Origin: Acidimicrobiaceae bacterium
GTDB lineage: Bacteria; Actinomycetota; Acidimicrobiia; Acidimicrobiales; RAAP-2
DNA length: 36,695 nucleotides
Reading direction: 5' to 3'
Assembly (NCBI GenBank): GCA_003133325.1
Contig: PKXA01000035.1
Location: 1 to 36,695 of the forward strand
Positions 1-36,695 of the stretch are shown here, piece by piece. A model generated the notes under the pieces. That model searched no databases and was not told the origin of the DNA. It worked only from the letters and a program-made list of their open reading frames with translations. Positions within the stretch are counted from its first letter, which is position 1. Each line of letters starts with the position of its first letter. The translations under genes and the position numbers were made by a program.

Positions 1-798
1 CAACGATTCCGGCGTTCCCTCGACAAACCAAGTCGAACCGCTTCCGGCCAATCGTGGTTCCGCTCCGGTGGCGGTTGCGAGCACTTCACGCCAGAGGGCA
101 AGCCGGGGCTCTACCGAAATCGCCGGCATCTCGAGGTCATTGCCACCTGCACCGGCTGGCGGAGCCGACCTCTGGAGAGCCAGCGAGTCCCACGCCCTGT
201 AGACCGCGCCGGTATCCACTCCGAACGGCAGCAGCAGAAGGGTGAACGCCTGGTCTCTATGCTCCAGCGCTGTCACTGATTCACCGATGCCCTTCACAAG
301 AGCCCGTCCTCCGGCTACACAGAACGGGACGTCAGCCCCCAGCTTCGCGGCCACGTCGAGATCAGTGCTTCCAGCCCATCGGAGGACGGCCGCGGCGTCG
401 GCGGATCCGCCACCGAGCCCGGCACCCACCGGGATCCTTTTGATCAGCCGGACCCGAGCGGCGCGATCGACGGCAAGCAGAGCCCGATTGACCAAATTGT
501 CGGGACCGGTCGAGAGGGCCGAAAACTCGGCCGCCGAGTCATCGGATGAGCCCGATACTTCAGCGTCACCAGGCCTTTCTCCACTCTCGATGGTGAGCCC
601 GTCCCCCGGGCCGATCTCCAGCGTGTCAGCCAGGTCGAGAGTGACCATTTCGGATTCGATCTCGTGATACCCGTCGAGATGGACCCCCGTGACCGTCAAC
701 GACAGGGTCAGTTTGGCCGGAGCCGACACTTGGGTGGTACCACCGGTCTCACCGGTCTGGTTGTGCCCCCTGCGCTCCCCGGGATCCCCCTGTCTCAT
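1..798 (-). CDS. ispE: 4-diphosphocytidyl-2-C-methyl-D-erythritol kinase, 3' end cut by window edge
   Basis: GHMP-family kinase that phosphorylates CDP-methylerythritol in the cytoplasmic MEP route to isoprenoids. About 266 codons are visible; the family usually has 280-310, so only the C-terminal tail lies outside the window. The N-terminal APAKLTLSLTV strand and the ATP-binding glycine-rich PVGAGLGGGSADAAA motif near residue 125 are clear, and the C-terminal LAGSGSTWF segment matches the third GHMP motif. The ATG start at 798 shares ATGA with the rsmA stop, so the two are translationally coupled; a later in-frame GTG (VSAPAKL) is an alternative. A low-complexity N-terminal extension of about 22 residues precedes the domain. 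Last visible gene of the metG-tatD-rlpA-rsmA-ispE run. Confidence 0.93.
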   Translation of the reverse strand, partial: MRQGDPGERRGHNQTGETGGTTQVSAPAKLTLSLTVTGVHLDGYHEIESEMVTLDLADTLEIGPGDGLTIESGERPGDAEVSGSSDDSAAEFSALSTGPDNLVNRALLAVDRAARVRLIKRIPVGAGLGGGSADAAAVLRWAGSTDLDVAAKLGADVPFCVAGGRALVKGIGESVTALEHRDQAFTLLLLPFGVDTGAVYRAWDSLALQRSAPPAGAGGNDLEMPAISVEPRLALWREVLATATGAEPRLAGSGSTWFVEGTPESL

Positions 799-1667
799 GA
801 GACGCTCGGTTCCGTCGGGTGCCAAGCCGCCAGTCTCCCCCACTCGTCCAGGCCCAGTTCCTCCGCCCGGGCCGTCGGTGCGATGCCCGCCGCTTCGAAT
901 GCTTCGGATTGAACCAGCCCATCCAGGGAACGGCGGAGCATCTTGCGACGGTGGGCGAAGCCGGCACGGACGACAGCGAACAGACGGTCGTACGACACAT
1001 TGGCAGTGTCTCCCATTGGAGGTGGCCGGCGGTCCAGACGCACCAGCACCGACTCCACCTTGGGGCGGGGGATGAAGACCGAAGCCGGTACCCTGCCGAC
1101 CACAGAGGCGCGAGCCCAGTAGGCCACCTTCACCGACACCGCCCCGTACGCCTCATCTCCCGCCTCGGCTGCCAACCGCTCGCCGACCTCACGTTGGACC
1201 ATGACCAGCAACGATGAGACCTGTGGCGCCTCTTCTAGTACCCGGATGACCAACGGAACGGCCACGTTGTAAGGCAGATTGGCCACCAGGGACCATGCCG
1301 AGTCCGAAGACCCGCCTTCGGCATCGGCGCCGACCTCATCTTCCAAGAGGGCCCGCCAGTCGAGCGACAGTGCGTCTGCCTCGACAACCCGGACGCCGAG
1401 TGGTTCCACCTGGGACCGGAGCACCGGAAGTACGTGCCGATCGATCTCCACAGCGGTCACGGAAGCGCCCGCCTCGGCCAACGCCAACGTCAATGATCCG
1501 AGACCGGCGCCGATCTCCACCACCCGGGATCCCGGACCGATACCGGCCAGGTGGACAATTTTCCGAACCGTGTTGCCGTCGGCCACGAAGTTCTGACCGA
1601 GGGCCCGACTGGGATGGAGATCATTTGCTTCAAGCAGTGCATGAATGTCTGCTCGGCCGTGGGTCAC
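795..1667 (-). CDS. rsmA: 16S rRNA (adenine1518/1519-N6)-dimethyltransferase RsmA/KsgA
   Basis: Dimethylates the two adjacent adenines in the helix 45 loop of 16S rRNA during late 30S assembly. 290 residues, normal for the family. The LGQNF entry motif is at about residue 23, SAM motif I VVEIGAGLGSLTLAL at about 49-63, and the catalytic motif IV NLPYNVAVP at about 130. The C-terminal helical domain (FAHRRKMLRRSL) is intact. The start is ATG at 1667, 12 nt after the stop of the RlpA-like gene, and the stop overlaps the ispE start by ATGA. Position between the wall gene and ispE matches the usual actinobacterial order. Confidence 0.96.
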   Translation of the reverse strand: MTHGRADIHALLEANDLHPSRALGQNFVADGNTVRKIVHLAGIGPGSRVVEIGAGLGSLTLALAEAGASVTAVEIDRHVLPVLRSQVEPLGVRVVEADALSLDWRALLEDEVGADAEGGSSDSAWSLVANLPYNVAVPLVIRVLEEAPQVSSLLVMVQREVGERLAAEAGDEAYGAVSVKVAYWARASVVGRVPASVFIPRPKVESVLVRLDRRPPPMGDTANVSYDRLFAVVRAGFAHRRKMLRRSLDGLVQSEAFEAAGIAPTARAEELGLDEWGRLAAWHPTEPSVS

Positions 1668-1679
1668 CCGCTCAGTGTG

Positions 1680-2414
1680 TCACCAGCTCAGCTCGGCATT
1701 GGGAATGACCCCCTGGGACAGAGGGGCGATCTGAGCGAAGGTGTCAGTGGCCAGGTCGATCTGTCGCGACGTATCGGCCTCGCGGTCGTCCACCGTGCAG
1801 CTGACCGTCTTCCCGTTATCCGGATTGGTGATGGTCACCACCGTGCCGAACGGCAACGTGGGGCTGGCGCACGTTCCGGGGGTGGCGTCGTAGTAGGTGA
1901 CGACGCCCGTCGTCGAGTTGGCCGCTGGGGCCTGAGCCGGGGCGGCGGCCGGGGCGGCGGCCGGGGCGGCCTGAGGAGCCTGGATGGTGGTCGGAGCCGG
2001 CACCGTGGTCGGTGAGATCCACGCCCGCTGAGGTTGGGTGGTCGGCGTGGAGTAGATGTGGGCCGGCACCGTGGTCGGCGTGGTGGTGGGTGGAGGGGTC
2101 GCCACCGTGGTTGGTGGGGTGGCCGTTGCGTTCACGTCGCCGGCCGCTGTGCCCGCGGGACCGGATGTCTTGATGCTGTCTGCAGCCAGTTGCCAGGCAG
2201 GGAAGTACCCACCATGGCTTGGCGGGGCCGACGCTTGGTGCGCGTGGCCGTGGCCGGGCCCGGACGCAGCCGAACTCGAACCGGTTTGGATGGCGATGAG
2301 CGGCACGATAAGTAGCGCTCCACAGAGGAGCAGTGCGGCACCGGGCCGACCACTCCGTTCGATTGAGGTCCTCAGAACTCCACCTTCGTCGGGGACGTAT
2401 ATGGACACATTCAA
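1680..2414 (-). CDS. RlpA-like double-psi beta-barrel cell-wall protein with Pro/Thr/Ala linker
   Basis: Predicted exported or membrane-anchored wall protein of about 244 residues. It has a short cytoplasmic N-terminus and one hydrophobic segment (GAALLLCGALLIVPLIAI). A long Pro/Thr/Ala-rich linker follows (PTTTPTTVP, AAPAAAPAAAP), then a C-terminal double-psi beta-barrel domain beginning GVVTYYDATPGTCASP, with two cysteines and an internal DDREADTSRQIDLATD segment typical of RlpA/expansin-like domains. Start choice: GGAGGAG sits 5 nt before a TTG at 2414, and an in-frame GTG at 2408 is the alternative; the frame is also open upstream to an ATG at 2474. It occupies the tatD-rsmA slot that in many Actinomycetota holds rpfB. 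A role in peptidoglycan remodelling is inferred from the domain and position only. Confidence 0.8.
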   Translation of the reverse strand: MNVSIYVPDEGGVLRTSIERSGRPGAALLLCGALLIVPLIAIQTGSSSAASGPGHGHAHQASAPPSHGGYFPAWQLAADSIKTSGPAGTAAGDVNATATPPTTVATPPPTTTPTTVPAHIYSTPTTQPQRAWISPTTVPAPTTIQAPQAAPAAAPAAAPAQAPAANSTTGVVTYYDATPGTCASPTLPFGTVVTITNPDNGKTVSCTVDDREADTSRQIDLATDTFAQIAPLSQGVIPNAELSW

Positions 2415-2553
2415 GCCGTCTCCTCCAAGCCGACTTAAATGAAATCGACCGCTATAAACAGCGGCCGCGACCAATACGCTAGACAGGTTCTTGCGCGCGA
2501 ATCAAACGCGGGACGCCAAAACGGTTACCCCTGGTAACAGTTAGTGCACAATT

Positions 2554-3537
2554 TCACAAGCCGAAACTGGCTCTGGAATTGCGGGTCGAGACCTCAGCCA
2601 CCAACTCTCTGCTTACCCCCTTGACGGCGGCAATTGTTGCTCCCACCAGGGGTACCCGGGCGGGCTCGTTGGGTGATCCACGATGGGGCACCGGGGTCAG
2701 AAATGGGGAGTCCGTTTCGATCAACAGGCGGTCAATCGGGCAGATTTTGGCCGCTTCCCGGACTTCGACCGCGGTCTTGAAAGTAACCACCCCACTGAAG
2801 GAGAGCGATGCCCCGAGGTCGAGACAGCGGCGAGCCTCCTCGGGTCCTCCGGTGAAGCAGTGGATGATGGTGTGCTCAGGGACGCCGGTGGCGACGAGGA
2901 TATCGATGGTGTCGTCCCACGCCTCGCGGGTATGGATCACCAGGGCAAGGCGGTGGTGGAAGGCCAATCCAATCTGTGCGGCGAACGCGGCGCGCTGCGC
3001 GTCACGCGGTGAATGATCGTAGTGATAATCGAGTCCGCATTCTCCTATACCGACCACAATTGTCGAAGGATTATTCGCGTTCGATCCGGCGTTCGATCCG
3101 GCGACTGAACCGGCCCCCAGGTCCGGCAGTTCGGCACCGAGGATGGAGTCCAAAGTCTCCACTCCGTTGATGGCATCGTGAGGATGAAGCCCAACGGTTG
3201 CCCACATCTGGACCCCCTCAGCCGTGGCCACCGAATCGGCTCGGGCCATTCTCCGGGCCAGATCCACTGCCTCCCGCGAGGTGGTGGCGTCAGTTCCCAC
3301 GCAGACCATCCGGGTCACCCCGGCTTCCGATGCCCGGGCAATGGCCGCGGCCAGTCGGGTGGCATGAGGCTCTCGGTTGGTCTCCGCCTCTTGACCCCCG
3401 TCCCCTTCTTCGTCTGCCAGGTAGGCCGATTGAAGATGACAGTGCGAGTCAAACCATTCGACGACGGCATCGTTGGGCCGGCTGCCCTGGTGTCCGTCGC
3501 CGCCCGTGGCATCGGGATTCACCCCGGTGAGGCTCAT
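2554..3537 (-). CDS. tatD: TatD-family metal-dependent hydrolase / deoxyribonuclease
   Basis: TIM-barrel amidohydrolase-like nuclease. The metal ligands are all visible in order: DSHCHL (HxH) near residue 30, GIGECGLDYHYD (Glu), LVIHTREAWDD (His), IIHCFTGG (His) and LIETDSPFL (Asp). 327 residues, longer than the usual ~260 because of a 25-residue N-terminal leader and a low-complexity GSVAGSNAGSNANNPS insertion before the Glu motif. The ATG at 3537 overlaps the metG stop as ATGA, which decides the start over an upstream in-frame codon at 3600. The metG-tatD coupling is widely conserved. Confidence 0.94.
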   Translation of the reverse strand: MSLTGVNPDATGGDGHQGSRPNDAVVEWFDSHCHLQSAYLADEEGDGGQEAETNREPHATRLAAAIARASEAGVTRMVCVGTDATTSREAVDLARRMARADSVATAEGVQMWATVGLHPHDAINGVETLDSILGAELPDLGAGSVAGSNAGSNANNPSTIVVGIGECGLDYHYDHSPRDAQRAAFAAQIGLAFHHRLALVIHTREAWDDTIDILVATGVPEHTIIHCFTGGPEEARRCLDLGASLSFSGVVTFKTAVEVREAAKICPIDRLLIETDSPFLTPVPHRGSPNEPARVPLVGATIAAVKGVSRELVAEVSTRNSRASFGL

Positions 3538-5039
3538 TTCCGTCGTGGAAAGAGCGGGGCACCCTTCTCCACGTCCAGGCCCCCGGGATAGCCGCCCCAA
3601 ACGGCTGCCTCGGGCAGGCGCTGGTCAACCGGGGATCCGCTGAGTCCGATCCGTCGCCATATCTGCTCGGCGGTGGCGGGCATGGCCGGCACAACCAAGA
3701 CCGACACCAGGCGGAGTACCTCGAGGGCGCTGCCCAATACTGCGTCGACACCCGGGCCGGGGTCGGCCTTCCAGGGCTCGGCAGTCTCCAACTCGGCGTT
3801 GGTCTCCCGTAGGAGTCTCCAGGTCGCCTCGAGGCCCAGATTGGGTTGCCCGGCGTTCCACGCGTCGGTCACTTCGGACACCACTTCGACCGCCACCGAT
3901 GCCAGACGACTTTCGGGGTCCGGAGCGGGACCCGTTCCTCCGCACTTGGATCCCACCACCGTGGCTACCCGCGACAAGAGATTCCCCAGATTGTTGGCCA
4001 GGTCGGCGTTGTAACGACTGGCTATCCCTTCGGCTGAGAAGTCCCCGTCCAACCCCAATGGAGTATCTCTCAGCAGGTAGTAACGCACCGGATCGACGCC
4101 GAATTCGGCAGTGAGCTCGCCAGGAGAGATCTTGTTGAGGCTGGATTTCGACATTTTGACGCCGCTGACCAGTAACCATCCGTGGACCTGCACGTGCGCC
4201 GGAGGGTCGAGGCCGGCGGCCATGCACATGGCGGGCCACCACACACAGTGGAACCGGATGATCTCCTTGCCGATGAGATGGTGAACCGATGGCCACCACT
4301 GCTCGAACCGCTCCATGTCCTGGCCGTACCCGATGGCAGTCAGATAGTTGACCAGCGCGTCGTACCAGACGTAGAAGACGTGTTGCTCGTCCCACGGGAC
4401 CGGGACGCCCCAGTCGATGGAGGTCCGGGTGATGGAGATGTCCCGTAAGCCTCCCTTGATGAAGCTCAGCGCCTCGTTTCGCTTCGATTCGGGGGCCACC
4501 GCCTCTGGGTTCGCCTCATACCAGTCGATCAGCCGCTGTTCGAAGGCACTGAGCCGAAAGAAGTAGTTGTCCTCCTCGAGGAGCTCCACCGGGCGAAGGT
4601 GGACCGGGCAGAGAGTGCCGTCGACCAGCTCGTCCTCGTTGTAGTACTGCTCGCACGGTACGCAGTAGAGGCCACGGTAGGTGTCCTTGACGATCCACCC
4701 GTTCTCACGGATTTTGGTCAGAAACTGCTGCACGGCCCGATGGTGACGGGGCTCCGTGGTCCGGATGAAGTCGTCGTTGGAGATGTTGAGGTCGGCCCAT
4801 GCCGCCGCGAATCGCGGAGACAGCAGATCGGTCCACTCCTGCGGGGTGACGCCATGTTCTTCAGCGGCCCGTGCCACTTTCTGGCCGTGCTCATCGGTTC
4901 CGGTGAGAAAGAAGACGTCGTCGCCGATCAGCCGGTGCCAGCGGGCCAGTGCATCGGCATTGACGGTGGCATAGGCGTGGCCGACGTGGGGCGCGTCGTT
5001 GACGTAGTAGATCGGCGTGGTGACGTAGTAGCGGGACAC
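3534..5039 (-). CDS. metG: methionyl-tRNA synthetase
   Basis: Class I aminoacyl-tRNA synthetase that charges tRNA-Met. The sequence opens SRYYVTTPIYYVNDAPHVGHAY, whose HVGH is the class I HIGH motif. A CxxC...CxxH zinc-knuckle segment (YCVPCEQ, LCPVH) follows near residue 125, and the KMSKS loop (SGVKMSKSSLNK) is at about 295. The C-terminal anticodon-binding helices are present and there is no appended tRNA-binding OB domain. I place the start at GTG 5039 because it begins exactly where the family does. An in-frame GTG at 5144, preceded by a weak GAAGAAAAG, would add 35 low-complexity residues encoded partly by an 18-bp tandem repeat. The stop overlaps the tatD start. Confidence 0.93.
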   Translation of the reverse strand: MSRYYVTTPIYYVNDAPHVGHAYATVNADALARWHRLIGDDVFFLTGTDEHGQKVARAAEEHGVTPQEWTDLLSPRFAAAWADLNISNDDFIRTTEPRHHRAVQQFLTKIRENGWIVKDTYRGLYCVPCEQYYNEDELVDGTLCPVHLRPVELLEEDNYFFRLSAFEQRLIDWYEANPEAVAPESKRNEALSFIKGGLRDISITRTSIDWGVPVPWDEQHVFYVWYDALVNYLTAIGYGQDMERFEQWWPSVHHLIGKEIIRFHCVWWPAMCMAAGLDPPAHVQVHGWLLVSGVKMSKSSLNKISPGELTAEFGVDPVRYYLLRDTPLGLDGDFSAEGIASRYNADLANNLGNLLSRVATVVGSKCGGTGPAPDPESRLASVAVEVVSEVTDAWNAGQPNLGLEATWRLLRETNAELETAEPWKADPGPGVDAVLGSALEVLRLVSVLVVPAMPATAEQIWRRIGLSGSPVDQRLPEAAVWGGYPGGLDVEKGAPLFPRRK

Positions 5040-5088
5040 TGCCCAGTAGCGTACCGATCCCGCCCCTGGTCGCCGACCGCATCGTGGA

Positions 5089-5124
5089 GGTGTGGGGCCA
5101 TGCACCGGTGTGGGGCCATACACC
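5089..5124. repeat. 18-bp tandem duplication upstream of metG
   Basis: Two consecutive copies of an 18-bp unit, ggtgtggggccatRcacc, differ at one position (G or A). Read on the metG strand each copy can form a small GGTG...CACC hairpin around ATGGCCCC. The length is a multiple of three, so the longer metG reading frame stays open through it. It is either part of an extended metG N-terminus or of its leader. Confidence 0.85.
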
Positions 5125-5162
5125 GGTCCGGCACCGTCGGTCACTTTTCTTCAGCTATGCGG

Positions 5163-5705
5163 TCACCAGTTTGCTACGTGGCAGCCACCACGGCCGGTGC
5201 GTTCGGAAAAACGCTGGTGGTACTCCTCGGCGGGCCAGAAGGTGCTCGCCGGCGTTACTTCGGTCACGATGGGCCGCTTGAATCGCACTTGATACTCGTC
5301 GAGGGAGGTCCGTGCCGCATTCTCCTGTGCCTTGTTGCGAGTGAAGACAGCCGAACGGTACTGGGTACCGTGATCGGGGCCCTGCCGGTTGAGGGTGGTG
5401 GGGTCGTGGTGCCGCCAGAACTCCTCGAGGAGGGTCTCGAACGAGACCTGACTCGGGTCGAAGGTGACCAGCACCGCTTCCGCGTGCCCGGTTCGGCCCG
5501 AACACACCTGCTCATAGGACGGATGGCCGACCTCACCTCCCTCGTAACCGGAGATGGCATCCAGCACCCCGGGTATGGCCCGGAAGAACTCCTCAACACC
5601 CCAGAAGCAGCCGGCGGCGAAGGCGGCGCTGTCCAATCCTTCGGCGACGTCGTCGGGTCCGATCCCTGACGCCTGTGTCTTGTCCAACTCAGTTCGTCCG
5701 AACAT
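5163..5705 (-). CDS. msrA: peptide-methionine (S)-S-oxide reductase MsrA
   Basis: Repairs methionine-S-sulfoxide in oxidised proteins using thioredoxin-type reductants. About 180 residues. The catalytic AGCFWGVEEFF motif is near residue 30, followed by the family blocks GYEGGE, YEQVCSGRTGHAE and FWRHHDPT, and the DHGTQYRSA substrate-binding block. One further cysteine lies near the C-terminus (GGCHVANW) and may serve as resolving residue. The ATG at 5705 is preceded by GAGAGGGA at good spacing, and longer in-frame starts read into the rsmI end. It lies 34 nt downstream of rsmI and upstream of metG on the same strand. Confidence 0.93.
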   Translation of the reverse strand: MFGRTELDKTQASGIGPDDVAEGLDSAAFAAGCFWGVEEFFRAIPGVLDAISGYEGGEVGHPSYEQVCSGRTGHAEAVLVTFDPSQVSFETLLEEFWRHHDPTTLNRQGPDHGTQYRSAVFTRNKAQENAARTSLDEYQVRFKRPIVTEVTPASTFWPAEEYHQRFSERTGRGGCHVANW

Positions 5706-5739
5706 CACAGTCCCTCTCGGTCGGTCCAACCCGCCATCG

Positions 5740-6768
5740 CTATCTTGTCCCCCCAGGTGGAACACCGGGGGTTGGGTCGTCATTCCGGGCGGCGAGGGCC
5801 AGGTCGTACACCCGCCGACGGGCGATTCCGAACTCGGCCGCCACCTCATCGACCGCCCCTCGGGTTCTCTCGCCGGCGGCGAGACGGACTTCCAGAGCCT
5901 CGATCAGAGGCCCGTCTGCAACGTCATCCATCTCCACCTCGGGAGCACCGGCCAGCACAATGACCACTTCTCCCCGAACTGGCATTGATGATGCCCGCGA
6001 TGCTGCGCCGGCAACCGTGCCGCGCCAGATTTCCTCGTGGAGTTTGGTCAACTCCCGGGCCACCGCTATCTCGCGGTCGTCGCCACACTCGCGGGCCAAG
6101 TCAGCCAAGGTGGCAGCCAGGCGACCCGGTGCTTCGTACAGCACGGTGGTGCGAGACTCCTCGGCCACCGTCGTCAGTCGACTTCGCCGCTCTTTTCCCG
6201 ACCGCGGGAGGAACCCCTCGAAACAGAATCGCTCGGTGGGTAACCCGCTGGCCACCAGTGCAGCCAGCCCAGCCGAAGGTCCGGGAATCACCGAGATGGT
6301 CAGGCCGGCTGCAGCGACCGCGGCCACAACCCGACTCCCGGGGTCGGAGATCCCGGGCATACCGGCATCACTGACGACCGCCACCGTCCGGCCTCGGGCG
6401 ACCGACGCAATCACTTCATCGATCCGGTCGACTTCATTGTGCTGGTGGAGGGAGCGAAGCCTCACCCCCGAGATGCCGGCGTGAGTCAGGAGCTTGCGGG
6501 AGTGCCGGGTGTCCTCGCAGTAGATGACGTCGGCGGCGGACAGAACGTCGACGGCCCTGGGGGACAGGTCACCCAGGTTACCGATGGGGGTTCCGACGAG
6601 GACCAGAGCTCCCCTTCCAGCACTCCCCTGCCCCGCCGACCCCACCGCGTCCGAAACCGTCCCCCCGTCGTAGTCGATGCCGGCCTCGTCGTCGTCGTCG
6701 TCGTCGTCGGCGTCGTCGGCGTCGTCCTCCCAACCCTCGAGCTCTTCGAGGATCTCCGGGTCGATCAT
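5740..6768 (-). CDS. rsmI: 16S rRNA (cytidine1402-2'-O)-methyltransferase RsmI with acidic N-terminal extension
   Basis: Tetrapyrrole-methylase-fold enzyme that 2'-O-methylates C1402 of 16S rRNA. The core begins LVLVGTPIGNLGDLSPRA and continues with YCEDTRHSRKLL, VAVVSDAGMPGISDPG, VIPGPSAGLAAL and FEGFLPR, all RsmI blocks. 342 residues against about 280 for the family. The excess is an N-terminal tail of about 55 residues with a run of Asp/Glu, GWEDDADDADDDDDDDEAG. The start is fixed by TGATG: the last base of the DUF192 stop is the first base of the rsmI ATG at 6768. The tail is encoded by GAC-rich repeats prone to slippage and is probably disordered. Confidence 0.93.
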   Translation of the reverse strand: MIDPEILEELEGWEDDADDADDDDDDDEAGIDYDGGTVSDAVGSAGQGSAGRGALVLVGTPIGNLGDLSPRAVDVLSAADVIYCEDTRHSRKLLTHAGISGVRLRSLHQHNEVDRIDEVIASVARGRTVAVVSDAGMPGISDPGSRVVAAVAAAGLTISVIPGPSAGLAALVASGLPTERFCFEGFLPRSGKERRSRLTTVAEESRTTVLYEAPGRLAATLADLARECGDDREIAVARELTKLHEEIWRGTVAGAASRASSMPVRGEVVIVLAGAPEVEMDDVADGPLIEALEVRLAAGERTRGAVDEVAAEFGIARRRVYDLALAARNDDPTPGVPPGGTR

Positions 6769-7094
6769 CACCGGAGCTCCAGGTGGTCGCCGACCCGGAG
6801 CCCCCATCGTTCGAATGCCCCGGCTTGCGCTTCGATCACCGAACGACCTCCCCGGCGGGGAAATGACATCCGCCAAGGTGCCAACGTGGTGACACCGACC
6901 ACCACCATCTCCTTGTCGCAAAAGGCCACATCGATCCCGAATTTCATCCCCAACGTATGCACGGCCCGGGTGTGGGGAAGCACCATGGCCCCTTCGTAGG
7001 CGGTCCGCCCGAGAAGGCCCTTGGATCGCTGGCCAAAGTTCGATGCCACCTCCGCAGTCGCCAACACATCTCCTTCGCACAACAACCAGGTCAC
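6768..7094 (-). CDS. DUF192 / UPF0127 family protein
   Basis: Small beta-barrel protein of 108 residues matching DUF192: early GQRSKGLLGRTAYEGAMVLP, then HTLGMKFGIDVAFCDKEMVVV and a C-terminal VIEAQAGAFERWGLRVGDHLEL. The family's biochemical role is not established. No signal peptide is visible, although many members are exported. The start is GTG at 7094; no TANNNT box lies at leaderless distance and only a weak GGGCGG precedes it. It is translationally coupled to rsmI by TGATG. Confidence 0.87.
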   Translation of the reverse strand: MTWLLCEGDVLATAEVASNFGQRSKGLLGRTAYEGAMVLPHTRAVHTLGMKFGIDVAFCDKEMVVVGVTTLAPWRMSFPRRGGRSVIEAQAGAFERWGLRVGDHLELR

Positions 7095-7132
7095 AAGTTG
7101 CCGCCCGTTGGCTCAGCGGCCTGTATCCCGAC

Positions 7133-7138
7133 TAACAT
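7133..7138 (+). promoter_or_regulatory. putative -10 box of bL37 gene
   Basis: TAACAT, 9 nt before the GTG at 7148, with no Shine-Dalgarno sequence between. Transcription from this box would begin at or next to the start codon (leaderless). The weak upstream TTGGCT at 7108 is 19 nt away. Confidence 0.45.
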
Positions 7139-7147
7139 CTTCAAACT

Positions 7148-7231
7148 GTGTCCAAGCGAACCAACAAACGCAAGCTGCGCGCCAAAAAGAAGGCCAACCA
7201 CGGAAAAAAGCCGAACTGCGGTCGGGGCTGA
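7148..7231 (+). CDS. bL37-like small ribosomal protein, 27 codons
   Basis: Very short basic protein: SKRTNKRKLRAKKKANHGKKP follows the initiator GTG and the chain ends NCGRG. The Lys/Arg-rich stretch followed by (K)ANHGK(K/R)PN is the signature I recognise from the actinobacterial large-subunit protein bL37, which runs about 24-28 residues in the family. It is divergent from the DUF192 gene and ends 32 nt before the convergent glycerophosphodiesterase. A small GAGCC-TTTCC-GGCTC hairpin overlaps the stop codon. Translation is probably leaderless. Too short for most gene finders. Confidence 0.78.
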   Translation: MSKRTNKRKLRAKKKANHGKKPNCGRG

Positions 7232-7263
7232 GCCTTTCCGGCTCGTCTGTCTGACTCCGACGT

Positions 7264-8154
7264 TCACGCTTCTTCCGTTCCTGGGCGCCACGCTTCCTGG
7301 CGGGCGTTGAGTACGCCGACCAAGGCGGTAGGTCGATCGGTGATGATGCCGTCGACCCCCAGGTCGCACAAGCGTTGCATCTCTGACTCTTCTTCGATGG
7401 TCCACACGTGGACCGCCAGGCCCTCCCGGTGGGCCACTTCGACGAACCTTTCGTCAACAAGCCTCAGCTCACCGTAGGCAGCAGGCACCTGCAAGGCGAC
7501 GTGACGCATCGGAAGCGGGTCGTCACCTGCCCTCACCGCCTGAAGGAAGGCAGCCACCGCCATGGTGCCGGCAGACGTAGGGATGTCGGGCGCAAACGAT
7601 GAAAACGAGTCGGTGGCACTGTCCAGAAACGACGCCACGATCACGTCGTCACCTCGCCCAAAACTCTTCAGCATGACAGCCAGCGCCTCTTCGTAGGGCG
7701 CCACCGTCGGGGAGGTTTGCTTGATGTCGAGATTGAGCACCACCCCCGGGAATTCTTCGAGAACTTGTTCCAAAGTGGCGACCCCGAAGGCAGGGTCATC
7801 GGGGGCCCGGCCACGAAAGGGGTAGCTGCCCGGGTCCAACCCGGGTGACACGTCGGCGCCGGGTACCCACCAATAGGCATTGTCGAGTGAGCGCACCTCG
7901 GCCAGGGTCAGGTCGGCAAGGTTTCCCGAGCCGTTGGTGGTGCGGTCGACCGTCGGATCGTGGCTAACCACCAGATGGCCGTCCGAGGTGGCGTGCACGT
8001 CAAGTTCGATGCCGGTGGCCCCGGCGGCCAGGGCGGACCGGATCGCGTACAGCGTCGACGCCGGGCCCTCCCATGCCCCACCTTGATGGGCGTAGGAGAT
8101 GACCCGCCGGAGCATCCAGGGAGATTGCCGGCTCGGATCGGGTGAGTCGTCCAC
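7264..8154 (-). CDS. glycerophosphodiester phosphodiesterase
   Basis: GDPD-family hydrolase that releases glycerol-3-phosphate from deacylated phospholipids. 296 residues. The catalytic region is intact: YAHQGGAWEGPASTL with the first His, GIELDVHATSDGHLVVSHDP with the Glu/Asp metal ligands and second His, then VDRTTNGSG. The C-terminal strand GVDGIITDRPT is typical. HQGG replaces the commoner HRG, a variant that also occurs in actinobacterial members. No signal peptide, so probably cytoplasmic. The start at GTG 8154 is supported by TACCGT exactly 6 nt upstream; an internal ATG (MLRRVISYAHQGG) at 8115 is the alternative. Confidence 0.9.
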   Translation of the reverse strand: MDDSPDPSRQSPWMLRRVISYAHQGGAWEGPASTLYAIRSALAAGATGIELDVHATSDGHLVVSHDPTVDRTTNGSGNLADLTLAEVRSLDNAYWWVPGADVSPGLDPGSYPFRGRAPDDPAFGVATLEQVLEEFPGVVLNLDIKQTSPTVAPYEEALAVMLKSFGRGDDVIVASFLDSATDSFSSFAPDIPTSAGTMAVAAFLQAVRAGDDPLPMRHVALQVPAAYGELRLVDERFVEVAHREGLAVHVWTIEEESEMQRLCDLGVDGIITDRPTALVGVLNARQEAWRPGTEEA

Positions 8155-8160
8155 GGAAGA

Positions 8161-8170
8161 ACGGTAGCCT
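8161..8170. promoter_or_regulatory. bidirectional overlapping -10 element, copy 1
   Basis: ACGGTAGCCT. On the plus strand TAGCCT lies 10 nt before the ATG at 8181. On the minus strand TACCGT lies 6 nt before the GTG at 8154. The two hexamers share the central TA, so both leaderless transcripts would open the same DNA. The identical decamer recurs at 9913. Confidence 0.5.
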
Positions 8171-8180
8171 CTACCCCGCC

Positions 8181-8783
8181 ATGCTCGACCATGTGTTCAC
8201 GCAAATCGTTACCTCCCACCGGCGATCGTTCGAGGCAGCGCTGCTCCAGCGCCAAGCCGTCGAGGAGCGATTTCAGGTCGACGTCTTCCTGGGGGACGTG
8301 AGTTTCGAGACGTCCTACAGCCTGCCCGGGGAACCGCGCCCGGCGCGTATCCGTGTCGACACCAGCTTCGACTGGCCCACCTGGAGCCAAACCGCTTACC
8401 GGAGTTGGGCCATCGACGAGGACTCCGACGAACTCCCCGAGCTATTGGTCGAAATCGCCTTCCGGGTGCAGGGGTTGGATGTGGCGCCCGAACCGGGTTT
8501 GCTCCTCGACGTGGTTCCGCACCATCTCGATGTACTGGGCGACCAGGCGCTGAACCGGGCTGCCACCACCATCGAGCAGGTTGTGAGCGAGGGTCCCGGG
8601 GGGCCGGAGTACGCCATTGAGGTGTCCTACGAGGGATCGTGTGCCATCGAGGAGTCCATCCTCGAAGACCCGACGCAACTTGATGACGCCCTAGCGCCTC
8701 TCGGGCAGGCAGTTGCCTCGGTGCTCGTACGGATCGGCGATCTGCCCTTCGTCTTCCGCCCGGTCGAAACGCCACAGGGTTAG
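8181..8783 (+). CDS. conserved-looking hypothetical protein, 200 aa
   Basis: I do not recognise this family. The protein is acidic, soluble and without signal peptide or membrane segment. It opens MLDHVFTQIVTSHRRSFEAAL, has two or three beta-rich stretches (VDVFLGDVSFETSYSLPGE, RIRVDTSFDWPTW) and many Asp/Glu residues after position 70. Codon usage matches its neighbours. The ATG at 8181 follows a TAGCCT box, with no Shine-Dalgarno sequence. It is divergent from the glycerophosphodiesterase and convergent with the PfkB kinase. Confidence 0.75.
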   Translation: MLDHVFTQIVTSHRRSFEAALLQRQAVEERFQVDVFLGDVSFETSYSLPGEPRPARIRVDTSFDWPTWSQTAYRSWAIDEDSDELPELLVEIAFRVQGLDVAPEPGLLLDVVPHHLDVLGDQALNRAATTIEQVVSEGPGGPEYAIEVSYEGSCAIEESILEDPTQLDDALAPLGQAVASVLVRIGDLPFVFRPVETPQG

Positions 8784-8838
8784 GCGAAGCCGGAGCGGGA
8801 AACTCACAGGACGAGTCGACCGTGCGGCGTCAGGCTGC

Positions 8839-9906
8839 TCACCCGAACAGTCCCGCCGCCACCGCCAAGTCCCGCAGGTTGGCCAGAGGCCGGGCTCCGA
8901 CATGGGCGATGATCTCCGCCGCGCACATCCCGCCCAGGCAAGCCGATGCTTCCGGGGACAGCCCATTCGTGATCCCGTAGAGGAAACCCGCGGCGAACAG
9001 GTCACCGGCTCCGGTGGTGTCGACCACCCGATCGACCGGAGCGGCGGGGACTGCGATCGGCCCTGACGCGGTGACCACCACACAGCCGGCCGAACCGCGG
9101 GTGAGCACCGCCAGGATGCCCGTCTCGGCAACAGCTTCGACGGCCGTGTCGAAGTCCGCGGCTCCGAACAGCAAGGTGATCTCCTCTTCGTTGGCGAACA
9201 GCATGTCGAGATCGCCGTTGAGGAGCTCGAGGAATTCGGCCTGGTGACTCTGGACGCAGAACGGGTCGGACAGGGAGAGGGCAACCGCGGCGTCATGGGT
9301 GTGGGCGATGTCGATGGCCTCCCGCATCCCTGCCTTGGCCGCCGGCTGATCCCACAGGTATCCCTCGAGGTAGAGCACATGGGCGGAGGACAGGTGGGCA
9401 CTGTGGAGGTCACCGGGCCCGAAGTCGGATGCCACCCCTAAATGGGTGGCCATGGTGCGTTCGGCGTCGTCGGTCACCAGCACCAGGCAGTGCCCGGTCA
9501 CCGCGCTCCCGGCCACTGCTTTGGTGGGTGTCGGGTCGAAGGCCACGCCGATGGAGCGGATGTCGTGGGTAAACGCCTGCCCGAGTTGATCGTCCGCCAC
9601 CCGGCCCAGAAACGCCGCCCGGCCACCGAGGGCGGCCACTCCGGCCACCGTGTTGGCGGCCGAACCGCCCGATGCCTCCGTCGTGGGCCCGAGCGTGGCA
9701 TAGATGGCTTCCGACCGGGCCAGATCCACCAGCGCCATGGTGCCCTTCACCAGTCCGAGCTGGGTGAGATCGGCGTCCTTGGCCAACGCCAGCACATCGA
9801 CCAGTGCGTTGCCGATGGCCACCACATCGAGTGTCGGGCCCTCGCCGGATTCGACCTCCGAGGTCCCGGCTTCCTTATCAGGGGTGTTGTCGTAATCGTT
9901 CTGCAC
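8839..9906 (-). CDS. PfkB-family carbohydrate kinase, adenosine-kinase-like
   Basis: Ribokinase-fold kinase of 355 residues. The N-terminal VVAIGNALVDVLA, the substrate region ASGGSAANTVAGVAALGG, and the C-terminal anion-hole and catalytic DTTGAGDLFAAGFLYG, whose Asp is the general base, are complete. The overall block order, especially YLEGYLWD and LSLSDPFCVQSH, resembles bacterial proteins annotated as adenosine kinase, so nucleoside salvage is a reasonable guess; sugar specificity cannot be read from sequence. The GTG at 9906 is chosen because TACCGT stands 6 nt upstream; the frame is open to 9954 but that would cross the divergent pepN promoter. Confidence 0.88.
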   Translation of the reverse strand: MQNDYDNTPDKEAGTSEVESGEGPTLDVVAIGNALVDVLALAKDADLTQLGLVKGTMALVDLARSEAIYATLGPTTEASGGSAANTVAGVAALGGRAAFLGRVADDQLGQAFTHDIRSIGVAFDPTPTKAVAGSAVTGHCLVLVTDDAERTMATHLGVASDFGPGDLHSAHLSSAHVLYLEGYLWDQPAAKAGMREAIDIAHTHDAAVALSLSDPFCVQSHQAEFLELLNGDLDMLFANEEEITLLFGAADFDTAVEAVAETGILAVLTRGSAGCVVVTASGPIAVPAAPVDRVVDTTGAGDLFAAGFLYGITNGLSPEASACLGGMCAAEIIAHVGARPLANLRDLAVAAGLFG

Positions 9907-9912
9907 GGTGCG

Positions 9913-9922
9913 ACGGTAGCCT
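9913..9922. promoter_or_regulatory. bidirectional overlapping -10 element, copy 2
   Basis: ACGGTAGCCT, the same decamer as at 8161. TAGCCT is 7 nt before the pepN ATG at 9930; on the other strand TACCGT is 6 nt before the kinase GTG at 9906. Only 23 bp separate the two start codons, so both genes must be leaderless or nearly so if the starts are right. Confidence 0.55.
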
Positions 9923-9929
9923 GCCCGCA

Positions 9930-12524
9930 ATGAGTGCAACGACAGCTGACCCATCCACGTACCGTCTGTCCACCATCGTCGAGCCCCACCGGTACCGGTT
10001 GGTGCTCACCCCGGACCTCGATGCGGCCACCTTTGCCGGTGACGTGGAGATCGACGTGACCGTCCACCAAGCTGTCGATACCATCACCCTCAACGCCGCC
10101 GAGCTCGACATCACCTTGGCCGAGATAACCCCGGGCAACCCCGCCGGGAATGCGCTGAGTCCGATGACCATCGACCTCGATGAAGAGGAGGAACGGGCCA
10201 CCCTCACCTTCGGAGAGCCGCTGGCGCCCGGGTCGGCCACACTGCATCTCACCTTCGCCGGAATCCTCAACGACAAGCTTCATGGGTTCTATCGATCCAC
10301 CTTCACCGATGAGGCCGGCGTCGACCACGTGATCGCCACCACCCAAATGGAGGCCACCGATGCCCGTCGGGCCTTCCCCTGCTGGGACGAGCCCGATCGC
10401 AAAGCCACCTTTGAGGTGACCCTGGTGGTCGACGAGAACCTGGCCGCCTACTCCAATGGACCGGCCGTCGAGGAGACCGCCGTCCCCGGAGGCAAGAAGG
10501 TGGTCCGGTTCGCCCCCACCATGGTGATGTCCACGTACCTGGTGGCTTTCATCGTCGGGCCGCTCGAGGCCACCGAGCCGGTGGATGTGAACGGCGTGCC
10601 CCTGCGCATCGTGCACCCTCCCGGCAAGGCCCACCTTGCCCCGTTCGCCCTGGAGGTGGGAGCCCACGCCCTCCGATTCTTCACCGACTACTTCGGCATC
10701 CCCTATCCGACCGACAAGCTCGATCTGGTGGCCATCCCCGACTTCGCCTTCGGCGCCATGGAGAACCTGGGCTGTGTGACCTTCCGGGAGTCGGCACTAC
10801 TTGTCGATCCGGCCCAAGCGGCCCGCACCGAACTCGAGCGGGTGGCCGACGTGGTCTGCCACGAGATCGCCCACATGTGGTTCGGGGACCTGGTCACCAT
10901 GAAGTGGTGGAACGGCATCTGGCTGAACGAGGCATTCGCCACGTTCATGGAAGTGCTTGCGGTCGACGCCTTCCGTCCCGAGTGGCAGCGCTGGGTCAGC
11001 TTCGGCGTCGAACGCGAGGCGGCCATGGCCGTCGACGGTCTCCATGCCACCCGACCGGTGGAATTCCCGGTCGGGCGACCCGAGGAGGCCCAGGGCATGT
11101 TCGATGTACTCACCTATCAAAAGGGTGGGAGCGTACTCCGCATGCTCGAGCAGTTCGTGGGCCCCGACGTCTTCCGGGACGGCATCCGCGACTACCTGAC
11201 CACCCATAGCCACTCCAACACCGAGACCTCCGACCTTTGGGACGCCCTCGAGCGCTCCAGCGGGCGCCCGGTGCGCGACATCATGGACACCTGGATCAAC
11301 CAGGGCGGCTACCCCCTGGTCCGGGTGGGCGAGGACGGAAGCCTCTCCCAGACCCCTTTCTCCTACCGTGGTGATCGGGGTGGCGCCATCGGCTCGGCGT
11401 GGAAGGTTCCCGTGGTGTCGCGTTCCCTGCAAGAGGGTGACCCTGACCCCGTGCCTGTCCTCTTGGATGGGACCGGCGGCGGAGCGGCCGGGACCGTGGG
11501 TGACCGACTGGTCAACGCGGGTGGATCCGGTTTCTATCGGGTGTCCTACCCACCGGCCACGGTGGAGCGCCTGGCCGCCGGCCTGGGTGATCTTGCCCCC
11601 CTCGAGCGATACAACCTGGTCTCCGATGCCTGGGCGGCGGCATTGTCCGGGCAGGGACCCTTTCTCGACGTGTTGCGCCTGGCCCGCGCCCTGGCCGATT
11701 CGGGTGAAAGGGATCCGAGCGTCTGGTCGGTCATCCTCGAAGCCATGGGCATGGCCGATCGGGTGATCCCCGATGAAGACCGTCCGGTCCTACAGGGGGC
11801 GATCCGTGCCTTGTTCGGCCCGTTGGTCGCCGAACTCGGGTGGGACCCACGGCCCGACGATTCGGAGCGCACCCCGTCCCTCCGGGCCTCGTTGCTCCGG
11901 ATGCTCGGGACGATCGGGGCTGATGTGGCGGTACGGACCGAAGCCCAACGTCGGTTCGCGGCGACGGCCACCGTGGCGCTCCACCCCGACACCGAGTCGA
12001 CCATTCTCGACATTGTGGCCACCACCGGCGGCGAAGCGGAGTTCGAGTCGTTTCTCACCCGTTACCGCAATCCCTCCACCCCGCAGGAGGAGAACCGGTA
12101 CCTCTACGCACTGGCCTCATTCGACGATCCCGGACTGGCCACTCGCACCTTCGATCTGGCCATGGGCGAGGTCCGTACCCAAAATGCCCCGTTCGTGCTC
12201 CGGTCGTTGGTAGCCAACCGGGTGACCGGCCCGGCCGTCTGGCGACGGATCACCGGCGAATGGGACACCATGGTGTCCAAGTTCCCCTCCAACATCCTGC
12301 CCCGCATGCTCGACGGCGTTCGGGTGCTGTGCAATCCCCCGTCTCTGGCCGTCAAGATCACCCGGTTCATCGAGACGCATCCACTGCCGGCCGGTGGCAA
12401 GACAGTCGAACAGATCCTCGAGCGCCTAGCTGTCAATGTGGCGTTCGGGGAGAGCGAAGGACGCCAGCTGACCGGTCATCTCCGCCAAGCATTGGACCCG
12501 CTTCCCGATCGACCCACTAGCTGA
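9930..12524 (+). CDS. pepN: M1-family aminopeptidase N
   Basis: Zinc metallopeptidase removing N-terminal residues from peptides in the cytoplasm. 864 residues, the expected size for the actinobacterial PepN type. The substrate-anchoring FGAMENLG motif and the zinc site HEIAHMWFGDLV...NEAFA (HExxH plus a distal Glu 18 residues on) are intact. The C-terminal half is the ERAP1-like helical repeat domain, ending QLTGHLRQALDPLPDR. The start MSATTADPSTYRLS is preceded by TAGCCT at 7 nt and no Shine-Dalgarno; the frame is open further upstream but overlaps the divergent kinase. The stop is 3 nt from the convergent uspA stop. Confidence 0.96.
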   Translation: MSATTADPSTYRLSTIVEPHRYRLVLTPDLDAATFAGDVEIDVTVHQAVDTITLNAAELDITLAEITPGNPAGNALSPMTIDLDEEEERATLTFGEPLAPGSATLHLTFAGILNDKLHGFYRSTFTDEAGVDHVIATTQMEATDARRAFPCWDEPDRKATFEVTLVVDENLAAYSNGPAVEETAVPGGKKVVRFAPTMVMSTYLVAFIVGPLEATEPVDVNGVPLRIVHPPGKAHLAPFALEVGAHALRFFTDYFGIPYPTDKLDLVAIPDFAFGAMENLGCVTFRESALLVDPAQAARTELERVADVVCHEIAHMWFGDLVTMKWWNGIWLNEAFATFMEVLAVDAFRPEWQRWVSFGVEREAAMAVDGLHATRPVEFPVGRPEEAQGMFDVLTYQKGGSVLRMLEQFVGPDVFRDGIRDYLTTHSHSNTETSDLWDALERSSGRPVRDIMDTWINQGGYPLVRVGEDGSLSQTPFSYRGDRGGAIGSAWKVPVVSRSLQEGDPDPVPVLLDGTGGGAAGTVGDRLVNAGGSGFYRVSYPPATVERLAAGLGDLAPLERYNLVSDAWAAALSGQGPFLDVLRLARALADSGERDPSVWSVILEAMGMADRVIPDEDRPVLQGAIRALFGPLVAELGWDPRPDDSERTPSLRASLLRMLGTIGADVAVRTEAQRRFAATATVALHPDTESTILDIVATTGGEAEFESFLTRYRNPSTPQEENRYLYALASFDDPGLATRTFDLAMGEVRTQNAPFVLRSLVANRVTGPAVWRRITGEWDTMVSKFPSNILPRMLDGVRVLCNPPSLAVKITRFIETHPLPAGGKTVEQILERLAVNVAFGESEGRQLTGHLRQALDPLPDRPTS

Positions 12525-12527
12525 GGA

Positions 12528-12983
12528 TCAGGCGTTACGGGTATTGACGATCAGCACGTCGCACTCGGCGTGGTGGGCTATGCGGTTCGGAACACTCCCC
12601 AACAGATAGCGCCGGGCACCTGTCATCCCCTGGCTGCCCACCACAATCAACCCGGCGCTGACATCGGATGCCACGTCGAGGATGGCATCGGCCGCCGGTA
12701 CGTCGAGGGAGTGGACGTGGACGTCGGTGGCGCCACCCTCGGCGGCGATTTCCTTCCCGCGTCGCAGAATTTCATCGGCATCCTCACTGGGGCTGACCTT
12801 CCAGTCGATATCCGATGGAATCCCCTGGCGTTCACTCTCCAGCCGATCCTTTTGAACCGGCCGGTAGGCGCTGACCAGATGCAGCCGGGAGCCGGGGTTA
12901 CCCGCCGCCAACTCGGCAGCCCTTCGCACCGCCACACTCGCCGTCGTCGAGCCGTCGGTCCCTACAACAATGGAGTCGTACAT
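12528..12983 (-). CDS. universal stress protein (UspA family), ATP-binding type
   Basis: Single Usp domain of 151 residues. It begins MYDSIVVGTDGSTTASVAVRRA and ends with the nucleotide-binding signature GSQGMTGARRYLLGSVPNRI, the G-x2-G-x9-G-S motif of ATP-binding Usp proteins, followed by HHAECDVLIV. These proteins bind ATP and modulate stress or dormancy responses; the target here is unknown. I place the start at ATG 12983, where the domain begins; an in-frame start at 13007 adds eight residues. Confidence 0.92.
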   Translation of the reverse strand: MYDSIVVGTDGSTTASVAVRRAAELAAGNPGSRLHLVSAYRPVQKDRLESERQGIPSDIDWKVSPSEDADEILRRGKEIAAEGGATDVHVHSLDVPAADAILDVASDVSAGLIVVGSQGMTGARRYLLGSVPNRIAHHAECDVLIVNTRNA

Positions 12984-13094
12984 CGCTGCTATCCAGCCTC
13001 TCATCACCAGTCGGTTTCAGCGCCCATGATAGGTCCCCACACGGTTGGAGGGGATCCAACGTGACCCTATGCGCCTCGGGGTTGTCCGAGTCCG

Positions 13095-13100
13095 TAACCT
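13095..13100 (+). promoter_or_regulatory. putative -10 box of GDT1-family gene
   Basis: TAACCT, 6 nt before the GTG at 13107, no Shine-Dalgarno between. Fits a leaderless transcript. Confidence 0.5.
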
Positions 13101-13106
13101 GAAGCG

Positions 13107-13694
13107 GTGAATCTCGGCGTCACCCTGACGGTCTTCATCCTCATCTTGCTGGCCGAGCTCCCCGACAAGACCATGATCGCCGTCCTGATCATGGGGAGCC
13201 GTTACCGGCCGGTGACTGTATGGATCGGCGCCACCCTGGCCTTCGCCATCCACGTCACGGTGGCGGTGGCGGTGGGGCGCCTGCTGCAGCTCCTTCCCCA
13301 TCGCTGGGTCGAGGGGGTCACCGCCTCGCTCTTTGCCGCCGGTGCCGCCTACCTCCTCTTTGTCCCCGAAAAGGAGGACGAGAAGAGGGGCGAGGAAGAA
13401 GCCGACCAGGCCCGGCAGGGATTGAGAACCGTCACCGCGGCGTTTCTGGTCATTCTGGTGGGCGAGTTCGGGGACCTGACCCAAATACTGACGGTCAACC
13501 TGACCGCCAAGTACCACTCGGCCATCTCGGTCTTCGTGGGAGCAATGGCCGGATTGACCACTGCCGCGGCGTTGGCTGCGTTCGGGGGCAAGGCCCTGCT
13601 CCGGGTATTGCCGGTGAACGTCATCCGTAAGACCGGGGGAGTGGTGCTGGCGGGATTCGCCGTCTACACCTTGGTCACCCTGGTCCGGGGCTAG
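13107..13694 (+). CDS. TMEM165/GDT1 family (UPF0016) cation transporter
   Basis: Small membrane protein of 195 residues with six predicted hydrophobic segments in two halves. Each half carries a version of the family's E-x-G-D-(K/R)-(T/S) ion-binding motif: ELPDKTMIAV at residue 17 and EFGDLTQILTV near 118. The first has Pro for Gly and the second has Leu for Lys/Arg, so both are slightly divergent. A charged cytosolic loop (PEKEDEKRGEEEADQ) links the halves. Characterised relatives move Ca2+ or Mn2+ against H+; Mn2+ export is the best guess here. The GTG start is supported by TAACCT 6 nt upstream. Confidence 0.9.
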   Translation: MNLGVTLTVFILILLAELPDKTMIAVLIMGSRYRPVTVWIGATLAFAIHVTVAVAVGRLLQLLPHRWVEGVTASLFAAGAAYLLFVPEKEDEKRGEEEADQARQGLRTVTAAFLVILVGEFGDLTQILTVNLTAKYHSAISVFVGAMAGLTTAAALAAFGGKALLRVLPVNVIRKTGGVVLAGFAVYTLVTLVRG

Positions 13695-13774
13695 CTCGGC
13701 CTCGTGCGTTTCTCCAATTCGGCCACATCAGGCACCGGTCCACCGAGTGGCCCAGGCCGTGCGAGGCTGCACGG

Positions 13775-14464
13775 ATGGACGTCACCCTCACCTCCGCCTC
13801 CGATGGCGGATCCGCCCAAGCCATGACCCGTCTCGACAATTTGTTCGATCTGGCTCGGGCCACCACCGGGTTCATGCCCGACAACGAAGGCGAGGCACTC
13901 TACCTGGCCGCCGAGCGGGCCGGGGCGACTTTTGGGGATTCCACATTCGTCGAGGTCGGGGCGTGGTGCGGCAAGTCAAGCGTCTATATCGGCGCCGCCG
14001 CCGAAAAGACAGGGGCTGTGCTCTTCAGTCTCGATCATCACCACGGCTCCGAGGAGAACCAGGCCGGGTGGGAGCACCACGACACCACGCTGGTGGATGT
14101 CGGCACCGGTCGGATCGACACCCTCCCCCACTGGCGGCGGACCATCGTGGGCGCCGATCTCGAGCTCACGGTGATCGGCCTGGTGGGTGACTCGCCTACC
14201 GTTTCCTCACGCTGGTCGACCCCACTGGCGTTCTGTTTCATCGACGGTGGTCACGGCGAAGAACCAGCCTGGGCTGACTATCGGGGATGGTCCCCCCATG
14301 TCGTCATGGGTGGGTGGGTGGCCATCCACGACGTCTTTCCCGACCCGGCCGACGGAGGACGCCCTCCCTACGACTTGTGGCGGGGCGCCCTCGACTCCGG
14401 TGAGTTCGTCGAGGATGGCGAGTGTGGCTCTCTGCGGGTGCTGAAGCGGGTCAGGAACGGGTGA
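13775..14464 (+). CDS. class I SAM-dependent methyltransferase (Methyltransf_24 / TylF-like)
   Basis: 229-residue soluble methyltransferase. The SAM motif I region reads FVEVGAWCGKSSVYIGAAA at about 59-77, then a LFSLDHHHGSEENQ acidic-loop/His segment and CFIDGGHGEEPAWADYRGW, followed by GGWVAIHDVF, all characteristic of the Methyltransf_24 group whose members act on sugars or polyketide glycosides. ATG at 13775 with GAGG 8 nt upstream. It is separated by a 319-bp gap from the convergent GT/MT/alpha-alpha-barrel operon; a shared glycan or glycolipid pathway is an inference from proximity. Confidence 0.87.
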   Translation: MDVTLTSASDGGSAQAMTRLDNLFDLARATTGFMPDNEGEALYLAAERAGATFGDSTFVEVGAWCGKSSVYIGAAAEKTGAVLFSLDHHHGSEENQAGWEHHDTTLVDVGTGRIDTLPHWRRTIVGADLELTVIGLVGDSPTVSSRWSTPLAFCFIDGGHGEEPAWADYRGWSPHVVMGGWVAIHDVFPDPADGGRPPYDLWRGALDSGEFVEDGECGSLRVLKRVRNG

Positions 14465-14783
14465 GGAACAGGCACTGAATGAATCGGGCGCAGCCTCGGC
14501 CGGCGTTGGCGGCTCATGGTGGCAGGTGATCACGTTGCCCCGCCGAAACGAGAGGCGGTCCCGGGGGTGAGCCCGCCGAGTGCTTGCAACTCCCCAGGTG
14601 GGTCGCCCCAACGGCCGGATCCTGGTGAATGGGCACGATGCCTCATCGACGGCAACTGAGAGGGACTACAGATGGGGACACAGATGCTGGTGCGGGGACA
14701 CGGTCGCCGAGGTACCGCCGCCTAAGAGGCGAGAGTTCCCCTGTGGCCATATCTCCGGTCGGAGCACTGTTCGAAGACTCCGG
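14465..14783. other. 319-bp convergent intergenic region, no clear gene
   Basis: Lies between two convergent genes. It contains small inverted repeats: CCGCC...GGCGG around 14550, CGCCT-AAG-AGGCG near 14717, and CGGAG...CTCCG with a CTCCGGTC direct repeat near 14752-14786. These could serve as two-way terminators but carry no T-tracts. One tiny plus-strand frame starts ATG 14672 after GAGAGGGA and codes 17 residues (MGTQMLVRGHGRRGTAA); I cannot support it as a gene. Confidence 0.5.
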
Positions 14784-15893
14784 TCAGGATCCCGACCCCG
14801 ACCCCGACCCCGGCAACGGATAGGCCGGTTCCACCGGCGCATCGGGCGCCGGCTCGGTCAGGTCGAGGTGGGTCGGCAATCCCTCACCACGGAACAGCCC
14901 CGATGCCAATGTGGTCCGGCTGAGGGCGTCGGCGGCCAAGACAATGGCCCCCGCCGTGTAGGTCGACCGTTCGAGCGGTGGGAACGTCGCCTCTTCCGGA
15001 TACACCATGCCGGTCCAGTACGCACCGTCCTCGTTCCGCAGAGCTTGGACCCAGGCGAAGAGTCGGTGGGCGACATCGGTCATGCCGGCGGCATCCAGCG
15101 CCAGCACGCACTCAGCCGTCTCGGCGGCGGTGACCCATTCGCCGGTCGACACGCACCGGACTCCGAAGCCCTCCATCACAAACGTGGACCACGAAACCTC
15201 GATGCAGCGTCGTGCGGCGTCGCCGGTGAGGGCGCCTGACAGCACCGGGTAGTACCAATCCATAGCGAACTCCACCTTGGGAGCGAATGCTGACGGGTTG
15301 TGGGCGATGGCATGGGCCAGGCGACCGGCGGCGAACTCCCAGTCGGGCCGTTCGTGCCCGAGCCGTTCGGCGCAGGCAATAGCACAACGGAGGCTGTGGT
15401 AGATCGACGATGAACCGGTGAGCAGCGCGTACTCCTCCACGAAGCCCGACGCGTCGAGCGACCAGCGGACGGAACCGTCATTCCGCTGCCAACGCAAGAC
15501 GAAGTCCACGCCCGCCTCCACCGCCGGCCACAGCTCCTCGAGTCCCTCGATCTCTCCGGTCGAGATATAGCGGTGCCAGGCACCGGTAGCCAGATATGCA
15601 CAGACATTGGTGTCGAGACGGGCGTCTTTGACCCCGCTGGCCACGTAGTAGTTGAACCAACTGCCATCGGGAAGCTGAGTATCGACCAGCCACTGATAGG
15701 CCCGGTCCGCCTCGGCATCGAAGCCGCAGGCAGTAAGGGCCATGGCTGCCTCCACGTGGTTCCAAGGGTCACAATGACCCCCGCTGAACCACGGGATCAT
15801 GCCGTCCGGAAACTGAAGATCGGCGATCGACTGTGCAGTCTGCAGTACTTGGGCAGTGCTGAGAATGCCCGGAACCTCGGGGATCGTCCTCAC
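14784..15893 (-). CDS. (alpha/alpha) barrel prenyltransferase / squalene-cyclase-like protein
   Basis: Protein of 369 residues with helical repeats of the terpenoid-cyclase/protein-prenyltransferase or glycosidase alpha/alpha-toroid type. Recurrent LQFPDGMIPWF, QLPDGSWFNYY, QRNDGSVRWS and RNEDGAYWTG segments (Q-x-x-DGSW-like) each mark a barrel repeat. No DxDD cyclase acid motif is seen, so cyclase activity is not supported; glycan binding or hydrolysis is equally possible. The C-terminus is a GSGSGSGS tail from a short tandem repeat. The GTG start overlaps the upstream methyltransferase stop (GTGA), so the two are translationally coupled. Confidence 0.82.
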   Translation of the reverse strand: MRTIPEVPGILSTAQVLQTAQSIADLQFPDGMIPWFSGGHCDPWNHVEAAMALTACGFDAEADRAYQWLVDTQLPDGSWFNYYVASGVKDARLDTNVCAYLATGAWHRYISTGEIEGLEELWPAVEAGVDFVLRWQRNDGSVRWSLDASGFVEEYALLTGSSSIYHSLRCAIACAERLGHERPDWEFAAGRLAHAIAHNPSAFAPKVEFAMDWYYPVLSGALTGDAARRCIEVSWSTFVMEGFGVRCVSTGEWVTAAETAECVLALDAAGMTDVAHRLFAWVQALRNEDGAYWTGMVYPEEATFPPLERSTYTAGAIVLAADALSRTTLASGLFRGEGLPTHLDLTEPAPDAPVEPAYPLPGSGSGSGS

Positions 15894-16756
15894 GCCCCGA
15901 CCCCGGCCTCTATCTCGACGGCCGTCATCGGGCCAGAAGCCGATGCCGCAACCGATGCCGCAACCGGTGCCGACTCAGATGGCTCAACGTCGAATCGGCT
16001 AATGGTGCTCACCATGGCGTCATACGGACGGTACCGATCCACCACTGGCTTGTTCAAATACACCACCAGGCTCTTGCCGATGAGCGGGTTCAGCACGCGC
16101 TCGGTATACCGGGTGACCTTCGGCGCCTTGATGATGTCCCACGCCAACAGGCGGTGGTAGGCGGCGACCGCCGGATGGTCGTCCTTGGATGGTCCGACCA
16201 AGCAACGGAGCCACCAATAGGGCGAGTGCAATCCGTGGGCGTGGTGGCTTCCGATCTCGGTCAAACCGGTGGCTTCGAGACGCCGAGAAAGTTCGGTGTG
16301 CCGGTAGATGCGGACATGGCCGCCGGGAACGTTGTGGTACTCGTCGGAGATGGCCCAGTTGACAAACTCGGGTCCGCACCGGGGCACGGTGACAGCCATC
16401 GAGCCGCCGGGACGGAGCACCCGGGTCAGCTCGGCCATGGCTGTTTCGTCCTCGGGGATGTGCTCGAGCACCTCGGACGCGATGACCCGGTCGAACGAAC
16501 CATCGGCAAAGGGGAGGCGCAAGGCATCCCCCTGGACGGAACCGAACCGGCTCTTCACGGTGTCGAGTTCTCCGGCATCGGCCATCGCCCCGAACGTGTC
16601 GAGTACCTGGCGGACCTCGTCGGCGCCGGCGTCGAACGCCACCACCTGGGCCCCGAGACGGGCCGCCTGGTAGGCGTGGCGACCGAATCCACAGCCCAAA
16701 TCGAGTAGCCGATCGCCAGGCTGTACGCCGAGTTTGCGATAGTCAACTGTCAACAT
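15890..16756 (-). CDS. class I SAM-dependent methyltransferase
   Basis: 288 residues with a Methyltransf_11-type core. Motif I LLDLGCGFGRHAYQAARLG at about 18-36 is followed by VAFDAGADEVRQV, then GDALRLPFADGSFDRVIASEVLEHIPED, and RVLRPGGSMAVTVP. The second half (PYWWLRCLVGPSKDDHPAVAAY) resembles lipid- or glycan-modifying enzymes and has a hydrophobic patch but no clear membrane helix. The start ATG 16756 overlaps the glycosyltransferase stop by 7 nt, and the stop overlaps the next gene by 4 nt, so GT, MT and barrel protein form a tight operon. Substrate unknown. Confidence 0.9.
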   Translation of the reverse strand: MLTVDYRKLGVQPGDRLLDLGCGFGRHAYQAARLGAQVVAFDAGADEVRQVLDTFGAMADAGELDTVKSRFGSVQGDALRLPFADGSFDRVIASEVLEHIPEDETAMAELTRVLRPGGSMAVTVPRCGPEFVNWAISDEYHNVPGGHVRIYRHTELSRRLEATGLTEIGSHHAHGLHSPYWWLRCLVGPSKDDHPAVAAYHRLLAWDIIKAPKVTRYTERVLNPLIGKSLVVYLNKPVVDRYRPYDAMVSTISRFDVEPSESAPVAASVAASASGPMTAVEIEAGVGA

Positions 16757-18144
16757 GTCAACATCTCCGTAGGATCAGTCACCGCGCCGGTGCCGGATCG
16801 GTGATCATCGAGAAGCCGGCGGTACTCCGCCGCGGTGCCGGTGGCGGTCACCTGCCAGGTGAACCGACCGAGTATCCGCTCACGCCCGGCAGTACCCAGC
16901 CGTTCCCGCAATTCGGCATCGTCAAGCAACCGCTTGATGGCCCCGGCCAGGGCACCGGGATCATCGGGTGGAACCAGAAGTCCGGTCACCCCGTCCTCAC
17001 CCACCACTTCGGGAAGGGCTCCCCCGGTGGTGGCGACCAGGGCCACCCCACAGGCCATGGCTTCGATGGCCGGCAGCGAGAAGCCCTCGTAGAGAGAGGG
17101 CACCACCGCCACTTGGGCCTGGGCGTAGTTGCAGGCCAACTCGTCGTCGCTGATCCCTGACACGCAATGGACGATGGGCGCCAGGTCGAGTCGTTCGATA
17201 GCCCGCGCGACCCGGCCCTCGGGCCGAGGGTTGCCCACCACCACCAATTCGATCTCCCGCTCGGTACGGAGCTTGGCTACCGCCTCCAACAGCGGTACCA
17301 ATCCCTTCATGGGGACATCGGAAGACGAGGTGACCATGATGCGACCGGGGACGGGCGTCACATCGGGTCGTGGTCGAAAGACTGAATGGTCGACGCCCAC
17401 CGGGACGACGGTCATCCGCTCCGTCGCCACTCCCAGCTGCGCGGCGATATCGGTCTTCGACGACTCCGACACCGTCACCACCCGGGGAAGGGCCCGGGCC
17501 ACCCGCACCTGCATCCGCAGAAAGCCGAACCACCGGCGTTGGGTGAAACGTTGCCACGGGTTGGTGGCGTGGCTGAGGGCCAACTGGCGATCGACGGTAA
17601 TCGGATGATGCAAGGTGGTGAGCAGCGGCCACCCGTCGTCGATCATCCCCAGCATCCCCTTGCCCAGGCATTGATTGTCATGGACCAGATCAAATTCGTG
17701 GCGGCGCGCGGCCAGCAACCGGCGGGCCCGGAGGCTGAATGTCCACGGTTCAGGAAAACCAGCCGTACCCATCACCGCGAACTCGAGGGCGTCGATACCC
17801 GTGTGGAATTCACGGGCGTGAGGAATCCGAAACGGGTCGGGATCGCGATACAGGTCCAGACTGGGCACCGGAGTGAACCCGACGCCTTCATCGACTTCGG
17901 GCCAGGGTTGGCCGGCGAATACCTCGACCGAATGGCCGAGGGCCACCAGCTCCCGGGTGAGATGGCGGGTATAGACGCCTTGACCGCCACACCGGGGATT
18001 CCCCCGGTAGACGAGAAAGGCGATCCGAAGACCACCCGGGCCCGGAGGGCGGGCCGGTATCCGCTCAGGAACAGGGGGTGGCCGTTTCGGACCCTTTGCC
18101 TTGGCTCGGCGACGACCGAAACTAGGCACGGAATCCCCCTGCAT
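16750..18144 (-). CDS. GT4-family glycosyltransferase
   Basis: GT-B fold retaining glycosyltransferase of about 464 residues. The N-terminal domain starts LRIAFLVYRGNPRCGGQGVYTRHLTRELVALGH, with the GGQGVYTR acceptor loop. The C-terminal domain has VTSSSDVPMKGLVPLLEAV, VVVGNPRPEGRV and the nucleotide-sugar E-x7-E motif in YEGFSLPAIEAMACG. A basic proline-rich tail of about 40 residues precedes the catalytic domain. The start is either ATG 18144, with TTATGT 6 nt upstream, or GTG 18132, with AGGGGG 5 nt upstream. The open frame continues another 330 codons upstream, but that part is antisense to the MgtE_N/CBS gene and looks non-coding. Confidence 0.9.
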   Translation of the reverse strand: MQGDSVPSFGRRRAKAKGPKRPPPVPERIPARPPGPGGLRIAFLVYRGNPRCGGQGVYTRHLTRELVALGHSVEVFAGQPWPEVDEGVGFTPVPSLDLYRDPDPFRIPHAREFHTGIDALEFAVMGTAGFPEPWTFSLRARRLLAARRHEFDLVHDNQCLGKGMLGMIDDGWPLLTTLHHPITVDRQLALSHATNPWQRFTQRRWFGFLRMQVRVARALPRVVTVSESSKTDIAAQLGVATERMTVVPVGVDHSVFRPRPDVTPVPGRIMVTSSSDVPMKGLVPLLEAVAKLRTEREIELVVVGNPRPEGRVARAIERLDLAPIVHCVSGISDDELACNYAQAQVAVVPSLYEGFSLPAIEAMACGVALVATTGGALPEVVGEDGVTGLLVPPDDPGALAGAIKRLLDDAELRERLGTAGRERILGRFTWQVTATGTAAEYRRLLDDHRSGTGAVTDPTEMLTC

Positions 18145-18283
18145 ATGAGCACATAAGGGTGCAAGCCTCCCCCGCGCCGGCACTTCGACGCAAACCGCGC
18201 CCCTTGAACTGCCGAATGACAACACAACCCGGCCATCATCCATCGTCGTCATCAGTTGCCTCGCCCGTCGTTGACGAGGCACT

Positions 18284-18289
18284 AGGGTC
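18284..18289 (+). promoter_or_regulatory. putative -10 box of MgtE_N/CBS gene
   Basis: TAGGGT, 8 nt before the ATG at 18298. No Shine-Dalgarno follows, consistent with leaderless translation. Confidence 0.4.
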
Positions 18290-18297
18290 TGCTCGGG

Positions 18298-19587
18298 ATG
18301 CCGATTCAGGACATTGAGAGAGCCGTGACTTTTGAAATCCTCCATCTTTCCAGTGTCATCAAGCGTCCCCTGGTCGATCAGGCGGGCGACCGGCTTGGGC
18401 GCGTCCAAGACCTGATTGTCCGGGTCGGGGAGCAGCCTCATCCCCCGATCGTGGGCTTGGTGGTCACCATCGGTGGACGTGACCTCTTCGTTCCGATCCG
18501 GAAGATTTCGGGGTTCGAACCCGGTCGCGTGCGATTTGAGGGCGAGCGGGTCGACCTGCGCCGATTCGAGCGGCGTCCCGGTGAGCTGTTGCTCGCTCGG
18601 GACCTCATGGCCCGACATCTCATCAACTTCGTGGGCGGTCGTCTCATCCGGGCCAACGAGATCGAGCTGGCTCGGATCGCTGGCGTTTGGGAAGTAGTGG
18701 GTGTTGATCCGTCCAGCCGACCCGTCCTCCGCCGCTTCCTTCCCGGGCGCCTCGACCAAAGGATCCGGTCGGGAGCGATCGTCGACTGGGAGAGTATCGA
18801 GCCCTTCGTCGCCCACGTCCCGTCGGCTCGCCTCCGCATCCCCTACCGCAAACTGGCCCGGTTGCACCCGGCCCAGATCGCCGACCTGGTCGAGGCGGCC
18901 TCCCACGAGGAAGGCGAGGAAATCATCGAGGCCGTCGGCCAAGACCGAGAGCTCGAAGCCGACGTTTTCGAAGAGCTCGACACTGAGCACCAACTCGAGT
19001 TTGTCCGAAACCGATCGGACACCGACGCCGCCCAGTTGCTCGCCTCGATGGCGCCCGACGATGCTGCCGACCTCATCGCCGAGGTTGATCAGGAACGGAG
19101 GCTCCCTATTCTGAACCTTCTCCCTGAAGTCCAACAGCGCAAGGTCCGCTCGCTCCTCAGCTACAACCCCGAGACCGCCGGCGGGCTCATGAGCCCAGAC
19201 TTCCTATGCCTTCCCGAGTCGGACTCGGTGGCCAACGCCTTGGCCGCGATTCACACGAGCACCGCGCCCCCGGAGACCTTGAATGTGGTCTTTGCCGCCG
19301 ATGTCCAGGGAAGCGTGGTCGGGTCGGTCTCCGCCGTTCGTCTTATCCAGGGTGAGCCGACGGCTCTGCTGACTTCCGTAGTCCGGCCCAACCCAGCCCA
19401 CGTCCATGCCGATTGGGACCTCGGGGCCACCGTGCGCAAGATGTCGGACTTCAACCTGACCGTCGCTCCGGTGATGGATGGCGATCACCGGAAGATACTG
19501 GGCGTCGTCACGGTCGACGATGTGCTCGAAATTCTGTTGCCCAATGGATGGCGCCGAGATTTCGGAACCATGACAGCAGAGGACTGA
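18298..19587 (+). CDS. soluble PRC-barrel / MgtE_N / CBS-pair protein, candidate Mg2+ sensor
   Basis: 429 residues, no membrane helix. An N-terminal pair of PRC-barrel-like beta domains (about 12-90 and 95-165) is followed by an MgtE N-terminal superhelix (about 185-285: LHPAQIADLVEAA, LLASMAPDDAADLIAEVD, LLSYNPETAGGLMS) and then two CBS repeats (about 290-420, ending GVVTVDDVLEILLPNGWRRD). In MgtE channels the MgtE_N and CBS domains form the cytosolic Mg2+-sensing gate; here they occur without the channel. The next gene, same strand, is an NRAMP-type transporter, so this protein may gate or sense for it. That function is inferred from domains and neighbourhood. Confidence 0.9.
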   Translation: MPIQDIERAVTFEILHLSSVIKRPLVDQAGDRLGRVQDLIVRVGEQPHPPIVGLVVTIGGRDLFVPIRKISGFEPGRVRFEGERVDLRRFERRPGELLLARDLMARHLINFVGGRLIRANEIELARIAGVWEVVGVDPSSRPVLRRFLPGRLDQRIRSGAIVDWESIEPFVAHVPSARLRIPYRKLARLHPAQIADLVEAASHEEGEEIIEAVGQDRELEADVFEELDTEHQLEFVRNRSDTDAAQLLASMAPDDAADLIAEVDQERRLPILNLLPEVQQRKVRSLLSYNPETAGGLMSPDFLCLPESDSVANALAAIHTSTAPPETLNVVFAADVQGSVVGSVSAVRLIQGEPTALLTSVVRPNPAHVHADWDLGATVRKMSDFNLTVAPVMDGDHRKILGVVTVDDVLEILLPNGWRRDFGTMTAED

Positions 19588-19927
19588 AGGATGCTCCGAA
19601 AGCGAAGACCCGCGACATTCACGGTCCGCCGAACGCGATCGACAGCCGATAGCTGATCGAGTGTCCGGCCCACAAGGGCCTGTGGGTCGGCATGGGGCAG
19701 CCCCCGCCCCAACCCCGAGGGTCGCCGAGCGTCTCCATAGACCGAGACGGCCACACATGGTTCTTATGAAGGACGAGCGCTGGGCGCTCGCAGTCGGTAA
19801 CAGAACCGATGACACGCATACTTGCTCGGTCGCGGTATGGATGCGCCTGGTCGCACACGTCCTGAACGGGCGTCTGTGTGCCTGTCATCGGGTGCATTCA
19901 GGCGACACAACCGTCGGGAGGTGAGAT
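19588..19927 (+). promoter_or_regulatory. 340-nt hairpin-rich leader of NRAMP-type gene, candidate cis-regulatory RNA
   Basis: No convincing ORF. Local stems on the sense strand are: a 10-bp hairpin 19665-19690 (CCGGCCCACA / TGTGGGTCGG, loop AGGGCC, one G-U); a 6-bp stem 19730-19749 (CGTCTC / GAGACG); a 7-bp stem 19774-19790 (CGAGCGC-TGG-GCGCTCG); and a CGCATAC / GTATGgATGCG stem at about 19815-19843. It ends in a near-perfect Shine-Dalgarno GGAGGTGA just before the ATG at 19928. I do not see the conserved cores of the M-box or yybP-ykoY riboswitches. Some of the stems could instead be a terminator of the upstream gene plus a promoter. Confidence 0.5.
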
Positions 19928-21559
19928 ATGGCCGAAGAGCCGAGTGAAGTCGAGAACGCCACCACCGTCCTGGACGAAGCCCACGTCGGCGACATCCACG
20001 GCGCGTTCGGCACCATCCGCCAGCACGACACCGGCGCGCGCCGATCGTGGTCGACCCGGCTCTTGACCCTCTTCGCCATCATGGGGCCGGGGCTGATCGT
20101 GATGGTCGCTGACAATGACGCCGGGGGGATCTCGACGTACGCTCAGGCCGGGCAGAATTTCGGCCTCACGCTCCTGTGGGTCCTTCCCATACTGATCCCG
20201 GTCCTTATCGTCAACCAGGAGATGGTGGTCCGCCTGGGGGCCGTGACCGGCGTGGGCCACGCCCGTCTCATCAATGAGCGGTTCGGAAAGTTCTGGGGTG
20301 CTTTCTCTGTAGGCGACCTTTTCATCTTGAACCTCCTCACCATCGCCACGGAGTTCATCGGCGTCAGCCTGGCTCTCGGTTACTTCGGGGTGAGCGAGTA
20401 CATCTCGGTGCCCATCGCTGCAGTCCTCTTGATCGTCATGACCGCTACCGGCAGCTTCCGCCGTTGGGAGAGGTTCATGTTCGTATTCATCCTCGCCAAC
20501 TTTCTGGTGATCCCCCTGGCCATCTTCAGCCACCCGAAGGCGGGTTCGTTCTTCCACGGATTTGTGGTCCCTGGCGTCAAGGGCGGGTTCAACTCCACCT
20601 CGGTCCTGCTCATCATCGCCATCGTGGGCACAACCGTGGCTCCGTGGCAGCTGTTCTTCCAGCAGTCCAACATTGTGGACAAGCGCATTACGCCCCGCTG
20701 GATCAACTACGAGCGGGTCGACACCGTGTTCGGATCCATCATCACTGTCTTCGCTGCTGCGCTTCTCATGGCCGTCACGGCTGCGGCTTTCAGCCACACT
20801 TCATTGGCCGGCCATTTTACCGACGCCGGGGGCGTTGCCCGCGGTCTCAACCACTATGTGGGCCACGCCACCGGGACGATCTTCGCCATCATTTTGTTGA
20901 ACGCCTCGATGATCGGGGCAGCATCGGTCACCCTGGCCACGTCCTATGCCTTCGGCGACGTGTTCGGGGCTCACCACTCGTTGCACCGGAGCTGGCGAGA
21001 CGCCAAGTTCTTCTACGGGGCGTTCAGCGCCATGGTCGCTCTGGCGGCCCTCATCGTCATGATCCCAGGCGCCCCTCTCGGCCTCATCACGACAGGCGTC
21101 CAGGCCTTGGCGGGGGTACTCCTGCCCAGCGCCACAGTGTTCCTACTGCTGCTCTGCAATGACAAGGAAGTGCTCGGTCCCTGGGTGAATCGCCCGTGGC
21201 TGAACGTGCTCTCCACCGTGATCATCTCGGTGCTCCTCATGATGTCGCTTGTCCTTATGGCAACGACCCTCTTCTCCCGGATCAACGTGAATCTCTTGGC
21301 GATCGTCCTCGGTGGTGTCTTTGTCGTGGCCTTCGCCGTCGGAGGGATAATCATGCTCCGGGCCCGATCGAAGCGAACTCCGACACCGCCGATGTCCAAG
21401 CAGCATCGGGCAAACTGGCGGATGCCGCCCCTCAACTTGCTTGATCGGCCGAAGTGGTCGCGGGGCCGGATAATCGGGATGTATCTGCTGAGGGGCTATC
21501 TGGTTGTGGCCGTGTTGATGCTGCTGGTCAAGGCCATCGAGCTCGGGGTCAACAAGTAA
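19928..21559 (+). CDS. NRAMP/SLC11-fold divalent metal transporter with non-canonical metal site (NRMT-like)
   Basis: 543 residues with about 11 hydrophobic segments. It has the NRAMP signature positions, but where canonical Mn2+/Fe2+ transporters read DPGN in TM1, this protein has D64-A-G-G (VMVADNDAGGIST), and where they read MPH(N) in TM6 it has A238-P-W-Q (GTTVAPWQLFFQQSNIVDK). Loss of the metal-site methionine is a hallmark reported for the NRAMP-related Mg2+ transporter (NRMT) clade, which makes Mg2+ a better substrate guess than Mn2+. The N-terminus is acidic and cytosolic. Very strong Shine-Dalgarno. The MgtE_N/CBS sensor gene lies upstream on the same strand behind the structured leader. 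Confidence 0.88.
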   Translation: MAEEPSEVENATTVLDEAHVGDIHGAFGTIRQHDTGARRSWSTRLLTLFAIMGPGLIVMVADNDAGGISTYAQAGQNFGLTLLWVLPILIPVLIVNQEMVVRLGAVTGVGHARLINERFGKFWGAFSVGDLFILNLLTIATEFIGVSLALGYFGVSEYISVPIAAVLLIVMTATGSFRRWERFMFVFILANFLVIPLAIFSHPKAGSFFHGFVVPGVKGGFNSTSVLLIIAIVGTTVAPWQLFFQQSNIVDKRITPRWINYERVDTVFGSIITVFAAALLMAVTAAAFSHTSLAGHFTDAGGVARGLNHYVGHATGTIFAIILLNASMIGAASVTLATSYAFGDVFGAHHSLHRSWRDAKFFYGAFSAMVALAALIVMIPGAPLGLITTGVQALAGVLLPSATVFLLLLCNDKEVLGPWVNRPWLNVLSTVIISVLLMMSLVLMATTLFSRINVNLLAIVLGGVFVVAFAVGGIIMLRARSKRTPTPPMSKQHRANWRMPPLNLLDRPKWSRGRIIGMYLLRGYLVVAVLMLLVKAIELGVNK

Positions 21560-21708
21560 TCAGAGGTTCCGGTCTGCGACACTCCGAGGCAGACGCTTCT
21601 CGGGGTGGCACCCTCCACCGGCACAGCATGTGGTGCACTGCCAGTCCGCAGGGGCGGGGGCATGTCCGGGCAGGTGGCAGTCGATCCGAGCGTCCGGCAG
21701 CTTGCGGG

Positions 21709-21714
21709 TAATGT
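21709..21714 (+). promoter_or_regulatory. putative -10 box of acyl-CoA dehydrogenase gene
   Basis: TAATGT, 7 nt before the ATG at 21722, with no Shine-Dalgarno between. This helps choose that start over an in-frame codon at 21605. Confidence 0.5.
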
Positions 21715-21721
21715 CATCTGC

Positions 21722-22957
21722 ATGGATCTGAGCTACCCACCCGAGACGGAACCATTCCGCGCGGAGATCCGCACCTGGCTCGTGGAGAATCTGCCCGACG
21801 GATGGGGAACGCCGGAATTCTCCATGGAGCCCGACGAGAAGAAGGCCTTCAACAGCGCCTGGACCGAAAAACTCTACGACGGAGGCTGGATCTGCGCCTC
21901 CTGGCCGACAGAGTACGGCGGCAAGGGCCTCACGCTGATGGAGTCAGTGGTCCTGAATGAGGAGTTCGCCCGGGCGGAGGCACCCCTTCGGGCCGACTTC
22001 TTCGGCGACACGCTGGTGGGCCCGACCATCCTGCAGTGGGCGTCGGAAGAGCAAAAACAGGAGTTCATACCCAGGATCCTCCACGGGACGATTTCCTGGT
22101 GCCAAGGATTTTCCGAACCCGACGCCGGCAGCGACCTCGCCTCGCTGAAGACCCGGGCCGAGCTCGACGGCGACGAATGGGTCATCAACGGTCAAAAGGT
22201 GTGGACGACCCAGGCCCAGTTCGCCGACTACATCTTTTTGCTGGCCCGCACCGACCCGGATGCGCCCAAGCATGCAGGCATCTCCTATCTCCTGGTGCCG
22301 ATGAAGCAACCGGGCATCGAAGTAAGGCCCATCGAGCAGGTCGACGGAAGCGCCGATTTCAATGAGGTCTTCTTCACCGACGTCCGGTGCCCTGTCGCGA
22401 ACGTCGTCGGCGGGGTGAACAACGGGTGGAAGGTGGCGATGACCACCCTCGGATTCGAGCGGGGCTCGTCGGCCACCACTGGACACCGCCGGTTCCTCCG
22501 GGAGCTCGATCAAATTATCGATGAAGCCAGAAAGAACGGCCGGAGTACCGATCCACTCATTCGACAACGGCTGGCGACGGCCTGGACGAAGGTCAAGATC
22601 ATGGAGATCAACGGATACCGTTCGTTGACCGACTCTCTCAACGGCACCCATCACATGGCCGCACTCGGTGCATGCAACAAGATGTTCTGGTCCGAATTCC
22701 ATCAGGACACCCTGGATCTGGCCATGGACATCCTCGGCCTCGACGGTCAGATTCTCAGTGGTTCACGCGACGACTCGGTGGATGAACGTGTTCGTCGGGG
22801 TCGCGACGACTACCCGGTCAGCGATCTGCAGTCATCCTTCTTCTTCTCCCGCTCGGAGACGATCTGGGGAGGCACGGCAGAGATTCAGCGCAATATCGTG
22901 GGCGAACGGGTACTCGGACTACCCAAGGAGCCAAAGCCGGTCGCCGCGGCGACCTGA
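21722..22957 (+). CDS. acyl-CoA dehydrogenase family protein
   Basis: FAD-dependent alpha,beta-dehydrogenation of an acyl-CoA; 411 residues. Domain order is normal: an N-terminal helical part (MDLSYPPETEPFRAEIRTWL), the middle beta domain with GFSEPDAGSDLASLKTRAE and WVINGQKVWTTQAQFADY, and a C-terminal helical bundle ending SRSETIWGGTAEIQRNIVGERVLGLPKEP. The W-G-G-T-A-E-I-Q-R block is the FAD/dimer motif. ATG 21722 follows TAATGT by 7 nt; the N-terminal 39 codons of the longer frame look non-coding. Physiological acyl chain unknown. Convergent with the MFS gene. Confidence 0.93.
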   Translation: MDLSYPPETEPFRAEIRTWLVENLPDGWGTPEFSMEPDEKKAFNSAWTEKLYDGGWICASWPTEYGGKGLTLMESVVLNEEFARAEAPLRADFFGDTLVGPTILQWASEEQKQEFIPRILHGTISWCQGFSEPDAGSDLASLKTRAELDGDEWVINGQKVWTTQAQFADYIFLLARTDPDAPKHAGISYLLVPMKQPGIEVRPIEQVDGSADFNEVFFTDVRCPVANVVGGVNNGWKVAMTTLGFERGSSATTGHRRFLRELDQIIDEARKNGRSTDPLIRQRLATAWTKVKIMEINGYRSLTDSLNGTHHMAALGACNKMFWSEFHQDTLDLAMDILGLDGQILSGSRDDSVDERVRRGRDDYPVSDLQSSFFFSRSETIWGGTAEIQRNIVGERVLGLPKEPKPVAAAT

Positions 22958-22998
22958 GCCCGCCCAGCCGATTCCGCCGTATCTGGCCTTGGGCGAAA

Positions 22999-24303
22999 CT
23001 ACGCCGGCCTGGCAATGTTGGACTCCACCTCGATGACGGCCCGGACCTCTGCTGCCCGGGCCGCGGCCTCGGTCGGCCGGCGTTTGCCGGCTCCGACGGT
23101 CCCCTGGCGCCACGACAGCACGCCGGCCGCCAGCACGGTGGCCACCCCACCCACCGCAATGGCGATACGCGGGTTGCTCCACTGGGCGATGGCACCGACC
23201 AACGGGGCACCTATCGGGGTGCTTCCGAGGAAAGCCATGGCGTAGAGGGACATCACCCGTCCCCGCATGGCGGGCTCGGCCTGCAACTGGAGAGTGGCGT
23301 TGGCTGTGGCGATGAAGCCGATCGACGCCGCCCCCATGAATACAATCACCACCGACACCACTACCAGCGAAGGAGCAAAGGCCACCCCACCGAGGAGCAC
23401 TCCGAACACCAGGGCCAGTGTGTGGAGCAACCGCGGGGTCGGCTTGGCCCGATGGGCGGCGAACAGTCCGCCGATGATCGCACCCACCCCCATGCACGCG
23501 GTGAGAAGCGCGTACGTGCCGGCACCGCCATGAAAGGTCACCTTGGCCAGCAAGGCCAAGGTGACACTGAAGTTGTAGGCGAAGATGCCGATGACGGCCA
23601 TGGCGATCAGGGTGTTACGCAACGGCGGGGTCCGCCACACATACCGGAGCCCGTCGCGCACCTGGCCTCTGGCCCTCTCCACCGGCGGGGTCCGATGAAG
23701 ATCAGCGACGCGCATCATGGCCAGTCCTATGAGCACCGCTACGTAGGACACCGCATTGACAAAGAAGCAGATTCCCAGCCCGAAGAGGACGATGACCAAC
23801 CCGCCGATAGCCGGTCCCACCACTCTCGACGCATTCATCACCACCGAGTTGAGGCTCACCGCATTGGGAAGATCCTCGCGTCCGACCATCTCCATCACAA
23901 AGGTCTGTCGGGCCGGGTTGTCGAACAGGTTCACCACACCCAGCGATCCGGCCAGCACATAGACCTGCCAGAGCTGTACGACATGGGTGACGGTGAGGAT
24001 GCCGAGGGTCAGTGCCAACAACCCACCGGCTGTCTGGGTGGCAAACAACAGTTTCCGCTTGTCCAACCGGTCGGCCACCAGCCCTCCGAACGGCCCGAAG
24101 AGCAGCACGGGCAGGAACTGCAGCCCGGTCACGATACCGAGATCCACGCCGCTTCCGGTCAGGTGGAGCACCAACCAGGCTTGGGCGATGGACTGCATCC
24201 ACGTCCCCGACACGGAGATGAGCTGCGCGATGAAATACACCCGGTAGTTCCTCACCCGGAGTGAGTGAAAGGTCTGGTTCCAGGCGTTACGAATGGAGGT
24301 CAC
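22999..24303 (-). CDS. MFS transporter (MFS_3 / EntS-like efflux type)
   Basis: 434 residues, 12 predicted membrane segments. It opens FHSLRVRNYRVYFIAQLISVSGTWMQSIAQAWLV, a start characteristic of the MFS_3 group of drug/siderophore exporters, and has the loop-2/3 motif FGGLVADRLDKRKLL and VVNLFDNPARQTFVMEMV. The GTG start at 24303 overlaps the marR stop by GTGA, so it is co-transcribed and coupled with its probable regulator. Substrate unknown; MarR control suggests export of an aromatic or toxic compound that also binds the regulator. Confidence 0.92.
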   Translation of the reverse strand: MTSIRNAWNQTFHSLRVRNYRVYFIAQLISVSGTWMQSIAQAWLVLHLTGSGVDLGIVTGLQFLPVLLFGPFGGLVADRLDKRKLLFATQTAGGLLALTLGILTVTHVVQLWQVYVLAGSLGVVNLFDNPARQTFVMEMVGREDLPNAVSLNSVVMNASRVVGPAIGGLVIVLFGLGICFFVNAVSYVAVLIGLAMMRVADLHRTPPVERARGQVRDGLRYVWRTPPLRNTLIAMAVIGIFAYNFSVTLALLAKVTFHGGAGTYALLTACMGVGAIIGGLFAAHRAKPTPRLLHTLALVFGVLLGGVAFAPSLVVVSVVIVFMGAASIGFIATANATLQLQAEPAMRGRVMSLYAMAFLGSTPIGAPLVGAIAQWSNPRIAIAVGGVATVLAAGVLSWRQGTVGAGKRRPTEAAARAAEVRAVIEVESNIARPA

Positions 24304-24815
24304 GGCTCGAGCCCCTCTGCCAGTCGCTCGATCAACGCCGTCAGCCCGCCCAATGCATCCCGCTCGTCGGAAGTCAGACTGTGCAACTGGAGAGCCAGAA
24401 ACACGTTCTTCAGCGAACGATTCTGCTCCAACACTTCGCGGCCCGCCTCGCTCACCCTCACCCTCACCACCCGGCGGTCGGTCGGATCGACAACCCGGAC
24501 CACCAGCCCCAACTTCTCGAGGCCAGCGATGATGCGGGTCATGGAGGGAGGCTGCACCGATTCGAGGGAGGCCAGCTCTCCCAAGGTGGGCGAGCCGAGA
24601 CGTTCCGTGCTGGCCAGGGCGGCGGTTTGGGACGGGGTCAACCCCCCCACCGACTGTTGGCGGAGTCGACGGTGGAGCCGGGTAACCGCCAAACGGAGCC
24701 GGGAGGCCAGTTCTGCCTCCGCGCTCTCCATCTCCGCCACTTCGTCGGCCGCGCCGTTGACATCGATCGGACCGTTCAGGTGCCCGGCATCGATGGAGGA
24801 GGAGACCCGGCTCAT
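24300..24815 (-). CDS. MarR-family transcriptional regulator
   Basis: 171 residues. Winged-helix domain of the MarR type: LTPSQTAALASTERLGSPTLGELASLESVQPPSMTRII carries the recognition helix, and the wing reads VDPTDRRVVRVRVSEAGREVL (D-x-x-D-R-R). An acidic N-terminal tail of about 25 residues precedes it. The ATG 24815 lies 6 nt after TAAACT, with TTGCAT 17 nt further upstream, so the transcript is probably leaderless. A perfect inverted repeat sits between the two promoter hexamers, predicting self-repression and co-control of the downstream MFS exporter. Confidence 0.92.
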   Translation of the reverse strand: MSRVSSSIDAGHLNGPIDVNGAADEVAEMESAEAELASRLRLAVTRLHRRLRQQSVGGLTPSQTAALASTERLGSPTLGELASLESVQPPSMTRIIAGLEKLGLVVRVVDPTDRRVVRVRVSEAGREVLEQNRSLKNVFLALQLHSLTSDERDALGGLTALIERLAEGLEP

Positions 24816-24824
24816 GTTGCCAGT

Positions 24825-24845
24825 TTAGTTAGTTTTGCTAACTAA
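24825..24845. promoter_or_regulatory. MarR operator: perfect 8-bp inverted repeat over marR-MFS promoter
   Basis: TTAGTTAG-N5-CTAACTAA, a 21-bp palindrome. On the minus strand the flanking promoter reads TTGCAT (24850-24845), 17-nt spacer, TAAACT (24827-24822), then 6 nt to the marR ATG. The AT-rich palindrome in a GC-rich background and its place between -35 and -10 make it the likely binding site of the regulator. Confidence 0.78.
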
Positions 24846-24915
24846 TGCAATCTGGCCTTCATTCGCCGGGATGGCGACGCTGTCGACCGTGGCCCGGCCC
24901 TCGGGTGCGGGCTGC

Positions 24916-26001
24916 TCAGGTGGCGGCGGCCACCCCATCGGCGATGGCCGCGTCAATGGCCGCCCGCTGCTGGATGTCAATGGCCTCGGCGATGGATTCG
25001 TCCTCGGCGATGACCGCGTCCAAATCGGTCGACTCGTAGCCGATCACACCCATGTCGGCGAAAGTCTGCCGCATCTTCGGGCCCCACAGGCCGACGTCTT
25101 TCAGGGTGGGCACGATCCGGGTGAACAACAAGCTGCGAAATACCTTCTGGCTCTCGCTCTGGTTCACGTACTCGAGGCAGTCCTCGGGGTCATAGCCGAG
25201 GCACTCCCACAGCTCTTCGCCCAAAAAGCGATCGCGCATCCGGTAACACGCGTCGGCACAGAAGTCCTCTCGGTCGTCACGCTCGGCTTGGGTCAACTGC
25301 GGGTAGTAATCGCGTAGGGCGAGTCGCCCGAACATCACATGGCGCGCCTCGTCCTGCATCACATAGGCGTTGACGGCTTTGCCCAGGGGATCACCGGCCG
25401 TATTGCGGATGAGCCCGAAGGCGGCCAGGGCCAATCCCTCGATGAGAACCTGCATGCCCAGGTAGGTCATGTCCCAACGCGAGTCACTCAGTACGTCGTC
25501 AAGGAGGGACTTCAGGTTGGGATTGATCGGGTAGGCCGTCTCGATCTTGTCGAGATAGCGCGAGTACGTTTCCACGTGACGCGCCTCGTCCATGACCTGG
25601 GTGGCGGCGTAGTACTTCGAATCGATGTCGGGCACGGTCTGCACGATCTTTGCCGTGCAGATCAATGCGCCCTGCTCGCCGTGGAGGAACTGGCTGAACT
25701 GCCAGGCCACCATGTGGCGCCGCACATTGCCCCTCTCGGCCGTATTGAGCTTGTCCCATACCGGGGAGCCGAAAATGGGGACCAACTCGTCGGGTACCTG
25801 AAGTGGGTTCTCGGGGTCAGGGTCGTGGGACCAGTCGATCCGCTCTTTGGCGTCCCACTGCTTTCTCTTTCCCTTGTCGTACAAACTGATGAGCTTTTCG
25901 CGCCCATTGTCGTAGTCCCACGTGAACCTGGCGGTGCCGGTCTGATCGGCCGTCTGCCAACCGGTCTTGTCCACCGGCAGCTGATACACCTTGGTTGTCA
26001 T
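24916..26001 (-). CDS. ferritin-like diiron protein (R2-type four-helix bundle)
   Basis: 361 residues. A complete class of diiron ligands is present in the order E, ExxH, E, ExxH: HGEQGALICT (about 108), VMDEARHVETY (about 139), QVLIEGLALAA (about 190) and MQDEARHVMFGR (about 224). No signal peptide. The arrangement fits ferritin-like oxidase/oxygenase proteins rather than ribonucleotide reductase R2, as no radical Tyr can be assigned and no R1 gene is nearby. ATG 26001 is preceded by GGGAGG at 5 nt. It follows the Nfu gene by 89 nt on the same strand. Substrate unknown. Confidence 0.85.
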   Translation of the reverse strand: MTTKVYQLPVDKTGWQTADQTGTARFTWDYDNGREKLISLYDKGKRKQWDAKERIDWSHDPDPENPLQVPDELVPIFGSPVWDKLNTAERGNVRRHMVAWQFSQFLHGEQGALICTAKIVQTVPDIDSKYYAATQVMDEARHVETYSRYLDKIETAYPINPNLKSLLDDVLSDSRWDMTYLGMQVLIEGLALAAFGLIRNTAGDPLGKAVNAYVMQDEARHVMFGRLALRDYYPQLTQAERDDREDFCADACYRMRDRFLGEELWECLGYDPEDCLEYVNQSESQKVFRSLLFTRIVPTLKDVGLWGPKMRQTFADMGVIGYESTDLDAVIAEDESIAEAIDIQQRAAIDAAIADGVAAAT

Positions 26002-26090
26002 CGTGCCTCCCGAGTCTTCGTGGGTGCTGTCACCATCATGACGTATCCGACCCTGACGCGGAAGGCAGCCGGCCGCGGGCTGGCCCGGGA

Positions 26091-26522
26091 TCAAAAGCTG
26101 GGGACGTAGCCTCCGCGGCCCATGGACTCGCTCTCGAAGGGATCCACCGACTCGTCGACCCCGCCGAGCACCTCTGTCACCCACGGGAGTCGATCGTGGA
26201 GAATGCGCTCCACCCCGCCCTGCAACGTCGATGAACTCACCGCGCACGAGCTGCAGGCACCCTGCAGTTGCACCTCGATAACCCCCGAGGCCACATCGGC
26301 GCTCACCAAGGCAAGGTCTCCGCCGTCGGCCTGCACGGCCGGGCGCATCAACTCGATGATGCCGTTGAGCTGGGTCAGCCTCTCGGCCCGGTCCTCTTCG
26401 CTCAGCTCCGCTGGGACCTCCAACGCGTCGTCCGAGCCAGCCGTCGCTGCGTTGGTCGCGTCTGCGAGGCCACCGCTGTCCACTTCCACGGTCGTGCCTT
26501 CGGCGTCGTGTCCGGAATCCAC
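26091..26522 (-). CDS. NifU C-terminal domain (Nfu) iron-sulfur scaffold protein
   Basis: 143 residues. The core LMRPAVQADGGDLALVSAD...VIEVQLQGACSSCAVSSSTLQGGVERIL contains the C-x-x-C (CSSC) cluster-binding motif of Nfu proteins, which carry and deliver [4Fe-4S] clusters. An acidic N-terminal tail of about 45 residues and a C-terminal SMGRGGYVPSF tail flank it. GTG 26522 is preceded by GAGAGGA at 7 nt. It stands immediately upstream of the diiron protein; a shared iron-handling role is an inference. Confidence 0.9.
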   Translation of the reverse strand: MDSGHDAEGTTVEVDSGGLADATNAATAGSDDALEVPAELSEEDRAERLTQLNGIIELMRPAVQADGGDLALVSADVASGVIEVQLQGACSSCAVSSSTLQGGVERILHDRLPWVTEVLGGVDESVDPFESESMGRGGYVPSF

Positions 26523-26745
26523 AAGATCGTCCTCTCATCGGCGGCCCCGGGCCGATCCGCCCGAGTCTCGCACCCCCATTCTGCCGTGGGCAGCGCCCTT
26601 GTCGAACACCATCGGTCACTCGCGTGATCCAGCCCAACCTGATGGGCGGAATCGGGCGGGCCGGTTGCCCTGGTCACGACCGGGTGACCGATGACGGCGT
26701 CGACGGAGCGACCTCGTGCCATTGCGGTTACGATGGAGCGTGCTC

Positions 26746-27765
26746 ATGGAGCGACCAGCGATCGAACTGGGGTCGGTCGGGCTCATTCTTCCGACCCTCC
26801 CCCAACAGACAACTCCCACCTGGGCAACGGTTTCCACCGGCGCTACGGCCCGTGGAGCCGGAGGGCCTCAGCGCGATGCTGATGACCCGATCAAAGAGCT
26901 TTCGGGTATCTGCCAACGGGCCGAAGCTCTCGGAGCCTCAGCCCTGTGGGCGTGCGACCACCTGTTCTGGCATGGTCCCGTACTCGAGTGCATGACCGCA
27001 CTGACCGTGGCCGCAACCGCAACCGACCGGGCCTTCCTCGGGACCTGCGTCGTGCAACTTCCCCTCCGGCAGGCCCCGGCGGTGGCAAAACAAGCAGCCT
27101 CGCTGCAACAACTTTCCCGCGGTCGGTTCATCTTGGGTGTCGGCGTGGGTAGCCATGCCGGAGAGTTCGAGCAGGCCGGCGCCGACTACCACACCCGGGG
27201 CCGACAACTCGATGCCGGCATCGCCGAGCTCCGCCGTTCGTGGCACAGCGGCGAAGGCGTCGCCACCGGTGATATCGGCGCCGGCGGGGCCTCCCGTTAC
27301 CGACAGCTTCCGGCTCCCCCGGTTGTCCCGGTGTGGGTGGGCGGGTCGTCCGAGACCGCGCTTCGCCGGGCGGCGGTGGCGGCTGACGGCTGGATGCCCC
27401 TGTTCCTCGACCCGGCGGAGTACGCCGGCGCCCTCGAGCGACTGGCCAAGGAGACCGCCCGAGCCGGGCGGGAATCTGACAGTGTGACCCGCTCGATGGT
27501 GCTGTTCATCTCTATCGATGACGATGTCGACAAGGGTCGCCGGCGAGGAACAGAGTGGATGTCCGGTCTGTACGGCATTCCGGCCAAGGCCTTCGAACGT
27601 CATCTGGTCACCGGGAACGCTGCCGAAGTGGCGGAAACTGTGGCAACCTACCGACGCGCCGGAGCTGAGCACGTCGTTCTCTACGTCACCGATGATGAAC
27701 CCCTGGATCAATTCGAACGACTGGTCACAGCTTTGCCAGCTGTCGGCATCGACCCCCGAGCATAA
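26746..27765 (+). CDS. LLM-class (luciferase-like, probably F420-dependent) oxidoreductase
   Basis: 339 residues, TIM-barrel flavin/F420 oxidoreductase. Blocks: ELSGICQRAEALGASALWACDHLFW, TCVVQLPLRQAPAVAKQAASLQQLSRGRFILGVGVGSH, VPVWVGGSSETALRRAAVAADGWMPLFL and a C-terminal RAGAEHVVLYV. The substrate cannot be read. Residues 18-40 (QQTTPTWATVSTGATARGAGG) are atypical. Start at ATG 26746, or GTG 26740 two codons earlier; TACGAT at 26729 could be the -10. First of a four-gene same-strand run with short gaps. Confidence 0.87.
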   Translation: MERPAIELGSVGLILPTLPQQTTPTWATVSTGATARGAGGPQRDADDPIKELSGICQRAEALGASALWACDHLFWHGPVLECMTALTVAATATDRAFLGTCVVQLPLRQAPAVAKQAASLQQLSRGRFILGVGVGSHAGEFEQAGADYHTRGRQLDAGIAELRRSWHSGEGVATGDIGAGGASRYRQLPAPPVVPVWVGGSSETALRRAAVAADGWMPLFLDPAEYAGALERLAKETARAGRESDSVTRSMVLFISIDDDVDKGRRRGTEWMSGLYGIPAKAFERHLVTGNAAEVAETVATYRRAGAEHVVLYVTDDEPLDQFERLVTALPAVGIDPRA

Positions 27766-27775
27766 CGAGGACACC

Positions 27776-28942
27776 ATGGATCGCCATGTACACATTGTGG
27801 GCACCGGAATCATTCCGATGAACCGCCGGGACAGGACAATCGAAGACATGGCCCACCACGTGGTAGCCGACGCACTGGCTGACGCCGACGTGGACCCGGC
27901 CGATGTCAATCTGGTCATCTTCGGGAACGCCACCGCCGGGCGCCTGGTGGACCAGGGGTGCATCCGGGGCCAGTCGTTTCTGCGACGGGCCGGACTGCGC
28001 AACGCCGGAATCATCAACGTGGACAACTCCTGTGCGGGTGGGTCCTCCGCGCTCCACGTGGGCACCCTGGCCACCCTCGGTGGCTCTCCCACCGTGCTGG
28101 TGGTGGGCGTCGAGAAGATGTGGACCGGCAACCGGGTGGAGACCCTGGCCGGCATCGAGGACGGCGTCCCACTGGTGGAGCGGATCCGCATGCACCGCGA
28201 CCTCGAGAATCCCTCGGGGTCCGTCCTCATGGCTCTCAACGCCTCATGGTGCGTGAAACAAATGGAAGAGCGCGACGCCACCCCTGAGCAGTTCGCCGCT
28301 GCCGCGGTGAAATCCCGCCACCACGGCGCCCTCAACCCCAATGCCCAATTCCAATCGGAGATCACCATCGAAGAGGTACTGGCCTCTCCCACCATCGTCC
28401 CTCCGCTGACCCGGCTGATGTGCTCGTCGTTCACCGATGGGGCCGCAGCTGCCGTCCTCTCCCTGACCCCGGCCTCCGGAGCGCCCAGGATCCGTACCAG
28501 TACCATCCGGTCCGGCAATGGTGACCTCGATTACCACGAGCGCCTGGCCGAGACGGCCATTGCCGCCTGGGATGATGCGGGCATCGACCCCGCCGATGCC
28601 GACGTGGTGGAGTTGCACGACGCCACCAGCGCCGAGGAACTGTACGCACTCGAATCACTCGGGTTCTACAAGCCCGGCGATGCCGGGCCCGCCACCCTGG
28701 CGGGGGACACAGCCGTCGGAGGCCGGGGGGTCACCGTCAACACCAGCGGGGGCCTCGTGGCCCGAGGACATCCGTTGGGTGCCACCGGCATCGCCCAGAT
28801 CGTCGAATTGACTGCCCAGCTGCGCGGCCACGCCGGTCCACGGCAGGTGGAAGGGGCACGATTGGCAGTGGCCGCCAACACCGGGGGCATTATCGGAACC
28901 GACGCCGCATTCATCGGTATCCACGTGCTCGAGGCCGGCTGA
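27776..28942 (+). CDS. thiolase-family protein (SCP2/lipid-transfer type)
   Basis: 388 residues. The active-site Cys lies in NVDNSCAGGSSALHVG at about residue 85, and DADVVELHDATSAEELYALESLGFY matches the SCP2-thiolase signature ELHDxF. The His motif is GLVARGHPLGATGIAQI near the C-terminus. The last strand, AANTGGIIGTDAAF, lacks the second catalytic Cys of biosynthetic thiolases, as is usual in the SCP2 group. ATG 27776 has GAGG 6 nt upstream and is 10 nt after the LLM gene. Next comes KAS III after 3 nt, so the two condensing-type enzymes are probably made together; pathway unknown. Confidence 0.88.
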   Translation: MDRHVHIVGTGIIPMNRRDRTIEDMAHHVVADALADADVDPADVNLVIFGNATAGRLVDQGCIRGQSFLRRAGLRNAGIINVDNSCAGGSSALHVGTLATLGGSPTVLVVGVEKMWTGNRVETLAGIEDGVPLVERIRMHRDLENPSGSVLMALNASWCVKQMEERDATPEQFAAAAVKSRHHGALNPNAQFQSEITIEEVLASPTIVPPLTRLMCSSFTDGAAAAVLSLTPASGAPRIRTSTIRSGNGDLDYHERLAETAIAAWDDAGIDPADADVVELHDATSAEELYALESLGFYKPGDAGPATLAGDTAVGGRGVTVNTSGGLVARGHPLGATGIAQIVELTAQLRGHAGPRQVEGARLAVAANTGGIIGTDAAFIGIHVLEAG

Positions 28943-28945
28943 GCC

Positions 28946-29881
28946 GTGAATACCACACGAGGAGGCATCATCACCGGTTGGGGAATCGGCATACCGGACA
29001 ACGTGGTCACCAACGAGGACCTGTCGGCCCGCATGGACACCAACGACGCCTGGATCCGCGAGCGGACCGGGATCAGGGAGCGGCGGATCGGCGGGACCAC
29101 TTCACAGTGGGCCATCGAGGCCGGCTTGGCCGCCCTGGAACGGGCCGGGCGACGGCCCGACGAGATCGATGCGGTGATTCTGGCCACCACCACGCCCGAC
29201 CAGATTATTCCCGCGACCTCGGCCACCGTCCAGGATGGCATCGGAGTCCCCGGTGGTGCCTTCGACGTCAACGCCGCATGCTCGGGCTTCGTCTACGCGC
29301 TGACCGTCGCCCACGGACTATTGGCCATCGGAGCCGAGCGGCTTCTGGTCATCGGGTCGGAGACCCTCAGCCGCGTCACCGATTGGGACGATCGATCAGT
29401 GGCCATTCTGGTCGGTGACGGGGCGGGCGCGGTCGTCCTCGAGGCAGTGGACGGGCCCGGTCAGCTCCTGTCGTGGAACCTGGGCGCCGACGGCTCGCTC
29501 CGCCACCTCCTCAAGTGTGATCACGGTGGGTATCTCTACATGAACGGCAAGGAGATCTTCCGCAAGGCCGTGAGGGTGGTCATCGATTCAGCCCAGAAGG
29601 CGATCACCGATGCCGGGATGACCGCCGACGACATCGATCTGATGGTCCCTCACCAGGCCAACCTGCGGATCATCAGCGCGGCGTGCCAACGTCTCGGGAT
29701 CCCCGAGGAGAAGGCGGTAGTGGTCATCGACCGTTACGGCAACACCTCGTCGGCATCGATCCCACTGGCCCTGGCCGACGCTCTCGATGCCGGGCGCCTC
29801 AACAAAGGTGACAACGTGCTGTTGACCGGTTTCGGCGGTGGCATGACGTGGGCCAGTGCCGTTTTGCGCTGGGGCGGCTGA
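28946..29881 (+). CDS. fabH: 3-oxoacyl-ACP synthase III (KAS III)
   Basis: 311 residues, the standard KAS III length. The Cys-His-Asn triad is intact: NAACSGFVYAL (Cys about 111), VPHQANLRII (His) and YGNTSSASIPLA (Asn). Starts fatty-acid chains from acyl-CoA and malonyl-ACP in the classical pathway; no other fab gene is in the window, and pairing with an SCP2 thiolase suggests it could serve a secondary pathway. GTG 28946 lies 3 nt after the thiolase stop and has no Shine-Dalgarno, so reinitiation is likely. Confidence 0.92.
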   Translation: MNTTRGGIITGWGIGIPDNVVTNEDLSARMDTNDAWIRERTGIRERRIGGTTSQWAIEAGLAALERAGRRPDEIDAVILATTTPDQIIPATSATVQDGIGVPGGAFDVNAACSGFVYALTVAHGLLAIGAERLLVIGSETLSRVTDWDDRSVAILVGDGAGAVVLEAVDGPGQLLSWNLGADGSLRHLLKCDHGGYLYMNGKEIFRKAVRVVIDSAQKAITDAGMTADDIDLMVPHQANLRIISAACQRLGIPEEKAVVVIDRYGNTSSASIPLALADALDAGRLNKGDNVLLTGFGGGMTWASAVLRWGG

Positions 29882-29889
29882 CAACTCAG

Positions 29890-30798
29890 GTGTCCCCCGC
29901 CCCATCCTTGGTGGTGCTGGCCGCCGGCATGGCCCGTCGCTACGGCGGATGCAAGCCACTGGCTCCGGTCGGCCCGCACGGCGAAGCAGTCATCGACTTG
30001 TTGGCCAGTGATGCGATGGCGGCCGGATTCGGGGATCTGGTGCTGGTCATCCACCCCGACTCCGGTCCCGCCATCCGTTACCATGCGGAGCGGTGTTGGC
30101 CCACCTCGATCCCGGTGTCCTTCGCCGAACAACGGCTTCCTCTGGGGACCACCCATGCGGTGTTGGCCGCCCGGCCCGCCATCAGGGACAGTCAATCCTT
30201 CGCCGTCGCCAATGCCGACGATGTCTATGGCCTGTCGGCAATGGGCCTGCTGGCCGCGCAGTTGGTCACCGACACACCCGGACACATACTGGTCGGGTAC
30301 CGGCTGGCGTCCACCGTGGTCACCGATGCGCCGGTCACCCGAGGAGTGTGTGAGGTCGATCGCGCCGGTCGGCTGCTGGCGATTCACGAGCGCCGCCATG
30401 TGTCCCGACTCCATGGTGGCGTGGCCTTCACCGCCTTGGACGGTGACCTTCCCGACACACTCGCAGGCGACCTGTTGGTGTCCGTCAACCTCTGGGGGTT
30501 TCGTCACTCGATGTGGGACATCTTTGATGCCGCCATGGACGAATCGGGCCTCGATGAGGATGCGCTCATCGCCGCCGTCGAGTCGGGGTCCGATATCCCC
30601 AAGTCCGAGGTGCTCCTCCCCGAAGTTGTCGGCGCCATGATCGCATCCGGCACAGGGGAGCCGGTCCGGGTCCTCGCCACCGACTCGAGTTGCGTGGGCG
30701 TCACCCACGGCGACGATCTGCCGGTCGTCCGAGCCGAACTGGCACGGCAGGTGGCCTGGGGAACCAGGCCGGATGGCTTGTGGAACGGCATCGCCTGA
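29890..30798 (+). CDS. nucleotidyltransferase-fold protein (NTP_transferase-like)
   Basis: 302 residues. The N-terminal LVVLAAGMARRYGGCKPLAPVGPHGEAV is the nucleotide-binding loop of sugar-phosphate nucleotidyltransferases (G-x-G-x-R-x-G-x-x-K-P-L, here AAGMARRYGGCKPL). A NADDVYG motif carries the metal-binding Asp. The substrate (sugar phosphate or other) is not evident. Start at GTG 29890; the frame opens earlier but overlaps fabH. 8 nt after the fabH stop, so likely in the same transcript. Confidence 0.85.
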   Translation: MSPAPSLVVLAAGMARRYGGCKPLAPVGPHGEAVIDLLASDAMAAGFGDLVLVIHPDSGPAIRYHAERCWPTSIPVSFAEQRLPLGTTHAVLAARPAIRDSQSFAVANADDVYGLSAMGLLAAQLVTDTPGHILVGYRLASTVVTDAPVTRGVCEVDRAGRLLAIHERRHVSRLHGGVAFTALDGDLPDTLAGDLLVSVNLWGFRHSMWDIFDAAMDESGLDEDALIAAVESGSDIPKSEVLLPEVVGAMIASGTGEPVRVLATDSSCVGVTHGDDLPVVRAELARQVAWGTRPDGLWNGIA

Positions 30799-30847
30799 GC
30801 CACCGGATCGCCCCCGATCCCCCTGTAGTCTTGGATTCGGCGACTCC

Positions 30848-31774
30848 ATGACCCGAACCCGACGGCTAACTCTGAGCCTTGCCCTCAATGTCGTGTTGGT
30901 GGCCGTCCAAATTATCTACGGGGTGGCAGCCCATTCCACCGGTCTGCTGGCCGACGCCGGGCACAATGTGACCGATGTCGCCGCATTGGTCCTCTCGCTG
31001 GTAGCCGTCCGATTGGCCATCCGCCCCCGGAGCGCCGAGCATTCATTCGGCAACCACCGGGCCACCATTCTGGCTGCGTTGGCCAATGCCGCCGCCATCA
31101 CCGCGGTGACGGTTGTCATTGTGTTTGAAAGCGTTCGCCGCCTCTATCACCCCGAGCACGTCCATGCCGAGGTGGTCGTCATTGTGGCCGCAGTGGCGCT
31201 GGCCCTCAATGGACTGGCAGCGATGGTGCTCCGCGACGGATCCGGCGACCTCAATATGCGCTCGGCTCTGCTGCACATGCTCGGGGATGCCCTCGCTTCT
31301 CTGGCCGTCTTGATTTCGGCTGCGCTTCTCCTGGCCGTGCCCTCCGCCATGTGGCTCGATCCCGCCTCGGCCCTGGTGGTGGCAGCCATCATCGTGTACC
31401 AAGCCGGACTTGTCTTCCGGAGCAGTGTTTCGGTTCTGTTGGAGTCGACGCCGTCGGACGTGGACCTCTCCGATCTCACCGCGGCGATGCGCGGGGTCGA
31501 AGGCGTCGACGAGATACATGACCTTCATGTGTGGAGCCTGTCGAGCGAGATGCGGGTGCTCTCCGCCCACCTGGTACTGACCGGACACCCGACACTCGAG
31601 GAGGCCCAGGTCATCGGGGACCAGGTCAAACGCACGATCGCCGGATCGTTTTCAATCTTGCACAGCACGCTCGAACTGGAATGTGAGCGGTGCATTGATA
31701 GCGATGACGACCCGTGCCCGATGGAGTCCCCGGACTCGCTGCCTACCGGAGCAGTCACCGCTCATCATCATTGA
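30848..31774 (+). CDS. cation diffusion facilitator (CzcD-like Zn/Co/Cd exporter)
   Basis: 308 residues with six membrane segments and a C-terminal cytoplasmic domain. The CDF metal site is present as HxxxD in TM2 (LLADAGHNVTDVAALV) and HxxxD in TM5 (LLHMLGDALASLAV). The C-terminal domain (GVEGVDEIHDLHVWSLSSE) is typical, and a Cys/His-rich tail (LECERCIDSDDDPCPM ... AHHH) may bind additional metal. Antiports divalent metal for H+. ATG 30848; the TAGTCT at 30826 is a plausible -10. Last plus-strand gene before the candidate structured RNA. Confidence 0.92.
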   Translation: MTRTRRLTLSLALNVVLVAVQIIYGVAAHSTGLLADAGHNVTDVAALVLSLVAVRLAIRPRSAEHSFGNHRATILAALANAAAITAVTVVIVFESVRRLYHPEHVHAEVVVIVAAVALALNGLAAMVLRDGSGDLNMRSALLHMLGDALASLAVLISAALLLAVPSAMWLDPASALVVAAIIVYQAGLVFRSSVSVLLESTPSDVDLSDLTAAMRGVEGVDEIHDLHVWSLSSEMRVLSAHLVLTGHPTLEEAQVIGDQVKRTIAGSFSILHSTLELECERCIDSDDDPCPMESPDSLPTGAVTAHHH

Positions 31775-31784
31775 GGCCAACGTC

Positions 31785-32402
31785 TCGGGGACCACGACGG
31801 GCGAGCTCGGATCCACCGACCCGGGGAGCTTGCGCGACGCAGCCCCGAGTAACCGGACGGTCGAAACCGCCCGAGCTTCTCGGGGCCACGTACTCGGAAT
31901 GCCCTGGCTCCACTCGCGCCGGGCCGTGTCGGACAGCCCTGCATCGAGCACCGATCCGATGCGCTCTCGACGAGCACGCCGGTCCGTCCCCCTGACAACC
32001 GTGCCGGGAACCTACTGCCCCACCAACCTTCAGAAGCAGACCTTTCAGCCCGCCTCCTCGGCCGCTCGATCTGGATTCGGAGTTGGACCTTGCGGCCCTT
32101 CTCCTCACCTCGTCGTACGGCTGGCTCGCTGGTCAGACCTCTCGGCCCTCCCTCGTCGCCCGCCGCTGGGATCGGTCCTCGGAACGAGCCTTGCGACCCC
32201 TTCCTCGGCCTCCTCCGACTTCCGGTGGAGCTTCGGTTTCCCGAACTACGGACACAGTGCGCCGGCCACGAGCCGAGGTCAAGAGGCTGGCGCGAAATCC
32301 CTACCTTTTCCGCCGGATTCCTGGTCCTATCCCCAGGAATCGGTGAGATGTCCACCGGTCATCCCCAACCCGGGAGATCGACATTCGGAGCTGGCCTCTC
32401 CG
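31785..32402 (-). ncRNA. candidate large structured non-coding RNA, ~600 nt
   Basis: No credible protein frame. The minus strand contains about a dozen perfect or near-perfect local hairpins: 32386-32402 (5 bp), 32341-32357 (5 bp), 32316-32341 (9 bp), 32232-32245 (loop GAAA), 32181-32204 (loop GCAA), 32135-32148 (loop GAGA), 32079-32104 (loop GCAA, AA/AA internal loop), 32036-32053 (loop UGAAAG), 31961-31977 (6 bp), 31941-31962 (6 bp, shares two nt with the preceding stem), 31922-31938 (6 bp), and 31855-31872 (7 bp, loop UUCG) enclosed by a 7-bp CCCCGAG/CTCGGGG stem 31843-31885. GNRA and UUCG loops read correctly only on this strand. RNase P and tmRNA consensus blocks are absent. Boundaries are approximate. 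Confidence 0.62.
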
Positions 32403-32403
32403 A

Positions 32404-33393
32404 TCAGCTCCCGACCGGTTGACCGAAGCGGTCGACACCGCACAGTCTTCTCCACGCTCTAGCCACACGTCCGGTCGGGATGACCCCCGAGGTGACCAGA
32501 GCACCCAACACCGGCCGGACGGCTTGATGACGCATGTCTCTCTGATGCCGACTCTTGGTCACCGCCCGCCAGGTTGCCTTCGCAGGCAGACCGACCGTCT
32601 CGAACACCCCGGGGTGGACCATCCAGTCGAACATGGTGCGGATGATGAAGGGAAGGAGGTGTCTGACGGTGAACCTGTCCACCCAGGAGGCTTCCTCCCA
32701 CAGTTCCGGAAGGACCATCCGGGCGTAGGCCAGATGTCTGGCTTCCTCCTGACGGTGATACCGGTTGACGCTCTTCAGGAAGGGGTCGGTGTCAGGGTGT
32801 TCGACCAACTTCTTTTGGAGAAGGTCGGGTATCTCTTCGCCGGCCAGGACCAACGCGCACAATGTCGCCGGCCGGTGGATCAGGGCCCGGGTGACGTGGC
32901 GGAACAGGAAGTTGGCAACGCCATGATCAGCCGGGCTTTTTGCCGTCGGAGCCAACTGCTCGACAAGCCGGAGGAAGAGCCGGGAGTGCCGGGTCTCCTC
33001 ACCGATTTCGTGAAGCATGTAGACGATGCGGGGATCGCCAATGGCCGAAGAGTGTGCCACCTGCTCGGCGAATCCGGACATCAGAATCGCCTCGAACCGG
33101 ATACCGGCCACTGTGACCGAGGCGATCTCCTCCCGCGACAACCTCACCTTTTGTTCGTCGGTCAAATGCAGGTCGAGGTCGGCGGTCACCGATAGTTCGG
33201 TGGCAAAGACCTGGCCCGACCCAAGGGCGCCGACCACATCGGTATCTGGCTCGATCACCTTGCGGAGCGACGCGGTGTTGAGCCGACCCACCCGACGGGT
33301 GGTGGCGACACCCGGGTCACCCTCGAGGGCGGTGTCATGGTCGGCATCGGTGCGTGCATCTTCATTGATCGGGCGCATGTCGGTTGTGGTCAT
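32404..33393 (-). CDS. AurF-like diiron N-oxygenase family protein
   Basis: 329 residues. Diiron ligand motifs typical of the AurF (p-aminobenzoate N-oxygenase) family: ASVTVAGIRFEAIL, YMLHEIGEETRHSRLF (E-x-x-x-x-RH), LVLAGEEIPDLLQ and NRYHRQEEARHLAYAR (H-x-x-E-E-x-R-H). Members oxidise amines or act as alkane/aldehyde-type oxygenases; the substrate here is unknown. ATG 33393 has AAGGAG 6 nt upstream and shares ATGA with the tetR stop, so it is the regulated partner of that repressor. The last coding base is 1-2 nt from the first hairpin of the candidate RNA. Confidence 0.85.
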   Translation of the reverse strand: MTTTDMRPINEDARTDADHDTALEGDPGVATTRRVGRLNTASLRKVIEPDTDVVGALGSGQVFATELSVTADLDLHLTDEQKVRLSREEIASVTVAGIRFEAILMSGFAEQVAHSSAIGDPRIVYMLHEIGEETRHSRLFLRLVEQLAPTAKSPADHGVANFLFRHVTRALIHRPATLCALVLAGEEIPDLLQKKLVEHPDTDPFLKSVNRYHRQEEARHLAYARMVLPELWEEASWVDRFTVRHLLPFIIRTMFDWMVHPGVFETVGLPAKATWRAVTKSRHQRDMRHQAVRPVLGALVTSGVIPTGRVARAWRRLCGVDRFGQPVGS

Positions 33394-34241
33394 GAGGATC
33401 TCCTTCGTTTGGGAGCGAGGGGCGTGACGACACCCTCCGCGGAATCGGGCTCGATGTCGGCCGGCGTATGGGTCATGGTGGAAGAGTCGGGCGGAAGAAC
33501 CGTGCCGGGTGCGTCGCTTCCCGCTGCCGGCAGCCGGGTGCCGGCGGTGCCGAGTGATTCGGCATTCGCGAGTCCGTCGTAGATAAGGCTGGTCAGGTAC
33601 TCGGCCAGGCGGATCCGGGGCATGGTGGCCCGATCCATCCACCAGTCCCCCGCCGAATGGACCATGCCGACGATCCCGAATGCCCACGGCTCGGCCGGAC
33701 CGGAATCGAGACCTGCGGCCCGCAACCCCTCACCCAGCACCATCGCAACCTGGCGTCCCGCTCGGGCGATGTACTCGTTGAGCATCGCCCCCGAATCGGT
33801 GCCCTCGTTGCCGGTTCGGTGGACGAGGAACCGGTAGACGTCCTGATCCGATTCGATGAACTGGAGATATGCATCGATGGTGGAAAGGACCATTTGGCGC
33901 GGTGTCACGTCGGAGTGCAGCGCCTTGTCCAGCCCCACACTTATCTGATTGAAGGCGCACTCGCCGATGGCGGCGACCAGACCGGCGCGATCTTGGAAAT
34001 GACGGTAGAGGATGGGCTTGGTCACCCCTGCTTCGGCCGCCATCCGATCCATGGATGCTCCCGGGCCGTCCCGGCGGATCACCTCTAGAGCGGCTTCGAC
34101 CAACTCGGTGCGACGAGCCACACGTTGGGCCTGCCGCTCTGACTTGTCCCCGGCGCCCCGAGAGGCCTTTCGATCCGGAGATATCTCTTTCGAAGCGATC
34201 TCTCCCGGCGCGTGCCGTCCCTGCCGTCCCGCTCTTACCAT
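33390..34241 (-). CDS. TetR-family transcriptional regulator
   Basis: 283 residues. A basic N-terminal tail leads into the HTH: RTELVEAALEVIRRDGPGASMDRMAAEAGVTKPILYRHFQDRAGLVAAI, with the VTKPILYRHF recognition helix. The C-terminal ligand domain is about 140 residues, followed by a Pro/Ser/Thr-rich tail not typical of the family. ATG 34241 is chosen because TACTAT lies 7 nt upstream within a TTGACA-N18-TACTAT promoter; the frame continues into the operator. It overlaps the aurF-like start by ATGA. Confidence 0.92.
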   Translation of the reverse strand: MVRAGRQGRHAPGEIASKEISPDRKASRGAGDKSERQAQRVARRTELVEAALEVIRRDGPGASMDRMAAEAGVTKPILYRHFQDRAGLVAAIGECAFNQISVGLDKALHSDVTPRQMVLSTIDAYLQFIESDQDVYRFLVHRTGNEGTDSGAMLNEYIARAGRQVAMVLGEGLRAAGLDSGPAEPWAFGIVGMVHSAGDWWMDRATMPRIRLAEYLTSLIYDGLANAESLGTAGTRLPAAGSDAPGTVLPPDSSTMTHTPADIEPDSAEGVVTPLAPKRRRSS

Positions 34242-34271
34242 GTTACTGATAGTAACGTTACTCACCGTAAC
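34242..34271. promoter_or_regulatory. two abutting TetR operators over the tetR-aurF promoter
   Basis: GTTACTGATAGTAAC (34242-34256) is followed without a gap by GTTACTCACCGTAAC (34257-34271): two 15-bp near-palindromes with GTTAC/GTAAC ends. On the minus strand the promoter is TTGACA at 34278-34273, an 18-nt spacer and TACTAT at 34254-34249, so the operators cover the spacer and -10. Repression of tetR-aurF is expected, with possible influence on the divergent gene at 34339. Confidence 0.82.
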
Positions 34272-34338
34272 ATGTCAACGGCAAGGTCAGCCGACCGCGT
34301 ACGTAGGATGCGCACACCGAGCAAAGGGGGGCGGCACC

Positions 34339-34863
34339 ATGGCCGGTCCCGTTCGAGTGCAGCCGCTGGATAAAGACCAACGCAGCCAGCGGCAGCAGGA
34401 ATTGGTTGACAAGGCAGGGGGCGAGCTCGGGGTGTTTACGAGGCTCGTCCATCATGTTGATCTTTTCGCTGATTTTCTGCCTCTCGGGGGGCGCCTACTC
34501 CGGCGGTCGAGTCTCGACGCTGCCGATCGTGAACTTCTCATTTTGCGAACTGCCGCCCGGTGCGGAGCCTCGTACGAATGGTCCCACCATGATCCGATTG
34601 GACGCTGCGCGGGACTGAGCGATGACGTGATCCCTCTCCTCGCCGACCTGGGGGGCACCAACGGGCTCCGGCCACACGACGCACGGCTGGCCCGGGCCGC
34701 CGACGAGCTTGTCACCGAACATCGCTTGTCGGACCAGACATGGGAAGAGCTCCGACAGGACTATGAGCAGAACCAGGTCATGGAGATCTGCATGTTGGTC
34801 GGCAGTTACGCCATGCTGGCCGGGACCCTCAACTCGCTCGGAGTGGCGGTAGAGCCCGGCTAA
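34339..34863 (+). CDS. carboxymuconolactone decarboxylase / AhpD-like family protein
   Basis: 174 residues. The helical core LDAADRELLILRTAARCGASYEWSHHDPIGRCAGLSDDVI matches the CMD family, with the E-W-x-H-H motif in place of the AhpD CxxC, so decarboxylase-like or oxidoreductase chemistry rather than AhpD peroxidase partner is favoured. Often found with degradation or detoxification genes. ATG 34339 has AAAGGGGGG upstream, and TAGGAT at 34304 is a plausible -10. It is divergent from tetR and therefore likely shares the operator region. The true substrate is unknown. Confidence 0.88.
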   Translation: MAGPVRVQPLDKDQRSQRQQELVDKAGGELGVFTRLVHHVDLFADFLPLGGRLLRRSSLDAADRELLILRTAARCGASYEWSHHDPIGRCAGLSDDVIPLLADLGGTNGLRPHDARLARAADELVTEHRLSDQTWEELRQDYEQNQVMEICMLVGSYAMLAGTLNSLGVAVEPG

Positions 34864-34886
34864 CCGGTCGCCCCGTGGGAGCGGGC

Positions 34887-35285
34887 ATGACCGAGGACAT
34901 CCACCTACCCCCCGAGGTGGTCGGAACCGCCCCCGGCCGCGGCCGTCTGGTCGGCCGACGAGTTCTTGTGGTTGGCCAGACACAACCCTCGCCCGGACCG
35001 GATCCACCGATGGGCAATGGCCGGGCCATCGGGGTGCTGGCGGCCAGAGGGGTCGAGGTGGTGTGTTCCGATCTCAACGATGCGGCGGCAGAGGAGACCG
35101 GCGGCCTGGTTCGGGCCGCAACCGGGGTGCCGGCCTTCGACTCGTCCAAAACTGCACTCGTGGGCATCGCTCGCCAGGTCGCCCGGGAAGTTGCCTACGC
35201 CGCGGATTGCCTGCTTTCAAATGAAGACTGCCATATCTCTGCTCATTCCCTGGTGCTGGACGGAGGCGCCGCCAACTTCGCCTGA
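34887..35285 (+). pseudogene. short-chain dehydrogenase (SDR) remnant with internal deletions, frame intact
   Basis: 132 residues against about 250 in functional SDRs. The N-terminal Rossmann start (GRRVLVVG...GNGRAIGVLAARGVEVVCSDLND) runs straight into the catalytic region AFDSSKTALVGIARQVARE, skipping the NAG motif and the catalytic Ser. It then jumps to the C-terminal AADCLLSNEDCHISAHSLVLDGG. The catalytic Tyr of YxxxK is Phe (F-D-S-S-K). So about 120 residues have been removed in two pieces without a frame shift. Enzyme activity is not expected. ATG 34887 has a GGGAGC upstream. It sits 23 nt after the CMD gene, in whose transcript it may have belonged. Confidence 0.8.
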
Positions 35286-35448
35286 GAGATATGCCGTCAG
35301 TTCCTCCCGCTTCGTTCTGATGAATCACTCAAGATTCGGGTATCCGCTGCCGATATAGATCGCTATGAGGACCACCTTCGCTTTCCGATCACCATGGGGC
35401 CAGAGCGCCGATATCCGAGGTAATGGAAGGGGCTGCCGGAGGTTCCAT

Positions 35449-36695
35449 ATGCCCCGGCTGCTGGCAATAGCAGTATGCATTGCCTGTGCGAGCGTCAGCG
35501 GAATCCTCGGACTCGGTAACGCCTTTTCGACCCCGGCCGGTGCCAGTGTCGGTGTGACCGGTCCGGTCGCCGCGGTGGGCGCGCCCACGCCCGCCAGTGC
35601 CAGCAGCGGCACGGGGGGAATCGGCATCATCGGCACCCAGGCAGCCCGGTCCGACATCTGGCCAGGTGTCGGAATCCTGCCTCCGAGCAACCTGCCGGGG
35701 AACATCGCTCCGAACCCGGACCTCTTCGCCTCCGGTACTTGCAACCTGATCAGCGGCATATTCTCAGGTTGCCAAAACCCATGCTTTGACGGTGCCACTG
35801 CCACGTCGTTACCGATTCTTGTGCAGACCACCGGCTGCATCACCTACATCCTGCAGCCGGTGGACAATGCAGCCGCGCAGGAAGGCATCAGTGCCATGGT
35901 TCTCCCATCGAACTTCGCCAACCTGACAGTTCCCGAGCAGCTCTTTGTGGTGGCAGATCTCGAACGGGTCGACCGCGGCCTACCGCCCTACCTCGGCCTG
36001 GTTCCCGCCCTCAACGACGCCGCCCAGCAAGCCGCGGTAGGCCTCTCCGACCCCTCGGTGCCATCCGGCTTCGCAGTGGCAACCGATTCGGGGGGCTATT
36101 CGATGATGGGGGGTGCGTGGGCAGGTGGGTTCCAGTCGGTTCTGGCTGCCGACTACGGGTGGATGTACGACGATGGTTGGGGCGGCTCGGCGGGGACCAC
36201 CTCCAATGTGGCGTGCACCAGCGCCGTTGCTCCCGGCTGCTGGGGGCACCGGGACGAACTGCTCGGCAGTGATCCCGGCTTCAACCCCGGCGTGGGCCTC
36301 GCCTGCACGAACTGCGTGATGGGCACCGGTTACGCCTCCTCCCAGACCAGCCCCCCGGCCGCCAACGGCTCCTCATCGTCGTATACCGACCTGGTGGTGA
36401 AGCCAGCCGGTGCTGTGCCGGCCATGACCTACACCTGGGCCGACGCACAAGCCGCCGGAGCTGGATCCGGCGGTACCGGGTCCGGGACCGCTGCAGGCTC
36501 GACATCGGCTGCCTTGAGCGGCAACGGGTACTGGCAAGTGGCGTCCGACGGTGGGATCTTCGCCTTCGGCCATGCCGGATTCCACGGGTCCACCGGCGGC
36601 CTCCCCCTCAATAGGCCGATCGTCGGCATGGCGGCAACTCCCGATGGAGGAGGCTATTGGTTGGTGGCGTCCGATGGCGGCATCTTCGCCTTCGG
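35449..36695 (+). CDS. secreted repeat protein with CAP-like region, 3' end cut by window edge
   Basis: At least 415 codons. A signal peptide ([21 protein letters not shown]...) is followed by a Pro/Ala/Gly-rich stretch. A region resembling CAP/SCP-type secreted domains comes next: [21 protein letters not shown], then [15 protein letters not shown], with several cysteines. [14 protein letters not shown] linker leads to the first copies of a [15 protein letters not shown] repeat at 36526 and 36652, a 42-residue period, which probably continues beyond the window. Start: GGAGG lies 6 nt before ATG 35449; an in-frame ATG at 35365 behind a TATAGA box would give a longer n-region. The function of this repeat is not established. 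Confidence 0.87.
36526..36695 (+). repeat. 42-residue [15 protein letters not shown] protein repeat, two starts visible
   Basis: [15 protein letters not shown] begins at 36526 and [15 protein letters not shown] at 36652, 126 bp apart. The intervening [26 protein letters not shown] matches the remainder of the unit. The second copy is cut by the window end. Confidence 0.9.

Follow-up and report, generated by a model that had tools for sequence, protein, structure and literature searches.

The described RNAs that come nearest to the one reported here are Ms1 and CoRP of actinobacteria, 6S RNA, and the large ornate RNAs GOLLD, ROOL and OLE. CoRP of Corynebacterium glutamicum is a 516-nt RNA that is neither 6S nor Ms1 and was missed by homology searches; the authors of the RIP-seq report propose that every bacterial species has one abundant RNA that associates with RNA polymerase, an RNA that is not always 6S or Ms1, and state that such RNAs may escape current searches (PMC11077062). 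In the Ms1 study, Acidimicrobiales is not in the table of orders and the string "acidimicrobi" is not in the main text (PMC9130861). A source on the ornate RNAs describes GOLLD and ROOL as coded by phages or prophages, often near tRNA islands, and GOLLD as conserved in its 3′ part and less so in its 5′ part; Rfam contains GOLLD, ROOL and OLE (PMC12286853).

The locus considered here lies in a stretch of 36,695 nucleotides from an Acidimicrobiaceae bacterium (GCA_003133325.1, contig PKXA01000035.1), referred to below as the window. Comparison of genome sequences supports a structured RNA gene on its minus strand, the expression of which is inferred; comparison establishes, at the level of predicted features, how the RNA folds, that it is conserved, and that it has a promoter pattern and an array of upstream boxes. 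The RNA matches no catalogued family and looks like an undescribed core component of the cell. A search of the literature for an RNA of such kind in Acidimicrobiia found nothing.

A structured RNA on the minus strand

The original prediction was of a structured non-coding RNA of 620 bp, rich in tetraloop-capped hairpins that made sense on the minus strand only. The minus strand of 31785-32402 contains eight hairpins with a stem of at least 5 bp and a GNRA or UUCG/UACG cap, compared with a mean of 0.32 in dinucleotide shuffles, none of 1000 of which reached eight. The plus strand of the same interval contains one (p 0.135), and the hairpins of the original prediction are confirmed. The seven GNRA loops are GGGA at 32365 and 32333, GAAA at 32240, GCAA at 32194, GAGA at 32143, GCAA at 32093 and GAAA at 32046, and a UUCG loop is located at 31865; the five GNRA loops and the UUCG loop of the prediction are all among them. 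When 117 tiles of the window were ranked by capped hairpins, the tile over this interval came first. Folding of 31775-32402 gave z −3.67 on the minus strand (0/20 shuffles equally good) and z −2.12 on the plus strand (1/20).

The predicted extent has to be reduced. The first 155 nt in the direction of the RNA (32402-32248) consist of the promoter and upstream boxes, and the two GGGA hairpins are situated upstream of the promoter, outside the RNA. The structured RNA is assigned to 31830-32247 of the minus strand, ~415 nt, with the 5′ end inferred from the promoter and the 3′ end from the terminal hairpin. Folding of the trimmed RNA (32247-31830) gave z −5.58, with none of 100 shuffles equally good. 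Relatives have the conserved promoter pattern and an AGUUCGG-like RNA start. The interior of the RNA is free of indels against two relatives of ~92-94% identity, the sole nearby indel being at 31827.

Promoter and upstream boxes

A sigma-70-type promoter is predicted at 32254-32282 of the minus strand, with TTGACC at 32282-32277, a spacer of 17 nt and CACTGT at 32259-32254, and its position sets the expected RNA start at ~32247. Two statements of the original prediction are affected. The RNA was said to begin directly after the stop of the aurF-like gene, but the promoter sits between that gene and the RNA. The alternative of an own promoter within the aurF-like gene is retained as to the promoter pattern and abandoned as to its place. 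The −10 element of the window (CACTGT) is weak; a generic promoter and terminator scan of the window called no promoter and one plus-strand terminator-like site. Across homologues, the pattern TTGACN-N16..19-[TC]ANNNT was found 120-560 nt upstream of the conserved core in 72 of 127 hits versus 4 of 129 downstream controls. The count started from 130 hits (100 from alignment A4 and 30 from A5, five weak A5 rows being excluded), of which 127 had at least 500 nt upstream and 129 had enough downstream sequence.

Upstream of the promoter, the region 32306-32367 of the minus strand contains two exact TGGGGA boxes (32367-32362 and 32335-32330), 32 bp apart, together with the variants TGGACA (32354-32349) and CGGAAAA (32312-32306). 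Counts of TGGGGA over 54 upstream stretches are 129 in the orientation of transcription and 4 in the reverse; shuffles gave 5.9 (maximum 14 in 100 runs). These 54 are the rows, out of 107, with TTGA[CT] 180-345 nt upstream of the core; they include near relatives and a chance antisense row (L125:2466), and not every one is a true promoter. Box spacings, counted with TGGGGA plus five near variants, peak at 21, 32, 42, 11 and 22 bp; the next most common, 13, 19 and 20 bp, suit helical phasing less well. Exact boxes peak at −32, −53/−52, −73/−74 and −85 from the first base of TTGAC. The fixed distances from the promoter and the single orientation are the reasons for reading the boxes as putative sites for an activator on one face of the helix, an inference made without binding data.

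A triple-box pattern gave 21 matches in ten whole genomes, 14 of them at the promoter of the RNA (8 of the 10 genomes), and the reversed pattern gave no match in the same genomes. The remaining seven matches fall in three short arrays of repeats with a spacing of ~23 bp, which contain TGGGGA and are located off the contig of the RNA, at G000:C55:265-338 (in the window's own assembly, G000), G004:C37:84687-84783 and G010:C12:4918-4992. The ten genomes were hand-picked, mostly for known boxes at the RNA, and the result speaks for rarity of the pattern elsewhere in them, not for its frequency. The window itself is poor in this respect, with only its two exact boxes, and does not meet the triple pattern. 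Some lower-GC genera have boxes that resemble TGTGGATAA, which we take to be the usual DnaA box. An oriC/DnaA cluster was rejected from the sequence beside dnaA, which in eight genomes contains 0-5 exact TGGGGA per 1500 nt; no formal test was made, and degenerate boxes were not covered.

Anatomy of the RNA

The conserved 3′ core (31831-31950, minus strand) is the basis of the covariance models R1 and R2. It is predicted to end in a two-level hairpin (31834-31893), which consists of a lower stem ACGUGGCCCCGAG/CUCGGGGCUGCGU, a purine-A mismatch, a short AGC/GUU helix and an upper stem looped by UUCG. Of 130 core hits, 112 have the CCCCGAG strand of the lower stem unchanged. The short helix is of AGC/GUU type among the hits, and the upper stem is variable, often closed by UUCG. 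A further hairpin, GCAGGGCUGUCCGACACGGCCCGGC (31918-31942, minus strand), precedes the terminal one on its 5′ side. In the matching model helices, each of the 10 pairs shows double changes across order and class, the sequence being free to vary while the pairing is kept.

The sequence on the 5′ side of the core is less constant. The segment 31978-32021 (minus strand), with GGUUCCCGGCAC at 32012-32001 and GUCAGGGGGACGG, is partly kept in six near relatives. It is preceded by two tetraloop hairpins at 32032-32115 of the same strand (GCAA at 32093, GAAA at 32046), which were delimited in the alignment of near relatives. These extra arms (32115-32032) are present in the window, G004 and G001 and absent in G002, G003, G024 and G036, and are, as judged from this alignment, a lineage-specific gain or loss. 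Farther 5′ on the minus strand are a hairpin capped by GAGA, in which 2x2 purine internal loops recur (32117-32166), and a GCAA-capped hairpin (32181-32204). When the window is compared with six near relatives, three of nine pairs of the latter hairpin show a double change. The length of the 5′ domain is variable. Its consensus folds in five groups have z −4.6 to −13.9 against 60 column shuffles and are better than those of the groups' own antisense in all five; the column shuffles do not preserve dinucleotides, and the f45 and g9 alignments contain sequence upstream of the RNA. The structured sequence ahead of the 3′ core occupies 153-345 alignment columns in the group folds.

Two further candidate features were discarded. 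A closing helix between the 5′ end and the 3′ core, predicted in the window, is inconsistent across groups, and the motif GG(Y)UUCCC(U/G)GG fails as a hallmark of the family, being present in only 31 of 107 hits.

Homologues and covariation

The window's own genome is counted in all genome tallies given here for the DNA, R1 and R2 searches. The DNA search gave a match in 26 of 61 genomes; two matches are full length at 92-94%, and many lie mainly over 31833-31939. Nineteen loci were aligned with MAFFT without fitting to the structure (alignment A2), which yielded a consensus of 29 pairs and the model R1. Eight pairs of A2 have changes on both sides, a number reached in none of 500 shuffles, and 97.1% of cells pair versus 35.9-46.3% with the partners slid. 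R1, a covariance model of the 3′ part, matched 146 of the 172 family genomes, with 21 of 21 genera represented; at the level of the order it matched 81 of 397. Alignment A3 contains 107 aligned hits from 100 loci, two of its rows being chance. In it 24 of 29 pairs show double changes, with a covariation score of 0.470 versus 0.210 shuffled and at most 0.098 slid; A3 is fitted to the structure and biased toward it.

R2 is a wider, refitted model, and the core alignment made after A3 dropped several of its near-duplicate loci. R2 matched 107 of the 296 class genomes, of which 71 fall outside the order, and 10 of 296 genomes of the phylum, three of them outside the class (6.2e-5, and a pair from one genus at E 3.6e-4 and 7.0e-4). 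The class loci (A5) again show double changes in 24 of 29 pairs, with a covariation score of 0.515. A5 has 35 rows, including five weak ones (E 0.001-0.04), all antisense to a real hit, and shares with A3 the bias of an alignment fitted to the structure. Covariation had been named as a check on the original prediction; it is strong across homologues, also on the alignment not fitted to the structure, and the homologues keep the stems as a structured RNA of the minus strand would. Genomes left unmatched by the models number 26 of 172 in the family, 316 of 397 in the order and 189 of 296 in the class. The strict filters and the short core-only model miss weak matches, and true absence from the unmatched genomes is not excluded.

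A pattern scan of named contigs gave 26 matches: 12 Acidimicrobiaceae, 3 Acidimicrobiales, 8 "Actinomycetes bacterium", 2 "Actinobacteria bacterium" and 1 "bacterium". The names indicate, by inference, that the carrier class is Acidimicrobiia. Two loci outside the class, L198 and L199 (f104), have a 3′ hairpin of the same type with TTGACC-N17-CAGAGT upstream; given these two carriers, the RNA may predate the class.

Fourteen of the 107 matching class genomes (the window's genome aside) have two matches, some on different contigs, and in the nine multi-copy class loci that were read the copies are 0.3-2.3 kb apart. Several copies of the RNA core per contig at these distances were seen at L190-L196, L208, L209, L142-L145 and L099, with three in L194. 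Multiple copies would fit dosage or paralogous variants. A REP-like repeated palindrome was rejected, as genomes with a match mostly have one. The window's assembly has a second match at G000:C12:1391-1495, on the contig G000:C12:1-2995 (L148). All 2995 bases of this contig are 100% identical to a contig of G102, which belongs to a different genus; the contig most likely entered the assembly as a binning contaminant and accounts for the second match.

Genomic setting

The six window proteins tested with Pfam are CDF, NTP transferase, FabH, AurF, TetR and CMD. Over 100 loci, the nearest downstream open frame belongs to a convergent CDF exporter 22 times, is NTP-transferase-like 13 times and is SRAP-like 9 times, the SRAP name being our assignment from the sequence of the gene. 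In the window, a block at 28946-31774 comprises FabH-like, MobA-like NTP transferase and CDF exporter genes, members of which are convergent with the RNA and downstream of it in many loci. A plus-strand group of 23 open frames was taken as antisense, which is confirmed only for the two of the window, where they overlap the CDF and NTP-transferase genes. The upstream genes vary among genera while the RNA stays, and, since the conserved downstream genes are convergent, the RNA is not the leader of one of them. Three pattern scans of IMG/VR and searches of phage and plasmid collections gave no match to the RNA, and an origin from a phage or plasmid was rejected on this basis.

Search for known RNA families

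None of 4227 Rfam families reached its gathering score anywhere in the window; this was the covariance-model check named with the original prediction, and GOLLD, ROOL, OLE, HEARO and group I/II introns were among the models without a match. HEARO and the group I and II introns are, we assume, in Rfam like the others. At E ≤5 the region 31600-32700 gave only F6, Pab160 and sR41, at chance level and all on the plus strand, and at E ≤2 the loci of 14 diverse relatives gave nothing sensible, with no match to Ms1 or 6S. The reported lack of RNase P and tmRNA signatures is confirmed, as neither model matches in the window and the genome has both genes elsewhere (G000:C60:18894-19287 and G000:C57:52125-52475, respectively). 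The 6S model (RF00013) had no match in the window and none in 21 genomes, with 5 of 14 control genomes positive. The Ms1 model gave no match in 40 class genomes, but none in 14 control genomes either; because no control was positive, this result alone proves no absence.

Interpretation and comparison with known RNAs

The observations are best explained by a stand-alone gene for a trans-acting non-coding RNA of ~415 nt, found class-wide, with a promoter of its own and a regulator acting at the upstream boxes. We consider this reading likely, with transcription, activator binding and action in trans all inferred; that the RNA is independently transcribed and trans-acting is the most likely case, in the absence of expression data. 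RNA polymerase with the primary sigma factor would start at ~32247 from the TTGAC-N17 promoter, and a regulator bound to the TGGGGA-type boxes, with spacings near two, three and four helical turns, would set the RNA level. The transcript would fold into the variable 5′ domain of tetraloop-capped hairpins and the conserved 3′ domain, and would end just past the nearly invariant GC-rich hairpin, which may protect or terminate the 3′ end and probably anchors a protein. The presence of the RNA in 146 of 172 family genomes and across the class has the usual meaning of a core function.

Several other readings have to be weighed. Palindromes arising by chance in GC-rich DNA are regarded as refuted, as is a short protein gene: the count of capped hairpins, unmatched in 1000 shuffles, and the covariation exclude the palindromes. 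As for a protein, open frames of 195 aa (minus strand) and 259 aa (plus strand) cross the region, and the minus frame is free of stops in both near relatives, a reservation that remains. The changes relative to these two relatives are nevertheless distributed 20/26/21 over codon positions, without the pattern of a coding sequence, as the original prediction of a non-coding RNA would have it. The plus frame is interrupted by 2 and 3 stops in the two relatives, a count partly due to the 1-nt indel at 31827. A cis element belonging to a neighbouring gene (3′ UTR, terminator or leader) would agree with the location of the RNA, which follows the aurF-like gene on that gene's strand, and with the terminator-like last hairpin; the RNA's own promoter pattern, the exchange of upstream genes between genera, the convergent downstream genes and the length of structured sequence ahead of the core make this very improbable. 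A sponge or decoy, in which GGA-rich tetraloop arms titrate a CsrA- or Hfq-like regulator, or a DnaA-like box titration site with the RNA secondary, is unlikely without being negligible. The number of arms differs between lineages, as a sponge might, but conservation is highest in the single 3′ hairpin, not in the arms. The likeness of the boxes to TGTGGATAA is set against their fixed promoter distances and orientation, which are those expected of activator sites, and against the low TGGGGA counts beside dnaA.

Two rivals are themselves known RNAs. Like the stand-alone RNA gene preferred here, Ms1 (RF02566) is a stand-alone structured sRNA gene of the same phylum with a two-level terminal hairpin, and its size class is similar (301 nt at the locus L210, probably from a mycobacterial genome, versus ~415 nt here). 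A 12-nt identity, GGTTCCCGGCAC, is shared by the window (32001-32012, minus strand) and Ms1 (L210:2416-2427), at a length of at least 12 that 5 of 500 shuffles reach. The 12-mer is located at nt 236 of 418 in the window RNA versus nt 72 of 301 in Ms1, it is missing from other groups of the family, and it is no more than a lead. The Rfam Ms1 model matches the HAD-linked Ms1 at L210 as a positive control, yet it finds nothing in the window region up to E 5 or in the 14 diverse relatives up to E 2, and R2 has no match at L210 up to E 5. The HAD hydrolase that neighbours Ms1 is absent among the six window proteins tested, and the HAD locus of the window's own genome (L213) gave only a chance-level R2 match (E 2.2). 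A very distant Ms1 orthologue that has lost both synteny and sequence likeness is thus improbable. The same grade is given to a large ornate RNA acting as an RNA-only assembly of the GOLLD, ROOL or OLE type. The original prediction had pointed to these RNAs, and the general kind stands: they are likewise large and ornate, of unknown or partly known function, the present RNA is rich in tetraloops, and its conserved 3′ and less conserved 5′ parts are as in GOLLD. It differs from them in lacking an Rfam match, in being absent from the phage, plasmid and IMG/VR searches whereas GOLLD and ROOL are coded by phages or prophages in the account cited above, and in often adjoining the same chromosomal genes.

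For the trans-acting RNA gene that is preferred, RNA polymerase may be suggested as the partner, with a role such as 6S, Ms1 and CoRP have elsewhere. This is a guess by analogy, tentative and more doubtful than not, without binding data. It is drawn from the failure to find 6S and Ms1 in the relatives and from the proposal of one such RNA per species (PMC11077062), and the argument for polymerase binding rests only on the absence of other such RNAs. More speculative still is the full picture, in which an undescribed housekeeping RNA of all Acidimicrobiia would be the abundant polymerase-associated RNA of the class, a third actinobacterial type beside Ms1 and CoRP, with a dedicated activator on a helically phased TGGGGA array that is rare elsewhere in the genome; binding data are lacking here too.

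The carriers, from soil and water, make up a large group of actinobacteria that have been little studied. For actinobacteria in which neither 6S nor Ms1 has been found, the RNA offers a concrete target for asking whether RNA polymerase is controlled by an RNA, and by which one; its promoter offers a route to an unknown transcription factor through the phased operator. The likeness to 6S RNA is confined to the proposed role, and the conserved rod with a central bubble of the 6S type is not seen in the group folds. With CoRP the RNA has in common that it is an actinobacterial RNA of several hundred nucleotides outside 6S and Ms1; CoRP is flanked by tRNA genes (PMC11077062), whereas the RNA of the window is flanked by protein genes.
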